NCBI RefSeq assembly: GCF_004342445.1
Contig: NZ_SLWW01000004.1
Span: forward strand, 62,001-126,000
DNA from: Rhodovulum euryhalinum
Lineage (GTDB): Bacteria > Pseudomonadota > Alphaproteobacteria > Rhodobacterales > Rhodobacteraceae
Direction: 5' to 3'
DNA length: 64,000 bases
The position numbers and the translations under genes are program-made. The stretch's first letter is position 1, and every line of letters starts with the position of its first letter. Below are positions 1 through 64,000 of the stretch, piece by piece. The notes below the pieces were generated by a model that was given only the letters and a program-made list of their open reading frames with translations, was not told the DNA's origin and did not search any database.

Positions 1-396
1 CGGCCGGTATCCCCGGCCGAGCCCGGCGCGCCGCTTTCGGTGCTGCGCCCGCCACCGCCCGGGGCGCGAACCGCCGAGGCGTTCGATACCACCACGCCCG
101 CCGAGCGCGCGGCCGCCACCGCCGCGCCGCGCGCGCCCGAGGCGTTGCTGGGCCGGACCGTGGCCAGTCTCGGCGATCCGGCAGATCCGGGATTCTGGGC
201 GGTGACGCCGCTGGTCGCCCGCGTGCAGCCGGGGCGCCTGGTGGATTCGGCGACCGGGTTCAGCGTGCTGGTCGAACTGCGCCCGCGCGAGGCCGAGGCG
301 GGGGCGGGCACGCTGGTCTCGCTGCCGGCGCTGCGTGCGCTGGGGGTGCCGCTGACGGCGCTGCGCGAGATCTCGGTCTTCGGCGCGGCGCCCTGA
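1..396 (+). CDS. C-terminal part of a conserved Rhodobacterales hypothetical protein (5' end outside window)
   Basis: The frame is open from base 1, so the gene starts before the window; about 131 residues are visible. An Ala/Pro-rich stretch is followed by a small folded-looking domain with 'GRTVASLGDPADPGFW', 'TPLVARVQPGRL' and 'SLPALRALGVPLTAL'. From memory, this pattern is typical of small Rhodobacterales lipoproteins that databases often label 'D-galactarate dehydratase'. Nothing visible supports that enzyme activity, so I treat the function as unknown. An internal ATG at 40 exists but is unlikely to be the true start. The next gene begins 18 bases after its stop. Confidence 0.6.
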   Translation, partial: RPVSPAEPGAPLSVLRPPPPGARTAEAFDTTTPAERAAATAAPRAPEALLGRTVASLGDPADPGFWAVTPLVARVQPGRLVDSATGFSVLVELRPREAEAGAGTLVSLPALRALGVPLTALREISVFGAAP

Positions 397-414
397 GGCG
401 GAGGGGAGGGGCGG

Positions 415-2019
415 ATGGACGACCGCAGGCTTCTGCCGGTTCAGGACGACTGGGACATGATGCGGGCAGGGTTCCGGTGGCAGGTTCCCGAGCGGTTCAA
501 CATCGCGCGGGCCTGCTGCGACGACTGGGCGGACGAGGACCCCGCCCGGATCGCGGTGATCGACGCGAGCGATGGCGACCGGGACTGGAGCTATGGCGCG
601 CTCAAGGATGCCTCGGACCGGCTGGCCACGGTGATGGCGGCCTCGGGCGTGGGGCCGGGCGACCGGGTGGCGGTGCTGCTGCCGCAGGCGCCCGCGGTGC
701 TGGTGGCGCATTTTGCCGCCTACAAGATCGGCGCCGTGGTGCTGCCGCTGTTCACCCTGTTCGGGCCGGACGCGCTGGCATACCGGCTGGCCGACAGCGG
801 CACCCGGCTGGTCGTCACCGATGCCGAGGGGGCGGGCAAGCTGGCGGCGCTGCGCGACCGGCTGCCCGATCTGACGCATGTGCTGTCTGTCGACGGCGGC
901 CCGGCGCGCGATCTGTGGGCCGAGATCGCCGCCGCCCGGCCGATCGCCGCGCCCCGCGACACGCTGGCCGAGGATCCGGCGGTTCTGATCTACACCTCGG
1001 GCACCACCGGCCCGCCCAAGGGCGCGCTGCACGCCCACCGCTTCCTGATCGGGCATTTGCCGTCGATCGAGCTGCACCACCGCGGCTTTCCGCAACCTGG
1101 CGATCGCGGCTGGACGCCGGCGGACTGGGCCTGGATCGGCGGGCTGATGGACATGGCGATGCCGTGCCTTTACTACGGCGTGCCGCTGGTGGCCTGCCGG
1201 ATGCGCAAGTTCGACCCGGTGGACGCCTGGGCGCTGATCGACCGGCTGAAGGTGCGCAACCTGTTCCTGCCGCCCACCGCGCTCAAGCTGATGCGCGGCA
1301 CACCGGTCCCGCCGGGGGTGCGCCTGCGCAGCGTGGGATCAGGCGGCGAGAGCCTGGGCGCCGACCTGCTGGACTGGGGCCACCGGACGCTGGGGCTGAC
1401 CATCTGCGAATTCTATGGCCAGACCGAGTGCAACCTTGTCATCACCTGCGTGCCCGAGTTGATGAAGGCGCCGCCGGGGGCGATGGGGCGGGCGGTGCCG
1501 GGCTTTGACGTGGCGGTGATCGGGGCGGACGGCGCGCCCGTGCCCCCCGGTACGCTGGGCGAGATCGCGGTCAAGCGGGGTGCGGCCTCGATGTTCCTGG
1601 GCTATTGGGGGCTGCCCGACAAGACCGCCGCCAAGTTCTCGGGCGAGTGGATGCGCACGGGCGATCTGGGGATCTGCGATCCGGCCGGGCATTTCACCTA
1701 TGTCGCGCGCGACGACGACGTGATCACCTCGGCCGGCTACCGGATCGGCCCGACCGAGATCGAAAATTGCCTTGTCGGCCATCCCGACGTGGTGATGGCC
1801 GCCGTGGTGGGCGAGCCCGATCCCGTGCGGACCGAGATCGTGGTCGCCCACGTGGTGCTGCGCGAGGGCGCGGAATGGCAGGGGCTGGAAGAGGCGTTGA
1901 TCCAGCGGGTGCGGGACCATGTCAGCCCCCATCTTGCCCCCCGCAAGGTGATCCGGGCCGACAGCCTGCCGATGACCGCGACCGGCAAGATCATGCGCCG
2001 GGCGCTGCGGGGCGGGTAG
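415..2019 (+). CDS. AMP-binding acyl-CoA synthetase (acetyl-CoA synthetase-like)
   Basis: 534 residues of the ANL adenylate-forming family, which activates a carboxylic acid with ATP and then forms the CoA thioester. The ATP loop [11 protein letters not shown] lies at about 193-203, the FYGQTE motif near 333, the hinge and C-terminal domain carry [11 protein letters not shown], and the catalytic lysine is K525 in [10 protein letters not shown] Shine-Dalgarno GAGGGGAGGGGCGG precedes the ATG at 415. The layout (acetyl-CoA-synthetase-like N-terminus, [12 protein letters not shown] motif) fits short- or medium-chain acyl substrates, but the substrate cannot be read from the sequence. Confidence 0.88.
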
Positions 2020-2119
2020 GGGCGCGGGGCGCCCCGCTCGGCCATGCGACCCCATCCGGCGTTTTCAAGCCTGTGCAACTGGTCTATGCAGGCGGCCAGC
2101 ACAAGGAACGGGGGATCCC

Positions 2120-2812
2120 ATGTCGGTCTCGATGCTGTCGACCTTCGTCAAACCCATGCATCCCGAGGGCCGCAGGTTCGTGGCCATCGCCGCGGGGATC
2201 ACGCTGGTCGCCTTTCTGATCTGGGCGCCGCTCGGCTGGATCTGTGCCGGGTTGACGGTCTGGGTCTACTACTTCTTCCGCGACCCCGTGCGGGTCGTGC
2301 CCGACCGGCCCGGCGTGATGGTATCGCCCGCCGACGGGATCGTGTCGTTGCTGTCGCCCGCGGTGCCGCCCGCCGAACTGGGGCTGGGCGACCGGCCGAT
2401 GCTGCGGGTGTCGGTCTTCATGTCGGTCTTCAACTGCCATGTGAACCGGCTGCCCGCTTCGGGGCGGATCGTCGCCGTCGCCTACCGGCCGGGCAAGTTC
2501 CTGAACGCCTCGCTTGACAAGGCGTCCGAGGACAACGAGCGCAACGGGCTGGCGGTGGAACTGGAGGACGGGCGGCGCTATGGCGTGGTGCAGATCGCGG
2601 GACTGGTGGCGCGGCGCATCCTGTGCTGGTCGGCCGAGGGGCAGCGCCTGGCCACGGGCGAGCGGTTCGGCCTGATCCGTTTCGGGTCGCGGCTGGATGT
2701 CTACCTGCCCGAGGGGGCGCGGCCGCTGGTCGCGATTGGCCAGACCATGGTGGCGGGCGAGACGGTGATCGCCGACCTGGGCGCCGCGCCCGGCGCCGAG
2801 ACGACCCGATGA
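2120..2812 (+). CDS. psd: phosphatidylserine decarboxylase (short, type II form)
   Basis: 230 residues, the usual length of the short pyruvoyl-dependent enzyme that makes phosphatidylethanolamine from phosphatidylserine at the inner membrane. A hydrophobic segment at about 21-52 is followed by FFRDPVR. The self-cleavage site is the Gly189-Ser190 pair in [12 protein letters not shown]; Ser190 would become the pyruvoyl group of the alpha chain. Its TGA overlaps the ATG of pssA (ATGA), so the two consecutive steps of phosphatidylethanolamine synthesis are translationally coupled. Confidence 0.93.
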
Positions 2813-3567
2813 AACGCTTCGGCCCGCGCAATTCCGACAGCCTTGACCGGGTGCCGGTGCTGCAATTGTTGCCGAACATGGTGACGCTGGCCGGGATGTG
2901 CGTCGGGCTGACCTCGATCCGCTTCGCGATGGACGAACGCTTTGGCGCGGCGGTGGTCCTGATCCTGCTGGCCGCGGTGATGGACGGGCTGGACGGGCTG
3001 ATCGCGCGGCGGTTGCAGGCCACCTCCGAGATCGGCGCGCAGCTTGATTCGCTGTCGGATTTCCTGTGCTTCGGGGTCGCGCCGGCGGTGCTGATCTACA
3101 AGTTCCTGCTGGCGCCCGCGGGCAGCCTGGGCTGGATCTTCGTGCTGGTCTTTGCGGCCGCCACCTGCCTGCGGCTGGCACGGTTCAACGTGATGTCGGG
3201 CAAGGCACAGGACGTGGACACGGCCAATACGCATTTCCTGGGCGTGCCGGCGCCCGCAGGGGCGATGCTGGGGCTTCTGCCGGCCTTTGCGACGCTGGGG
3301 GGCGTGGTGGCGTTCGACCAGGCGCCGCTGGTGGTGGCGGTGTGGATCGGGATCGTCGCTGTCCTGATGATCTCCAAGCTCAGGACGCTGTCGCCCAAGG
3401 CGATCCGGGTGCCGCGGCGGCTGATCGGTCCGATCATGTTCGCCACCGTGATCGGCATCGGGCTGACCTTCTCGCGGCCCTGGTTGCTGCTGCTGGTGCT
3501 TGATCTCGTCTATCTGGGGCTGGTGCTGCGCAGCCTGATCGAGGCGCGGGGGCGGCTGTTCGGCTGA
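2809..3567 (+). CDS. pssA: CDP-diacylglycerol--serine O-phosphatidyltransferase
   Basis: 252 residues from the ATG at 2809, chosen because it overlaps the psd stop as ATGA; the frame is open further upstream but only across psd. The CDP-alcohol phosphatidyltransferase signature D-x2-DG-x2-AR-x8-G-x3-D-x3-D is complete (D59, D62-G63, A66-R67, G76, D80, D84). Hydrophobic segments before and after it fit a polytopic inner-membrane enzyme. It makes phosphatidylserine, the substrate of the upstream Psd. Confidence 0.94.
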
Positions 3568-3606
3568 AAAGCCGGGCCGGGCGAGGGTGCGCGCGCAAAC
3601 AAAAGG

Positions 3607-3629
3607 GGGGCCGCCCATCGGGCGGCCCC
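3607..3629 (-). terminator. rho-independent terminator of gltA (possibly bidirectional)
   Basis: Perfect 10-bp stem (3607-3616 with 3620-3629) and a 3-base loop between the convergent pssA and gltA stops. Read on the minus strand it is followed by CCTTTTGTTTG, a good U-tract for gltA. The plus-strand side has only TTCT, so termination of pssA is less certain. Confidence 0.8.
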
Positions 3630-3636
3630 TTCTGTC

Positions 3637-4932
3637 TCAGCGGTCCTCGACCTCGACATAGTCGCGGCGGGTCGGCCCGGTATAGAGTTGTCGCGGCCGG
3701 CCGATGCGCATGTTCGGGTCGGCGATCATTTCCTTCCACTGCGAGATCCAGCCCACCGTCCGGCTGACCGCGAAGATCGGCGTGAACATCGAGGTCGGGA
3801 AGCCCATCGCGTCGAGGATGATGCCCGAATAGAAGTCGACGTTCGGATAGAGCTTTTTCGACACGAAATACTCGTCTTCCAGCGCGATCTTCTCGAGTTC
3901 CATCGCGACCTTGAGGGTCTCGTTGTTCTCTATGCCCAGAAGCTCCAGCACCTCGTGGGCCGACTGCTTCATCACCTTGGCGCGCGGGTCGAAGTTCTTG
4001 TAGACCCGGTGGCCAAAGCCCATCAGCCGGAACGGGTCATTCTTGTCCTTGGCGCGGGCCACGAATTCGGGGATGCGGTCGACCGTGCCGATCTCGCGCA
4101 GCATTTCCAGACAGGCCTGGTTGGCGCCGCCATGGGCGGGCCCCCAGAGGCACGCGATGCCGGCGGCGATGCAGGCGAACGGGTTCGCCCCCGAGCTTGA
4201 GGCCAGCCGCACCGTCGAGGTCGAGGCGTTCTGTTCGTGGTCGGCGTGCAGCGTCAGGATCCGGTCCATCGCGCGGGTCAGGATCGGGTCGACCTCGTAT
4301 TCCTCGGCCGGCACGGCAAAGCACATGCGCAGGAAGTTCGAGGCATAGTCCAGATCGTTGCGCGGATAGACGAAGGGCTGGCCCACCGAGTACTTGTAGG
4401 CCATCGCCGCGATGGTCGGCACCTTGGCGATCAGCCGGATCGAGGCGACCTCGCGCTGCCAGGGATCGTTGACATCGGTCGAGTCGTGGTAGAAGGCCGA
4501 CATTGCGCCGACCACGCCCACCATGACCGCCATCGGGTGCGCGTCGCGCCGGAACCCGGTGAAGAAGCGGTGCATCTGTTCATGCACCATGGTGTGGCGC
4601 GTCACGCGGTTCTCGAAATCCTCCAGCTCGGCGCCGTTCGGCAACTCGCCGTAGAGCAGCAGGTAGCAGACTTCGAGATAGTGCGATTTCTCGGCCAGCT
4701 GGTCGATCGGATAGCCCCGGTGCAGCAACTCGCCCTCGTCGCCGTCGATGAAGGTGATCGAGCTTTCGCAGGACGAGGTCGAGGTAAAGCTGGGGTCGTG
4801 GGTGAACACCCCCATCTTGCCGTAGAGCTTGCCGATGTCGATGACGTCGGGACCTGCCGTGGGGCTGAGCACCGGCAAGTCCATCGACTTGTCTCCCAGG
4901 GTAAGCGTTGCGGTTCTCGTGCTGTCGGCCAT
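3637..4932 (-). CDS. gltA: citrate synthase
   Basis: 431 residues; type II hexameric form length. It condenses acetyl-CoA and oxaloacetate at the entry to the TCA cycle. Motifs include [20 protein letters not shown] near the N-terminus, the catalytic-region [20 protein letters not shown] and [15 protein letters not shown]. The ATG at 4932 ([10 protein letters not shown]) was chosen over an in-frame upstream ATG at 4980 because GAGGGA sits 6 bases before it and the extra 16 residues look non-homologous. It is transcribed alone, in the same direction as gltX upstream. Confidence 0.96.
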
Positions 4933-5018
4933 GGATGTCCCTCTTTTGTCGAGAGACCGGGCCGCGTTCCCCTGCGGCACGGTCGGTGGCGTGCGGGGGC
5001 GTGCGGCGTTCCCGTGCC

Positions 5019-6446
5019 TCAGCCCTGGGCGTCAGCGAGCCGGGCGAGCGTTTCCTCCCGGCCGATGACGAGCATCATGTCGAACACGCTGGGCGAGACC
5101 GTCCGCCCGGCAAGCGCTGCGCGAAGCGGGGCTGCGAGCTTGCCGAGGGTGGTCCCGTGGGCCTCGGCAACCTGCTTGACCGCCGCTTCCAGCGCGTCGC
5201 GTTCCCAGCTAGCACTTTGCAAGTGCGGCGTCAATTGAGCCAGTATACCACGGGATACACCATCCAGGGCCTGCGCCGCCTTCTCGTCCGGCACGACAGG
5301 GCGTTCGGCAAGGATGAAATGCGCCTTTTCAACAAGCTGCGGGAAGGTCTTAACCCCCGGCTTGAGCAGGGGCAGCGCGTCGGAAAGCCCGGCATCCTGC
5401 CGTGCGTCAAGGGCGGGCTGACCGGTTGCGGCCAGAAACGCCTTCAATTCGCGCAGCAGCGCAGCATCCTCCATGGCGGCGAAATGCTGGCCGGACAGGT
5501 TCTCCAGCTTCTTGAAGTCGAACCGGGCGGGAGAGCGGCCGATTCCCTCCAGCCCGAACCACGCCTGCGCCTGCGCGTCTGTGAAGAACTCGGCGTCGCC
5601 ATGGCTCCAGCCGAGCCGCGCCAGGTAGTTGCGCATGCCCGCCGCCGGATAGCCCATGGCGCGGTATTCCTCGACCCCCAGCGCGCCGTGACGTTTCGAC
5701 AGCTTCTTGCCGTCGGGGCCGTGGATCAGCGGAATATGCGCCCAGATCGGCACGTCCCAGCCCATCGCGGCGTAGATCTGCATCTGGCGCGCGGCGTTGT
5801 TCAGGTGATCGTCGCCGCGGATCACATGGGTCACGCCCATGTCGTGATCGTCCACCACCACGGCCAGCATGTAGGTGGGCGTCCCGTCCGAGCGCAGCAT
5901 CACCATGTCGTCGAGCTGGTCGTTGCCGATCCGCACATCGCCCTGCACCCGGTCCTCGATCAGCGTCACGCCGTCGCGCGGCGCCTTCAGCCGCACCACA
6001 TAGGGCGCGTCGGGATGGGTCGCGGGGTCGGCGTCGCGCCAGGGGCTCTGGAACAGGGTGGATCGCCCCTCGGCGCGGGCCTGTTCGCGGAACGCCTCGA
6101 TCTCGTCCGGCGTGGCAAAGCACTTGTAGGCATGGCCCGCCGCCAGCATCTGGTGCGCCACCTCGGCATGGCGGGGGGCGCGTTCGAACTGGCTGACCGG
6201 CTCGCCATCCCAGTCGAGCCCCAGCCAGGTCAGCCCGTCGAGGATCGCCGCCGTCGCCTCCGGCGTCGAGCGGGCGCGGTCGGTATCCTCGATCCGCAGC
6301 AGGAACTTCCCGCCCCGGCCCCGCGCGAACAGCCAGTTGAACAACGCCGTCCGCGCCCCCCCGATATGCAGGAACCCCGTGGGCGACGGGGCGAAACGGG
6401 TGACGACGGGGGTATCCGGCACGGGTGTTAACCTTTTGTTCATCAT
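5019..6446 (-). CDS. gltX: glutamate--tRNA ligase
   Basis: 475-residue class I aminoacyl-tRNA synthetase charging tRNA-Glu. The HIGH-type motif is HIGG at 27-30 within [19 protein letters not shown]; the KMSKS-type motif is KLSKR near 246-250. Two consecutive ATGs (6446 and 6443) could start it, and no clear Shine-Dalgarno favours either. It is divergent from comEC, about 50 bases apart. Confidence 0.95.
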
Positions 6447-6499
6447 GGTGGAGATAACGTTTCCGCCTGTCTAGGAGATCGCTGGGGAGAGAACAAGCG

Positions 6500-8530
6500 G
6501 TGGGGCCGCTCCGCGCGCTCGAGGCCCGGAGGGGGCACCTGTTCCCGTGGACGCCGGTTCTGCTGGCCCTCGGCATCGGGCTCTATTTCACCCTGCCGGC
6601 CGAACCGCCCCTCTGGGCGTTCGCCACGCTCGGCGGGCTGGGCCTTGCCGCGATGCTTGCCGCCTGGAAGGGGCCGGAACTCTCGGGGCCCGTCTTTACC
6701 GCGCTGGCGCTGGTTGCCTTTGGCGTGGTGCTGGCCGGTGCCCGGACCCAGATGGTGGCCGCCCCCAAGCTCGATCACCGGTATTACGGTGTGGTCGAGG
6801 GTCGCGTGCTGATCCTGGACCGATCGCTGTCCGATGCGCCGCGGATCACGCTGGATCAGGTCTGGCTGGAACGGGTGCCGCAGGCCAGGACACCGGCGCG
6901 GCTGCGGATTTCGCTGCACGGGCAGGGCGGCGTGACCGACCCGATGCCGGGCACGCGGATCGCGATGATGGCGCATCTGTCGCCGCCCTCGGCGCCTGCG
7001 GAACCCGGCGGGTTCGACTTTCGCCGCCATGCGTGGTTCGGCGGGCTGGGGGCGGTGGGCTATGCTCGCACGCCCGCGGTTGCCATCGACCCGCCCGAGG
7101 GTGGGCTGTCGCTGATCGTTCACCGCGCGCGGATGCACCTTTCGGCGGCCCTGCGGGCGCGCATCCCGGGCGACCAGGGGGCGTTTGCCGCGGCGATCCT
7201 GACCGGCGACCGCTCGGCGATCTCGCGCGAGACGGTGCAGCAGTTGCGCGATTCCAACCTCGCGCATCTGCTGGCGATCTCGGGGCTGCATATGGGCCTG
7301 CTGACCGGTGTGGTCTTTGCCGCGCTGCGCCTCGGGCTGGCGCTGATCCCCGCGGTCGCGCTGCGCCTGCCGACCAAGAAGCTGGCCGCGATCGGCGCCC
7401 TGGCCGCGGGGGCGGTCTATCTCGCGCTGTCGGGCGGCAACGTGGCAACCGAGCGGGCCTATATCATGGTCGCCGTGGTGCTGGCCGCGGTGCTGGCCGA
7501 CCGAAGGGCGCTGACGTTGCGCGCCGTGGCCTTTGCTGCGCTGATCATCCTGGTCCTGTCCCCCGAAAGCCTGACCCAAGCGGGATTCCAGATGTCGTTC
7601 GCCGCCACGACCGCGCTGATCGCGGTCTTCGGGGCATTGCGCGACCTGCCCGAGGGGATGTGGCGTCCGCCCCGCTGGATGAATGGCGCGCTGGCGGTGG
7701 TGCTGTCCTCGGCGGTGGCGGGGGTCGCGACGGCGCCCTTCGGGGCTGCGCATTTCAACCAGATGTCGCAATACGGCCTGCTGGCGAACGTGCTCAGCGT
7801 GCCGTTGATGGGACTGCTGGTGATCCCGGCCGCGGTCGCCGCGGCCTGTCTGGCGCCGTTCGGGCTGGCCGTGCTGGGGCTGGAGCCGATGCGGCTGGGC
7901 ATCGCGTGGATCCTGGGGGTTGCGGACCGGGTTGCCGGGCTTGATGGTGCGGTCTGGCCGGTCGTGGCGCCGCAACCCTTGGTGCTGCCCATGATCTCGC
8001 TGGGGGCGCTGTGGGTGATCCTGTGGTCGGGGCGGGCGCGGCTGGCGGGCGTCGTCCCGGTCCTCGCGGCGCTTGTCCTGTGGTCCCAGGCCGAGCGCCC
8101 GGCGCTGTTGATCGCGGAAAGCGGCGGCCTGATCGGCGCCATGGGCCCCGAGGGGCGCGCGCTGTCCAAGCCGGGCGGCGAGGGGTTCGTCGCGCTGTCC
8201 TGGCTGGAAAACGACGGCGACCGCGGCACGCAGGAGGCGGCCTTTGCCCGGCCGGGGCTGGCGGGCGAGCGCGGGGATCAGCGTGTCGATCTGGACGGCA
8301 CCCTCTTCACCCTCGTGACCGGGCGCGGCTGGGCCGAACGGATCGCCCCGGCCTGCGCCGCGGGCTGGGTGGTGGTGCCGCAGGTCGTGGAGGACGCCCC
8401 CGAGGGGTGCCGCCTGCTGGACCGCGCGCGGCTGGCCGAAACCGGCGCCGTGGCGGTCTACGCCGCGACGGACGGGCCCCGTCTTGTTTTCGCTCGCGAT
8501 GCGGCGGGCGACCGGCCGTGGACCCGGTAG
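6500..8530 (+). CDS. comEC: ComEC/Rec2-family competence protein
   Basis: 676 residues with many membrane spans. After an N-terminal membrane pair and a soluble DUF4131-type domain (GGFDFRRHAWFGGLGAVGYA), the Competence domain has GDRSAISRETVQQLR, SNLAHLLAISGLHMGLL and TQAGFQMSFAATTAL. ComEC forms the inner-membrane channel for single-stranded DNA in natural transformation. It ends about where the C-terminal metallo-beta-lactamase domain of the Bacillus protein would begin; no HxHxDH motif is seen, as in the short alphaproteobacterial form. The start is GTG at 6500 preceded by GGGGAGAG. Confidence 0.88.
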   Translation: MGPLRALEARRGHLFPWTPVLLALGIGLYFTLPAEPPLWAFATLGGLGLAAMLAAWKGPELSGPVFTALALVAFGVVLAGARTQMVAAPKLDHRYYGVVEGRVLILDRSLSDAPRITLDQVWLERVPQARTPARLRISLHGQGGVTDPMPGTRIAMMAHLSPPSAPAEPGGFDFRRHAWFGGLGAVGYARTPAVAIDPPEGGLSLIVHRARMHLSAALRARIPGDQGAFAAAILTGDRSAISRETVQQLRDSNLAHLLAISGLHMGLLTGVVFAALRLGLALIPAVALRLPTKKLAAIGALAAGAVYLALSGGNVATERAYIMVAVVLAAVLADRRALTLRAVAFAALIILVLSPESLTQAGFQMSFAATTALIAVFGALRDLPEGMWRPPRWMNGALAVVLSSAVAGVATAPFGAAHFNQMSQYGLLANVLSVPLMGLLVIPAAVAAACLAPFGLAVLGLEPMRLGIAWILGVADRVAGLDGAVWPVVAPQPLVLPMISLGALWVILWSGRARLAGVVPVLAALVLWSQAERPALLIAESGGLIGAMGPEGRALSKPGGEGFVALSWLENDGDRGTQEAAFARPGLAGERGDQRVDLDGTLFTLVTGRGWAERIAPACAAGWVVVPQVVEDAPEGCRLLDRARLAETGAVAVYAATDGPRLVFARDAAGDRPWTR

Positions 8531-8552
8531 GGGCGCAGCATGCGCCGCCGCG

Positions 8553-9245
8553 TCAGTAGCTGCGGATCAGACCAACAAGGCGGCCCTGCACCTTCACCTT
8601 GTCAGAGGGCAGGATGCGCGTCTCGTAGGCCGGGTTCGCGGCCTCGAGCGCGATCATGTCGCCGCGGCGGCGAAACCGCTTCAGCGTCGCCTCCTGGTCG
8701 TCGACCAGCGCCACCACGATCTCGCCGTTCTCGGCGGTATCCTGTTCGCGGATCACCACCACGTCGCCATCGTTGATCCCGGCCTCGATCATCGAATCGC
8801 CCTTGACCTCGAGCGCATAGTGCCGCCCGCGGCCCGACAGCATGCTGCCCGGCACCGCCACGTTGTGCGAGACATGGCTGATCGCCTCGATCGGCGTGCC
8901 CGCCGCGATCCGGCCCATCAGCGGCACCTCGATCGCGCCCGCCGTCTCGATCTCCCGCGCACCGGCCGGCGGCGCGGGCGGCGGGCCGTCGCCCTCGATC
9001 ACCATCGGCCTGAACCCGCGGGATTCCAGTGCCTCGGGCAGCTTGACGATCTCGATCGCACGCGCCCGGTGCGCCAGCCTCCGGATGAAGCCGCGTTCCT
9101 CCAGCGCCGTGATCAGCCGGTGGATGCCGGATTTCGAGCGCAGGTCCAGCGCGTCCTTCATCTCGTCGAACGAGGGCGGCACGCCGTCCCTCTGCATCCG
9201 CTTGTGGATGAATTCAAGAAGATCGAGTTGCTTGCGGGTGAGCAT
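8553..9245 (-). CDS. lexA: LexA repressor
   Basis: 230 residues. The N-terminal winged helix (1-65, [17 protein letters not shown]) binds the SOS box; the C-terminal S24 domain carries the self-cleavage bond Ala115-Gly116 and the Ser151/Lys189 dyad ([15 protein letters not shown]). It represses DNA-damage genes and is inactivated by RecA filaments. Its own promoter overlaps an SOS box (see 9279-9293), so it is autoregulated apart from the moeA gene upstream. It is convergent with comEC. Confidence 0.97.
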
Positions 9246-9278
9246 GGGGCGTCCTACTCATGGGAACCGTTCGCCCAT

Positions 9279-9293
9279 GTTCTAGGCATGTTC
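9279..9293 (-). promoter_or_regulatory. SOS box (alphaproteobacterial LexA site) at the lexA promoter
   Basis: GTTC-TAGGCAT-GTTC on the plus strand, i.e. GAAC-N7-GAAC read towards lexA, matching the direct-repeat LexA site known from Rhodobacter and other alphaproteobacteria. It lies 34-48 bases before the lexA ATG and covers the -10 element. A third GTTC (9269-9272) precedes it with a 6-base spacing. Confidence 0.88.
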
Positions 9294-9307
9294 ACGTTTT
9301 GTGTCAA
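9279..9307 (-). promoter_or_regulatory. sigma-70 promoter of lexA
   Basis: On the minus strand TTGACA (9307-9302), a 17-base spacer, then TAGAAC (9284-9279). The -35 is perfect and the -10 is part of the SOS box, giving direct steric repression by LexA. Confidence 0.75.
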
Positions 9308-9318
9308 GTTTCATGGGG

Positions 9319-10491
9319 TCAGAGCCGGATATACTCGGCCGGTTCCCCGGCGCGCCGCGGTCCGTCGCCGGGCGGGCGCACGATCAGCGCGTCGGCCTCG
9401 GCAAGGATGGTCAGCAGCGCGCTGTCCTGCGTGTCGAAGGGCGCAAGGCCCGCGCCGGTGATCCGGGCGCGCATGTAGTGTTCGCGCGGGCCGTTGGAGT
9501 CCAGATCCCGGGCAAGCACACCGGTCAGGCGCGGGGCGGGCCCCGCGGGCAGGCCCTGCATCACGCGCAGGACGGGCAGCAGGAACAGCGTCGCGCAGAC
9601 CAGCGCCGAGACCGGGTTGCCCGGCAGGCCGATCATCGCGGCCCCGCCCATCCGGCCCGCCATCAGCGGTTTCCCGGGCCGCATCGCGACCTTGTAGAAG
9701 GCCTGCTCCATGCCCAGGTCGGCCGCGACCTTGCCCACCAGGTCGTGGTCGCCCACCGACGCGCCACCGATCGTCACGATCAGGTCGGCACCTTCTGCCA
9801 GCCCGAACACCGCCTTGAGCGAGGCCTCGGTATCGCGCGCGATCGGCAGCAGACGCCCGATGCCGCCCTCGGCCTCGACCATCGCCTTCAGGCCGAAGGC
9901 ATTGGACGCGATGATCTGGTCGGGGCCCGGCACCTCGCCCGGCATCACCAGTTCGTCGCCGGTGGCGATGATCGCGACCTCGGGGCGGCGGTGGACGGGC
10001 AGGGTGGGCAGGTTCATCGCGGCGGCCAGCGCCAGATCGGCGGGACGCAGGCGGCGGGGGGCGGCGATGCTGTCGCCTTCGGCGAAATCGGCCCCGGCCG
10101 GGCGGATATTGGTGCCGCTGCCGAGCGCGTCGCCCAGCGTGATGCGATCGCCATCGCGCGAAACGTCCTCCTGTATGACGACGCGGTCGGCGCCCACGGG
10201 GACCGGCGCGCCGGTAAAGATGCGCACGGCCTGGCCGGGGGCGAGCGTGCCGCCAAATCCCTCGCCCGCGCGCGACGTGCCGATGACGATCAGCGCCGCG
10301 CCGGCGTGGAAATCGGCGGCGGCGATGGCGTAGCCGTCCATAGCCGAGGCGGCGAAAGGGGGCTGGGTCAGGCGGGCGGAGACCGGCCGGGCCAGCACAC
10401 GGCCTGCGGCACCGGCCAACGGCACCTCCTCGACCGGGGTGGGCGCGACAAGGGCGAAGACCTTGTCCAGCGCCTCGGCGACGGAGATCAT
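9319..10491 (-). CDS. moeA: molybdopterin molybdenumtransferase
   Basis: 390 residues; inserts molybdate into adenylylated molybdopterin. Family motifs include SAMDGYAI near the N-terminus, IFTGAPVP, and the MoCF domain with [13 protein letters not shown] and PGNPVSA. The ATG at 10491 overlaps the moaC stop (ATGA); upstream in-frame starts lie inside moaC and are rejected. It is the last gene of the trpGDC-moaC-moeA operon. Confidence 0.94.
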
Positions 10492-10967
10492 GCCCCCGCC
10501 TCGTAGCGGCCGGACTTGCCGCCCTCCTTGAGCGTCAGGCGGATGCCGCCGATCTCCATGCCCTTTTCGGTGGCCTTGAGCATGTCGTAGACCGTCAGCG
10601 CGGCGACCGAGACCGCGGTCAGCGCCTCCATCTCGACGCCGGTCTGGCCCGTTGTGCGGACGGTCGCGGCAATGCGGATGCCGGGCAGGTTCGCGTCGGG
10701 GGTCAGGTCCAGCGCGACGCGGGTGATGGGCAGCGGGTGGCACAGCGGGATCAGGGTCGAGGTCTGCTTGGCGCCCATGATCCCCGCCAGCCGCGCCACG
10801 CCCAGAACGTCACCCTTGTCTGCGCGGCCTTCCCGCACAAGATCAAGCGTTTCCGGCCTCATCCTCACGTAGCCTTCGGCCACCGCGAGCCGTGCCGTCA
10901 CGGGCTTGTCGGACACGTCCACCATATGGGCGCGTCCCTCGGCATCGAAATGGGTGAGGCCTGCCAT
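10488..10967 (-). CDS. moaC: cyclic pyranopterin monophosphate synthase
   Basis: 159 residues; converts the MoaA product to cPMP in molybdenum cofactor synthesis. Motifs: [39 protein letters not shown] and the K-rich C-terminal [14 protein letters not shown]. The ATG at 10967 overlaps the trpC stop (TGATG); a GTG one codon earlier (10970) is the alternative. Both ends overlap neighbours, so it is translationally coupled. Confidence 0.95.
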
Positions 10968-11776
10968 CACTGGGCGCCCATATCCGGATTGGTGAGCAGC
11001 GCGCGGGTCGCCGCGGCCACGTCGGCCTGACGCATCAGGCTTTCCCCGATCAGGAAACTGCGCACGCCAAAGCGGGCCATCTCGGCCAGATCGGCGGGCG
11101 TGTTCAGGCCGGATTCGCTGACGATCTGGCGGCCCTCGGGCACCCCGCGGGCCAGTTGGCGCGTCGTCTCAAGAGAGGTCTCGAACGTATTGAGGTTGCG
11201 ATTGTTTATGCCGATCAGGGTGGATTTCAGCGCGCAGGCACGGTCCAGTTCCTCGGCGTCATGCACCTCGATCAGCGCATCCATTCCCCAGCGCCGCGCC
11301 GCGTCCTCCAGTTCGGCGGCCTGCGCGTCGGACACGCTGGCCATGATGATCAGGATGCAGTCCGCCCCCAGCGCGCGGGCCTCGGCCACCTGATAGGGGT
11401 CGTACATGAAATCCTTGCGCAGGCAGGGCAGCTTGACCGCGTTATGCGCCTCGGTCAGGTACTCTTTCGCGCCCTGGAACGATGGCGTGTCGGTCAGCAC
11501 CGACAGGCAGGTGGCGCCGCCCTCGGCATAGGCGCGGGCCAGCGCGGGCACGTCGAAATCGGGACGGATCAGGCCCTTGGACGGGCTGGCCTTCTTGATC
11601 TCGGCGATCAGGCCATAGCCCTTCTGCGCGGCCTTGTGCAACGCGGCGGCAAAGGGGCGGACGGGCGGCGCAGCCTTGGCGCGGGCCTCGATTTCCGACA
11701 GCGGGTGGGTGGTCTTGTCGGCGGCGATCTCGTCCAGCTTGTACGCCTTGATGCGGTCGAGGATGGTTGCGCTCAT
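10967..11776 (-). CDS. trpC: indole-3-glycerol phosphate synthase
   Basis: 269-residue TIM barrel, single-function form, closing the pyrrole ring of indole in tryptophan synthesis. Visible motifs: [11 protein letters not shown] (catalytic Lys), [34 protein letters not shown] and [12 protein letters not shown]. The ATG overlaps the trpD stop (ATGA). Confidence 0.96.
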
Positions 11777-12792
11777 GCGGCCTCCGAGGTGATTTGCGCC
11801 AGACCCTTCACCTTGGCCCGGGCCTTGCCGCTGTCGATGCTTTCCGATGCAAATTCAACACCTTCTCGCAAGTTATTCGCGCGACCTGAGACGACCAGCG
11901 CGGCGGCGGCGTTGTAGAGCACCGCGTCGCGATAGGCCGAGGGCTCGCCGTCCAGCAGCGCGCCGAAGGCGCGGGCGTTGTGTTCGGGCGTGCCGCCCAG
12001 GATGTCCTCGAACAGGTGTTCGGGCAGGCCCGCCTCTTCGGGGTGCAACTCGCGCTCGGTGACCTGGCCGCTCTCCAGCATCGCGACAAAGGAGATGCCC
12101 GAGATCGACAATTCGTCGGTGCCGTCGCCGCCATGGACCAGCCAGGCGGCCTCGGAGCCCAGCGCGGCCAGCGTTTCGGCCATGGGCCGGATCAGCGTGC
12201 GCGAGAAGGCGCCGGTCAACTGGCGTCTCACCCCCGCGGGGTTGGTCAGCGGACCGAGGATGTTGAAGATCGTCCGCGTGCCAAGCTCGGCGCGGGTCGG
12301 GCCGACATGGGCCATCGCCGGGTGGTGCATGGGCGCCATCATGAAGCCGATGCCGACATCTTTCAGCGCCTTTTCAACGATATCCGGGCCGACCATCACG
12401 TTGATGCCCATCTGGGACAGCGCATCCGCCGCGCCCGATTTGGACGACAGGTTGCGGTTGCCGTGCTTGGCCACCGGCACACCCGCGCCTGCGACCACGA
12501 AGGCCGCCGCGGTCGAGATGTTCAGCGTGCCCTTGCCGTCGCCCCCGGTTCCGACGATGTCCATCGCCCCCTCGGGGGCGGTAACCTTGCGGCACTTCGA
12601 TCGCATCACCGCGGCCGCGGCGGCGAATTCGTCCACCGTCTCGCCCCGGGTGCGCAGCGCCATCAGCAGGCCGCCGATCTGGCTGGGGGTCGCCTCGCCC
12701 TCGAACAGCGCCTCGAACGCGGTCTCGGCCTCGGCGCGGGTCAGCGGGCGGTCGGCCGCGATGCCGATCAGCGGCTTGAGGGCGTCGCTCAT
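11773..12792 (-). CDS. trpD: anthranilate phosphoribosyltransferase
   Basis: 339 residues; transfers phosphoribose from PRPP to anthranilate. The PRPP-binding glycine motif [29 protein letters not shown] and the substrate site [16 protein letters not shown] are all present. The start [10 protein letters not shown] at 12792 overlaps the trpG stop; a longer in-frame extension into trpG is rejected. Confidence 0.96.
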
Positions 12793-13370
12793 GCGGGTTC
12801 CTTCACGCTGTCTAGAAAGGTCTTCAAGAGGGCGTGGCCATGTTCCGAGGCGATGCTCTCGGGGTGGAACTGCACGCCATGGATCGGCAACGCGCGGTGG
12901 CGAAGGCCCATGATCGTTCCATCCTCCAGCCAGGCATTGACCGCCAGGCAATCGGGCAGGGTCTCGCGCTCGACGATCAGCGAGTGGTAGCGGGTGGCCT
13001 GGAAGGGGCTGGGCAGGTCCGCGAAGATGCCGGTTCCGTCGTGGTGGATCGTGCCCATCTTGCCATGCACGATCTCGTGGGCGCGGACGACGCGGCCGCC
13101 GAACGCCTCGCCGATGGTCTGGTGGCCGAGGCAGACGCCCAGCAGTGGCGTGCCGGTCTCGGCGGCGGCCGTCGTCAGCGCAAGGCAGATGCCGGCCTGT
13201 GCCGGGTCGCAGGGCCCGGGCGACAGGATGATCGCCGACGGTGCCATCGCCATCGCCTGCTGAACGTCCATCGCATCGTTGCGGACCACGCGCGTCTCGG
13301 CGCCCAGTTCGCCCAGGTAGTGGACGAGGTTCCAGGTGAAGCTGTCGTAGTTGTCGATCAGAAGCAGCAT
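12789..13370 (-). CDS. trpG: anthranilate synthase glutamine amidotransferase subunit
   Basis: 193-residue class I glutamine amidotransferase. Begins [19 protein letters not shown]; the nucleophile is Cys80 in LLGVCLGHQ, and His/Glu follow in [10 protein letters not shown] near the C-terminus. It supplies ammonia to TrpE, which is not in the window or next to it. First gene of the overlapping trpG-trpD-trpC-moaC-moeA unit and divergent from the deacetylase-like gene. Confidence 0.94.
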
Positions 13371-13523
13371 GGTCGCGCCATATGCGAAAGGGGGTGAACC
13401 CGGTGCCGGGTCGGGCTATACATGCTCAGAGCGGTGCGCCCCGGTCAAGGGGCGGCGGCGCGGGCAATCCCCGCGCGAGGCAGAAGGCAAGAGGCGCAAG
13501 GCCACAACCCGAAGGAGCGAGGC

Positions 13524-15170
13524 ATGGGCAGGGGTCTGTTCAGCGGGATCGTCTGGGGCATCTTCGTGACCGGACTGTCGCTGGTTGCGCTGGCGCTGGT
13601 GGTGCCGGCGCCGACCGGCCCGTCCTTGCCGGGCGAGGCGCCCGCGCCGCAACTGGCCGCGCGTCCCGAGGCGCCCGCCGCGCAGGCGCCAGACCCCGCC
13701 GCGGCGCCGCCGGAGCCAGCGTCGCGTCCCGTCCCAGCGCCCGCGCCCGAGGCCGCACCCGCCACCGATATCGAGCTGCCGCCCGGCTCGGAGTTCAACC
13801 GCCCGCCACCCGAGCGCGAGGCAAGCCTGCCGGGGGCCGAGCCCGAGCCGCAGGGCGCGCCGCCGGTGCGCGGCCCCGAGGCGGCAGGGGCGCTCGCCGA
13901 GGCGCCCTTGCCCGACACGGCGCCCGCCGCCGCGCCCGAACCGGTGACGACCGGCCCCGACGGGCTGGCCCCGCCGCTGTCCGCCGAGCCGCCGCCCGAT
14001 CTGGCGGCCGACGAGACGTATCAGCCACCCTCGGGCACGTCTGGTCCAGCGGCGCTGCGGACCGGCCCGGTACCGGCCGCCCCGCGCCCCGCCGATGTCC
14101 CGGCGGCCGAACGCGCCGAGGCCTGGGAACAGCCGGAACCCGCCATGCCGCAGGCCGCCGCGCCGGTCGATGCGCCCGCGCCGCATGGGGGCGCGCTGCC
14201 GCGGGTGCGCCCGCTGCCGGGAACGCCCGGCGCAGCCCCGATCCCGCCCGAACCCGAGGCCGAAGCCGCGATGCCAGCGGCGGACGACGCGGAACAAGCC
14301 CCGCGTGCCGATGGCGCTCTGCGCATCCCGGCGCCGGGCGGCGGGACGGCGGTTCCGGATATCCGCATCGGCCGGCTGCCAACGGCAGCAGATGACGCTA
14401 TGGCCCCCGCGCCCGAGGCAGAGCCCGCCGCGCCGCCGCCCGAGTCGCCAGAAAGCGCCGCCGCCGAGCCCGGGGAGGCGGCCCCTGAGCAGGGTCTCGG
14501 CGCGCTTGCCCGGAACGCGGTGCCGTTCCAGCCCGATCCGGGACGGCCGCTGTTCTCGGTGATCCTGATCGACGCGGGCGAGCAGGGGCTCGACCGCGAG
14601 ACGCTGATGACCTTTTCGTTCCCGGTGACCTTTGCGGTCGATCCGATGCGGCCGGATGCGGCCGAGACGGTCGCGGCCTATCGCGCGGCGGGCTACGAGG
14701 TGGTGCTGCTGGCCGCCGGACTGCCCGAAGGCGCGGTGCCCAGCGATCTGGAGGTGGCGCTGGCGGCGCGTGAGACGCTTCTCGGCCAGACCGTGGCGGT
14801 CATGGATGTGCAGCGCGGCGGTTTTCAGGACGACCGCGCGCTCACCGCGCAGATGGTGGATTTCGCCAAGGCGTCCGGGCACGGGATCGTCACCTATGAC
14901 CGCGGACTGAATGCCGCCGCGCGCCTGGCGGGGCAGGCGGGGGTGCCGCAGGCGACGGTGTTCCGGATTCTCGACGAGGACCGGCCGAACGCCCCTACGA
15001 TCCGCCGCATCCTGGACCGTGCGGTGTTCAAGGCGCGTCAGGATGGCTATGTGATGATGGTGGGCCACAGCTATTCCGACACGGTGACGGCGCTCTATTC
15101 CTGGGCGCTTGAGGCAGAGGCCGAGGCGGTCGAGCTTGCGCCGGCCTCTGCGGTGCTGCGCCGGCGCTGA
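13524..15170 (+). CDS. divergent polysaccharide deacetylase family protein with long Pro/Ala-rich linker
   Basis: 548 residues from the ATG at 13524, which has a strong GAAGGAG 8 bases upstream. One membrane anchor at about 6-28 is followed by roughly 330 residues rich in Pro, Ala and Glu, then a C-terminal domain from about 350 (LFSVILIDAGEQGLD, TFAVDPMRP, VMDVQRGGFQDDRAL, VMMVGHSYSDTV). The C-terminal domain resembles the YibQ-type divergent polysaccharide deacetylases. The linker would let the domain reach through the periplasm. Substrate unknown. It is divergent from trpG. Confidence 0.85.
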   Translation: MGRGLFSGIVWGIFVTGLSLVALALVVPAPTGPSLPGEAPAPQLAARPEAPAAQAPDPAAAPPEPASRPVPAPAPEAAPATDIELPPGSEFNRPPPEREASLPGAEPEPQGAPPVRGPEAAGALAEAPLPDTAPAAAPEPVTTGPDGLAPPLSAEPPPDLAADETYQPPSGTSGPAALRTGPVPAAPRPADVPAAERAEAWEQPEPAMPQAAAPVDAPAPHGGALPRVRPLPGTPGAAPIPPEPEAEAAMPAADDAEQAPRADGALRIPAPGGGTAVPDIRIGRLPTAADDAMAPAPEAEPAAPPPESPESAAAEPGEAAPEQGLGALARNAVPFQPDPGRPLFSVILIDAGEQGLDRETLMTFSFPVTFAVDPMRPDAAETVAAYRAAGYEVVLLAAGLPEGAVPSDLEVALAARETLLGQTVAVMDVQRGGFQDDRALTAQMVDFAKASGHGIVTYDRGLNAAARLAGQAGVPQATVFRILDEDRPNAPTIRRILDRAVFKARQDGYVMMVGHSYSDTVTALYSWALEAEAEAVELAPASAVLRRR

Positions 15171-15236
15171 TACCGCCTGCGCTGCGCGGGCCGGGGGGCG
15201 GTCAGGGAATCGGGGTGGACGACATGGCAGACCCGC

Positions 15237-16001
15237 TTAACCTGCCTTGTGCGCCCCTTGGTGGTCTTGGCCGAGGTCGAAATCGGGCAGGCTGTCGAGC
15301 GCGGTCTTGAGCGCCTCGCCCCAGCCTGCCGAGATCGCCTGGTAATAGGGATCGTTTGCCGCGATCCGAAGCCCGGGCTCCAGCGTGAAGCTGCCCGCCT
15401 CGTAAAGCTGCACGTCGAAGGGCGGCGCCACCGACAGGTTTGCCTTGACCGTGCTGTCGAAGCTGACCAGCAGAAGCTTGACCACGCTTTCAAAGCTCAT
15501 CGCCCGGTCATAGGCCCGCACCAGGATCGGACGGCCGTATTTCGTTTCGCCGATCTGGAAGAAGGGGGTGTCGCCGCCCGCTTCGATGAAGTTGCCCTCG
15601 GGATAGATCAGGAACAGCCGCACCGGCCCGCCCTTGATCTGGCCGCCGAGGATCAGCGTGGCGTTGAATGTCCCCTCGGCGCGCTGGCCCTGCGTGCCGG
15701 GCTGCGCGATCACGCCGCGCAGGGTCTCGGCCACCAGGCGCGCGGCCTGGAACATCGACGGCACGGCAAGGATCGAGGGCTCGCGCTCGTCAACCGCCTT
15801 GGTCCGCTCGTCCAGCAGGCTGACGACCGACTGGGTCGTGGCCAGGTTGCCCGCGGTCATCAGCATCAGCACCCGTTCGCCGGGTACGGACCAGGTGAAC
15901 ATCTTGCGGAAGGTCGAGATGTTGTCGATGCCCGCATTGGTGCGGGTATCGGCCATCATCACCAGCCCCCGGTCCAGCATCAGCCCGACGCAATAGGTCA
16001 T
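15237..16001 (-). CDS. Anbu-type bacterial proteasome-like peptidase
   Basis: 254 residues beginning MTYCVGLMLDRGLVMMADTR: removal of Met exposes Thr2 as the expected N-terminal nucleophile, with the Asp of ADTR in the Ntn-hydrolase position. This is the Anbu ('ancestral beta subunit', COG3484) signature. It sits directly behind transglutaminase, alpha-E and ATP-grasp genes in the same direction, the known Anbu gene neighbourhood. The biological substrate of these clusters is not established. Confidence 0.9.
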   Translation of the reverse strand: MTYCVGLMLDRGLVMMADTRTNAGIDNISTFRKMFTWSVPGERVLMLMTAGNLATTQSVVSLLDERTKAVDEREPSILAVPSMFQAARLVAETLRGVIAQPGTQGQRAEGTFNATLILGGQIKGGPVRLFLIYPEGNFIEAGGDTPFFQIGETKYGRPILVRAYDRAMSFESVVKLLLVSFDSTVKANLSVAPPFDVQLYEAGSFTLEPGLRIAANDPYYQAISAGWGEALKTALDSLPDFDLGQDHQGAHKAG

Positions 16002-16019
16002 TGCCCGTCCCTTCGGCAG

Positions 16020-16817
16020 CTATTGCTGCGCCACCTCGATCTCGACCGACAGCGCCTCGCCTGCGCCGCCGATCCGCGTGCCCCGGACGGGCGCCGCTTC
16101 GTCATAGTCGAGCCCGGTCGCCACCCGCACATAGCGGATGTCGGGACAGATTCCGTTTGCGGCGTCGAAACCGACCCAACCGAGCCCGTCGAGATGCGCC
16201 TCGGCCCAGGCGTGCATCGCGTCCTGCTCGATCCGGTCGTCCATCCTGAGATAGCCCGAAACGTAGCGGGCCGGAAAGCCCATCTCGCGGGCACAGGCGA
16301 CGAAGACATGGGTATGATCCTGGCAGACGCCGCGCCCGGTGGCCACGGCCTCTTCGGCGGTGGCGCCGGCATCGGTTGCGCCGATCTCGTAGACCACCGC
16401 CTGCAGGATCATCCGCGACAGCTCATGCAGCCGGGCAAGGTCGGTCTCACCCTTCACCTCGCGGATCAGCGCCCGGCAGCCCTGGCCCGCCCTGGTCCGC
16501 GCCGTCGCGCGGCGGAACAGCCAGAGGGGGGCAGGCCCGCGGTGGGGGCCCACGACACCATGGGTCTCGGTGATCTCGATCTCTCCCTCCGAGCGCACGG
16601 TCAGTTCGGTCGCGTCGCGCTCGAAGCTGATGAGGTCCACCGTGTTGTGGTTGTGATCCTCGAAGCTCAGTTCCTTCCGGCCGCCCTCGACGTCGGTCTT
16701 CCAGGCGATGACGGTCTGCTGGTGGCTGGATTTCGGCGTCTTGCGCAACTGTTGCAGCCCGTAGGTGACCGGGTTGTCGAAGCGGTAGCGGGTCGTGTGG
16801 CGGATCCTCAGGCGCAT
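16020..16817 (-). CDS. transglutaminase-like cysteine protease family protein
   Basis: 265 residues. An N-terminal beta region (MRLRIRHTTRYRFDNPV) precedes the transglutaminase core with the catalytic Cys in GRGVCQDHTHVFVAC, His in MHAWAEAHL and Asp in WVGFDAANG. The ATG at 16817 is chosen because the conserved N-terminus starts there; a longer open frame enters the alpha-E gene. Ends 18 bases before the Anbu start. Confidence 0.92.
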   Translation of the reverse strand: MRLRIRHTTRYRFDNPVTYGLQQLRKTPKSSHQQTVIAWKTDVEGGRKELSFEDHNHNTVDLISFERDATELTVRSEGEIEITETHGVVGPHRGPAPLWLFRRATARTRAGQGCRALIREVKGETDLARLHELSRMILQAVVYEIGATDAGATAEEAVATGRGVCQDHTHVFVACAREMGFPARYVSGYLRMDDRIEQDAMHAWAEAHLDGLGWVGFDAANGICPDIRYVRVATGLDYDEAAPVRGTRIGGAGEALSVEIEVAQQ

Positions 16818-16821
16818 GGGC

Positions 16822-17769
16822 TCACTCGTAGAACCTGTAGTCGATCTCGATCTGGTGGCCCAGCGCGGCAAGCGCGGCCAGGATGTCCTGCAGGTATTCA
16901 TGCAGGCCGTACTCGAAGATCGAGTCGATGTCATGCGACATGAAGCGGCGGACCAGCGTGTCCGCCTGCGCGTGGCTGGGGTGGTGCACGCCGTAATCGG
17001 AGCCGAGATAGGTAAGATTGTCCCGGATCTTGGTGATCGAGAACCGCAGGCTGCGCGGCATCCGCCGGTCGAGGATCAGGAAGCGCGCGATATCCACGGG
17101 GCTGGCCTGGCTGCCATGCACCATGCGGAACCCGCCGCGCGCCGAGACCGCGCGCAGGATGGTTTCCCACTGGACGTTGTCGATCGAACTGCCCACCGAA
17201 TTCACCGAGGGCAGCAGGACATAGTACTTGACGTCCAGGATGCGCGAGATGTTGTCGGCGCGTTCCAGGTAGGTGCCGATCCGGGCAAAGTTGAAGATGT
17301 CGTTGCGCAGCATCGTGCCCTGGGTCGTTCCCCGCACCAGCGCGGTGTGCTGCTGGATGCAGTCGATCGCGGCGGGCAGGTCGCGTTCGCCGACCTTGCG
17401 GGCCAGCCGTTCGCGTACCTGCATGTAGCAGCGGTTCATCGCCTCCCACACGTCATGGGTCAGCGCGGTGCGCACCAGCCGCGCGTTCTGCCGCGCCGCC
17501 GAGATCGTCGACAGGACCGACGAGGGGTTGTCCCTGGCCCGCAGCATCCAGTCGATCGCGGATTCCTTGGTGACCTCTTCGTGCCGGGCAAGATAGCCGT
17601 CCGCCACGCCCGCGGTCTGCATGATCGAGATCCATTCCCCGACCGAACTGTCCAGCCGGGTCAGTGCAATGCGCTGGCCGGTCTCGACCAGGCGCGAGGT
17701 ATTCTCGGCCCGTTCGAGGGACCGGTACATCCAGAACAGCCCGTTCGCGGTCTTGCCAAGCATCCCCAT
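16822..17769 (-). CDS. alpha-E domain-containing protein
   Basis: 315 residues, almost all helical, with the family start MLGKTANGLFWMYRSLERAENTSR given in parts as LGKTANGLFWMYRSLERAEN. Alpha-E proteins are known only by their linkage to Anbu-type clusters and circularly permuted ATP-grasp proteins. The start codon at 17769 overlaps the upstream ATP-grasp stop (TGATG); a second ATG lies two codons later (17763). Four bases separate it from the transglutaminase gene. Confidence 0.9.
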   Translation of the reverse strand: MGMLGKTANGLFWMYRSLERAENTSRLVETGQRIALTRLDSSVGEWISIMQTAGVADGYLARHEEVTKESAIDWMLRARDNPSSVLSTISAARQNARLVRTALTHDVWEAMNRCYMQVRERLARKVGERDLPAAIDCIQQHTALVRGTTQGTMLRNDIFNFARIGTYLERADNISRILDVKYYVLLPSVNSVGSSIDNVQWETILRAVSARGGFRMVHGSQASPVDIARFLILDRRMPRSLRFSITKIRDNLTYLGSDYGVHHPSHAQADTLVRRFMSHDIDSIFEYGLHEYLQDILAALAALGHQIEIDYRFYE

Positions 17770-19190
17770 CAGTCCTCGAGCACCCAGGTATCCTTGGTGC
17801 CGCCCCCCTGGGACGAATTCACCACCAGCGAGCCCTTCTTGATCGCGACCCGCGTCAATCCACCGGGCGTGATGTTGATCCCCTGCGGGCTGACCAGCAC
17901 GAAGGGGCGCAGATCGACATGGCGCGGCGCAAGCCCGTTGCGGGTAAAGATCGGCACGGTCGACAGCGACAGCGTGGGCTGGGCAATGTAGTTGCCCGGC
18001 CGTGCCTTGAGCTTGGCCTTGAACTCGGCCAGGTCCTTGCGGGTGGCGGCCGGCCCGATCAGCATGCCGTAGCCGCCCGAGCCGTGCACCTCCTTGACCA
18101 CCAGTTCGGCGAGGTTGTCCAGCACATAGGCCAGCGCGTCGGGTTCGGAACAGCGCCAGGTCGGCACGTTTTCCAGGATCGCCTTCTCGCCGGTGTAGAA
18201 TTCGACGATGTCAGGCATGTAGCTGTAGATCGCCTTGTCGTCGGCGATGCCGGTGCCGGGCGCGTTGGCGATGGTGATCCGGCCCGCGCGGTAGACATCC
18301 ATGATGCCGGGGATGCCGAGCGCGGAGTCCGGGTTGAAGTTCAGCGGATCGAGAAAGTCGTCGTCCACCCGGCGATACAGCACGTCGATCGGCTGATAGC
18401 CTTGCGTGGTGCGCATCGCCACCTTGCCGTCAACCACGCGCAGGTCGTGGCCCTCGACCAGTTCCACCCCCATCTGGTCGGCGAGGAAGGCGTGTTCGAA
18501 ATAGGCCGAGTTGTAGATGCCGGGCGTCAGCACCGCGACAGTGGGCGTATCGGCGCCGTTGGGCGCGCAGGCCGCAAGCGACCGGCGCAGGTCGGTGGGG
18601 TAGGACTGCACCGGCTGCACCCGGTTCTGCGAGAACAGTTCGGGGAACATCTGCAGCATCGTCTCGCGGTTCTCCAGCATGTAGCTGACCCCGGACGGCG
18701 TGCGGGCGTTGTCCTCAAGCACGTAGAACTGGTCGTCTCCGGTGCGCACCAGGTCGATGCCGACGATATGCGTGTAGGTGCCGCCCGGCGGCTTGACCCC
18801 GATCATCTGCGGCAGGAAGGCGTCGTTCCTGGCGATCGCCTCTTCGGGGATGCGGCCGGCGCGGATGATCTCCTGCCGGTGGTAGATGTCGTAGAGGAAG
18901 GCGTTGATCGCGCGCACCCGCTGTTCGATCCCGCGCGACAGGCGCTGCCATTCGCGGCCCGAGATGATGCGCGGGATGATGTCGAACGGGATCAGGCGTT
19001 CCTCGGCCTCGGCGCGGCCGTAGACGTTGAAGGTGATGCCGGTCAGCCGGAACACCTCCTCGGCCTCGCGCTGCTTGGCGCGCAGCCGGGCGATGTCCTC
19101 GCCCTCCAGCCAGCTCTGGAAACGGCCGTAGGGCTGCCGCAGCGTCCCGCCCCGGCCCCACATCTCGTCGAAGAATTGCCTCTCGCTCAT
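17769..19190 (-). CDS. circularly permuted type 2 ATP-grasp protein
   Basis: 473 residues (DUF404/DUF407 type). It begins FFDEMWGRGGTLRQPYGRFQ and has GIDLVRTGDDQFYVLEDNAR, PSGVSYMLENR, LSRNRVQP-like FSQNRVQPVQSYP and VVKEVHGSGGYGMLIGP. The family is predicted to form peptide-like bonds with ATP; its substrate is unknown. First gene of the four-gene Anbu cluster; no clear operator is visible upstream. Confidence 0.92.
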   Translation of the reverse strand: MSERQFFDEMWGRGGTLRQPYGRFQSWLEGEDIARLRAKQREAEEVFRLTGITFNVYGRAEAEERLIPFDIIPRIISGREWQRLSRGIEQRVRAINAFLYDIYHRQEIIRAGRIPEEAIARNDAFLPQMIGVKPPGGTYTHIVGIDLVRTGDDQFYVLEDNARTPSGVSYMLENRETMLQMFPELFSQNRVQPVQSYPTDLRRSLAACAPNGADTPTVAVLTPGIYNSAYFEHAFLADQMGVELVEGHDLRVVDGKVAMRTTQGYQPIDVLYRRVDDDFLDPLNFNPDSALGIPGIMDVYRAGRITIANAPGTGIADDKAIYSYMPDIVEFYTGEKAILENVPTWRCSEPDALAYVLDNLAELVVKEVHGSGGYGMLIGPAATRKDLAEFKAKLKARPGNYIAQPTLSLSTVPIFTRNGLAPRHVDLRPFVLVSPQGINITPGGLTRVAIKKGSLVVNSSQGGGTKDTWVLED

Positions 19191-19315
19191 GGGCCTACGC
19201 TAGAAAGGCGCAGGGGCGGCGGCAATATGGAAGCTGCAAGGCGGGGGCGGGATTCCGTGCACCTGCCTGTTTTTTGGGCATGGGCACCGCGGGGGTCGTG
19301 GCGGCGGCGGCGCGT

Positions 19316-19492
19316 TCAACGCATCTTCCGGGTCTCGTTGATCCAGTCGACCATGGCGGCGTCGATCCCGCTCAGGATCTCGACCGCCCGGGCGGGGTCG
19401 TCGTGATTCACCAGCGCATCCAGCGCCATGTGCAGTGCCCGGTGCATCTGCTGCACCCCGTCAAGCGCCTCGCGATTGGCGACCTTGTGCAT
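19316..19492 (-). CDS. small hypothetical protein (58 aa)
   Basis: 58 residues starting MHKVANREALDGVQQMH and ending WINETRKMR, predicted helical and acidic/basic mixed. GGCGGAA lies close before the ATG. The reading continues upstream in the same frame without homology-like sequence, so the ATG at 19492 is my choice. It might instead be the frameshifted tail of the gene at 19558-19890. Function unknown. Confidence 0.4.
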   Translation of the reverse strand: MHKVANREALDGVQQMHRALHMALDALVNHDDPARAVEILSGIDAAMVDWINETRKMR

Positions 19493-19557
19493 TTCCGCCG
19501 TTCCCTGCCTGAGCGAACCGTCCCGGGGCCGACTCTTGCGCCAATTCTGCGGCGGGA

Positions 19558-19890
19558 TCAATGCGAAGCGCCGGTTTGCGCCGGCCTGCCGGACCTGCCC
19601 CCGGGGCCGTCGCCGATGGCCTCGGGCAGGCCGAACATCGCGCAGACGTCGCTGGCGATGGCGACCGCGGCCGGCGCCCCGGGGCCGAGGCCCGCCGCCA
19701 AAACCGTGTCGGTAACGCTCGTCGCCATGTCGACGAGGGCCAAGAGGGCGGTCGGGGTGGTCTGGCGCGCATGGTCGATCGCGTCCGTACAGAGATCGTA
19801 GCCGGTAAAGCGGCTTTCGGCACCCGCCGATCCGAGGCAACCTTCGACCGGAGAATGTGGCGGGAGAGACCCCATAGCCAACCTGCACAA
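19558..19890 (-). CDS. hypothetical protein (110 aa)
   Basis: The central part (YDLCTDAIDHARQTTPTALL, VAIASDVCAMFGLPEAIGDG) shows the strong third-position GC typical of real genes here, unlike the other frames. The N-terminal 25 residues are less convincing, so the start may be downstream. I do not recognise the family. A short Cys-containing helical protein next to a deacetylase gene is all that can be said. Confidence 0.4.
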   Translation of the reverse strand: MCRLAMGSLPPHSPVEGCLGSAGAESRFTGYDLCTDAIDHARQTTPTALLALVDMATSVTDTVLAAGLGPGAPAAVAIASDVCAMFGLPEAIGDGPGGRSGRPAQTGASH

Positions 19891-19897
19891 GCGTCGT

Positions 19898-20929
19898 TCA
19901 AGGGGTCCGGGCGCCCTGGAACCCCTCCAGCACCGAGCTCAGGTTCGCGCCCAGCCCCTCGCAGATATAGCCGCCTTCCTGCACGAAAAGCGTGGGCACC
20001 CCCAGGCCCGCGATCGCCGCGCCGATCCGCGCAAAGCCGGGCGTGGTGACCGCGAGCCCCTTGAACGGGTCGCCCTCGTAGGCGTCGAGCCCGAGCGCCA
20101 CGACCAGCGCGTCGGTGCCGTAATCCGCGATCCGCCCGAGTGCGGTATCGAGCGCCGCAAGATAGGCCTCGTCGCCGGTGCCGCGCGGCAGCGGCAGGTT
20201 CAGGTTGGCCCCCAGCCCGCGCCCCTCGCCGCGCTCCTGCGCATGGCCCCAGAAGAACGGGTAGAAGCGGGCGGGATCGGCGTGGATCGAGACCGTCAGC
20301 ACGTCGTCGCGGGAATAGAACAGACCCTGCGTGCCGTTGCCATGATGCACGTCCACATCAAGGATCGCGGGCCGCAACCCGGCCGCGCGCAACCGCTCTG
20401 CGGCGATCCCCGCATTGTTCAGAAAGCAGAAGCCCCCGGCAAGGTCGGCAAAGGCATGGTGCCCGGGCGGGCGGCACAGCGCATAGGCGGCGGGGGCGCC
20501 GCCCGCCACCAGATCGGCCCCAGCAATCGCCGTCTGCGCCGACCAGTAGGCCGCCTCCCAGGTGCCCTCGGCGATCGGGCAGGCGGTGTCGGCCTGGTGG
20601 AATCCCGCCTGGCCCACGGCGGATTTCGGGTAGCCGTCGGTGCGGTTGGCGGGGTGGATGTTCGGGATCACCTCCTCGCCCGCGCCCTCGATCCGGCGCC
20701 AGCGGGTATAGATGTTGCGCAGGAAGCTCAGGTATTCGGCGCTGTGAACCGCGGCGATCGGGCCCATACCCGCATCCGCGGGCGCCGCGAAGACACAGCC
20801 CGCCGCCTCGGCCGCGGATTTCAGAACCTCGATGCGCCGGGGCTGTTCGGGGTTGGGCAGACGCGCGCCGTTCGCCATGAAATGCTTCGGATCGTGGCGC
20901 CATTGCCGGTCGTCGAACACCGCCTTCAT
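19898..20929 (-). CDS. histone deacetylase-family / acetylpolyamine amidohydrolase-like protein
   Basis: 343 residues, the length of bacterial acetylpolyamine amidohydrolase. The general-base His pair is in CRPPGHHAF (157-158), the zinc ligands are D193 and H195 (DVDVHHGNGT) and D282 (GLDAYEGDPF), and the transition-state Tyr is in QEGGYICEG. The N-terminal MKAVFDDRQWRHDPKHF is typical of the polyamine branch rather than histone deacetylases proper. Its start overlaps the GNAT gene stop, and the operon contains a polyamine-type importer, which supports N-acetylated amines as substrates. Confidence 0.88.
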   Translation of the reverse strand: MKAVFDDRQWRHDPKHFMANGARLPNPEQPRRIEVLKSAAEAAGCVFAAPADAGMGPIAAVHSAEYLSFLRNIYTRWRRIEGAGEEVIPNIHPANRTDGYPKSAVGQAGFHQADTACPIAEGTWEAAYWSAQTAIAGADLVAGGAPAAYALCRPPGHHAFADLAGGFCFLNNAGIAAERLRAAGLRPAILDVDVHHGNGTQGLFYSRDDVLTVSIHADPARFYPFFWGHAQERGEGRGLGANLNLPLPRGTGDEAYLAALDTALGRIADYGTDALVVALGLDAYEGDPFKGLAVTTPGFARIGAAIAGLGVPTLFVQEGGYICEGLGANLSSVLEGFQGARTP

Positions 20930-21408
20930 CTTTGTCCTTTCAGGGCGTCCAGCCCGCTTTCGTCCAGGGTCATCAGGATTTCCTTGCCGTCCGCGGCCAG
21001 CCCCAGCCGCCGGTAGAAGCGCAGCGCCGCCGGGTTGTCGTCATAGACCACCAGCCGCAGGAAGCGCGCGTCCCAGAGCCTTGCCGCCTCTGCCGCCGCA
21101 CCGGCAAGCAGGCGCCGGCCCAGCCCCCGGCCGCGCGCCGCGCGCGCCACCCACAGGTCCGAGACATAAAGCCCCGCCGCGCCGCGAATGGTCGAGAAGA
21201 TCGGCGAGAACACCGCAACACCGGCAAGATCGCCGCCCGCCTCGGCCAGCACCGCGTGGGCCAGCGGCCGGTCGCCGGTCAGCGCCCGCCGCAGGTCGTC
21301 CGCCCGCGCCCGGTATGGGTCGCCGAGATCGGCCGAGAGCTGCCTCAGCCCCCGGTCGAGCCGTTCCAGGTCATCCATGTCCGGGCGCCGGATCGTCACC
21401 TTGTCCAT
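20926..21408 (-). CDS. GNAT family N-acetyltransferase
   Basis: 160 residues with the acetyl-CoA motif ARGRGLGRRLLAGAAAEA (motif A) and the C-terminal RFYRRLGL. It would transfer acetyl from acetyl-CoA to an amine. The gene lies 3 bases after the BKACE stop and overlaps the deacetylase start, so acetylation and deacetylation of an amine are encoded together. Confidence 0.85.
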   Translation of the reverse strand: MDKVTIRRPDMDDLERLDRGLRQLSADLGDPYRARADDLRRALTGDRPLAHAVLAEAGGDLAGVAVFSPIFSTIRGAAGLYVSDLWVARAARGRGLGRRLLAGAAAEAARLWDARFLRLVVYDDNPAALRFYRRLGLAADGKEILMTLDESGLDALKGQR

Positions 21409-21411
21409 GGC

Positions 21412-22338
21412 TCAGAACGCCGTCCTGCCGGCGCCCTTCAGGCGCAGCATCGCGCGGGTCTCTTCGGGGGTGGCGGGGGTGCGGCCCAGCGCCTCGACAA
21501 GGCCGCGCACCTTGTCGACCTGTTGGGCGTTGCTTGTCGCAAGCGTTCCCCGCGCGATCGTCAGGCTGTCCTCCAGCCCCACGCGCACATGCCCCCCCAT
21601 GGCGGCCGCCTGCGCCGCCATCGGCATCTGCGCCCGCCCCGCGGCCAGCACCGAAAACATGTAGTCGCCGCCGAACAGCTTGTCCGCCAGCCGGACCATG
21701 TGGGTCAGGTTCTCGGGATCGGCGCCCATCCCCCCCAGCACGCCAAAGACGAACTGGATGAAGAAGGGCGGGTCGACCAGCCCGCGCCCGGCGAAATGCG
21801 CCAGCATGTAGAGATGGCCCATGTCGTAACATTCGAACTCGAACCGGGCGCCGCGGCGCTGGCCCAGCGCGGTCAGAACGGTCTCGATGTCGCGCGGCGT
21901 GTTCTTGAACACCAGATCGTCCGTGCCCTCCAGAAAGGGCCTTTCCCAGTCGTGCTGCCACTCGGCCACCCGTGCGGCCATCGGGTACAGCGCGAAATTC
22001 ATCGTGCCCATGTTCAGCGAGCACATCTCGGGTTCCGCCGCCATCGGCGCGGCAAGCCGGTCGTCCAGCCCCATCACCGCGCTGCCGCCGGTGGACAGGT
22101 TCAGCACCGCGTCGCAGCCCGCCTTCAGCCGCGGCAGGAAGGCCATGAAATGGCCCGGATCGGCCGAGGGGCGCCCGTTGGCCGGGTCGCGCGCGTGCAG
22201 GTGCAGGATCGCCGCCCCCGCCCGGGCCGCCGCCAGCCCCTGCGCGACGATCTGGTCGGGCGTCACCGGCAGGTGGGGCGACATGCTGGGCGTGTGGATC
22301 GAGCCGGTCAGCGCGCAGGTGATGATGATCTTCGACAT
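21412..22338 (-). CDS. BKACE (beta-keto acid cleavage enzyme; DUF849) family protein
   Basis: 308-residue TIM barrel; starts SKIIITCALTGSIHTP and has the zinc ligands H46 and H48 in LHLHARDP. BKACE enzymes cleave a beta-keto acid with acetyl-CoA into acetoacetate and a CoA ester; 3-keto-5-aminohexanoate is the classic substrate. Placement directly after an omega-type aminotransferase suggests it acts on the keto acid that enzyme forms. The actual substrate is not shown by the sequence. Confidence 0.88.
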   Translation of the reverse strand: MSKIIITCALTGSIHTPSMSPHLPVTPDQIVAQGLAAARAGAAILHLHARDPANGRPSADPGHFMAFLPRLKAGCDAVLNLSTGGSAVMGLDDRLAAPMAAEPEMCSLNMGTMNFALYPMAARVAEWQHDWERPFLEGTDDLVFKNTPRDIETVLTALGQRRGARFEFECYDMGHLYMLAHFAGRGLVDPPFFIQFVFGVLGGMGADPENLTHMVRLADKLFGGDYMFSVLAAGRAQMPMAAQAAAMGGHVRVGLEDSLTIARGTLATSNAQQVDKVRGLVEALGRTPATPEETRAMLRLKGAGRTAF

Positions 22339-22341
22339 GTC

Positions 22342-23697
22342 TTACGCGCCGACCGCCAGGGCGGGGGCCACCTCGGCCATGAACTGCGCAAGCGACAGAT
22401 CCAGCAGTTCGGTGATCTCGTCGATATGCGCCTCGGTCACGATCAGCGGCGGGCAGACCAGGACGTGATCGCCCTCGACCCCGCCCCTCGTGCGCCGGGA
22501 ATAGACGATCAGCCCGTTGTCATAGGCGATCTGCACGAACCGGTCATGCGCCTTCAACTCGCGCGGCAACGGCGTCAGCGTCTGCGGATCCGACACGAAC
22601 TCGAAGGCCAGCAACAGCCCCTTGCCGCGCACGTCGCCGATGATCGGATAGCGCGCCATCAGCCCGTCGAGCCGGGCCTTGAGCACCGCGCCCATCGCCC
22701 GGGCATTGGCGCAGAGGCCCTGCCGGTCGACCTCTTCCAGAACCGCGACGCCCGCCGCGCAGGCCAGTGGATTGCCCGCATAGGTGAAGCCGTGCTGGAA
22801 TCCGCCTTCGTCCAGAACCGGGTCCACCAGCCGCTCATGCGCCACCATCGCGCCCAGCGGCACGTAGCCCGCGGCATAGCCCTTGGACATCACGATCAGG
22901 TCGGGCGTGACGCCCCAATGTTCGGTCGCGAGGAACCGCCCGGTCCGGCCGACGCCCGTCATCACCTCGTCGGCGATCATCAGGATGCCGTGTTCATCGC
23001 AGATCTCTCGCACCCGCTCCATGTAGCCCGCGGGTGGGACCAGCGCGCCGGTGGACGCGCCGCCCACCGGTTCGACGATGAAGGCCAGCACGGTCTCGGG
23101 GCCCTCCTGCAACAGGCAGTCCTCCAGCATGTCGGCATAGTGCAGGCCGGTCAGCGGATCGGCCGGGTCGAGCCCGTCGAGATAGGCGCGGGGGGCGGGG
23201 ATCTTGGGCATCGGCCGCATCATCGGGTCGAAGGGCGCGGTCAGCGGCGCATAGCCGGTGATCGCCAGGGCCCCCAGCGTGCAGCCGTGATAGGACGGCG
23301 TGCGCGAGATCACCTTCCAGCGCTGGCCCTGTCCCGTGGCGACCGCCCATTGCCGCGCCAGCTTCATCGCGCTTTCCACCGCTTCGGAGCCGCCCGAGAC
23401 GAAGAACACGCGGTTGAGCCCCTCGGGCGTGCGGGCGGCGGTCATGGCCGCGAGCTTTTCCGAGGCTTCCGTCTCGAAGTGCAGCCGGTAGCCAAAGGTC
23501 GCGCGTTCCATCTGTTCGCGCATGGCGGCCAGCACGTGGGGGTTGGAATGGCCGATATTGCAGACCATCGCGCCCGACGAGCCGTCGAGATAGCGCTTGC
23601 CATCCACGTCCCACATGTAGACGCCGCGGGCCTGGTCGAGCACGGGCTTGCGGGTGCGGCCCTGGTAGAAGAGGTGGCTGGGCGGTCGGTCGGTCAT
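22342..23697 (-). CDS. class III (omega-type) aminotransferase
   Basis: 451 residues, PLP fold type I. The PLP Asp is in GILMIADEVMTGVGRTG and the Schiff-base Lys in VMSKGYAAGYVPLGAM. N-terminal FYQGRTRKPVLDQARGVYMW is typical of the family. ATG at 23697 is preceded by TTGAGGAC; a TTG four codons upstream is less likely. Eight bases separate it from the transporter ATPase, so the operon couples import to transamination. Confidence 0.92.
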   Translation of the reverse strand: MTDRPPSHLFYQGRTRKPVLDQARGVYMWDVDGKRYLDGSSGAMVCNIGHSNPHVLAAMREQMERATFGYRLHFETEASEKLAAMTAARTPEGLNRVFFVSGGSEAVESAMKLARQWAVATGQGQRWKVISRTPSYHGCTLGALAITGYAPLTAPFDPMMRPMPKIPAPRAYLDGLDPADPLTGLHYADMLEDCLLQEGPETVLAFIVEPVGGASTGALVPPAGYMERVREICDEHGILMIADEVMTGVGRTGRFLATEHWGVTPDLIVMSKGYAAGYVPLGAMVAHERLVDPVLDEGGFQHGFTYAGNPLACAAGVAVLEEVDRQGLCANARAMGAVLKARLDGLMARYPIIGDVRGKGLLLAFEFVSDPQTLTPLPRELKAHDRFVQIAYDNGLIVYSRRTRGGVEGDHVLVCPPLIVTEAHIDEITELLDLSLAQFMAEVAPALAVGA

Positions 23698-23705
23698 GCG
23701 TGTCC

Positions 23706-24782
23706 TCAAGCGGGCAGGGCGGTGCAGTCCCGCGGCCGCAGCCGCAGCGAGACGGCCGTACCCTCGGGGAAGGGGCGTTCGTCGATCATGTTGATGGCCT
23801 GAAGCTGGGTGTCGCCCGCGCGCACGAAATAGCGCACGGCCTGGCCCTGGTAATCGACGGTCTCTACCGTGGCGTCGACCGCGATGGCGCCGTTCGCGGG
23901 GGTCTCGGCGCGGGCCAGCAGCAGCTTTTCCGCCCGCAGCACCAGTTTCGCGGGGCCTTCGCCGGTCACCAGCGGCGCCTTCTCGGCGGGCACGGCGACC
24001 TGGCCGAAGATGTCGGCCTCCAGCGCGACGTGGCCGTTGGCGCGGCCGGTGCAGCGGGCGGGCAGGATGTTGGAGGCGCCCAGGAAATTGGCGACGAACT
24101 CGCTGGCGGGCGTGTTGTAGACCACTTCCGGCGGGCCGACCTGTTCGACGCGGCCCTCGCTCATCACGACGATCTGGTCGGACATCGCCAGCGCCTCGGA
24201 CTGGTCGTGGGTGACGAAGACGGTGGTCACGCCGATCCGGTCCTGGATGCGTTTCAGTTCCACCCGCATGTCCTCGCGCAGGTTGGCGTCCAGCGCCGAG
24301 AGCGGTTCGTCCAGCAGCAGCACGTCGGGTTCGATCACGATGGCGCGGGCCAGCGCGATGCGCTGCTGTTGACCGCCCGAAAGCTGCTTGGGGTAGCGCG
24401 CGCCCACGTCGGGCAGTTGCACCAGCGCCAGTGCCTCGGCCACGCGGCGGGCCGCGTCATCCTTGGCCACGTCGCGGTATTTCAGGCCGAAGGCCACGTT
24501 TTCGGCCACGGTCTTGTGCGGGAAGAGGGCATAGTTCTGGAACACGATGCCGAGATTGCGCTTGTGGATCGGCACGTCGTTGACCCGTTTCCCGTTGATC
24601 TCGATATCGCCCTCGGTGGGGTCGAGAAGCCCCGCGATCATCCTGAACGTGGTGGTCTTGCCGCAGCCCGACGGCCCCAGCAGCGTCACGAATTGCCCCT
24701 CGGGGATTTCCAGCGAGGTCTTGTGGACGGCGGTGAAGCTGCCGAAGCGTTTGACGATGTCACGCAGGAAGACGGAACTCAT
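23706..24782 (-). CDS. polyamine-type ABC transporter ATP-binding protein
   Basis: 358 residues, PotA-like. Walker A GPSGCGKTT at 36-44, signature LSGGQQQR, Walker B VLLLDEPLSALD, then a C-terminal TOBE domain from about 240. It energises the two permeases encoded upstream. The gene order (permease, permease, binding protein, ATPase) differs from E. coli potABCD but is common in Rhodobacterales. Confidence 0.94.
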   Translation of the reverse strand: MSSVFLRDIVKRFGSFTAVHKTSLEIPEGQFVTLLGPSGCGKTTTFRMIAGLLDPTEGDIEINGKRVNDVPIHKRNLGIVFQNYALFPHKTVAENVAFGLKYRDVAKDDAARRVAEALALVQLPDVGARYPKQLSGGQQQRIALARAIVIEPDVLLLDEPLSALDANLREDMRVELKRIQDRIGVTTVFVTHDQSEALAMSDQIVVMSEGRVEQVGPPEVVYNTPASEFVANFLGASNILPARCTGRANGHVALEADIFGQVAVPAEKAPLVTGEGPAKLVLRAEKLLLARAETPANGAIAVDATVETVDYQGQAVRYFVRAGDTQLQAINMIDERPFPEGTAVSLRLRPRDCTALPA

Positions 24783-24835
24783 GGGCCGGACCTTTCAGGG
24801 GGGCGCCCCCGCCGCGACCGGCGGGGGCGGGGGCT

Positions 24836-25987
24836 CTAGTACCCCTTTTGCACGCGGCCGAAGGTCTTGGACCATTCCGCCTCGTTGCCGTTCCAGTAGG
24901 GCGGGTCGAAGAAGTTCAGCCCCGCCAGCGTGCCGGTCGGGTCGAAGGCGGGCAGCGCCTTCACCTTCTCGGTCAGTTCCACCTTGTTGGGGTCGAGCGC
25001 GGGCGGGTAGTTCTGCCCCTCGGCCACCGCGATCGACGTCTCGGGCGAGAGCATGAAGTTCAGCAGTTCCTCACATTCCGGCATCGGCGAGCCGCGCAGC
25101 ACGAACAGACATTCCTGCCAGCCGAGGCCGCCCGGCGGGTCGTAATAGCCGATGTCGTGGCCCTGGTCCTGCAACGCCTTGACCCGGCCCGACCAGGCCT
25201 CGGTGACATAGATCTCTTCCTCGGCCAGAAGGCTCATCAGTTCCGCCCCCGAGCCCCAGTATTTCAGCGCGATGTCGCGATGGGTGCGGATCGCGTCCCA
25301 GACGGCGTCCATGTCCTCGATGCCGTTCGGGTCCTGCCCGGTCTGCAGCGCGGCATACCAGATCCGCGTTTTCCACTCGCCCCAGCCGCCGATCTTGCCC
25401 TTCAGGGCCTCGTCGATCAGCAGCATGGCGCCCTTTTCCTTCATCTCGTCGTCCGAGATGTGCTTGCGGTTATAGGCCAGCCCCGTGGTGCCATAGTCGT
25501 AGGGCACCGCCGACAGCGTGCCGCCGGTGGGCTTGCGCAGCACGTCGACCAGCGCCGGGATCACGTTGGCGAGGTTGGGGATGTTGTCCTCGTTCAGTTC
25601 CGAGGAAAGTTCGAGGTTGTGGTAGCGGACATAGTCGAACACGCCCGACAGGTGCGCGATGTTGAACTCGCCGGGTTGGCTGGCCTTGACGCGGCTGATG
25701 TATTCGTCGGCCCCGCCGAAGGTGCCGTCGACCACGTTCACGCCGGTCGCCGCGGTGTAGGGATCGAAGGCGTATTCGCGGAACGCCTCGGACACCACGC
25801 CGCCCCAGCCGTCGAAGCGGACCTGTTCTGCCGCGGCGCGGGCGTATTTCGCGAACGGCGTCTGCACGCCATAGGCCAGCCCCGCCGCACCCAGCAGCCC
25901 GAGGAAGCCGCGCCGGTCGAGATCGCCGTTCAGGTAACGCTCGCGCAGGCGTTCGTAGCGGGTGGTATCGTCCATCTTGCGTGTCAT
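24836..25987 (-). CDS. polyamine-type ABC transporter substrate-binding protein, Tat signal
   Basis: 383 residues of the PotD/PotF type. The N-terminus carries a twin-arginine signal, D24-RRGFLGLLG (Arg25-Arg26) followed by AAGLAYG, suggesting Tat export of a folded protein, with a relatively long n-region before it. The mature part contains GGADEYISRV and DYGTTGLAYNRKHI. AAGGAGA lies 8 bases before the ATG. Polyamine-like ligand is inferred from family and neighbours only. Confidence 0.9.
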   Translation of the reverse strand: MTRKMDDTTRYERLRERYLNGDLDRRGFLGLLGAAGLAYGVQTPFAKYARAAAEQVRFDGWGGVVSEAFREYAFDPYTAATGVNVVDGTFGGADEYISRVKASQPGEFNIAHLSGVFDYVRYHNLELSSELNEDNIPNLANVIPALVDVLRKPTGGTLSAVPYDYGTTGLAYNRKHISDDEMKEKGAMLLIDEALKGKIGGWGEWKTRIWYAALQTGQDPNGIEDMDAVWDAIRTHRDIALKYWGSGAELMSLLAEEEIYVTEAWSGRVKALQDQGHDIGYYDPPGGLGWQECLFVLRGSPMPECEELLNFMLSPETSIAVAEGQNYPPALDPNKVELTEKVKALPAFDPTGTLAGLNFFDPPYWNGNEAEWSKTFGRVQKGY

Positions 25988-26031
25988 GGTTTTCTCCTTG
26001 TTGGGGTTTCTCGTTGGTTCGGGCGCGGTTC

Positions 26032-26817
26032 TCAGCCGCCGCGCCTCCGGGCAAGGGATCGGGCCAGCGCCGCGCCCAAGAGCGGCAGTCCCACGGTCAT
26101 CACGATCATCACTGTCCCCAGCGCGTTGATCTCGGGGCTGATCGAATTTCTCAGCATCGCGAAGATCTGGGTCGGCACGGTCTCCACCCCGCCGGGTTTC
26201 CAGAACAGCGTGCCGGTGATGTCGTCGAAGCTGATGGTGAAGGCGAAAAGCGCACCGGCCAGCACCGCGGGCAGCATGAGCGGCAGCGTCACCTCGAAGA
26301 AGGTCTGGCGCGGGCTGGCGCCGAGGCTCAGCGCGGCCTCCTCGATGTCGCGGCGGATGCCCACCAGGCGGGCCTGCACCACGAGGATCACGAAGGGCAG
26401 GGTAAAGATCACGTGCCCCGCCAGAAGCAGGGCGAAGCTCTTGTTCACGTTCAGGAAGTTCAGGAACAACAGCAGCGCGACGGCGAGCACGACCTCGGGC
26501 ACCAGGATCGGCGCGATCAGCAGCGTCGAGATGAAATTGGCCCCCGGCACCCGGTAGCGGACGAGGGCGAGGCTCGCCAGAACGCCCAGCGTGGTCGAGA
26601 TGATCGCGGTCAGCGTCCCGAGGATGATCGAGGTGCGAAAGGCGCGCAGGATCGCCTCGTTCTGCGCCAGTTCCGCGAACCAGCGGAAGGAAAAGCCGGT
26701 CATCGGAAAGCTGCCGAACTGGCTGGCGTTGAACGACAGCAGCACCACCACCGCCACGGGCAGGAACATGAAGGCATAGACCAGCAGGGTCCAGAGGCGC
26801 ACCAGTTGCCAGCCCAT
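26032..26817 (-). CDS. polyamine-type ABC transporter permease (PotC-like)
   Basis: 261 residues with about six membrane helices; begins MGWQLVRLWTLLVYAFMFLP. The ATPase-contacting EAA loop is EEAALSLGASPRQTFFEVTL. The ATG at 26817 overlaps the stop of the other permease (TGATG); the longer open frame upstream is inside that gene. Confidence 0.93.
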   Translation of the reverse strand: MGWQLVRLWTLLVYAFMFLPVAVVVLLSFNASQFGSFPMTGFSFRWFAELAQNEAILRAFRTSIILGTLTAIISTTLGVLASLALVRYRVPGANFISTLLIAPILVPEVVLAVALLLFLNFLNVNKSFALLLAGHVIFTLPFVILVVQARLVGIRRDIEEAALSLGASPRQTFFEVTLPLMLPAVLAGALFAFTISFDDITGTLFWKPGGVETVPTQIFAMLRNSISPEINALGTVMIVMTVGLPLLGAALARSLARRRGG

Positions 26818-27683
26818 CAGCCCAGCCCCTTCATCAGCTGCGCCATGCCCAGATAGCGGTTGTAAAGCAGCACAAGCGCGCCGAGGACGGCCAGCAGCAT
26901 CAGCGACAGCGCGCTGCCCAGCGGCCAGTTCAACTGGGTGATGATCGCCTCGAACACGAGATTGGCGAACATCGCGTCCGTGGGGCCGCCGAGGACCAGC
27001 GGCGTGATATAGGTGCCCGCGCCGAGGACGAAACACAGCAGGCCCCCCGCGGCCAGGCCCGGCAGCGACAGCGGCAGCGTCACCTGCAGGAACGCCTGCC
27101 AGCGCGTGGCCCCCAGCGAATTGGCGGCGTCCTCCAGCGTGGTGTCGATGCCATCGAGGCTGACAAAGACGTTCAGCACCATGAAGGGCAGAAGGAAATG
27201 CACCAGCCCCAGGATCACGGTGGTCTCGTTGTAGAGCATCTGGATCGGCTCGGCGACGATGCCGAGGCTCGTCAGCACCCAGTTTACCGCCCCCGACACG
27301 CCCAGGATGTTGATCCAGCTCATCGTGCGGATGATGTAGCTGATCCAGAAGGGAAGCATCAGCAGGAGCAGCAGGATCGCCTTGTTTCCCCTTGATCTTG
27401 CGATGAAATAGGCCGCCGGATAGCCCATCAGCGCGCAGACCAGCGTGGTGATCGCGGCGATCTTCAGCGTGTTCAGCAGGATGTCGCGGTAGAACGGGTC
27501 ACTCAGCGCCTCGGCCCAGTTGTCGAGGTAGAACCCCGCCTGATCGGCCCCCGTCGCGGTGCGCAGCCAGAAGGAATAGACCAGGATGAATCCGAGCGGC
27601 ACGAACAGCAGCAGCGCGACCGCCGACAGGGCCGGGGACAGTAGTATCCAGGGCTGACGCGCTTCGCGGGATTCGACGGACAT
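26817..27683 (-). CDS. polyamine-type ABC transporter permease (PotB-like)
   Basis: 288 residues, six helices, starting MSVESREARQPWILLSPALS. EAA loop: LEDAANSLGATRWQAFLQVT. The ATG at 27683 is favoured because the cytoplasmic N-terminus and first helix start there. First gene of the transporter/catabolic operon that runs down to 19898 and divergent from a LysR regulator 94 bases away. Confidence 0.93.
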   Translation of the reverse strand: MSVESREARQPWILLSPALSAVALLLFVPLGFILVYSFWLRTATGADQAGFYLDNWAEALSDPFYRDILLNTLKIAAITTLVCALMGYPAAYFIARSRGNKAILLLLLMLPFWISYIIRTMSWINILGVSGAVNWVLTSLGIVAEPIQMLYNETTVILGLVHFLLPFMVLNVFVSLDGIDTTLEDAANSLGATRWQAFLQVTLPLSLPGLAAGGLLCFVLGAGTYITPLVLGGPTDAMFANLVFEAIITQLNWPLGSALSLMLLAVLGALVLLYNRYLGMAQLMKGLG

Positions 27684-27746
27684 GCCGACCTTTCGATGCG
27701 GGGTGTTGCGCAAAGCGTGGCGGGATGCCAGACATAGAGCAAATAG

Positions 27747-27760
27747 ATAATCGGAATTAT
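27747..27760. promoter_or_regulatory. candidate LysR-type operator in the divergent promoter region
   Basis: ATAAT-CGGA-ATTAT is a perfect inverted repeat in an unusually AT-rich patch (27741-27775) between the LysR gene and the transporter operon. The spacing from the LysR ATG (18 bases) fits autoregulation plus control of the divergent operon. Inference from position and symmetry only. Confidence 0.45.
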
Positions 27761-27777
27761 GGATATCATTTCTGTCT

Positions 27778-28740
27778 ATGGACCGGCCCGCCAACCCGCC
27801 CGAACGCCTGGTGCGCGAGCTTGACTGGAACCTGCTCCGGACCTTCGTGGTGCTGGCCCAGGCGGGATCCGTGACCGGCGCGGCCGAGCGGCTGCGGCTG
27901 AAACAGCCCACCGTCTCGGCCGCGCTGAAACGGCTGGAGGATCGGCTGGGCCGGCGTCTGATCGACCGGCGGCCGGGGCATTTCGCGCTGACCGAGGCGG
28001 GCGCGTTGCTCTACCGCGAGGCGGTCGATATCCAGGGCTCGATCCTGCGGCTGTCCACCCTGATCCGCGAGGTCACCGACGAGGTGCAGGGCCATGTCCG
28101 CATCGCGGTGGCCAGCCATGTCGTCTGCCCGCTGTTCGACCGGGCGCTGGCGGCGTTTCACGCCCGCCATCCGCGGGCGACGCTGTCGCTCGACGTGATG
28201 CCCAGCCGGGCGGCGCTGGCCGCGGTGTCCGAAAAGGCCGCGACGCTGGCCATCTGTCTGGTGCGGCAGCGCAATCCCGCGCTGGAATACCTGCGGCTCT
28301 ACCGCGAGTTCTTTGGCCTCTACTGCGGCCCGCCGCACCCGCTGTTCGGCCGCGCGGGGCTGACGCTCGACGATCTGAAGGGGCTGCCCTCGGTCAGTTT
28401 CGAGACCGACCGGCTTCAGGATGTCCTGCGCCCGGTGACCCTGATGCGCGCCGAGGCGGAACTGGGCGACCATATCGTGGGCCAGTCCAGCCACCTGGAA
28501 GAGGTGCGCCGGATGATCGTCGCGGGGCTGGGCGTGGGGCCGCTGCCGGTCCACGTGGTCCGGCGCGACGTCGAGGACGGCCTGTTGTGGCCGTTGCCGC
28601 CGCACGACCGGCAGCCCGCCATTGACGTCCATGTCGTGTGGAATCCGCGCGCGCGCATGAACCGGGCCGAGGACGCGATGCTGGCGACGCTCTCGGCGAT
28701 GATCGAGGCGACGCCGATCGAGGCGCGCACCTACCGCTAG
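27778..28740 (+). CDS. LysR family transcriptional regulator
   Basis: 320 residues. The winged helix at about 16-75 (WNLLRTFVVLAQAGSVTGAA, LKQPTVSAALKRLE) is followed by the periplasmic-binding-like effector domain (GHVRIAVASHVVCPLF). Divergent from the transporter/aminotransferase operon, which it probably controls in response to the imported amine or a breakdown product. Confidence 0.92.
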   Translation: MDRPANPPERLVRELDWNLLRTFVVLAQAGSVTGAAERLRLKQPTVSAALKRLEDRLGRRLIDRRPGHFALTEAGALLYREAVDIQGSILRLSTLIREVTDEVQGHVRIAVASHVVCPLFDRALAAFHARHPRATLSLDVMPSRAALAAVSEKAATLAICLVRQRNPALEYLRLYREFFGLYCGPPHPLFGRAGLTLDDLKGLPSVSFETDRLQDVLRPVTLMRAEAELGDHIVGQSSHLEEVRRMIVAGLGVGPLPVHVVRRDVEDGLLWPLPPHDRQPAIDVHVVWNPRARMNRAEDAMLATLSAMIEATPIEARTYR

Positions 28741-28940
28741 TCGGGCGGCCAGACATCGGCGCGGGGCAGCGCGGCCTTGACTGGTGTCCGTGATCGTCCT
28801 GCGCCGCGCAGCTGCCCCCCCCTTGGCGTCCGGCGGTCCGTTCCGGCGCCGCGGTCCAGGTCTGCGTTGCGATCAAGAGGATTCTTCCGACGTCGGCGGC
28901 GGGATCAAGGCCCTATCGGTCGGGCATGTCCTGTCATCCC

Positions 28941-29942
28941 TCAGGGCAAGGCCGGGAAATCCGCTCTCTGATGCGGCGCGACGAGCGCGCGCAGGCCCTC
29001 GGGCTCCAAAACCTCGACCCGGTCTCCCCACTGGTAGAGATGCCACGCCATTTCCAGCCATCCCGAGGCGTGGAAGCGGACGGTGAGCGACCCGTCCGGT
29101 TCATCGGTCATCTCCTGCCGCGGATGGAAGACGAATTCGCGGGCGATCGGGGCGGCCGAGGGGGCGAAGCGCCAGGCGACCTCGCCATATTCCGCCTCGG
29201 CGTGGAACGAGCCGAAGGCGCGGGCGGCATGGGTGTCGAGGTCGAACGCCGGATCGCGCTGGAACGAGTGCGGCTCCAGCCGGGCCGCGCCGACACGGTC
29301 GAGGCGGAAATGCCGGAACCGTCCGTCGCCGCCCTTTTCGCGGGCCACCAGGTACCTGCGGATGCCCAGCAGCAGGCCGTAGGGTTCGACCAGCCGCTCC
29401 CGCGGGGCGTTGTCCCGCTCGCCGACATAGGTGATGGTCAGCATGTTGGGCGCCTTCAATGCCTCGGCGATGGTGGCGAGGATGACGGGATCGGTGCGCA
29501 CCCGCGGCCCGGGGCGCGAGGCGAAGCCATTGGCCTCCAGCACCGCCTCGGCATCGGCCTCGGCGCGGCGGGCGTGGGGGCCGGGCATGCTGGCCAGAAG
29601 GCGGTCGCGCAGCGAGGCCAGCGCTTTTTCCTCGTTACTGGCCCCGTCCCGCGCCGCGCGCCGGATCGCGATCTCGATCGCCGCAAGCTCGCTGTCGCGG
29701 ATCCCGCGGGAAAGCATCAGGCGCGCATCCTGGCCGCGGAGCGTCCAGAACTTGCGCCTTTGCTCGTCGGTGCGGGTGGCGACATTGGGAAAGCAGTCCT
29801 CCAGCGCCTTGGTCATCCGCTGGGCGGTGCGCCGGTCGACGCCGAACTCCTCCTCGATGTCCTGCAAGGCGATGCCGAGGTGACGGGCGGACGCCATCTC
29901 GGCAAGACGAAGAAGGTCGGAAGCCTTGGCGAAGGAGGACAT
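28941..29942 (-). CDS. WYL domain-containing transcriptional regulator
   Basis: 333 residues from the ATG at 29942 (MSSFAKASDLLRLAEM). An N-terminal helix-turn-helix (FGVDRRTAQRMTKALEDCFP) is followed by a WYL domain with ITYVGERDNAPRERLVEPYG and RYLVAREK, then a WCX-like C-terminus ending near 330. WYL regulators sense nucleic acid or nucleotides and often control DNA-damage or defence genes. No defence or repair operon is adjacent here, so the target is unclear. The 200 bases between it and the LysR gene hold nothing recognisable. Confidence 0.88.
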   Translation of the reverse strand: MSSFAKASDLLRLAEMASARHLGIALQDIEEEFGVDRRTAQRMTKALEDCFPNVATRTDEQRRKFWTLRGQDARLMLSRGIRDSELAAIEIAIRRAARDGASNEEKALASLRDRLLASMPGPHARRAEADAEAVLEANGFASRPGPRVRTDPVILATIAEALKAPNMLTITYVGERDNAPRERLVEPYGLLLGIRRYLVAREKGGDGRFRHFRLDRVGAARLEPHSFQRDPAFDLDTHAARAFGSFHAEAEYGEVAWRFAPSAAPIAREFVFHPRQEMTDEPDGSLTVRFHASGWLEMAWHLYQWGDRVEVLEPEGLRALVAPHQRADFPALP

Positions 29943-30261
29943 GGATACACCCCATGACAGGAACTGACACAGGGGGAGCGTAGGAATGTAGATGCGGCCT
30001 GTCGATCTGATTCCGCCCTCGAAGGATGGTATCAAGTGACGCGTTTCATGACGGTGAGGGTATTCGGCAGGCCGCACCGGACTTCGATCGGTGAAAACGC
30101 CCGGTCCTTGATCTCAATGCCGTGCCAAAATCCGCAAGGGCGCCCGTGGATCGCCGTTGTCCGTCATGGTCAAGGCTGCCCGGGCGGGGTGTTGGCCAAG
30201 TGATCACGACGCCATGGAAGCCGAACGGTGGACGTGCCAAGGGCCAGACGGTTTCGAACGC
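29943..30261. other. intergenic region without recognised gene
   Basis: About 320 bases between the WYL regulator and the 72-residue gene. Short open frames here lack consistent third-position GC and familiar motifs. It should contain the promoter of the WYL gene on its left side; I see no clear operator or terminator. Confidence 0.5.
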
Positions 30262-30480
30262 TCAATCTCCGGTGGGGGTGGCCATCTTCTTGGCCGGCTT
30301 GCCGGCTTTGGGAAGGGCTGCTTGCGCTGCCTCCTTCTCCATCCGGGCCGCGCGGAGTGTGGCCGTCTTGCTTTCGCGCGCCTCAGCTTCGGAGCGGATG
30401 ATCTCTCGCGCCGTGCGATTCGTGGTATCGGCCTTGGTCTCTTGTTTCGTCGGGCGGAAGAGGGTGTCTTTGGTGACCAT
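30262..30480 (-). CDS. small basic hypothetical protein (72 aa)
   Basis: 72 residues, MVTKDTLFRPTKQETKADTT at the start, a charged helical centre (REIIRSEAEARESKTATLRA) and a Lys/Ala/Pro tail (KAGKPAKKMATPTGD). Strong AGGAGGGA 9 bases before the ATG. The Lys-rich tail suggests a nucleic-acid or ribosome-associated protein, but I do not recognise the family. It lies behind the cold-shock gene, separated by a hairpin. Confidence 0.65.
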   Translation of the reverse strand: MVTKDTLFRPTKQETKADTTNRTAREIIRSEAEARESKTATLRAARMEKEAAQAALPKAGKPAKKMATPTGD

Positions 30481-30640
30481 GGGATCTGTCCCTCCTGCTG
30501 GGGTCGGCGGCGCGTCTGGCCTTGGCGCCGGGTTCGGGCCGTGTGCCGCGCCATGTACCCTTCTATCGCAGCCGGGCGGTTCCATCAGCAAAATACTGCG
30601 GTCCCGGGAACTGCCCTCCAAAGCAGGGGTCGTGGCAAGG

Positions 30641-30666
30641 GCAGGGCGGCAGAAATACCGCCCTGC
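30641..30666 (-). terminator. hairpin downstream of the cold-shock gene, likely terminator
   Basis: 9-bp stem GCAGGGCGG/CCGCCCTGC with an 8-base loop, 11 bases past the cold-shock stop. The following minus-strand sequence has only a weak T content, so termination may be partial. Confidence 0.55.
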
Positions 30667-30676
30667 ACGCTTGTCT

Positions 30677-30883
30677 TCAGGCGAGAACGAGGTTGGTCGC
30701 GCTTTCGCGGCCGTCCCGGCCGGACTCAACGTCGTAGGTCACTTTCTGATTGTCGGCGAGGCTGGTCAGACCCGCACGCTCGACAGCCGAGATGTGAACG
30801 AACACGTCCCTGCCGCCCGACGCGGGCTCGATGAAGCCGAAACCTTTGGTGCTGTTGAACCATTTCACGGTGCCATTGGCCAT
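30677..30883 (-). CDS. CspA-family cold-shock protein
   Basis: 68-residue OB-fold RNA chaperone. RNP1 is KGFGFIEP (13-20), RNP2 DVFVHIS (26-32); MANGTVKWFN is the family start. The ATG at 30883 was chosen accordingly; the frame is open much further upstream but without family sequence. The long leader upstream (30884 on) may carry the usual thermosensing 5' UTR, which I cannot fold here. Confidence 0.95.
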   Translation of the reverse strand: MANGTVKWFNSTKGFGFIEPASGGRDVFVHISAVERAGLTSLADNQKVTYDVESGRDGRESATNLVLA

Positions 30884-31616
30884 ATCCGTGGTCTCCTGTT
30901 CTGTCGCTGCCCGCAGCATGCGGCAGCCCGGCAAAGTCAGTCTTAATCGATCACCTGAGAGCCGGGTAAACGGAAGCAGTGGTTCGAGAGAGAATAACGT
31001 TAGCCAAACCCAAATGGGGAGTTCCGGGCGGTAATGCAAGGGGGAGGCGAAAGAAAAGGATCTGAACCCTTGCCGCAGGTGCGGAGAGCGCGCACGCTGA
31101 CCGGTGCCGAACCGGGCCTGGCGCGTTGCCTGCATGCGCCTGGCGTGCGGTTTGCCGTCGTGGAAAAGGGTGGCAGAACGGGCTGCCACTGTCCGCCGTA
31201 GCGGTACGGACCGGCCTATGCGCTTCGGCTTGCCGCCGTGGATGCCAAACCTGTCGTGCCAAAGCTGCGAGGGGGGTGGTCACGTTCCGCGGCGGGTGTG
31301 TCGTGTGCGCCGATCGTTTGCCTTTGCTCCGGCCCGGGCCGGGATGGCGCTGCGACTAAACCGGTAACGCCCGCGGGGACAGGATACTCACCACCTTGCT
31401 CAAGACGGATATGGGCCGCCGTATCCGAACGCCTTGCCCGTGTCCCCAAGGCATCAATCCGGTTCGAACTACGGCGGCCCGCCCCTGCGGGGCTCGACGC
31501 GGTGTCCGCTGCCTTCGGCTGCCCGGTGCAGAATGGCAATCTGGCCTTCGAAGGCTCGCCAGGCCCGCTCCTCCCGTCGAGACTCAAAGGTTAGCGAAAA
31601 AGGGTGAGGTCCCGAA
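30884..31616. other. long intergenic region; only a decayed AraC-like fragment recognised
   Basis: About 730 bases between the cold-shock gene and the first FNR-type box. Base composition and interrupted frames look non-coding apart from the AraC-like relic at 31418-31594. The left edge must hold the cold-shock promoter and leader. Confidence 0.5.
31418..31594 (+). pseudogene. relic of an AraC-family regulator (ligand-binding domain fragment)
   Basis: The translated fragment IRFELRRPAPAGLDAVSAAF followed by GCPV and then LAFEGSPGPLLPS matches the pattern 'F..P.PA....AAFGCPVRFG...LVFD...L..PLP' of the arabinose-binding-like domain of GntR/AraC-type regulators, from memory. There is no helix-turn-helix part after it and no start before it. 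Treated as a remnant. Confidence 0.35.
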
Positions 31617-31630
31617 TTGACGGGCGTCAA
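31617..31630. promoter_or_regulatory. FNR/FixK-type box (upstream of pair)
   Basis: TTGAC-GGGC-GTCAA, a perfect inverted repeat matching the alphaproteobacterial FnrL/FixK consensus. It lies 42 bases (four helical turns) upstream of the second box at 31659. Confidence 0.8.
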
Positions 31631-31658
31631 CGGGCGCTATTGTTTCCCGGGCTTGCCA

Positions 31659-31672
31659 TTGACGGCGGTCAA
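31659..31672. promoter_or_regulatory. FNR/FixK-type box (promoter-proximal)
   Basis: TTGAC-GGCG-GTCAA. Its centre (31665.5) is about 41 bases before a transcription start predicted from a GACAAT -10-like element at 31694-31699, the class II activation position. The host-attachment ATG follows at 31730. Confidence 0.82.
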
Positions 31673-31729
31673 TTACAGCGGGCGGCCCGTGTGGACAATC
31701 GTCGGATCGTCCGAGACAGGGGATCTGCC

Positions 31730-32185
31730 ATGCGGAACGGGCGACTGTGGATACTCGCCATGAATGCCACCCGTGCGCGCATCCTGCGCGGGGTCGACGC
31801 GTCCGGCCATGGGGCAGGGCAGGCGGAACTGGTGATGCGGACGCGCCATCGCCATCTGCGGCTGATGATGGACCGCCATCTTGCGCTTGCCGGGCCTGCG
31901 CCGTCACCGTCCAGCCGACCGCCGGGCACAGTGGATGCGCTGGCCGAGGACGAGCGCGATTTCGTCCGCCAGGTGGTGCAGGTGCTTGAGACGCACCGGC
32001 TGGCCGGGGATTTCGAGCATCTGGCAGTCTTTGCCACGCCACCGCTTCTCGGGCGGCTTCACACCGAGATGCCCGCGCGGCTGGCGGCGATCCTGATCGC
32101 AGAACGGCCCCGGTGCCTTGTCCACCTGCCCGAGGCCGAACTGTTGCAGGCCGTATGCCACGACCTCGGCGCGTCGGAACCCTGA
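31730..32185 (+). CDS. host attachment protein family (baeRF/eRF1-like fold)
   Basis: 151 residues. It starts MRNGRLWILAMNATRARILRG, the typical opening of the 'protein required for attachment to host cells' family, and ends with the HLAVFATPPLLGRLHTEMPA and HDLGASEP stretches. These proteins resemble archaeal release factor eRF1 domains; their function in bacteria is not settled. Two FNR-type boxes in front suggest induction at low oxygen. Confidence 0.8.
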   Translation: MRNGRLWILAMNATRARILRGVDASGHGAGQAELVMRTRHRHLRLMMDRHLALAGPAPSPSSRPPGTVDALAEDERDFVRQVVQVLETHRLAGDFEHLAVFATPPLLGRLHTEMPARLAAILIAERPRCLVHLPEAELLQAVCHDLGASEP

Positions 32186-32386
32186 CGGGCGCGCCTTTGT
32201 CCTGGTAGCCACTGTGGGGTGTTGCGCAGCATGAAGGGACAGTCCCCGGCGCGGCTCAGGCCAAAGGCCGAGCGCACGCTCGGTGGCATGACGATCCCCT
32301 CCGGATCTGGCCCACCCCCGAAAGCCGTCACGGCAGCGTCAATCCGGCCGTCGATCCCTCCATGCTGGCAGATTCGACCCTAGCGG

Positions 32387-33187
32387 TTAGTCCTCCCGCC
32401 CGGCATTGATGACCGTCATCGCACCCGGCTGGCCCGGCATGATGAGGTCCATGCCCTCGGACCCGGAACCGGGCAGGGCGGCGCGTTCGGCCAGCCTGTC
32501 GATGTCGAGGAAAAGGATATGCGCGGGGTCGAGAAGGCGGATGATCCCGTCCCGCTCGAGCGCCTTGAACACCCGGCAGATCGTCTCGACCGAGGTCGCC
32601 AGAAGGTCTGCCATGTCGCGCCGGGCGATGACCAGCGAGATCAACCCGGTACCGTCGGGCAGTGCCCGGTAGGGCAGGTAGGCACGGGCGCTCAGCAGGA
32701 ACGCGGCGATCCTTTCCTCGGGCCGGAGCGCGCCGATCGTCCAGGTCAGCCAGCGCAACCGTTCCAGCTTGCTAGAGTTGTGGCAATAGAGCGCCCGGCG
32801 CAGCGTGCCGTCCTCGGCCACGAGCCGGTCGAAGGCCCGGCGGTCGAACCGGCAGAGTGTGGCCTCGGTCGCGCTTTCCAACGTGTAGCCCGCCCGCCCC
32901 TCGCCCTCCTGACCGAAGAGATCGCCCGGAACCGCGAGGTTCAGGATCTGGCGCCGCCCGTCGCGGCTGTGGCGCTGGAGACGAAGGCAACCCGACAGCA
33001 CGATGCCGACCAAGGCTGCCGGTGCATCATCGTGCCAGAGTACCCGGTCTGGCGGCACGATCTCGACATGGGCGGTTTCGGCCAGCAGACGACAGGCAAC
33101 GGGTCCGATCTGGGCACAGAAACCCGTGTCCTCGAACCGCCTGCTGCCGTCCGGTGATCCGTCCGCCGTCATTCGGTCGTGCAGCAT
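32387..33187 (-). CDS. Crp/Fnr family transcriptional regulator
   Basis: 266 residues from the ATG at 33187, which follows AGAGGAGGAG; M6 (33172) is the alternative. Cyclic-nucleotide-like beta roll (LSGCLRLQRHSRDGRRQILN, PGDLFGQEGE) then the dimer helix and helix-turn-helix RRDMADLLATSVETICRVF. The recognition helix has ETICR where FNR has E..SR. The N-terminal Cys arrangement (FCAQIGPVAC) is not the FNR [4Fe-4S] pattern, so the sensed signal is unknown. Divergent from a second Crp/Fnr gene, with an FNR-type box between them. Confidence 0.88.
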   Translation of the reverse strand: MLHDRMTADGSPDGSRRFEDTGFCAQIGPVACRLLAETAHVEIVPPDRVLWHDDAPAALVGIVLSGCLRLQRHSRDGRRQILNLAVPGDLFGQEGEGRAGYTLESATEATLCRFDRRAFDRLVAEDGTLRRALYCHNSSKLERLRWLTWTIGALRPEERIAAFLLSARAYLPYRALPDGTGLISLVIARRDMADLLATSVETICRVFKALERDGIIRLLDPAHILFLDIDRLAERAALPGSGSEGMDLIMPGQPGAMTVINAGRED

Positions 33188-33319
33188 GGCCGCTCCTCCT
33201 CTTGCGGTCGCGCTACCACCCGGTCTGCCTCGGCCGTTCGCGTATCGGCAACGCAAACCCCAACCGACCGCGCGAGTCGCACGCAAGATTCAGCATGGCC
33301 GATTGTCGCTACGTGAACA

Positions 33320-33333
33320 TTGACGGTAGTCAA
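33320..33333. promoter_or_regulatory. FNR/FixK-type box between divergent Crp/Fnr regulators
   Basis: TTGAC-GGTA-GTCAA, perfect half-sites. It is 86 bases before the start of the right-hand regulator and 132 before the left-hand one, so either or both could be controlled. Confidence 0.75.
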
Positions 33334-33419
33334 TGCGCTGGGGATAGGTTCGGATACCGACGGTCGGAAAACGGGCTTCGCCCTTCCTTTCGAGACGGGA
33401 GGCGAAGAAGAGGAGGGGC

Positions 33420-34175
33420 ATGGCAAACCGCGTTTCAAGAGGATGTCTTTCCGACTCGCAGCGGGACGATGTCCGCGGGCTGCTGGGTGAAATCCTTCAT
33501 ACCCTGCCGGCCGAGCATTTGCGCGCGCTGGTGGCAATCGCCCGGCTGCGCGATATCCCCCGCGGGACCGAGGTCCTGGCCGAGGCCACCTCGGCGCAGG
33601 AGATCGGCTATCTGCTGGACGGCGCGCTGGGGATGCAGAAATGCCTGCCGGACGGTCGGACGCATATCATCGGGCTACTGGTGCCGACCGACATGTATGG
33701 CCGTCTGTTCGACGGGCCCACGGCCTATGCCATTGTTGCCCTGACCGATGCGCGGGTGCTGACCTTTTCGCGTGGCCCGTTCGAGGACATCCTGAGGACC
33801 ACCCCCGAAATCGAGCGGATGTTCCTTGTCAACGTGCTGGACGAACTTGATTCGGCGCGGGAATGGGTGCTGCTGATGGGCGGTCACAAGATCGTCGAGC
33901 GGCTGGCCTCGTTCCTGCTGATCCTGTTGCGGCGCAAGCTGCGCTCGGTCCGGCACCGCGACCCCGGTGTGCCGATGTCGGTGACGATCCCGATCCGCCG
34001 GACTGATCTTGCGCATTACCTCGGGACCACGCCGGAATCGATCAGCCGCGCCCTGCACGAATTGAACGGCGAGGGCGTGGTGCGGCTGAAGGATGCCTAC
34101 GAGATCGAGATCGCCGATCTGCCGGGGCTGGTGCGGGTGTCGGGCGCGGATTTCCTGACGGGCGGGGCGGGTTGA
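33420..34175 (+). CDS. Crp/Fnr family transcriptional regulator, FixK-like DNA specificity
   Basis: 251 residues. Effector-type beta roll (ATSAQEIGYLLDGALGMQKC, IIGLLVPTDMYGRLFDG), long dimer helix, and a helix-turn-helix RTDLAHYLGTTPESISRALH. The E-S-I-S-R recognition residues are those FNR/FixK proteins use to read TTGA(T/C) half-sites. Only two cysteines are present, so an oxygen-sensing Fe-S cluster as in FnrL is unlikely. It is a good candidate for the protein acting at the three TTGAC-N4-GTCAA boxes nearby. Convergent with the stress-protein gene. Confidence 0.88.
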   Translation: MANRVSRGCLSDSQRDDVRGLLGEILHTLPAEHLRALVAIARLRDIPRGTEVLAEATSAQEIGYLLDGALGMQKCLPDGRTHIIGLLVPTDMYGRLFDGPTAYAIVALTDARVLTFSRGPFEDILRTTPEIERMFLVNVLDELDSAREWVLLMGGHKIVERLASFLLILLRRKLRSVRHRDPGVPMSVTIPIRRTDLAHYLGTTPESISRALHELNGEGVVRLKDAYEIEIADLPGLVRVSGADFLTGGAG

Positions 34176-34186
34176 GGGCCGCGGCC

Positions 34187-34816
34187 TCAGGCGCGCAGTA
34201 CGTGGATGCAGCGTGTTGCGCCCAGCAGCGCCGCCAGGTTATGTGCCTCGACGTGCGAGAACAGCACGCTGCCCGGGCCAAGCCCGGTCCATGGCGCCCC
34301 CGCAACGGTCGGTGCGGCAAGCTGGCGTAGCGGGCGGCGGATGCGCGCTGCTGCGGCGGCGGCCAGTGGCGCAAGGTCCGGATCGGCACCGGCCGCGAGG
34401 ACGATCTCGCGCAGCGGCGATCGCAGCAGCCCGGCGGGCAGCACCAGAAGATCGCCCGGCGCGGCGAGCCCGGTCAAGGCCCCGGCCAGCCGCCCCCGGG
34501 CGCGGCGGAACCCCCAGGTAAGCGCCGTGCGGGTGGCGGCCTCGGCCAGCATCCGTTCGAACCGCGCCGCGTCGCGGGCATAGGCCGCCCCCATCCGGGC
34601 CGGGTCGAGCCCCGCCACCGGGCGCCCGGCCGGATCGACGATCCTCGCCGCGCCCGCGACGGCCAGCGCGACGCTGTCGGCATCCTCGACCAGCACGCCT
34701 TGGAGCATGGCGCCCGCCTCGGCCGCCAGCCCCTCGGCCAGCGCAAGCATCGCCTCGGCCTCGGCAAAGCAGGTGGCGGTAAGGATCACCCGTCTGGTGC
34801 TGTCCGCCGGGGTCAA
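34187..34816 (-). CDS. universal stress protein-like protein
   Basis: 209 residues from a TTG at 34816 that overlaps the Lon-like gene stop (TTGA). The fold pattern looks USP-like: RRVILTATCFAEAEAMLALA, MLQGVLVEDADSVALAV, then a helix and GDLLVLPAGLLRSPLREIVL. The sequence is Ala/Leu-rich and the ATP-binding G-x2-G-x9-G(S/T) signature is not obvious, so the assignment is moderate. Coupled translation with the protease suggests a common stress role. Confidence 0.6.
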   Translation of the reverse strand: MTPADSTRRVILTATCFAEAEAMLALAEGLAAEAGAMLQGVLVEDADSVALAVAGAARIVDPAGRPVAGLDPARMGAAYARDAARFERMLAEAATRTALTWGFRRARGRLAGALTGLAAPGDLLVLPAGLLRSPLREIVLAAGADPDLAPLAAAAAARIRRPLRQLAAPTVAGAPWTGLGPGSVLFSHVEAHNLAALLGATRCIHVLRA

Positions 34817-37251
34817 TTGCGATCCTCGGACGTATCGGGTTTCTGGCCGAACCGGCGCCGGGCCTCGGCAAAGGCGGTCAGCCGCGCCTCGACCCGGCCA
34901 TTCACGCTGTCGGCCGGAAAGGCGCCGTCCGCCCCGCGCGCGCCCGCCGGGCGGCCGGTCAGCAGCGCGATGCCCTCGTCGATGCTGGCGATCGGGATCA
35001 CCCGGAACCGGCCCCCGTCCATCGCCGCGCGCACCCGCGGGCGCAGCACCAGGTGCTTGACGTTCGCCACCGGGATCAGCACGCCCTGCCGCCCGGTCAG
35101 GCCGCGCGCCGCGCAGGTGTCGAAGAAGCCCTCGACCTTCTCGTTCACGCCGCCGATGGCCTGGACGTCGCCGAACTGGTTCACCGATCCGGTGACCGCG
35201 AAGGATTGGTCGATGGGCAGGTCGGCCAGCGCCGAGAGCAGGGCGACCAATTCGGCCGCCGACGCGCTGTCGCCCTCGACCCCGCCATAGCTCTGCTCGA
35301 AGACCACACTCGCCCACAGCGACATCGGCAGGTCCGGGGCGTAGTGCCCGGCCAGGTAGCCCGACAGGATCATCACCCCCTTGGAATGGATCGGCCCGCC
35401 GAGTTCCGCCTCGCGCTCGATGTCGACGAGCTTGCCCGCCCCCATCCGCACCCGCGCGCTGACCCGGGTGGGGCGGCCGAAGCGGGTCTTGCCGATTTCC
35501 AGGACCGACAGCGCGTTGATCTGGCCCACGCGGGCACCTTCGGTGTCGATCAGCAGCGTGGCCCGCGCGATGGCCTCCTGGCCGAGTTCCCGAAGCCGCC
35601 CTGCGCGCCGGTCGGCCGCGGCGACGGCGGTTTCGATATCGTCGCTGCGGATCGCCTCGGCCCCCGCCTTGCCCGCCCAGTGGTCGGCCTCGCGCAGGAT
35701 GTCGCCAAGCGCGGCGAGGTTCAGGGTAAAGCGTTCCGCATCTTCCGACAGCCGCAGGCTTTCGGTCAGCATCCGCGCCACCCCGTCGGCGGCGACCGGC
35801 CGCATGCCGTCCGTCCGCGCCATGGTGCCGATCAGCCGCGCGAAAAGCTGCGCGCTTTCGCCGGTGCGGGGCATCCGGTCGTCGAAATCGGCCTCGAGCT
35901 TGAACAGCCGCCCGAAATCGGGGTCGAGCGCGGCAAGCAGGTAGTAAAGCCGCCGCTCGCCCACCAGCACCACCCGCAGGCGCAGCGGCATCGGATCGGG
36001 GTCGAGCGTTTCGGTCGAGATCAGGCTGAACCGTTCACCCGCCGAATAGATCGTGACCTCGCCGCTTTTCAGGCTGCGCTTGAGGGCGTCCCAGGCCAAT
36101 GGCTCGGTCAGGATCTGCATCGCGTCGAGGATCAGGAACCCGCCATTGGCGCGGTGCAGCGCGCCCGGCCGGATCATCGTGAAATTGGTGACCAGCGCCC
36201 CCTGGTCAGAGCTGTATTCGATCCGCCCGATCAGGTTGGCGAGCGTCGGCAAACCTTCCTCGACGATCGGCGCGCCCGACGCGGTGGCGGGGTCGTGGCT
36301 GACCATCACGTTGACTGCGTAACGCTGGAATTGCGGCTTGAGGTAGTGGCGCGACGTTGCGACGGGGAAGGCGCCGGCCTGCGGGCCGTCCTCGCGGATC
36401 AGGAAGAGTTCCGCGTTGTCGATCATGTCCGCGCGCATCGCCTGCAGGTGGCCGGTGACGGCCGCATGCTCCGCAAACCGCTCCAGCGCCTCGGCAAGCG
36501 CGGCATCCACGCCTTCGCGCGCCATCGAGATGTTCAGTTCCTCGACTTCGCGGCGTTGCGCCTTCATGCCCTTTGGCAGGTCCTTCAGGATATCCTCGAG
36601 ACGGGCGCGCACCTCGTCGATCGCCGCATCCAGCCGGGCACGGTCCGCGGGGGGCAGCTTTTCGTACTCGTCGGGCGGCAGGATTTCCTCGCCCTTCCGC
36701 GGCGCAACCCCAAAGCCCATGGGGGTGCGCACGATGGCCAGGCCGCGCTCGCGCGCCATGTCGGCCAGCGCGCCCATCGCCGTTTCGTGGCGCTCGGAAT
36801 AGGTGTCCTCGATGGCCCGGCGGCGGGTCTGGTAATCCTCGGATTCAAAGATCGCGGGGATGTCGTTGGCAAGGTCGTTGACCACCTTGCGGACCGTATC
36901 GCGCAACTCGACCGCGCGGCCGGGCGGCAGTTCCATGGCCACCGGGCGGCGCGGGTCGTCAAAGCGGTTGACGTAGACACGGTCGGCGGGCAGGGGGCGG
37001 GCGGCGGCGGCCTGCTCCAGAACCTTGCGGGTGGCGCTGTGGCGCCCGGTGCCGGGGGTGCCGAGGACGTAGAGGTTGAAATCGTCGTGCGAGGTTTCGG
37101 CCGCAAGCCGCAGCGCCCCCAGCGCCCTGTCCTGCCCGGGCCAGTCCTCAAGCGGATCAAGCTCGGCGGTGGTCGCAAAGCCGAGGTCGAAGTCCTCCTG
37201 TCCCGCAAGGTCCGCGGGTGCAAGGGGCTGGCCTGTCGCGATCCTGTCCAT
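34813..37251 (-). CDS. Lon-like ATP-dependent protease (AAA_32 + Lon proteolytic domain)
   Basis: 812 residues from the ATG at 37251, preceded by TTGAGG; an ATG five codons upstream has a poorly placed ribosome site. The nucleotide-binding loop is GTPGTGRHS (64-72), with Arg70 where Walker A normally has Lys. The C-terminal Lon domain holds the Ser662/Lys705 dyad (EGDSAS; GGVNEKVEG). The insertion-rich middle (about 170-300) is typical of the LonB/C-like 'AAA_32' family. It probably degrades damaged proteins in the cytoplasm and is cotranscribed with the USP-like gene. Confidence 0.88.
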   Translation of the reverse strand: MDRIATGQPLAPADLAGQEDFDLGFATTAELDPLEDWPGQDRALGALRLAAETSHDDFNLYVLGTPGTGRHSATRKVLEQAAAARPLPADRVYVNRFDDPRRPVAMELPPGRAVELRDTVRKVVNDLANDIPAIFESEDYQTRRRAIEDTYSERHETAMGALADMARERGLAIVRTPMGFGVAPRKGEEILPPDEYEKLPPADRARLDAAIDEVRARLEDILKDLPKGMKAQRREVEELNISMAREGVDAALAEALERFAEHAAVTGHLQAMRADMIDNAELFLIREDGPQAGAFPVATSRHYLKPQFQRYAVNVMVSHDPATASGAPIVEEGLPTLANLIGRIEYSSDQGALVTNFTMIRPGALHRANGGFLILDAMQILTEPLAWDALKRSLKSGEVTIYSAGERFSLISTETLDPDPMPLRLRVVLVGERRLYYLLAALDPDFGRLFKLEADFDDRMPRTGESAQLFARLIGTMARTDGMRPVAADGVARMLTESLRLSEDAERFTLNLAALGDILREADHWAGKAGAEAIRSDDIETAVAAADRRAGRLRELGQEAIARATLLIDTEGARVGQINALSVLEIGKTRFGRPTRVSARVRMGAGKLVDIEREAELGGPIHSKGVMILSGYLAGHYAPDLPMSLWASVVFEQSYGGVEGDSASAAELVALLSALADLPIDQSFAVTGSVNQFGDVQAIGGVNEKVEGFFDTCAARGLTGRQGVLIPVANVKHLVLRPRVRAAMDGGRFRVIPIASIDEGIALLTGRPAGARGADGAFPADSVNGRVEARLTAFAEARRRFGQKPDTSEDRN

Positions 37252-37332
37252 GGGCCTCAATCGCATCCGCCGATGCGACCAGCGAACACGGTTTCGGGCC
37301 GCCGCGCAAGTCCGCCCGGCGCGCCCCCCGCG

Positions 37333-37905
37333 TCAGACGTCGTGCAGCACCACGCGGGCGCCGAGGGGAACCTGCTCGTAGAGGTGGACCACGTGCGAAT
37401 TGGCCATTCGCACGCAGCCGTTCGAGGCACGCCGGCCGATGCTGGCCAGATCCTGGGTGCCGTGGATGCGCAGCATGCTGTCGCCGCCCGCGTTGGTGAA
37501 CAGGTAGATCGCCCGCGCCCCCAACGGGTTGTTCGGGCCGCCCGGCATGCCGTCCTCGTATTGCTTGTAAAGATGCGGCTGGCGCTCGATCATGTCGTCG
37601 GTCGGCCGCCAAGAGGGCCATTCCTTCTTGGCGCCCACGGTGAACACGCCGGGTTCGTACAGCCCGTCCCGGCCGATCGAAACCCGGTAGCGGATTGCGC
37701 GGCCCTTCTTGTTGGGCAGCGTCCAGTAAAGCGCGAATTCGCGCGGCACCACATGGATTTCGGCGGGCTCGACATTCTTGATACGCACCATCCGCGGGGC
37801 AAGCGGGTCCGCCTCTTCTGGATCGGGCGTGGCGGTCCGGGACAGCGCGGGGGCGGCGAACAGGCCGGTTCCGAGGGTGGAGAGCAGGAAAGTTCTGCGT
37901 TTCAT
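37333..37905 (-). CDS. L,D-transpeptidase (YkuD family)
   Basis: 190 residues with an N-terminal signal (MKRRTFLLSTLGTGLFAAPA, Tat-like) for export. Catalytic motif: HGT-x8-SNGCVRM, with the Cys as nucleophile in RRASNGCVRM. These enzymes make 3-3 cross-links or attach proteins to peptidoglycan in the periplasm. Upstream lies a short AT-richer patch that should hold its promoter. Confidence 0.92.
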   Translation of the reverse strand: MKRRTFLLSTLGTGLFAAPALSRTATPDPEEADPLAPRMVRIKNVEPAEIHVVPREFALYWTLPNKKGRAIRYRVSIGRDGLYEPGVFTVGAKKEWPSWRPTDDMIERQPHLYKQYEDGMPGGPNNPLGARAIYLFTNAGGDSMLRIHGTQDLASIGRRASNGCVRMANSHVVHLYEQVPLGARVVLHDV

Positions 37906-38001
37906 TTTCGAAATGCCATTTTGGACAACGTCTTATCCAAGGTTATCCGCAGGATCGCCCCGTGCAAGGGCCAAGGCGGCCCGGTCACGAAGATTCGAAG
38001 C

Positions 38002-38256
38002 TCAACGATCCTCGTTGCGGTCGTGGGGACCGCGTCCGCGCAACCACCGGACGAGGGCCGACAGGTCGAACCAGATCAGCGCAAGGCCAAGCGGGATCAT
38101 CCAGAAGCCCAGGATCGGCAGGAAACCGGCGAACCCGCCCAGCACGAGGCCGAGCCCCGCAAGGCTGCGCCCGCCCGGCGGCAGGGCGGTGCGCGCCCGG
38201 CGGGCGAGATGCGCGACCCGGGCGCGAAGGCCCCTCCTGTCCCGGCCGCCGGTCAT
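38002..38256 (-). CDS. small membrane protein (84 aa)
   Basis: 84 residues: a basic N-terminus, one or two membrane segments within 33-65 (LGLVLGGFAGFLPILGFWMI), and a charged tail. It starts 12 bases after the mtnA stop, so it is probably in the same transcript. Similar short proteins occur in Rhodobacterales; function unknown. Confidence 0.7.
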   Translation of the reverse strand: MTGGRDRRGLRARVAHLARRARTALPPGGRSLAGLGLVLGGFAGFLPILGFWMIPLGLALIWFDLSALVRWLRGRGPHDRNEDR

Positions 38257-38268
38257 CGGGGCATGCGC

Positions 38269-39369
38269 TCAGCCTGCGGCCCGGGCAAGGTCGGGGAACA
38301 GCGCGGCCAGCCCCCCGGCGCTGGCCGGGGCGACGCCGCGCTCGGTGATCAGCCCGGTGACGAGCCGCGCGGGTGTCACGTCGAAGGCGGGGTTGCGCGC
38401 GGGCGTGCCCTGGGGCGAGATCAGCACCTGGCCGATGACGCCGTCGGGCATCCGCCCCTGGACATGGGTCACCTCGGCCTGGGCGCGCTCCTCGATCGGG
38501 ATCTCCTTCACCCCGTCCCACACCGTCCAGTCGATGGTGGGAGAGGGCAGGGCGACATAGAACGGCACGCCGTTGTCATGGGCGGCCAGCGCCTTGAGAT
38601 AGGTGCCGATCTTGTTGCACACGTCGCCCTGCGCGGTGGTGCGGTCGGTGCCGACGATGCACAGGTCCACCTCGCCATGCTGCATCAGGTGGCCGCCCGC
38701 GTTGTCCACGATCAGGTCGTGGCTGACGCCGTGGTTCAGCATCTCCCACGCGGTGAGCTGCGCGCCCTGGTTGCGTGGCCGGGTCTCGTCGACGAAGACA
38801 TGGATGTCGATCCCTTCCTCGACCGCATGATAGATCGGCGAGGTCGCGGTGCCCCAGTCGACGGTGGCCAGCCACCCCGCGTTGCAATGGGTCAGCACGT
38901 TCACGCGCCCGCCGCCCTTGCGCGCGGCGATCTCGCGGATCAGCGCGAGGCCGTTCACCCCGATCCGGCGGTTGATCTCGACATCCTCGTCGCAGATGTC
39001 GGCCGCGCGGCGGAAGGCTGCCTCGGCGCGGGCCTCGGGGGGCAGCGATTTCAGCAGGCGGATCATCTCGTCGAGCGCCCAGCGCAGGTTGATCGCCGTG
39101 GGCCGCGTTTCATGCAGCACCTCGTAGGTTTCCGACAACGACGCGTCCGAGGCATCCTCGGCCATCTGCACCGCCACACCATAGGCCGCGGTCGCCCCGA
39201 TCAGGGGGGCGCCGCGCACCCACATGTCGCGGATCGCGTCGGCGAAGTCCTTTCTGGTGGAGAGACTTACGATTCGAAGTTCATGCGGCAGCCAGCGCTG
39301 GTCGATGATCTTCACGGTGCCGTCGGCCTCGCGCCAGATGGAGCGGTAGTGAGTTCCGTCGATCTTCAT
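38269..39369 (-). CDS. mtnA: S-methyl-5-thioribose-1-phosphate isomerase
   Basis: 366 residues of the eIF2B-like fold; converts methylthioribose-1-phosphate to the ribulose form in methionine salvage. Motifs: [53 protein letters not shown] (Cys region), and [24 protein letters not shown]. Start [10 protein letters not shown] at 39369; a longer frame upstream is not family-like. No other salvage genes are adjacent. Confidence 0.94.
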
Positions 39370-39445
39370 GGGCGTGGGGTTCCTTGTCTGTGCGTTTGCC
39401 GGCTTCTGACCCATCGCGGGGGCGGGGAAAAGGTGGTTCCTCGTC

Positions 39446-40387
39446 TCATGCGGACTCTGCAAGATAGGCAGCGCAGCCCGTCAGTGCCGCGAAATCATCG
39501 GTGATGGTGGCGATCGCAAACGCTTCCATCAGGCCCGAGAACCGGCCCTTGGCGCGAAACGCCCGGTCAAGGCCCAGCCGACCCAGATGCGGGGTCACCG
39601 CGCGGGCAACGCCCCCGATCAGGTAGATGCCGCCATAGGGAAGATGGTGCAGCGCAAGGTCGCCCGCAACCCGGCCGAGCATGGCGGTATAGCACCGCAG
39701 CGCCTCTTCGGCGGCCGGGTCGTCCGGCGCGGCGGCGATGATCGCATGTCCGTCCATCCGCCGCGGCGTGCCCGCCCGCATGGTCACCCAGGCGAACAGC
39801 GCCTCGACGCCGCGGCCGGCCAGGATGTCCTCGACCGCGGCGAACCCGTCGTCGCCGGCGGCGAAGCGGGCCAGCGCAAGGCCGTCCTCGTCGGCCACGG
39901 GCAGGGTGACATGGCCCGCCTCGTTCGCGGTGACCAGCGTGCCCGTGGGCGTGCGGTGAACGACGGTCACGTTGACCCCGGTGCCAAGCCCGATCACCAG
40001 CCGCGTCTCGCCCGCCGCACGCGGGCCGTCGAGTACCGGGACCAGGGCGTCCGGCGCAAGGTGATCGAGTGCGTGACCCTGCGCCTGCAGGTCGTTCAGA
40101 AGCTTCACGCTCTTCGCACCGGTGGCGCGGGCGATCCCGGCCTCGTCGATGGTCCAGTCGAGGTTGGTCAGCCGCCCCCGTCCGGCCCGGACCGGCCCCG
40201 CCAGCGCCGCGCAGGCACCGTCGATCCGGGGGCTGCCCGCCTCGGCAAGGTAGCGGGCGAGCACCTCGGAAAGGTCCGCGAATTCGGCATTGGGATAGCG
40301 CCTGACGCTGCCCGCGACGAGGCGCGGGCCACCGGCCAGCGCGACGCGGGTATTGGTACCGCCGATATCGGCCACAAGTGCGGTCAT
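39446..40387 (-). CDS. glk: glucokinase
   Basis: 313 residues. N-terminal phosphate loop [12 protein letters not shown], then [10 protein letters not shown] and [10 protein letters not shown] typical of bacterial ROK-unrelated Glk. It phosphorylates glucose released in the cytoplasm. The ATG at 40387 is chosen; a GTG at 40399 overlapping the glycosidase stop is possible. Directly behind the GH1 gene, so the two form a sugar-use unit. Confidence 0.9.
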
Positions 40388-40395
40388 GGGCGCGA

Positions 40396-41724
40396 TCACT
40401 GGACAGGTCCTTTCAGCATCCGGGCCAGCGCGTGGTAGGATGCCTTGGGGGTGCGCTGCAAGCTTTCGAAATCGACATGGACAAGGCCGAAGCGTTTCGA
40501 ATAGCCGTACGCCCATTCGAACCCGTCGAGAAGCGACCGGACCACATAGCCCCTCAGCGGCACACCTGCCGCAATGGCGTCTTTCGCGGCCTCGAGATGG
40601 GCCGCCAGATAGGCGATGCGGTCTTCGTCGCGCACCTGGCCTTTCACCACCCGGTCGGGTGCGGCCATGCCGTTCGCGGTAATGTAGAGTGGCAACGCGC
40701 CGGTGAAGGTGTCGGACATCCAGTGCAGCAGCGCGCCCAGTTCGTCGGGTGCGATTTCCCAGCCCGTGTCGGTCTTCGCCAGGGGGCCCGCGACCGCCCG
40801 TTTGCCCGGCCAGGGTCCGGGGGCGGGCGCGACGCGGCGGATCGTGTGATAGTTGACCCCCAGCCAGTCCAGGGGCGCGGCGATGGTGGTCATGTCCTGT
40901 TCCCAGCCCGCGGGCAGGTGCGCCGCCAGCCCTTCGAGCGCGCGGTCGGGATAGCTGCCCCGTGTCATGGCCTGAAGGAAGAACCAGCTGAAGGTCGCCC
41001 CGTGCCGCAGGGTCGCTTCGCGTGCGGCATCGCTGTTTTCTGCGGGAAACCCCGGTTCGAAGTTCAGCACGACACCCGCCTTCGTCGCGCCCGCGGCCCC
41101 GAGCGCGGCCATGCCCAAGCCATGGGCGAGGCCAACATGGTGCATCGCGCGCGCCGTGGCGCGGATGTCGCGCAGGCCCGGTGCGTGCTGGCCCTCGAAA
41201 TGCGACAGCCACGAGACGCTCCAGGGCTCGTTGATCGTGGCCCAGGACCAGACCCGGTCGCCAAGGCGGTGCGCCATCAGTTCAGCGAAACCGGCAAAGC
41301 GTTCGGCCGTGTCGCGGTTCGCCCAGCCGCCCCGGTCGGCCAGCGCCGAGGGCAGGTCCCAGTGATAGAGCGTCAGCATGGGTTTCAGTCCACGGGTCAG
41401 CAGTCCGTCGACCAGCCTGTCGTAGAAATCGAGTCCCTCGGGGTTCACGGTTGCCCCGTCCGGCATGACCCGCGCCCAGGAGGTGGAAAACCGGTACAGG
41501 TCGAACCCCGCTGCCGCCACGAGGTCCAGATCCTCGGCGTGACGGTGAAGGTGGTCACAGGCCATCCGCCCGTCCGCACCGCCCGCCACGTTTCCCGGCG
41601 TCGCGGCAAAGCTGTCCCAGTGGCAGGGCCCTGCGCCGCCTGCGCCGTGCCCCTCGACCTGGTAGGCCGAGCTGGCGGCGCCGAAAAGAAATCCCTTCGG
41701 AAAGTCGTCGCGTGTCAGATCCAT
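40396..41724 (-). CDS. glycoside hydrolase family 1 protein with nucleophile position Ala
   Basis: 442 residues, complete TIM barrel of beta-glucosidase type: GFLFGAASSAYQVEG, YRFSTSWARV, YHWDLPSAL, the acid/base Glu166 in TINEPW and the glycone-binding FEWAYGYSKRFGLV. The nucleophile motif ITENG reads ITANG: residue 350 is Ala (GCG, bases 40675-40677). A single base change from GAG would give this. The protein should not hydrolyse beta-glucosides by the retaining route, unless the read is wrong. Start at 41724 from the family N-terminus; operon with glk. Confidence 0.9.
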   Translation of the reverse strand: MDLTRDDFPKGFLFGAASSAYQVEGHGAGGAGPCHWDSFAATPGNVAGGADGRMACDHLHRHAEDLDLVAAAGFDLYRFSTSWARVMPDGATVNPEGLDFYDRLVDGLLTRGLKPMLTLYHWDLPSALADRGGWANRDTAERFAGFAELMAHRLGDRVWSWATINEPWSVSWLSHFEGQHAPGLRDIRATARAMHHVGLAHGLGMAALGAAGATKAGVVLNFEPGFPAENSDAAREATLRHGATFSWFFLQAMTRGSYPDRALEGLAAHLPAGWEQDMTTIAAPLDWLGVNYHTIRRVAPAPGPWPGKRAVAGPLAKTDTGWEIAPDELGALLHWMSDTFTGALPLYITANGMAAPDRVVKGQVRDEDRIAYLAAHLEAAKDAIAAGVPLRGYVVRSLLDGFEWAYGYSKRFGLVHVDFESLQRTPKASYHALARMLKGPVQ

Positions 41725-42087
41725 GGTCGAAGCGTCGTGCCGTGGGCGCCGTGCGTCAAGCTCAGGATTGTACGGCCGGGGCGCCGCTAGCGCTTTGGTT
41801 GATCGCTCCGGAGGCGCGGGCCACCATTGCAGAGCCGAAGGGGACGGCGACATTGGCCACAAGGTGGCTGTCGGCATCCGCCCCGAGGACATGAGCGCGA
41901 CCGGGACGGCCGGGTTCGCCCGTCAGGGCCCGGTCGAGGTCGCCGGGGCGCTGGGTGAGGCGGCCCAGCGTTGCTGCGGGGGCGCAGCTTGCGGATGACC
42001 GCCGATCCGACAAGGGGGCATCTTTTCCCATGGGCCGTTCGCTTCGGTGGCGTTAGGCTGGGCGCTGCGGATCGAAGGAGAGCGGAG
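41725..42087. other. intergenic region with an ABC-ATPase relic
   Basis: 363 bases between the GH1 gene and the lipoprotein gene, divergently oriented. It must hold the promoter of the glk operon on the left and of the lipoprotein on the right (Shine-Dalgarno AAGGAG at 42075). The middle carries decayed coding sequence described at 41800-41998. Confidence 0.5.
41800..41998 (+). pseudogene. relic of a sugar ABC transporter ATPase C-terminus (TOBE region)
   Basis: From 41855 the frame reads GHKVAVGIRPEDMSATGTAG and then VEVAGALGEAAQ, matching the 'V.LGIRPED......V..VE.LGE' pattern of MalK/UgpC-type ATPases. Upstream coding sequence is lost and the frame ends at 41998. Glucoside ABC transporters often neighbour glk and GH genes, which supports a lost importer. 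Confidence 0.45.
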
Positions 42088-42627
42088 ATGATCGGAAGAC
42101 GCGGCAGGAGCCTTGCCGTTCTGGCGATGGCGGCGGCGCTGGGGGCCTGTGTCGAGGCACGGGGGCCCACGGGGCCGGTGCCTGCGGCGATCGCGCCGGT
42201 GCCTGCGAGAAGCATCCATGCCGGTGCGGTGGGGTCGGTGGTGGTGCCGGGCGGCGGTGGGGCGATTCCGCCCTGGGCGGGCGAGCTGTCGGATGGCGGT
42301 TTCCGCGCGGCGCTGGAGACCTCGCTGCGGCAGGCGGGCATCCTTGTGCCGGGCGGCGGGCAGACACTGGAGGCCGTGGTGATGGATGTGGCCGAGGCGC
42401 CGAGCGAGCCCTCGACGACAAAGGTCGTGCTGAACGTGCAGTACCGGCTGCGCGACGGGGCGGGCCGGTCGGTGCGCGATCTCAGGGTGAGTTCGGGCTA
42501 TACGGCGACGCTGGCCCAGGCGGTGCAGGGGATCGACCGGCTGCGCGTGGCCCGCGAGGGGGCGATCCGCCAGAATATCGCCGTCCTGCTGCGCGAGCTT
42601 GGCAGCACCAGCGCGGGCTCCCTCTGA
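42088..42627 (+). CDS. hypothetical lipoprotein
   Basis: 179 residues with a lipoprotein signal: basic start MIGRRGRSL, hydrophobic core and lipobox LGAC with Cys21. The mature part has repeating beta-like strands (TLEAVVMDVAEAPSEPSTTK, VVLNVQYRLRD). Strong AAGGAGAG before the ATG. Family not recognised; location is the periplasmic face of the inner or outer membrane. Confidence 0.75.
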   Translation: MIGRRGRSLAVLAMAAALGACVEARGPTGPVPAAIAPVPARSIHAGAVGSVVVPGGGGAIPPWAGELSDGGFRAALETSLRQAGILVPGGGQTLEAVVMDVAEAPSEPSTTKVVLNVQYRLRDGAGRSVRDLRVSSGYTATLAQAVQGIDRLRVAREGAIRQNIAVLLRELGSTSAGSL

Positions 42628-42909
42628 GACCGGTCGGCCGGGCGCAGGCGATTGCCCCGATACGGGGGGCAGCCGGATCGCCGGGCCGGGCCGCTGTCTG
42701 GCCGGACGGCGCCCGTGCGGACCGGCTGGAGTGGATCGGGAACGCCGTCCGGCTGGGCAGTTCCGTCCGGTTCTGCCGCATGGACAGGCAATGGAGCGCC
42801 GGGCGCGGCCGCGCAGGTGCTGGGCGGTTGACCCCGGGGCTGGTCGCGGACGATCAGGGACCGGACAGCCGCGGGGCTGGATCCCGTGGCCTTGGAGTGG
42901 AGCCTTGCG

Positions 42910-43146
42910 ATGCCGATCTATGCCTATCGCTGTGGCGCCTGCGGGGCGGAGTGCGAGCAGTTCGTGCGCGGCGACGACGCGCCGCCGGTCTGCCCGGACT
43001 GCGGCAGCGCCGACCTGCAGCGACTGTTGTCCCGACTGGCCCGTCCGGGCAAGACCGGCAAGATGATCGAGGGCGCGCGTCGGCAGGCCGCGAAGGAGGG
43101 CCATTTCAGCAACTACGCCAAGTCCGAGCGCCCCAAGACGCGCTGA
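42910..43146 (+). CDS. FmdB-family zinc-ribbon protein
   Basis: 78 residues. MPIYAYRCGACGAE holds the first CxxC and VCPDCGS the second, the FmdB/CxxC_CXXC_SSSS regulatory-protein pattern. GGAGTGGAG lies before the ATG at 42910; an upstream in-frame ATG at 42886 is less likely. The 282 bases before it show no convincing gene. Confidence 0.85.
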   Translation: MPIYAYRCGACGAECEQFVRGDDAPPVCPDCGSADLQRLLSRLARPGKTGKMIEGARRQAAKEGHFSNYAKSERPKTR

Positions 43147-43159
43147 GGCACCCGCCTCG

Positions 43160-43566
43160 GGCAAAGCCCGGCCGCCAGAGGACGAGCGCGGGGAAGGCGA
43201 TGCGAACCGCGATGGCGACGGCATCGGCGAGAAAGAAGGGCTTGACTCCCCCGAACTCGTCCTGCGCCGATATACCGTCATGCAGGCCCGCAACCACAAG
43301 GCAGCTCAGCCCGACCGGCGGCGTGATACGGCAGACATCGGCCATCTCGCCCACGGGGATGCCGAACCAGATCGCGCATGTCGGCTCCGCCGTGCCAACG
43401 GTGGTGTCCTCGTCCGAGACAAGCGCCCCTGTCCAGCGCCATCAGGGCGGGGCAGACCACCGGCCGCGTCCGCAGCGGCGATCCCGATCGCGTCCATGAA
43501 CAGGCCCGGCACCGCACAGGCCAGCAGGATCGGCACCGCGTCGGCATCGGTGACCGGTCGACACAA
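43160..43566 (-). pseudogene. broken TRAP transporter large permease (dctM-type) fragment
   Basis: Three frames of the minus strand together read like the C-terminal part of a DctM permease: LLACAVPGLFMDAIGI (frame of 43566), a short degraded stretch, then IWFGIPVGEMADVCRITPPV, GLSCLVVAG, GGVKPFFLADAVAIAVRIAF and PALVLWRP from about 43381 down. The ITPPVGLN-like motif is diagnostic for this family. At least two frameshifts and the absence of the N-terminal two thirds show it is a remnant. Confidence 0.7.
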
Positions 43567-43686
43567 GCCTCGACAGGTTCACCCGGCGGGAACACTTCAA
43601 CCAGTCAGATTGCGCTCAGGCTTTACCCGCGGCTTCCCATCTCGGCCGGGTTGCGCCACTCTGCCCGCAGGCACGCGAGGCGGGCG

Positions 43687-45096
43687 GTGAACGAACAGGG
43701 CCATATCGGGACGAACCTCGCGATCTGGGGCGTGGTGACGGCAAGCGCGGTGGCGTCGCTGCTGGCCTTCGGTCCGCATTGGGCGGTCTGGGCGGCGTCA
43801 CTTGCGGCCTTTGCGCTCTGGCTCTTCGCGATCCTCGGTCTGTCGGACGGGCCGAGCCGGGCGTTTCTCGCAGGCACGCTGAAAAAGTCGAGCTACACCC
43901 AGATCTACACCACGCTGACCCGGCGCAACGTGATGTGGGTCTGGCGGCGGCTTTGTGACGAGGCCAGCGACCGCGACGGCTGGCCCACGCTGTTCCGCGC
44001 CGCGCTGACCTGGCGGCTTTATGACAAGGCTTTGCTGATCGCGGTGGCCTATCCGGTGCTGTTGCTGGTGGGCCAATGGATCGTGACCGGGGCCGAGGGA
44101 CGCGTGGGCAGCTTCGTGGTGCTGCCCGCGGCCCCGTTCTGGCCGGACCGTGCGGCCACGCTTGTCGTTTTCGGCATCTTGATCCTTGGCTTCGTCGCCC
44201 GGACACTGGCGGCAGCCAGTCGGCATCGTGTCGTGCGACAGGCTGCCGACTGGCTGCTGATTCTCGCATTCGCAGCCGCATTCGCATTCGCAGTCGCATT
44301 CGCAGCCGCATTCGCAGTCGCAGTCGCAGTCGCAGGCGCAGTCGGATTCGCAGTCGCAGTCGCAGCCTTAGCCGCCGTCGAGTGGCTCGACTTGCGCGGC
44401 AAGCCGATATTGGCGCGATGGTTGGTGACGGGAGCGGTCGTGCTGTCGGTGGTCTTGCTGGCGCGTGTTCTTGATTGGTCCGCCGTCCCCGAGGACCGCC
44501 GCAGCCTGTTCCTGTTCCTCGCCGTCTTCCCCCTGATCAACGCCCTGTTCGATGTCCTGTCCTACGCCGTCACCCTGTCGCTCCTGCGCCGGGGGCTGCG
44601 GTCGGGCCTGCCTTTCCTCTGGGGCCTTCTCGACCTTGCGATCGCCTGCGTCCTGTTCCTTGCCCTCGGCGTCACGCTGGTCGCCGCGATCGACGGGCTG
44701 AACCGTCTGGCCGGTGTGCCGCTGCTCGATCTCGGCGCGCTGTTCGCAGGGATCAGGGAAACGCCCGGTGCCCATGTCTGGCTCTACCTGATGCTGTTCT
44801 CGACCATCGTTCCCACGGCACTGCATTTCCTGGTCAGCCTGCTGGGCCTGCAGGGCGTCTGGCCACGCGCGCTTCGCCGTCCCGTCGCCGTCCTGATCGA
44901 CCGCGCACCGGACAGCCCGCTTGAGGCTGTCCGCGCGGCCCTGGCACTCGGGCTGATCTGGGCGATCCCGCTGATCCTGCTGGGCGCGGCGCTTTGGGGT
45001 CTGTGGGCCCTGGGCGGCGGGATGGTCAGCACCGCCCTCGCGCGGTACTTCGATGTGCTGCTGTGGATCGCCGCCGAGCCGCTGGCCGCCTTCTGA
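43687..45096 (+). CDS. polytopic membrane protein with hexanucleotide-repeat helix
   Basis: 469 residues from a GTG at 43687 (weak GAGGCGGG before it; the frame is open upstream to 43378 across relic sequence). About ten hydrophobic segments surround a soluble part at 55-100 (TLKKSSYTQIYTTLTRRNVM, WVWRRLCDEASDRDGWPTLF). Residues 194-227 are an (Ala-X)17 helix coded by 17 hexanucleotide units, X mostly Phe or Val. I do not recognise the family. It lies in a patchy region between a broken TRAP gene and a secreted protein. Confidence 0.72.
   Translation: MNEQGHIGTNLAIWGVVTASAVASLLAFGPHWAVWAASLAAFALWLFAILGLSDGPSRAFLAGTLKKSSYTQIYTTLTRRNVMWVWRRLCDEASDRDGWPTLFRAALTWRLYDKALLIAVAYPVLLLVGQWIVTGAEGRVGSFVVLPAAPFWPDRAATLVVFGILILGFVARTLAAASRHRVVRQAADWLLILAFAAAFAFAVAFAAAFAVAVAVAGAVGFAVAVAALAAVEWLDLRGKPILARWLVTGAVVLSVVLLARVLDWSAVPEDRRSLFLFLAVFPLINALFDVLSYAVTLSLLRRGLRSGLPFLWGLLDLAIACVLFLALGVTLVAAIDGLNRLAGVPLLDLGALFAGIRETPGAHVWLYLMLFSTIVPTALHFLVSLLGLQGVWPRALRRPVAVLIDRAPDSPLEAVRAALALGLIWAIPLILLGAALWGLWALGGGMVSTALARYFDVLLWIAAEPLAAF
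44266..44367 (+). repeat. coding hexanucleotide repeat (17 units of GCA-NNC type)
   Basis: Seventeen 6-base units in register with the reading frame: GCATTC, GCAGTC and GCAGCC, with one GCAGGC and one GGATTC. Each unit codes Ala plus Phe, Val, Ala or Gly. GCA is used for Ala in nearly every unit although GCC and GCG dominate elsewhere in the window, indicating growth by slippage rather than codon selection. Confidence 0.92.
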
Positions 45097-45182
45097 CCGC
45101 AAGGGCCCCTCACGCGCGGCTGATTGGACGTTGGCGGCCGGGGCGGATAAGGTAGCGTCAGCATCCACCCGACGAGGTTCCC

Positions 45183-45467
45183 ATGTCCCGTTCCGCGACC
45201 ATCGCCCTTGCCGCCGCGCTTGCGATCGGGGCTGCCCCGGCCGCGCTGGCCCAGTCCCAGCTTGCCCGGGACGTGTTGCCGGAGCTTCGGCGCGCGGGTG
45301 TTTCGGCAAGCTGCATCGGCACGCTCTCGCAGCATGATTTCGCGGTTCTCAAGTCCGTCATGGACCATCCCGAGCGGTCGCCCGGCAACAAGCTCCAGCA
45401 GATGAAATTCCTCGCCGAGCGCAGTTGCGGCGAGACCCGGTCCTTCCTGTTTGACATGTTCCGCTGA
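45183..45467 (+). CDS. small secreted hypothetical protein
   Basis: 94 residues. Signal peptide MSRSATIALAAALAIGAAPA with likely cleavage after ALA at 23, leaving a mature helical protein of about 71 residues with two cysteines (SCIGTLSQHDF; SCGETRSFLFDMFR) that could form a disulfide. Periplasmic location is expected. Family not recognised. Confidence 0.7.
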   Translation: MSRSATIALAAALAIGAAPAALAQSQLARDVLPELRRAGVSASCIGTLSQHDFAVLKSVMDHPERSPGNKLQQMKFLAERSCGETRSFLFDMFR

Positions 45468-45499
45468 CGCCGCCCTGCCGCTTGCCGGATCTCGCGCAC

Positions 45500-45519
45500 C
45501 ATGGCACACCGGTGCCATG
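45500..45519 (+). promoter_or_regulatory. inverted repeat over the start codon of the TehA-like gene
   Basis: CATGGCAC-ACCG-GTGCCATG, a perfect 8-bp arm palindrome whose last ATG is the start codon at 45517. As RNA it would form a hairpin hiding the start; as DNA it could be an operator. No Shine-Dalgarno is apparent outside it. Confidence 0.5.
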
Positions 45520-46503
45520 ACGCGCCCGGTTCCGCCCCTCTTCACGCCCCGTCCGCGCTTTGGCGACCAGGTGCCGCCCGCGATCTTTCCACCCGTGCTC
45601 GGGGCGCTGGCACTTGGCCTTGCCTGGCGGCGCGCGGCAGAAACACTTGCGGTTCCGGGCGCGGTCGCAGACCTGATCCTGGGCGCGATGACACTGCTTT
45701 TCCTGTTTTGTGCAATGGCCTATGCGGTGAAATTCGCACGCAGGCCGGGTGTCCTGCCCGAGGATTTGCGGGTGCTGCCGGGCCGCGCCGGGCTGTCGGC
45801 GATGGTGCTGTCGGTCTATCTGGTGGCGGCGGCGCTGGTGCCGATCGCACCCCGTGCGGCGCTGGTGCTGCTGGGTGCGGGCTTTGCGCTGCACGGGGGT
45901 CTCGTTCTCCTGGTGCTGCGCGCGCTGATCGCAGGGCCGCCCGGGCAACGCCGGGTGACGCCGGTCTGGCACCTGCAATTCGTGGGCTTCATCGTTGGCG
46001 CGGTGCCGGCGCAGGCGTTGGGCCTTGCCGGGTTTGCGACCGCGATCCTCTACGCGACCGGCGTGGCGGCGCTGGCGATCTGGGGGGCGAGCCTCGTGCA
46101 ATTCGTGCGCGAGGACGTGCCCGCGCCGCTGCGCCCGCTGCTGGCGATTCATCTCGCGCCCGCGAACCTGTTGGGCACCGTGGCGATCCTGACGGACAAG
46201 ACCGGGCTCGCATGGGTCTGCGCCGGGCTGGCCGTGCTGCTGGCCGCCCTCCTGCTTGTTCGGGGGCCCTGGCTTCTCCGGGCGGGGTTCTCTCCGTTCT
46301 GGGGCGCGCTCACCTTCCCGCTTGCGACGTTGGCGAGCTTCCTTCTGGCGATGGCGGCGGCGGGGCAGGGCGCGGGGTTCCGCATTGCCGGTGGCCTTGT
46401 GCTTGTCGCCGCGACGCTTGCGATTGCACCGATCCTGTTCAAGGTGATGCAGGCTTGGGCAAAGGGCGGTCTGGGGGCCAGGACCAACGCGGCCCGGGCG
46501 TGA
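45517..46503 (+). CDS. TehA/SLAC1-type (TDT family) transporter
   Basis: 328 residues, about ten membrane helices. The N-terminal PPAIFPPVLGALALGLAWRR with the conserved FPP..G pattern, and the repeated helix-loop layout, fit the tellurite-resistance/dicarboxylate (TDT) and anion-channel family. Substrate unknown. Its TGA overlaps an in-frame GTG of the CooA-like regulator gene, so the two may be cotranscribed with cowN. Confidence 0.82.
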   Translation: MTRPVPPLFTPRPRFGDQVPPAIFPPVLGALALGLAWRRAAETLAVPGAVADLILGAMTLLFLFCAMAYAVKFARRPGVLPEDLRVLPGRAGLSAMVLSVYLVAAALVPIAPRAALVLLGAGFALHGGLVLLVLRALIAGPPGQRRVTPVWHLQFVGFIVGAVPAQALGLAGFATAILYATGVAALAIWGASLVQFVREDVPAPLRPLLAIHLAPANLLGTVAILTDKTGLAWVCAGLAVLLAALLLVRGPWLLRAGFSPFWGALTFPLATLASFLLAMAAAGQGAGFRIAGGLVLVAATLAIAPILFKVMQAWAKGGLGARTNAARA

Positions 46504-46535
46504 CCGCGCGCGGGGTCCCGTGCCAGCCTGCGCCG

Positions 46536-47162
46536 ATGCAGGGTCCGCACCATCCCCATTCGGCCCTGGCGTCGCAGCTTGGTGGCGGGCGCCGCCGTCG
46601 CCATGGGCCGGGCGAGACCATCGCGCGGCCCGATGCCGGGGTAGACCGGCTGTTCCTGCTGGAATCCGGGCTGGCCCGGATCAGCCTGACCGGCGCCGCG
46701 CGTGAGTTGACGCTGGGCTATCTGCGCCCGGGCAGCCTGTACGTCACCCATACCCGCGCCTGGGTCGAGGCGCTGGACCCCTGCACGATCGTGTCATGGC
46801 CGGTCGGTGACATGCTGGCGCTGGTCACCCGCCAACCCGAACTGGGGCTTGCGGCGTTCCGCGAGGTGGGGCTGCTGTTGCGCGGGGCGCTGGACGTGAT
46901 CGAGGATCTGGCGTTCCGCCCGGTGGAGTCGCGCCTTGCCCGGTTCCTGCTGGCCGAGCGGCAGATCCAGGGCAGCGACCGGCTGCGCCTGATCGACAGC
47001 ACCGAGTCGCTGGCGAGCGTGCTGGGCACCACGCGCCAGACGCTGTCGACGCTGCTGACGCGGCTGGCGCGCAGCGGCGTGATCGAGCGTCCCGACCGGC
47101 GCCACCTGGTGCTTCTGGATATCGCCCGGCTGGAGGCGTTGGCCGAACTGTCGCCTGGCTGA
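46536..47162 (+). CDS. CooA-like Crp/Fnr family regulator (candidate CO sensor)
   Basis: 208 residues from the ATG at 46536; a GTG at 46500 overlapping the upstream stop would add 12 residues. The effector part GLARISLTGAARELTLGYLR aligns, from memory, with Rhodospirillum rubrum CooA, and YVTHTRAWVEA aligns without gaps with CooA FCMHSGCLVEA. His72 thus matches the heme ligand His77, while the ferric-state ligand Cys75 is Val70. The recognition helix TTRQTLSTLL matches CooA SSRQTTSTAL at R, Q, T, S, T. Directly upstream of cowN, whose promoter carries a CooA-type site. Confidence 0.78.
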   Translation: MQGPHHPHSALASQLGGGRRRRHGPGETIARPDAGVDRLFLLESGLARISLTGAARELTLGYLRPGSLYVTHTRAWVEALDPCTIVSWPVGDMLALVTRQPELGLAAFREVGLLLRGALDVIEDLAFRPVESRLARFLLAERQIQGSDRLRLIDSTESLASVLGTTRQTLSTLLTRLARSGVIERPDRRHLVLLDIARLEALAELSPG

Positions 47163-47165
47163 CAG
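47148..47165 (+). promoter_or_regulatory. CooA-type operator in front of cowN
   Basis: CTGTC-GCCTGGCT-GACAG, perfect half-sites with the TGTC-N8-GACA spacing of the R. rubrum CooA sites. It overlaps the end of the regulator gene. A TAGATA -10-like element at 47187-47192 predicts a start near 47199, putting the operator centre at about -42, the class II activation position. Confidence 0.65.
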
Positions 47166-47234
47166 ATCGGATCCCCCCGGCTGTCCTAGATACGCCCCGA
47201 TCGCCAAGAAACTGCCCGAAAGGACCGCCTGCCG

Positions 47235-47513
47235 ATGACCGACCAGACCCCCGATCGCTATGTCAGTTTCTGCGGACTCGACTGCACCGCCAATGCCGAC
47301 CGGTTGATGGAGATGCTGGCCGCGCGGATGGCCGGGAACGAGTCGCGCTGGGTGGGCTATTTCGAGAAGAAGCTGGCCGAAAAGGCGCGCATGGGCACCG
47401 ACAACCTGTTCTTTGCGGGGGCGCAGGTGAACGCGCTGCGGGCCTTCTTCGAAGAGGTGGGCGACGAGGCAGCGCTGGCGCTGCTGTGGGATCTGGAACA
47501 GAACTGCTGCTGA
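47235..47513 (+). CDS. cowN: N2 fixation-sustaining protein CowN
   Basis: 92 residues. The opening DRYVSFCGLDCTANADRLME, the central YFEKKLAEKAR and the ending ALRAFFEEVGDEAALAL plus EQNCC match the CowN family, which protects nitrogenase from carbon monoxide and allows growth on N2 when CO is present. AAAGGA lies before the ATG. Nitrogenase genes are not in this window; the CooA-like gene and operator just upstream suggest CO-dependent expression. Confidence 0.88.
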   Translation: MTDQTPDRYVSFCGLDCTANADRLMEMLAARMAGNESRWVGYFEKKLAEKARMGTDNLFFAGAQVNALRAFFEEVGDEAALALLWDLEQNCC

Positions 47514-49064
<1,551 letters not shown>

Positions 49065-49133
49065 CATGCCTGGGACTCCTGTTCCACCAAGGGGTTCCGC
49101 CGCGATGTTCGGGCATGGCGGCGCGGTCCTGCG

Positions 49134-50348
49134 GTGACGCCGTCCGCCCGCCACGCCGCTGCGATCTGCATCCTCGACGACTGGCTTGCCGGTGCGCCGG
49201 TCGAAAGGCTTTTGACCACCTGGGGCCGGCAGAACCGCTATGCCGGTGCGAAAGACCGCGCAGCGATCCGCGACCTGGTGTTCGAGGTGCTGCGCTGTCG
49301 GCAGTCCTTTGCCGCGCTGGGCGGCGCTGACACCGGGCGGGGGCTTGTTCTGGGTCTGCTGCGCAGCGCGGGCGCCGATCCCGATACGGTATTCACCGGC
49401 GAACGCCACGCGCCCGCGCCGCTGACCGAGCGGGAACGCGCTGCACCGCCGCCGTTGACCGATCTGCCCGAAGAGATCGCCTGCGACTGTCCCGCGGACC
49501 TGGCGCCGGTCCTGCGCGAGAGTCTGGGGGCCGATTTCCGCCCGGTGATGGAGGCGCTGCGCCGCCGCGCGGCAGTATTCCTGCGCGCGAACCTGCGGCG
49601 CACCACCCGCGATGCCGCCGCCGCCGCGCTGGCCGAAGAGGGGGTCGAAACGCGGCCGCATCCGCTGTCACCGGCCGCGCTGGAGGTCACGGCGAATGCC
49701 CGCCGGGTGCAGCAGAGCCGCGCCTATGCCGAGGGCCTTGTCGAGTTGCAGGATGCCGCCTCGCAGGCGGTGGCCGACCTGATGCCGCTGGCCCCGGGCG
49801 ACCGCGTGCTGGACTATTGCGCGGGCGGGGGCGGCAAGACGCTGGCGCTGGCCGGCCGGGTTGCGGCGCGGTTCCACGCCCACGATGCTGCGCCGGAGCG
49901 GATGCGCGACCTGCCCGTCCGGGCGGGGCGCGCGGGTGTCGAAGTGACACTGCTCGGGGCGGGCGGCCTGGCGGCGGCAGAGCCCTTCGACCTCGTGCTC
50001 TGCGACGTGCCCTGCACCGGAAGCGGCGCCTGGCGTCGCAGCCCCGAAGCCAAGTGGCGCACCGGCCCTGCCGATCTGGCGCGGTTGACCGAAGTTCAGG
50101 CGCAGATCCTCGACCGCGCGGCGCCGCTGGTCGGGCCCGGCGGTGCGCTTGGCTATGCCACCTGCTCGCTGATCGGGGCCGAGAACGCCGCGCAGGTCGC
50201 GGCCTTTCTGGCCCGCCATCCGGGCTGGACGGTCGCCGCCGAACGGCGCCTGACGCCGCTGGATGGCGGGGACGGGTTCTATGCGGCGGTCTTGCGCCGC
50301 GGCCAGGCAGCGGTTCGTGCGGGGGGCGCCCCGTTAACACATGGTTAA
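49134..50348 (+). CDS. RsmB-like rRNA (cytosine-C5)-methyltransferase
   Basis: 404 residues: an NusB-like N-terminal domain (1-125) and a SAM-dependent methyltransferase domain. SAM loop VLDYCAGGGGKTLALAG; catalytic cysteines in DVPCTGSGAWRRSPE and YATCSLIGAEN. Family members methylate C967 of 16S rRNA. The start is a GTG at 49134 without a clear ribosome site, so it could be later. Confidence 0.88.
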   Translation: MTPSARHAAAICILDDWLAGAPVERLLTTWGRQNRYAGAKDRAAIRDLVFEVLRCRQSFAALGGADTGRGLVLGLLRSAGADPDTVFTGERHAPAPLTERERAAPPPLTDLPEEIACDCPADLAPVLRESLGADFRPVMEALRRRAAVFLRANLRRTTRDAAAAALAEEGVETRPHPLSPAALEVTANARRVQQSRAYAEGLVELQDAASQAVADLMPLAPGDRVLDYCAGGGGKTLALAGRVAARFHAHDAAPERMRDLPVRAGRAGVEVTLLGAGGLAAAEPFDLVLCDVPCTGSGAWRRSPEAKWRTGPADLARLTEVQAQILDRAAPLVGPGGALGYATCSLIGAENAAQVAAFLARHPGWTVAAERRLTPLDGGDGFYAAVLRRGQAAVRAGGAPLTHG

Positions 50349-50402
50349 CCGCCCTTGGCCCACACTGGAGCGCCGATCCGAATCCAGCCGGAGCAAGCCC
50401 CC

Positions 50403-52736
50403 TTGCCGCGTCCCGCCCCCGCCTTCCCGAGCCTTGGCCAAAGCGCCGCCGCCTATGCCGAACGGGCCTGGGCGATCCTTTTGTGCGGGATCGGGCTTGC
50501 GCTGATCGCGCGGGCGGTGCCGATGCCGTGGCTTGCGGTGCTCTTGTTGTCGGCGGCGGCGACGCTGGCCGCACTCGCCACCTTCCTGCGTATCGCCGAC
50601 ATGTGGGGCCGCCGGTTGCCGGCCGGCCGGCTGCGGCGGCTTTGTGCCGGGGCACCCGGCGCCTGCGTGCTGACCGACGGGCGGGGTCGGATCCTGCTGG
50701 CGAACACCGCGGCGCTGCGCCGGGTCCCGGCCAACCGCGGCCAACCGGTCGCCACGGCGTTCGCGGCGGTCTTTGCCGATCCCGATCGGGCGGTTGCCGG
50801 TCTTATCTCGGCCGCCGCGCGGGGCGAGAGCGCGGCGCATGCCCGTCCCGGGCCCGAGGGTGCGCTGCGTCTGACGGTCGAGCGCGCGGCGCCCGGCGTG
50901 TTCATCTGGCATCTCGATGGAGGCGAGCCGCCGGCATCCGACAGCGCGCTGCCGATGCTGCGACTTGACGAGTCAGGGCGGGTGCTGTCGCTGAACGCCG
51001 CCGCGCGGAACCTGCTGGGGCACATGCCGGCGACTCTCGACGCGCTGCGCCGCAACCGGCCGGCGGCCGCCCACCCCGATGGCGAGGAGATCGAGATCGA
51101 TACCGTCGAGGGCCCCTTGTGGCGGCGGCTGATGACCCTGCCGGGCCGGGATGGCCAGCGCGAACTTTACCTCTTGCCGCCCGGCAACGTCGCCGGTGAG
51201 GCGCGCCCCCCCGAGGGGCTTCTTGATGCGTTGCCGGTCGCGATCCTTCAGATCGACACCGACGGAACCGTGCGGCTGGCGAACGCCCGTGCGCGGCAGC
51301 TGCTGGGCGCCGAACCGGGCGAGGCGCTGAACCTGTGCGACCGCCTCGAAGGGCTTGGCCGCTCGGTTGGCGACTGGCTGGCCGAGGCGGCCGAGGGGCG
51401 TGCCAGCAACATGGCCGAGGTGCTGCGGGTTGCCCGCGATGACCGCGAGCTGTTCGTTCAGGTGGCGCTGGCGCGGATGGAGGGCAACGGGCTGGTCGTT
51501 GTGCTGCACGATGTCACCGAGATGAAGACACTTGAGGCGCAGTTCACGCAAAGCCAGAAGATGCAGGCGATCGGCCAGCTTGCGGGCGGTGTGGCGCATG
51601 ATTTCAACAACCTGCTGACCGCGATTTCCGGCCATTGCGACCTGCTGATGCTGCGCCATGACGCGGGCGATCCGGATTACGGCGACCTCGTCCAGATCCA
51701 CCAGAACGCCAACCGTGCAGCGTCGCTTGTCGCCCAGCTTCTGGCGTTCTCGCGCAAGCAGACGCTCAGCCCCGAGGTGCTGGACCTGCGCGACACGATG
51801 GGGGAACTGGCGCATCTGCTCGACCGGTTGGTGGGCGAACGGGTGCGGCTGCGCATCCGGCATGGCGATCAGCTTCCGCCGATCCGGGCCGACAAGCGCA
51901 AGCTGGAACAGGTCGTGATGAACCTTGTCGTCAACGCCCGCGACGCGATGCCGAGCGGCGGCGAGATACGGCTCGAGACCGCGGCGGTCGAGCTTGCGAG
52001 CGACCTTCACCGGGACCGCGCCGTGGTCCCCGCGGGCACCTATGCGGTGGTGCGCGTGATCGACAAGGGCGAGGGCATCCCGCCCGACCGCCTGCCCAAG
52101 ATCTTCGAGCCGTTCTTTACCACCAAGCGCCCGGGCGAGGGAACGGGGCTGGGGTTGTCCACCGTATATGGAATCATCAAGCAGACCGGCGGCTTCATCT
52201 TCGTCGACAGCCAGGTGGGCGCGGGCAGTACCTTCACCCTCTACCTGCCTGCCTATCGCGGCAGTCTCGACGAGACTACGGACACCGAGGCCGAGGGTGA
52301 GGACGATGCGCGCGACAGCGGCGTGATCCTCCTGGTCGAGGACGAGGCGCCGGTGCGTTCGTTCGCGGCGCGGGCGATGAAAATGCGCGGCCACACCGTT
52401 CTCGAGGCTGAAAGTGGCGAGCAGGCGCTCGAGATCCTCGCCGATCCCGGTCTCAAGGTCGACGTGTTCGTTTCCGACGTGGTGATGCCGGGGCTGGACG
52501 GGCCGGGCTGGGTCGCGCAGGCCTTGCAGGATCGTCCGGGCACCAGGGTGGTCTTCGTCTCTGGCTATGCCGAGGACAGCTTTGGCGAGATCCGGGCGCG
52601 CATCCCGAACTCGGTCTACCTGCCGAAACCGTTCTCGCTGGCCGACCTGACCACGACCGTCCAGCGCCAGTTGCGCGCACCGGCCGCCAAACCCGCCACG
52701 GGCGCCGGGCGTCAGGGCGCGGCGAGCGCCTCGTAA
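50403..52736 (+). CDS. cckA: hybrid sensor histidine kinase CckA
   Basis: 777 residues from a TTG at 50403 (GGAG 12 bases before); a TTG at 50355 in frame would add 16. Two membrane segments (about 25-75), PAS-like domains, then the HisKA helix with the phosphorylated His in AGGVAHDFNNLLTAISGHCD, HATPase (VVNARDAMPSGG, DKGEGIPPD, GEGTGLGLSTVYGI) and a C-terminal receiver (LLVEDEAPVRSF, phospho-Asp in VFVSDVVMPGLDG, Lys in YLPKPFS). CckA signals through ChpT to CtrA; the combination is diagnostic for alphaproteobacteria. Confidence 0.92.
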   Translation: MPRPAPAFPSLGQSAAAYAERAWAILLCGIGLALIARAVPMPWLAVLLLSAAATLAALATFLRIADMWGRRLPAGRLRRLCAGAPGACVLTDGRGRILLANTAALRRVPANRGQPVATAFAAVFADPDRAVAGLISAAARGESAAHARPGPEGALRLTVERAAPGVFIWHLDGGEPPASDSALPMLRLDESGRVLSLNAAARNLLGHMPATLDALRRNRPAAAHPDGEEIEIDTVEGPLWRRLMTLPGRDGQRELYLLPPGNVAGEARPPEGLLDALPVAILQIDTDGTVRLANARARQLLGAEPGEALNLCDRLEGLGRSVGDWLAEAAEGRASNMAEVLRVARDDRELFVQVALARMEGNGLVVVLHDVTEMKTLEAQFTQSQKMQAIGQLAGGVAHDFNNLLTAISGHCDLLMLRHDAGDPDYGDLVQIHQNANRAASLVAQLLAFSRKQTLSPEVLDLRDTMGELAHLLDRLVGERVRLRIRHGDQLPPIRADKRKLEQVVMNLVVNARDAMPSGGEIRLETAAVELASDLHRDRAVVPAGTYAVVRVIDKGEGIPPDRLPKIFEPFFTTKRPGEGTGLGLSTVYGIIKQTGGFIFVDSQVGAGSTFTLYLPAYRGSLDETTDTEAEGEDDARDSGVILLVEDEAPVRSFAARAMKMRGHTVLEAESGEQALEILADPGLKVDVFVSDVVMPGLDGPGWVAQALQDRPGTRVVFVSGYAEDSFGEIRARIPNSVYLPKPFSLADLTTTVQRQLRAPAAKPATGAGRQGAASAS

Positions 52737-53311
52737 AGCAGGAAATCCTCGGCCCGCGCCGTCCGCAGCATCGCCCGGGTCTCTCTCGAAAGCGCGGTGT
52801 CCATGACCGGCGAGCGATTGCTGCGTGGCAGAGTGATCGGTCCGCCGAGCCGCGACTCGAGAAAGGCGATCAGCGCGTCCGGATCGTCATGGCGGAACAG
52901 GTGATCGACGCCGCGCCCGTCCCGCCCCGGCGCCACGAACCGGGCCTGGGAGCCGAGATCGGCCCAGGGTGGCCGGGTCTCGGCTAGATAGGCGCGTACG
53001 AAAGCGTCGAAACCGATGCCCCGCGTGCTGGTGGGCTTGCCGTCCAGCGCAGGGCGCTGGCGATAGCGATACCAGCTTCTCAGCCAGTCCTCGGGTTCGC
53101 GGATCACCGCGGCCGTCTCGATGCCGGTGATCCCCGCCTCTTCGACCAGCGGCAGGAGCCGCGCCCGGAACCGGCGCAACGTCACGTGCTTGAGCCGGGG
53201 CGGGGCGCGCACCACCATGTCCGCACGATCGCACAGCGCCGCGGCCAGCGCCGTCGACCCGGTCTTGGGCACCGCCAGAACCGCAAGTCTTTCCCGCACA
53301 AAGAGCAGCAT
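52712..53311 (-). CDS. sulfotransferase-like protein
   Basis: 199 residues from the ATG at 53311, preceded by GGAGAGG. The PAPS 5'-phosphosulfate loop is LAVPKTGSTALAAAL, and IREPEDWLRSWYRYRQR matches the 3'-phosphate region. It would sulfate an unknown acceptor. Its 3' end overlaps the cckA stop on the opposite strand by 25 bases. In Rhodobacterales such genes are sometimes mislabelled gamma-glutamyl kinase. Confidence 0.75.
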   Translation of the reverse strand: MLLFVRERLAVLAVPKTGSTALAAALCDRADMVVRAPPRLKHVTLRRFRARLLPLVEEAGITGIETAAVIREPEDWLRSWYRYRQRPALDGKPTSTRGIGFDAFVRAYLAETRPPWADLGSQARFVAPGRDGRGVDHLFRHDDPDALIAFLESRLGGPITLPRSNRSPVMDTALSRETRAMLRTARAEDFLLYEALAAP

Positions 53312-53437
53312 CAGCCTCTCCGGTATGGCCCGGCAACCATGCCCGAGCCCCGTGAACGATTCCTTAACCGTTTCCGCGAATGCTGAAGCCACTCGAATTT
53401 GACTTGAAATGTTCGTGTTTTGATCTCATAGGTATGA

Positions 53438-53452
53438 GAACAAGAGGCGAAC
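53438..53452 (+). promoter_or_regulatory. SOS box upstream of recA
   Basis: GAAC-AAGAGGC-GAAC, the alphaproteobacterial LexA direct repeat with the same orientation relative to the gene as at lexA. It lies 51-65 bases before the recA ATG, just downstream of a weak TTGAAA-N17-CATAGG promoter (53404-53432). Confidence 0.85.
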
Positions 53453-53502
53453 AAGAGCGATCATTGCCGCCCGCTTCCGGGTGTGGAATAAGGATGGGAA
53501 AC

Positions 53503-54576
53503 ATGGGCACAGCGAACCTTCTCGACATGGTGGACAAGCGCAATTCCGACAAGCAGAAGGCCCTCGACTCGGCGCTCGCGCAGATCGAGCGGCAGTTCGG
53601 CAAGGGCTCGATCATGAAACTCGGCGCCGACAACCCGGTGGCCGAGATCGAGTCGACATCCACCGGTTCGCTCGGGCTCGACATCGCGCTGGGGATCGGC
53701 GGGCTGCCCAAGGGCCGGATCATCGAAATCTATGGCCCGGAAAGCTCGGGCAAGACGACGCTGACGCTGCATTGCGTGGCCGAGGAGCAGAAGAAGGGCG
53801 GCATCTGCGCCTTCGTCGATGCCGAGCACGCGCTGGACCCGATCTATGCCCGCAAGCTGGGCGTCGATCTGGACGAGTTGCTGATTTCGCAGCCCGATAC
53901 CGGCGAACAGGCGCTTGAAATCGTCGATACGCTGGTCCGCTCGGGCGCGATCAGCATGGTCGTGGTCGACTCGGTCGCGGCGCTGACGCCCAAGTCCGAA
54001 CTCGAGGGCGACATGGGCGATTCCAGCGTGGGCGTGCAGGCCCGCCTGATGAGCCAGGCGATGCGCAAGCTGACGGGCTCGATCAGCCGCTCGAAATGCA
54101 CGGTGATCTTCATCAACCAGATCCGCATGAAGATCGGCGTGATGTTCGGCAGCCCCGAAACCACCACGGGCGGCAACGCGCTGAAGTTCTATTCCTCGGT
54201 CCGGCTCGACATCCGCCGGATCGGATCGATCAAGGACCGCGACGAGGTGGTGGGCAACGCCACCCGCGTCAAGGTGGTCAAGAACAAGGTCGCGCCGCCG
54301 TTCAAGCAGGTCGAGTTCGACATCATGTATGGCGAGGGGATCTCGAAGACCGGCGAGTTGATCGACCTTGGCGTCAAGGCAGGCGTGGTGGATAAATCCG
54401 GCGCCTGGTATTCCTTCGGCGACGAACGGATCGGCCAGGGCCGCGAGAATGCCAAGCAGTTCCTCAAGGACAATCCCGACATCGCGCTGTCGATCGAGGA
54501 CAAGATCCGCGCCGCCCACGGGCTTGATTTTCACATGGGCGCCGAAGACGGCGACGAGGCGGTGATGGAGGCCTGA
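53503..54576 (+). CDS. recA: recombinase RecA
   Basis: 357 residues, standard length. Walker [10 protein letters not shown] at 78-86; the strand-exchange loops are in [19 protein letters not shown] and the L2 region [20 protein letters not shown], given within the 20-residue limit as [15 protein letters not shown]. The ATG at 53503 is chosen because AAGG sits 9 bases before it; ATG at 53494 is too close to that site. Central to recombination repair and to LexA self-cleavage; its SOS box links it to lexA at 9 kb. Confidence 0.97.
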
Positions 54577-54600
54577 TCCGGCCGTCACCGCGGAATGACG

Positions 54601-54630
54601 GGCCCGCCGGGGCGATTCGGCGGGCCTTTT
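54601..54630 (+). terminator. rho-independent terminator of recA
   Basis: 9-bp stem GGCCCGCCG/CGGCGGGCC, 8-base loop, followed by TTTT, 25 bases after the recA stop. Confidence 0.85.
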
Positions 54631-54686
54631 GCATGCGGGCCGGACATCCGCTTGACCGGCCATGCGCGGCGCAGTAGCCACCGCCC

Positions 54687-56501
54687 ATGGCGCGCGCACC
54701 CCTTCTTCAGCTTTCCGACATTTCGCTGACATTCGGCGGCGACCCCGTCTTTGCGGGGCTCGACCTTGTGATCCAGCCGGGCGACCGGGTGGCGCTGGTG
54801 GGCCGCAACGGTTCTGGCAAGTCGACGCTGATGAAGGTGATGGCGGGGCTGGTCGAGCCTGACAGGGGCGCGCGCGTCCTCTCGCCCGGCACCACCGTCG
54901 GCTACATGGAGCAGGATCCCGACCTGGCGGGCTTTGCCACGCTTGGCGATTTCGCGGCAAGCACGCTGGCCCATGGCGAGGAGTACCGGGTGGCTATGGT
55001 GGCCGAGGGGCTGAAATTCGACCCCGCGACGCCGGTGGCCACCGCCTCGGGGGGCGAGCGGCGGCGGGCGGCTCTGGCCAGGCTGCTGGCCGAGGCACCC
55101 GCACTGATGCTGCTGGACGAGCCGACCAACCATCTCGACATCGAGGCGATCGGCTGGCTGGAATCGCAACTGGCCGAGACACGCTCGGCCTTCGTGCTGA
55201 TCTCGCACGACCGTGCGTTCCTGCGCGCGCTGGCGCGCGCGACGCTCTGGATCGACCGGGGCGAGGTGCGCCGCCAGGAGCGCGGCTTCGAAGCGTTCGA
55301 GGAATGGCGCGACAAGGTCTGGGCCGACGAGGACGAGGCCCGCCACAAGCTTGACCGCAAGATCAAGGCCGAGGGCCGCTGGGCGGTCGAGGGGATTTCC
55401 GCCCGGCGCAAGCGCAACCAGGGGCGGCTGCGGGCGCTGCAGGCGATGCGGGCGGATCGCGCGTCGATGATCCGCCGGCAGGGCACCGCCGCGATGGCGC
55501 TGGAGGCCGGGCCGCAATCGGGCAGGCGCGTGATCGAGGCCAAGGGCATCTCGAAACGCTTTGCCGACCGCGTGATCCTGCGCGATTTCAGCCTGCGCAT
55601 CCACCGGGGCGAGCGGGTGGCCCTGGTCGGCCCCAACGGCGCGGGCAAGACCACGCTGTTGAAGATGCTGACCGGCGAACTGGCCCCGGACACGGGCGAG
55701 GTGATGCTGGGGACGAATCTCCAGATGGCGGTCTTCGACCAGAATCGCGACGCGCTCGACCCCGAAATGACGCTGTGGGAAAGCCTGACCGGCGACCCCG
55801 GGATGCGGGTCTCGGGCAAGGCCGACCAGGTGCTGGTGCGCGGCCAGCCGAAACACGTTGTCGGTTACCTCAAGGAGTTCCTGTTCGACGACGCGCAGGC
55901 CCGCGCGCCGGTCCGCTCGTTGTCCGGCGGGGAACGCGCCCGGCTGTTGCTGGCGCGGATCATGGCGCGGGAATCGAACCTTCTGGTGCTGGACGAGCCC
56001 ACCAACGATCTCGACGTCGAGACGCTGGACCTGCTGGAGGAACTGGTTTCCGAATTCGACGGGACGGTGCTGCTGGTCAGTCACGACCGCGATTTCCTGG
56101 ACCGGGTGGCCTCGACCACCATCGCGATGGAGGGCGACGGGCGGGCGACGGTCTATGCCGGTGGCTGGTCGGACTATCGCGCGCAGAGGACCGATCCGGC
56201 CCCGTCGCCGGCGTCCGTCAAACCGGCGGCCCCGGCCCCGAAACCGGTGGCGGCCAAGGCGAAGAAGGCGGCACAAGGCCTTACGTTCACCGAAAAACAC
56301 AGGCTGGACGCGCTGCCCGCCGAGATCGAGCGGCTTGAAGCCGAGATTGCCAAGCTTGAGGAACTGCTTGCGGAATCCGATCTTTTCATCCGCGAGCCGG
56401 TGAAGTTCAGGAAGGCGACCGAGGCGCTTGCCGCGCGGCAGGCCGCGCTGTCCGAGGCCGAGGAGGAGTGGCTCGACCTTGCCGGGAAGGCCGAGGGCTA
56501 G
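54687..56501 (+). CDS. ABC-F family ATPase (Uup-like)
   Basis: 604 residues with two ABC domains and no membrane span. Walker A sites GRNGSGKST and GPNGAGKTT, signatures ASGGERRRAAL and LSGGERARLLL, Walker B LMLLDEPTNHLD and LVLDEPTNDLD. The C-terminal coiled coil after about 540 (EIERLEAEIAKLEELLAESD) is the Uup-type DNA/ribosome-binding tail. ABC-F proteins act on ribosomes; Uup is also linked to precise transposon excision. Confidence 0.9.
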   Translation: MARAPLLQLSDISLTFGGDPVFAGLDLVIQPGDRVALVGRNGSGKSTLMKVMAGLVEPDRGARVLSPGTTVGYMEQDPDLAGFATLGDFAASTLAHGEEYRVAMVAEGLKFDPATPVATASGGERRRAALARLLAEAPALMLLDEPTNHLDIEAIGWLESQLAETRSAFVLISHDRAFLRALARATLWIDRGEVRRQERGFEAFEEWRDKVWADEDEARHKLDRKIKAEGRWAVEGISARRKRNQGRLRALQAMRADRASMIRRQGTAAMALEAGPQSGRRVIEAKGISKRFADRVILRDFSLRIHRGERVALVGPNGAGKTTLLKMLTGELAPDTGEVMLGTNLQMAVFDQNRDALDPEMTLWESLTGDPGMRVSGKADQVLVRGQPKHVVGYLKEFLFDDAQARAPVRSLSGGERARLLLARIMARESNLLVLDEPTNDLDVETLDLLEELVSEFDGTVLLVSHDRDFLDRVASTTIAMEGDGRATVYAGGWSDYRAQRTDPAPSPASVKPAAPAPKPVAAKAKKAAQGLTFTEKHRLDALPAEIERLEAEIAKLEELLAESDLFIREPVKFRKATEALAARQAALSEAEEEWLDLAGKAEG

Positions 56502-56504
56502 GCC

Positions 56505-57260
56505 TCAGCGCATCCGCAGCGCGCCGTCCAGCCGGATCACCTCGCCGTTCAGGTAGCAGTTCTCGATGATGTGGCAGGCCAGCCGCGCGAATTCGGCGGG
56601 TTCGCCCAGCCGCGGCGGGTTCGGCACGTCGGCGGCCAGCCCGTCCATCACCTCCTGGCCCAGCCCTTCCAGCATCGGCGTGCGAAACACGCCGGGCGCG
56701 ATGGCCATGACCCGGATCCGCAGGTTCGCCAGGTCGCGCGCCAGCGGCAGGGTCATCGCCGCGATACCTCCCTTGGACGCGGCATAGGCAGCCTGGCCCT
56801 TCTGCCCGTCGAAGGCGGCGATGGACGCGGTGTTCACGATCACGCCGCGGCAGCCATCGGCCTCGAAATCGTTGTTCGCCATCTCGGCGGCGGCAAGGCG
56901 CAGCACGTTGAAACTGCCGATCAGGTTGATCTCGACCGTGCGGCGAAAGCTTTCCAGCGCGTGCGGGCCGCTGCGGCCCAGCACGCGTTCGGCGGTGGCG
57001 ATGCCCGCGCAGTTGATGCAGGCGGTGATGCCGCCCATCTGCGCGGCGGCCTCGCCGATCGCCTGCGCGACCGAGCCTTCGTCGGTGACGTCGACCGGCT
57101 GGAAGCCAGCGCCGATCTCGGCGGCCAGCGCCATGCCGCGGTCGGTGTCGCGGTCCAGGATCGTCACCGCCGCCTCGGCGGCACAAAGCACGCGCGCCGT
57201 CGCCGCCCCAAGCCCCGAGGCCCCGCCCGTCACGATCGCCTTGCTGTCGCTGATGCGCAT
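56505..57260 (-). CDS. SDR family oxidoreductase (type II 3-hydroxyacyl-CoA dehydrogenase-like)
   Basis: 251-residue Rossmann enzyme. NAD loop [25 protein letters not shown], catalytic Ser in [11 protein letters not shown] and YAASKGG with Tyr and Lys. The [20 protein letters not shown] region and the [19 protein letters not shown] stretch match HSD10-type 3-hydroxyacyl-CoA dehydrogenases of fatty-acid oxidation. Convergent with the ABC-F gene, 3 bases apart. Confidence 0.85.
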
Positions 57261-57335
57261 GGATCCGTCTCCCTGTCTGCCTGTGCGGCCAGACCTAGCC
57301 GCGCGCGCGGCGGATTGTCCATGCGTCCTTGCGGC

Positions 57336-58184
57336 CTACCAGCGTCCGCTCGCGCCGCCGCCCGAGGACCGGCCGCCGCCGAATCGGCCCTGCGATCCGC
57401 TGCTCCGGTTGATCGCATAAGGCTTCTCGTCGCGGTGGCCGCAGGCCGGGCAGGACGTGACCGCGCGGCCTTCGCCCGGCTCGGCGGCGGTGGCGGGGCG
57501 CACCTCCTCGCGGGTGACGCGCAGTCCGCGATGGCCGCAATCGGGGCACCGCCGCAGCCGGTCCCGGAGAGAGGAAAGCCGGCGGCGGAACACCGCCGCG
57601 GCCACGAAGGCCGCGAAAAGCAGCGGCGGCAAAAGCCCCGCGCCCCCGCCGCCGCCGGACGTGCCCGGCGCCGTGCCCGCGGCATGGGGCCGGGCGATCC
57701 GCGCGATGGTCGCCGCGGTGCCGGTCTCGATTCCCTGGGCATACCGGTCGGCGCCGAAATCCGGCAGGAAGCTGTCATCCACCACGGCACGCGCGACGCG
57801 GTCCCATTCCGCCGGATATCCCGCGCCCAGTTCCAGCCGCATTTCCCGGTCGCGATGGGCGACCAGCACCAGGATGCCGTCGTCACGGTCAGCGTCGCCC
57901 ACGCCCCAGGCGTTGAAAAGCGCGGTGGCAAAACTCTCGATGTTGTTCCAGGCGCCGTAATCGGCGCGGCGCGGGATGGTCAGCACGGTCATCTCGACGC
58001 CGGTCTCGTCCTTCAGTGCCGCGAGCGTCGCGCGCAGCCGGTCTTCGGTCGCCGCGTCGATGATCGTGGCGTGGTCGTTGACGTAAAGATCGTCAAGCGC
58101 GGGCCAGTTCCCCGACTGTGCCCCGGCGGGAACGGCCGCGAGAATCAGGATCGGCAGGGCGGCGGGGGCGAGGCTGCGGAACAT
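57336..58184 (-). CDS. TPM domain membrane protein (YgcG-type) with zinc ribbon
   Basis: 282 residues. Signal peptide MFRSLAPAALPILILAAVPA, TPM domain at about 30-150 (LYVNDHATIIDAATEDRLRA, DDGILVLVAHRDREMRLELG), a membrane segment near 185, then two Cys pairs (CPDCGHRG; CPACGHRD) and a Gly/Ser-rich tail ending GGGASGRW. The TPM domain faces the periplasm. Function unclear; some relatives are linked to photosystem II repair or membrane-protein assembly. Start at 58184. Confidence 0.85.
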   Translation of the reverse strand: MFRSLAPAALPILILAAVPAGAQSGNWPALDDLYVNDHATIIDAATEDRLRATLAALKDETGVEMTVLTIPRRADYGAWNNIESFATALFNAWGVGDADRDDGILVLVAHRDREMRLELGAGYPAEWDRVARAVVDDSFLPDFGADRYAQGIETGTAATIARIARPHAAGTAPGTSGGGGGAGLLPPLLFAAFVAAAVFRRRLSSLRDRLRRCPDCGHRGLRVTREEVRPATAAEPGEGRAVTSCPACGHRDEKPYAINRSSGSQGRFGGGRSSGGGASGRW

Positions 58185-58422
58185 GGGTGCTTTCCCGGGG
58201 GGGCGGTACGCCGACAAGGCTGGGCCAGGTCTTGCCGGTTGTCCAGCCCCGGGGTGGCGGCAAGGTGCCGATCCGGGCGGCGCGGCGGGGGAGAGCGTCA
58301 CATCCCCGTGTTCGCCCGTTGCGTGCCGCCCGCGTCGCCCTTTGTTTGGAGACAAGGCGCCGCGAGGACGCCTTGCCGGACCGTTTGGCCCGGACACCGG
58401 ATGAGAGGCAAGGAGAGACAAC

Positions 58423-59016
58423 ATGAAATTCGATCGCTTCACCCTTCCGCTGGCAGCCGCGCTTGCCACTGCGGTGGCGGCTCCGGCGGTCGCCGGAAGC
58501 TATGACCCGGCCCCGGAACCCGTTCAGGTAGCCCCCGCTGCACCAGCGCCGGTGTTGGGCGGCGACTGGGGCGGCGGCTATGCGGGTCTGCAGCTCGGCT
58601 TTGCCGACGTGGATGCGGATGGCGGCCTCAACGGCGACGGCGAGATCTATGGCGTCCATGCGGGCTATCGTTGGGACATGGGCACGCTGGTCTACGGCGT
58701 GGAAGTCGACTACGACGACGCCGGGATCGACATCGGCAATGGTGCGGCCGAACTTGACGACGTGATGCGGCTCAAGGGCCAGGTCGGCTATGACATGGGC
58801 AGCACGCTTCTTTACGCAACGGCGGGCGTGGCCAATGCCGACACCACGCTTGGCGACGAGACCGGCTGGCTTGCGGGTGGCGGTCTGGCCTGGGCGGTTT
58901 CGCCATCGTGGACCGTGGGGGGCGAGATCCTCTATCACGATTTCGACGAGTTCGGGAATTCCGGCATCGGCGCGGACGCCACCACGGCGACGCTGCGCGC
59001 CTCGTTCCGGTTCTGA
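58423..59016 (+). CDS. outer-membrane beta-barrel protein (Omp25/RopB-like)
   Basis: 197 residues. Signal peptide MKFDRFTLPLAAALATAVAA cleaved near AVAG, then a short Pro/Ala linker and an eight-strand barrel with YGVHAGYRWDMGTLVYGVEV and GGEILYHDFDEFG, ending in the outer-membrane C-terminal Phe (LRASFRF). AGGAGAGAC before the ATG. Probably a surface structural protein. Confidence 0.85.
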   Translation: MKFDRFTLPLAAALATAVAAPAVAGSYDPAPEPVQVAPAAPAPVLGGDWGGGYAGLQLGFADVDADGGLNGDGEIYGVHAGYRWDMGTLVYGVEVDYDDAGIDIGNGAAELDDVMRLKGQVGYDMGSTLLYATAGVANADTTLGDETGWLAGGGLAWAVSPSWTVGGEILYHDFDEFGNSGIGADATTATLRASFRF

Positions 59017-59022
59017 GAGTTC

Positions 59023-59055
59023 GTCCGGGGCGGCGTCTACGCCGCCGCCCCGGAC
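59023..59055. terminator. hairpin between convergent genes, possible terminator
   Basis: 13-bp perfect stem (59023-59035 with 59043-59055) and a 7-base loop right after the outer-membrane gene and overlapping the end of the decarboxylase gene. No U-tract on either side, so it may rather protect the mRNA end. Confidence 0.4.
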
Positions 59056-60428
59056 AATTCGCCCAGGACGCGCGGAATCGTCATCACGTCCTCGCGCGTG
59101 CAATCGAACTGACCCACCTGTACCCGGATCACGAAGCGTCCCAGGTGCCGCGTCTGGGTCAGATAGACCCGCCCGTCATCGTTCACCTCTTGCAGCAGGG
59201 CCGCGGTTCTGGCCTCATCGCCGAAGGCGAAGGTGAACAGCGACAGGCGCGGCTCGGTCACGATCTGGAATCCGGGCAGGGCGGCGATCGCGTCGCGCGC
59301 CTCGGCGGCCCAGGCGACATGGTTGCGGATGCGCGTGCGCAGGCCTTCCAGCCCATAGGCGCGCAGCACGAACCACAGCTTCAGCGCCCGGAACCGGCGG
59401 CCGAGTGGCACCGTCCATTCGTTGAAATCGGTGACGTCCGACCGGCCCAGCGTTTGCAGGTAATCCGGCCGCAGCCCCAGCGTGCGCACCTGGGGCGCGG
59501 GGTCGGCGAGGAACTGCACCGAACAGTCGAACTGTGCCCCCAGCCATTTGTGCGGGTTCATCACGACCGAATCCGCCGCATCCACACCATCCCACAGGGG
59601 CCTGAACTCCGGACAGATCATCGCCGAGCCCGCCCATGCGGCATCGACATGGGAATACAGCCCCTGCGCGCGTGCCACGGCCAGCGCCGGACCGATCCGG
59701 TCGAAGGCACCGATCCCGGTGCCGCCCGCGCAGAGGATGACGCCCGCGGGCAGATGACCGGCCGCCCGGTCGGCCCGGATCGCGGCCTCCAGCCGCTCGG
59801 GGTCCAGCGCGAAATCGGCATCGGTGGCGATCCTGACCAGGTTTTCCTGCCCGATGCCTGCGATCCGGGCGGCCTTGTCGATCGAGGAATGACCCTGCGC
59901 CGAGGCATAGAGCCGGATGCGGGGCTGTCCCGACAGGCCGCCGGCATTTCCCGCCCAGTCCAGCGCGCGCTCGCGCATGGTCAGCACCGCCGACAGCGTG
60001 GCGGTGGTGGCGCTGTCGTGGATCGTGCCGGTGAACCGGGCGCCAAGCCCCAGCGCGTCGCGCAGCCAGCCCACAATCACCTGTTCGATCTCGGTCGCGG
60101 CGGGGGCCGTCTGCCAGAGCATGCATTGCGCGGCCATCGCGTTCGCCAGCTGTTCGGCCAGCATCGAGGCGGGTGCGGCGTTGGCCGGGAAATAGCCGAA
60201 GAACCGGGGGTGCTGCCAATGGGTCATCGCGTCCGGTACGATGCATTCGAAATCGGCAAAGATCGTCTCGATGGGCTCGGGCGCCTCGGGGGCGCGCTGC
60301 GGAAGCCTTGCGGCGGTCTCGCCCGGGGCGGTCTGCGCCCGCACCGGCCGGTCGCGCAGGCCCCGGTGGTAGTCTCGCGCCCAGTCGGCGGCGCGTTTCG
60401 ACCAATGCGCCAGATCGTCGTGGTCCAT
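59037..60428 (-). CDS. pyridoxal-dependent (aromatic) amino-acid decarboxylase
   Basis: 463 residues, group II PLP decarboxylase. PLP-binding Lys in VVMNPHKWLGAQFD, upstream HVDAAWAGSAMICPE, substrate-region HPRFFGYFPANAAPASML, and TGTIHDSATTATL. Ala and Asp positions fit aromatic-L-amino-acid or related decarboxylases; exact substrate uncertain. ATG at 60428 (MDHDDLAHWSKRAADWARDY) chosen over an upstream one without homology. Confidence 0.88.
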   Translation of the reverse strand: MDHDDLAHWSKRAADWARDYHRGLRDRPVRAQTAPGETAARLPQRAPEAPEPIETIFADFECIVPDAMTHWQHPRFFGYFPANAAPASMLAEQLANAMAAQCMLWQTAPAATEIEQVIVGWLRDALGLGARFTGTIHDSATTATLSAVLTMRERALDWAGNAGGLSGQPRIRLYASAQGHSSIDKAARIAGIGQENLVRIATDADFALDPERLEAAIRADRAAGHLPAGVILCAGGTGIGAFDRIGPALAVARAQGLYSHVDAAWAGSAMICPEFRPLWDGVDAADSVVMNPHKWLGAQFDCSVQFLADPAPQVRTLGLRPDYLQTLGRSDVTDFNEWTVPLGRRFRALKLWFVLRAYGLEGLRTRIRNHVAWAAEARDAIAALPGFQIVTEPRLSLFTFAFGDEARTAALLQEVNDDGRVYLTQTRHLGRFVIRVQVGQFDCTREDVMTIPRVLGELSGAAA

Positions 60429-60502
60429 CGCCGCTGTCTCCCGTCGGATGCCTCCGGCGGGGATATTTCCGGCCAGAAGAAGGGGCAAGGGGGCAGGGCG
60501 TC

Positions 60503-60844
60503 TCAGCCGAGTCCGGCCTGCACCCGTTTCGGCAGGCTCGCGCGGACCACGTCATAGCTTTCGGTCAGGCGCCGGGTCATCTCGGCGTCGTCGCACGCGG
60601 TGCAATCGACCGCGATCCAGCCGCCCCGCGGCAGGTAGGGCGCCTTGCCCGCGCGGCCGACCGAGATCAGCATTTCGGCAAAGTCCGGATCGGCGCATTT
60701 GACCGACACGCGGCCCGAGCCGGGCGCCATCAGCGCGAAGATCTTGCCGCCGACCTTCCAGACATCGGTTTCCGGCCCGAACGGGCGTTCGCGCACCGCG
60801 CCGGGCAGCGCGTCGCAATGGGCGATGATCTGGTCTTCGGTCAT
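60503..60844 (-). CDS. MmcQ/YjbR family protein
   Basis: 113 residues: CDALPGAVRERPFGPETDVW, KVGGKIFALMAP and the VKCADPDFAEMLI stretch identify the MmcQ/YjbR double-wing fold, often called DNA-binding though this is not well tested. Start at 60844. It is 60 bases... upstream of the decarboxylase in the same direction. Confidence 0.85.
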   Translation of the reverse strand: MTEDQIIAHCDALPGAVRERPFGPETDVWKVGGKIFALMAPGSGRVSVKCADPDFAEMLISVGRAGKAPYLPRGGWIAVDCTACDDAEMTRRLTESYDVVRASLPKRVQAGLG

Positions 60845-60919
60845 GGCCCGAGCCTGCCGCGAGTCGCGGGGCCGTTCAACCCGCTTGGCAGAAGGATGGA
60901 CCGTTGCTATGACGTGCCC

Positions 60920-60961
60920 ATGACGCAAGGCCGCTTCATTCCCTGCCGCATTACCGGCTGA
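60920..60961 (+). CDS. possible 13-residue leader peptide before cysS
   Basis: A short frame [13 protein letters not shown] ends 88 bases before the cysS ATG and contains one Cys. It could act as a Cys-sensitive leader, but a single Cys is weak evidence and no clear attenuator follows except a GC-rich CCCCCGGGGG patch at 60965. Confidence 0.2.
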
Positions 60962-61049
60962 CACCCCCGGGGGCGGGCCGCGCGTCGTATTTCCATCGAA
61001 AGGGATATGTGCCAGAACCCGCCGCGGGACGCGCGCGAAGGACGGACGC

Positions 61050-62468
61050 ATGACCGAGATCACCCTCTACAACACCCGGACCCGCAGGAAGGATCCGTTC
61101 GAGCCGATCGACCCGGCCAACGTGCGGATGTATGTCTGCGGCCCCACGGTCTATGACCGGGCGCATCTGGGCAACGCGCGGCCGGTGGTGACCTTCGACG
61201 TTCTGTACCGGCTCTTGCGCCATGAGTATGGCGAGGGAGCGGTGACTTATGTGCGCAACTTCACCGATGTCGATGACAAGATCAACGCCGCCGCCCGGGC
61301 GATGAAGGAGGCGGGCGATCCGCGCACGCTGGAGGAGCTGATCCGCGAGCGGACCGACCAGACCATCGGCTGGTATCATGCCGACATGGACGCGCTGGGG
61401 GCGCTGCGCCCGACCCACGAGCCGCGCGCGACCGAGTGGATCGGGGCGATGATCGCCATGATCAAGGGGCTGATCGCGAAGGACCACGCCTATGAGCGCG
61501 AGGGGCATGTGCTGTTCCGGGTGCGGTCCTATACCGGGTATGGCGCGCTGTCGGGCCGGTCGGTCGACGACATGATCGCGGGCGCGCGGGTCGAGGTGGC
61601 GCCGTTCAAGGAAGACCCGATGGATTTCGTCCTGTGGAAGCCCTCGGACGACGAGTTGCCGGGCTGGGACAGCCCCTGGGGCCGCGGGCGGCCGGGCTGG
61701 CATATCGAGTGTTCGGCGATGGCGCATCAATTGCTGGGGGCGTCGTTCGACATTCATGGCGGCGGCATCGACCTGCAATTCCCCCACCACGAGAACGAGA
61801 TCGCCCAAAGCTGCTGCGCCCACCCCGAGGGCGGTTTCGCCCGGGTCTGGATGCACAACGAGATGCTGCAGGTCGAGGGCAAGAAGATGTCCAAGAGCCT
61901 GGGCAATTTCTTCACCGTGCGCGACCTGCTGGACGGAAATTGGAGCGGCGGCTGGAAAGTGCCGGGCGAGGTGATCCGCTTCGTGTTCCTGTCCACGCAT
62001 TACAGAAAGCCGATGGACTGGACGGCGGAGAAGGCGCAGGAGGCGGAAAAAATCCTGAAAAGATGGTGGGCAGCCGCCCGCTTTGACGAAGGAGAAGGGC
62101 AAGTCTCTGAGGAGTTCATCGGAGTACTCTCTGATGACCTCAATACGGCTGGGGCAATTGCGCAGCTTCACATGCTCTATGCCTCCGGCGATTATCCGGC
62201 GCTTGTAGCCTCGGCCCGCTTTCTTGGGCTTCTTCCGGTCGAAGGGGGTGATTGGGTCTTACCAAACCCGGAAACGCTCGCCATTGTCGGAATTCCCCTC
62301 CTCCTTCGCGAAATCGACGCTGCACGTGCGGAACGAGATTTTGCACGTGCGGACGAAATCCGCGCAGTCCTTCAGAGTGCTGGTGTGATCGTGAAAACGA
62401 GCAAAGAAGGAAGCAGTTTTGAAATTGGTGCAGATTTCGACCCAACAAAACTCGAGGCACTGAAGTGA
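61050..62468 (+). CDS. cysS: cysteine--tRNA ligase (mosaic base composition)
   Basis: 472 residues, class I. Zinc Cys30 in [19 protein letters not shown] with HLGN (39-42) as the HIGH motif; WHIECSAM carries further zinc ligands; KMSKS at 279-283. The frame is intact to the stop. From about residue 330 (base 62040) codon use changes: A- and T-ending codons such as GAA, AAA, GCA and GTT appear, and line 62401-62460 is 45% GC by count against 70% at 61561-61620. This suggests replacement of the C-terminal third from a lower-GC source. Confidence 0.94.
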
Positions 62469-62597
62469 CTCTGCTATCGGCGTCGAAGCGGCGCAGCGCC
62501 CGGCCCGGCGGGGCGGGCGGGAAGCGCCCGTCCCTTGGGGTGAGACGGGACCGTCGCGCCGGTGGCGCGGCGAAAGCCCGTCGAACGGTCGGGCGCT

Positions 62598-62618
62598 GTC
62601 CGGGCCTGCGGCCCGGAC
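62598..62618 (+). other. hairpin in the cysS-cimA gap
   Basis: Perfect 9-bp stem GTCCGGGCC/GGCCCGGAC with loop TGC. No T-tract follows, so a terminator role is doubtful; it could be part of the cimA leader. Confidence 0.4.
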
Positions 62619-62646
62619 GGGATGATCTCGGAGCGCGGGCGATCCG

Positions 62647-64000
62647 ATGACCAAGGAACGCCTCACCCTCTACGACACCACGCTCCGCGACGGGCAGCAG
62701 ACGCAGGGGGTGCAGTTCTCGACCGCTGAGAAGGTGCGGATCGCCGAGACACTCGACGCGCTCGGCGTCGATTACATCGAGGGCGGCTGGCCGGGTGCCA
62801 ACCCCACCGACAGCGCCTTTTTCGAGACCGCGCCCGCGACCCGCGCGCGGCTGACCGCCTTCGGCATGACCAAGCGGGCCGGGCGGTCGGCCGAGAACGA
62901 CGAGGTGCTGGCCGCCGTCCTGAACGCGGGCACGCAGAGCGTCTGCCTCGTCGGCAAGACCCACGATTTCCACGTCACCACGGCACTCGGCATCTCACTC
63001 AACGAGAACGTCGAGAACATCGCCAAATCCATCGCCCATGTTACCGCCCGGGGCCGCGAGGCGCTGTTCGACGCCGAACACTTCTTCGACGGCTGGAAGG
63101 CCGACCCGGCCTATGCGCTCGACTGCCTCAAGGCCGCGCACGAGGCGGGCGCCCGCTGGATCGTGCTGTGCGACACCAATGGCGGCACGCTGCCGCGCGA
63201 GGTGGGCGAGATCACGGCCGAGGTGATCGCCCGCGGCATCCCCGGCGCGCAGATCGGCATCCACACCCATGACGATACCGGCAACGCGGTGGCGGGCAGC
63301 CTGGCGGCCGTGGACGCGGGCGCGCGGCAGGTGCAGGGCACGCTGAACGGGCTGGGGGAACGCTGCGGCAATGCCAACCTGACCACGCTGATCCCGACCT
63401 TCCTGCTGAAGGAGCCCTATGCCAGCCGGTTCGAGACCGGCGTGACGGCCGAGGCGCTGACCGGGCTGACGCGGGCCTCACGGCTGCTTGATGACATCCT
63501 GAACCGGGTGCCGCGCAAGGCGGCGGCCTATGTCGGCGCCTCGGCGTTCGCGCACAAGGCGGGGCTGCACGCCAGCGCGATCCTCAAGGATCCCGCGACC
63601 TACGAACATGTGGATCCTGCGCTTGTCGGCAACATCCGGGTGATCCCGATGTCGAACCAGGCGGGGCAGTCGAACCTGCGCCGCCGGCTGTCCGAGGCGG
63701 GGCTTGATGTGCCCGAGGGCGATCCGCGGCTCGCCGCGATCCTCGACGAGATCAAGACGCGCGAGGGCGAGGGCTATTCCTATGACGGCGCGCAGGCCAG
63801 TTTCGAACTGGTGGCGCGGCGCATCCTCGACCGCCTGCCCGCCTATTTCGAGGTCAAGCGCTACCGGGCAATGGTCGAGCGGCGCAAGAACCGCTATGAT
63901 CGGATGGTCAGCCAGTCCGAGGCGGTGGTGGTGGTCAAGGTGGGTGGCGAGAAGAAACTGTCGGTTTCGGAAAGCCGCGATGCCGAGGGACGCGACCGCG
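62647..64000 (+). CDS. cimA: (R)-citramalate synthase (3' end outside window)
   Basis: 451 complete codons visible, open to the window end. HMGL-like TIM barrel: LTLYDTTLRDGQQTQGVQFS with the metal-binding Asp and catalytic Arg, EGGWPGANPTDSAFF, CDTNGGTLPREVGE and HTHDDTGNAVAGSLAAV. The GGWPGANP motif and the start of the C-terminal regulatory domain separate CimA-type from LeuA proteins. It condenses pyruvate and acetyl-CoA for the threonine-independent isoleucine route. ATG at 62647. Confidence 0.9.
   Translation, partial: MTKERLTLYDTTLRDGQQTQGVQFSTAEKVRIAETLDALGVDYIEGGWPGANPTDSAFFETAPATRARLTAFGMTKRAGRSAENDEVLAAVLNAGTQSVCLVGKTHDFHVTTALGISLNENVENIAKSIAHVTARGREALFDAEHFFDGWKADPAYALDCLKAAHEAGARWIVLCDTNGGTLPREVGEITAEVIARGIPGAQIGIHTHDDTGNAVAGSLAAVDAGARQVQGTLNGLGERCGNANLTTLIPTFLLKEPYASRFETGVTAEALTGLTRASRLLDDILNRVPRKAAAYVGASAFAHKAGLHASAILKDPATYEHVDPALVGNIRVIPMSNQAGQSNLRRRLSEAGLDVPEGDPRLAAILDEIKTREGEGYSYDGAQASFELVARRILDRLPAYFEVKRYRAMVERRKNRYDRMVSQSEAVVVVKVGGEKKLSVSESRDAEGRDR

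Follow-up and report, generated by a model that had tools for sequence, protein, structure and literature searches.

A GH1 protein gene without the catalytic nucleophile codon upstream of glk in Rhodovulum euryhalinum

Introduction

What has become of a family 1 glycoside hydrolase (GH1) whose reading frame is open from end to end and in which the catalytic nucleophile, a glutamate, is an alanine? This question is raised by a gene of Rhodovulum euryhalinum that lies in a stretch of 64,000 nucleotides (contig NZ_SLWW01000004.1, positions 62,001 to 126,000 of the forward strand), which is called the window below. GH1 glycosynthases are nucleophile mutants, and the window gene contains a natural version of the nucleophile-to-alanine change that is known from engineered enzymes. 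A sequence-only reading of the window had offered three options for the protein, namely a sugar-binding protein, a transglycosidase using another donor, or a recent inactivation.

Results

A full-length GH1 protein with alanine at the nucleophile position

The gene is encoded on the minus strand (40396..41724), starts with an ATG at 41724, from which all residue numbers of the window protein are counted, and specifies 442 amino acids. PF00232 spans residues 7-435 in a profile search (E value 1.1e-128), and this full-length match, together with the GH1 barrel retrieved in a fold search, places the protein in the GH1 sequence family. The AlphaFold model has a mean pLDDT of 93.7 and a pTM of 0.93. 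Its top fold matches are GH1 beta-glucosidases, and one of them, 5idi, is an engineered E349A mutant according to its title; E349 of this protein (T. neapolitana beta-glucosidase 1A) is taken by us to be the nucleophile. The occurrence of the engineered structure among the matches indicates that the GH1 fold tolerates a Glu-to-Ala change of this sort.

Codon 350 (40675..40677, minus strand) is GCG, and the motif in which retaining GH1 enzymes have Glu, (I/V)TENG, reads Y-I-T-A-N-G in the window protein. In contrast, the acid/base Glu166 of the NEP motif (41227..41229, minus strand) is present as in retaining enzymes. The frame runs uninterrupted through 442 codons and ends at glk, and thus does not show the interruption expected of a pseudogene. 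The statements of the sequence-only reading that the nucleophile is replaced at this codon by alanine, that the acid/base residue is intact, and that the gene is uninterrupted were therefore borne out. Judged from these residues, the protein would be catalytically incompetent and probably has no glycosidase activity.

Orthologues and more distant homologues were compared at the same positions. The first source of rows was a set of 61 related genomes, of which 24 had a match (fragments were disregarded); the second was a set of 80 loci in named genomes, which were the best 80 of 224 relatives; and the third consisted of 210 genomes of the family. For the last group, 394 genomes were scanned and 212 had a match, of which G153 and G361 were too fragmented to be scored. 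Also left unscored were the fragments L023, L024 and L026-L030, L391, and any second match that had no locus. Duplicates were removed before counting (e.g. L150 and L180, which equal L073, and L153, which equals the window), and five partial rows that give rise to gaps were kept (L139, L222, L223, L225 and L226). This resulted in 265 distinct rows at first, and in 294 after 29 had been added. At position 350, Glu was found in 290 of the 294 rows and a gap in three; the window is the only row with Ala. Position 166 is Glu in 293 rows and Ala in one, the protein of Phaeovulum vinaykumarii.

Further replacements in the active site

The assumption of an otherwise intact active site did not hold, because the window protein has Arg instead of Trp396, His instead of Tyr293 and Gly instead of Asn401. 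At codon 396 (CGG; 40537..40539, minus strand), Arg replaces a Trp of the -1 subsite that is found in 289 of 294 rows (three gaps; Arg in the window and P. vinaykumarii). Codon 293 (CAC; 40846..40848, minus strand) specifies His instead of the second Tyr of the N-Y-Y motif, which is present in 291 rows (one gap; His in the same two). Presumably, this Tyr is a neighbour of the nucleophile in GH1 structures. At codon 401 (GGG; 40522..40524, minus strand), Gly replaces the Asn of the LLDN(F/Y)EW motif (Asn in 287 rows, three gaps, Asp in two, Gly in two). Compared with AAT in G005, G002 and G011, codon 401 of the window differs in all three bases, whereas Arg396 and His293 are one-step T-to-C changes. 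The base changes at codons 246, 293, 350 and 396 all raised the G+C content. Gln22, His121, Asn165, Glu166, Glu403 and Trp404 are intact. At positions that are invariant in 20 orthologues, the window protein has the changes T18S, C169S, R209G, D242G, N246S, Y293H, E350A, W396R and N401G.

By motif, we take position 396 to be equivalent to W425 of the S. solfataricus beta-glycosidase. W425 is among eight ligand contacts of GH1 enzymes which, according to section 3.1 of PMC6522968, are conserved in more than 5,000 GH1 members with the exception of the variable W151 and E432. The window protein thus lacks not only the nucleophile but also the -1 subsite Trp of retaining GH1 enzymes. It also differs from a glycosynthase-like protein, which would combine a small residue at the nucleophile position with an otherwise intact -1 subsite: Ala350 fits this description, but Trp396Arg and Tyr293His do not.

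Loss of the divergent operon and stages of loss in relatives

In all nine congeneric genomes with an intact GH1 gene, orthologues of a permease (at least 85% identity to G005) and of a GH13 protein (at least 77%) were present, and, within the limits of the fetched stretch, the divergent operon adjoins GH1 in each of them. The permease, the GH13 protein (alpha-amylase family) and the ATPase were identified with Pfam in G005. In the seven remaining genomes, including the window, the GH13 orthologue is missing in every case (a scrap is left in G013), and an intact permease is missing in six (G012 has one, G013 has scraps). The GH13 gene of G002 (G002:C6:66268-67883) matches as two overlapping pieces, which may be due to an assembly error or to early decay; the respective record, L046, is a MAG.

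In the window, the divergent ABC sugar transporter/GH13 operon is missing, apart from a scrap of the ATPase gene at 41849-42027 that is distributed over two frames. One piece (41849..41968, plus strand) corresponds to the C-terminal residues 276-315 of the G005 ATPase with 55% identity, and the other (41974..42027, plus strand) corresponds to residues 339-356 in the other frame; jointly, the two gave an E value of 1.2e-9. A relocation of the transporter was rejected, as the permease and the GH13 protein have only paralogues in the genome (G000), none of them above 31% identity. The region between the scrap and GH1 (41725..41848, minus strand) appears to have been retained and would be a probable promoter/operator. 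A local alignment of the 176 bases upstream of GH1 scored higher than all 200 shuffles against G005, G002 and G003, while the scores for the other six of the nine relatives did not exceed those of their own shuffles. Because of the resemblance to the intergenic region of these three relatives, the promoter region of GH1 and glk may still be present. A promoter pattern scan of 41600-42300 found none, and a search of the whole window with Rfam at gathering scores did not yield a match.

The relatives without the full operon exhibit various degrees of GH1 loss. In G013 (L041:7150-7872), two in-frame deletions cut GH1 to about 242 aligned codons and removed both catalytic glutamates, and the frame still reaches an ATGA overlap with glk; the transporter is in scraps. 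In G012 (L199:3400-4760), about 20 leftover GH1 codons directly precede glk, and the remnant is accompanied by a LacI-type regulator (assigned by eye), a binding protein and permeases. G006, G007 and G008 kept glk, and in these three genomes no match to GH1, and no match to the transporter beyond chance at the locus, was found. In G009, neither GH1 nor glk was found. A tree of MtnA and Glk groups the window with G006-G008 as sisters with moderate support (85/88). As expected for a decaying gene, the pathway partners have thus been lost, and the gene itself has been lost in relatives. Within the congeneric set, the locus is found intact, with a full-length but dead enzyme, with a gene shortened by in-frame deletion, with no more than a tail of it, and without any GH1 gene.

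The junction of GH1 and glk

The next gene after GH1 on the same strand is glk, encoding glucokinase (39446..40399, minus strand; PF02685). The sequence-only reading had described GH1 as coupled to glk. The two genes are adjacent, and the TGA stop codon of GH1 overlaps a possible GTG start codon of glk (GTGA, 40396-40399). However, the start position that is conserved in relatives corresponds to the ATG at 40387 in the window, 8 bases past the GH1 stop, so that this description is only partly upheld. The junction was read in nine other congeners, and in all nine the stop codon of GH1 shares bases with the start codon of glk (ATGA or GTGA); this set comprised genomes with a full GH1 gene (G001, G004, G005, G010, G011, G014 and G015) and genomes with a remnant (G012 and G013). 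The junctions of G002, G003 and G006-G008 are outside this set, and glk of G003 is on another contig than GH1. In Phaeovulum, about 50 bases separate GH1 and glk. Of 16 congeneric genomes overall, 15 have retained glk. The positions of the two genes make translational coupling likely in this genus, albeit not universal. A search of the literature on coupling found no paper.

Elsewhere in the window, a hexameric tandem repeat with 17 copies of a TCGCAG-like unit (44264-44367) encodes an Ala/Phe/Val-rich run within a frame whose product resembles a membrane protein. A frame of 1483 amino acids (35053-39504, plus strand) is antisense to frames that, by eye, are lon-like, LD-transpeptidase-like and mtnA; it is most likely an artefact of the high G+C content.

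A parallel in Phaeovulum vinaykumarii

The GH1 protein of P. vinaykumarii DSM 18714 (NZ_FTOM01000003.1, L073:5968-7317) has Ala instead of Glu166 and Gly instead of Trp122, and it also has His293, Arg396 and Gly401. These two proteins are the only ones of the 294 rows with His, Arg and Gly at the three positions, and each of them has lost a different catalytic Glu. Outside the family, the combination was looked for among the best 80 of 224 relatives and in the 61 genomes. As in the window, the GH1 gene with the three replacements and with one catalytic Glu changed to Ala is followed by glk. In contrast to the window, the Phaeovulum protein lost the acid/base Glu and Trp122 and kept the nucleophile, and the divergent ABC transporter has been kept, with no GH13 gene in the position that it occupies in relatives.

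In a quick tree of 41 rows, the open frame of P. vinaykumarii is on a very long branch of uncertain place, and the window groups in a fork with an SH-aLRT of 92 that comprises nine Rhodovulum rows. A shared origin of the two proteins was not seen in this tree; a hidden common origin is possible. Near-invariant sites that are changed in both proteins number five (P 0.002, or 0.006 when the 104 sites conserved at 95% are used), and three of these five carry the identical residue in both (265 rows). When neutral evolution was simulated, the probability of at least three identical changes was about 9e-5 for t 0.052, 0.003 for t 0.2, and 0.05 for t 0.8. The parallel changes may reflect either a drift of freed active-site positions along easy mutational paths, in a protein for which folding is still required, or selection for a new pocket.

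Tests of selection and neutrality

All codon models were run with our own code, and the tests were chosen after the data had been seen. The omega of the window branch was ordinary (0.12 versus 0.13), and omega = 1 was rejected (2dl 67). However, omega was also low (0.17) for the broken gene of G013, for which omega = 1 was rejected as well; synonymous sites are near saturation. Because even a plainly broken gene yields such a value, branch omega cannot separate decay from retention and was rejected as evidence of function. Relative-rate tests were mixed and depended on the outgroup (50 v 31 with G002, 39 v 38 with G015). Dating the transporter deletion by means of the ATPase scrap was also rejected, since the interval around t2 of about 0.18 was too wide (0 to beyond 0.4).

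More informative was a site-class codon model with a terminal neutral segment, which was better than a model with none for the window (t2 0.04, 2dl 7.4). The respective values were 0.37 (2dl 52.7) for G013 and 0.066 (2.5) for Phaeovulum, and the controls gave 0.003 (2dl 0.05) for G003, 0.021 (2.8) for G005, and 0.006 (0.4) for G027. With Rhodovulum alone, the neutral-segment model resulted in a t2 of 0.052 for the window (2dl 4.95) and of 0.001-0.010 for four controls. When Phaeovulum and G013 were included in a joint tree, t2 was 0 for the window and nil for Phaeovulum and five controls, and 0.34 (2dl 44) for G013. When 12 active-site positions were removed, the t2 of the window decreased to a non-significant 0.02 (a drop of 1.4 lnL at zero), and the signal of Phaeovulum was also non-significant. 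Any relaxation of the window GH1 gene is thus slight and mostly located at the active site.

At 74 sites that are conserved in at least 98% of the 265 rows, the median row has no difference, the window has 7, a distant paralogue (L022) has 9, and Phaeovulum has 14. Three of 11 active-site positions are hit in the window, with P values of 0.0005-0.03 for t2 of 0.02-0.09. Without position 350, by which the case had been chosen, P was 0.009-0.13; with position 350 at a t2 of 0.18, P was 0.16. Against the background of near-invariant sites, the excess had a P of 0.06 for the window and of 0.12 for Phaeovulum.

Discussion

We consider it probable that the GH1 protein was catalytically inactivated during a stepwise loss of the glucoside locus, and that its frame was perhaps held open by the tight junction with glk. 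A glucoside-utilisation locus would be under dismantling: once substrate import had been lost, the GH1 enzyme would no longer have been needed, and its active site would have degenerated. The frame may still be open because the loss was recent on this branch and because the retained glk starts at, or at most 8 bases from, the GH1 stop. With the ribosome-binding region of glk inside the 3' end of GH1, stop codons and frameshifts in GH1 would also harm glk, which could explain why the frame is kept open. This history is favoured because it explains why the operon is missing, why the nucleophile was lost and the subsite damaged, and why relatives display different stages. Some results do not sit easily with it, however. 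Outside the 12 active-site positions, the neutral signal was non-significant, and it was zero in the joint tree. The three-base change at codon 401 fits poorly into a short neutral period. The ATPase scrap may have been neutral for longer, although its interval is wide. The junction is not universal, as G003 and Phaeovulum demonstrate, the relative-rate tests were mixed, and a distant paralogue exceeds the window in changes at near-invariant sites. Furthermore, the Phaeovulum protein, which was inactivated independently, has three of the same replacements.

The main rival explanation is that the protein has been retained as a pseudoenzyme, be it as a binder of glucosides or anionic sugars or as a regulator of glucokinase, with a pocket of His293, Arg396 and Gly401 that also arose in parallel in Phaeovulum. 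The identical replacements are confined to the two rows that have lost a catalytic Glu, not the same one; in both cases the frame is uninterrupted and glk is adjacent; neither protein shows significant relaxation beyond its active site; and the hits are enriched in the active site of a confidently predicted model. But the enrichment fades when position 350 is left out or when near-invariant sites serve as the background, Arg and His are one-step changes that raise G+C, and congeners without the full operon discarded or cut GH1. We therefore regard retention as a pseudoenzyme as doubtful. The more specific proposal that two lineages of purple bacteria independently made the GH1 protein of a glucoside locus non-catalytic, arrived at the same remodelled pocket, perhaps for anionic sugars, and thereby produced a bacterial counterpart of Klotho that acts on glucokinase, appears to us rather unlikely. 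Of the three options of the sequence-only reading, a transglycosidase or a glycosynthase is the least probable, because the nucleophile was not lost alone but along with the Trp of the -1 subsite and the conserved N-Y-Y Tyr; inactivation is the best supported, and a binding protein is possible. A natural transferase or phosphorylase would have to accept phosphate or an alpha-configured donor where the nucleophile has left room, with Arg396 and His293 holding it and Glu166 helping as acid/base. It is true that GH1 glycosynthase mutants are widely used (PMC6522968), that the structure of a GH1 E349A mutant exists, and that Gln22, His121, Asn165, Glu166, Glu403 and Trp404 are intact. However, Trp396 and Tyr293 are lost, the transporter is gone, and the window and Phaeovulum cannot share such a chemistry, because Phaeovulum has the same three replacements and lost the acid/base instead; a transferase is thus highly improbable. 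GCG of the window and GAG of G005 are separated by a single base, which a sequencing or assembly error could produce. Yet the frame is clean, and three further active-site changes, one of them a three-base codon change, and a matching operon deletion all agree, so that an error at codon 350 is very unlikely indeed. A mutation private to the strain is possible.

Inactivation during the loss of the locus would make this region a worked example of how an operon with one kept gene, glk, is dismantled with an unbroken reading frame. It is also a warning that profile-based annotation labels a dead protein a beta-glucosidase. Should the parallels with Phaeovulum reflect selection, the protein would be a GH1 pseudoenzyme from a bacterium, and its new pocket could be tested. 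Among the papers listed for GH1 pseudoenzymes or a missing catalytic Glu, glycosynthases, the agl locus, and Rhodovulum and Phaeovulum, the titles and abstract openings contained no bacterial GH1 protein with a natural alanine nucleophile.

Among known systems, the window protein is most readily compared with the retaining GH1 beta-glucosidases (PF00232), such as that of Thermotoga maritima (PDB 1od0/1uz1), with which it shares the fold (TM 0.94-0.95), 41-42% sequence identity, the acid/base Glu and, in the -1 subsite, Gln, His, Asn and Glu-Trp. In contrast to these enzymes, it has no nucleophile Glu, and other residues take the place of the Trp of the -1 subsite and the Tyr of N-Y-Y. It resembles engineered mutants and glycosynthases, such as E349A of T. 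neapolitana beta-glucosidase 1A (PDB 5idi), in having Ala instead of Glu in an intact GH1 fold, but here the change is natural and accompanied by further losses in the -1 subsite. A precedent for a pseudoenzyme among GH1-like proteins is Klotho, whose GH1-like domains lack a catalytic Glu and, according to two articles (PMC8204227, PMC7828330), are thought to bind sugars or sugar-mimicking motifs. The window protein and the animal Klotho pseudoglycosidases are both GH1-like and without a catalytic Glu, whereas the window protein is bacterial, has a single domain, and has no known ligand or partner.
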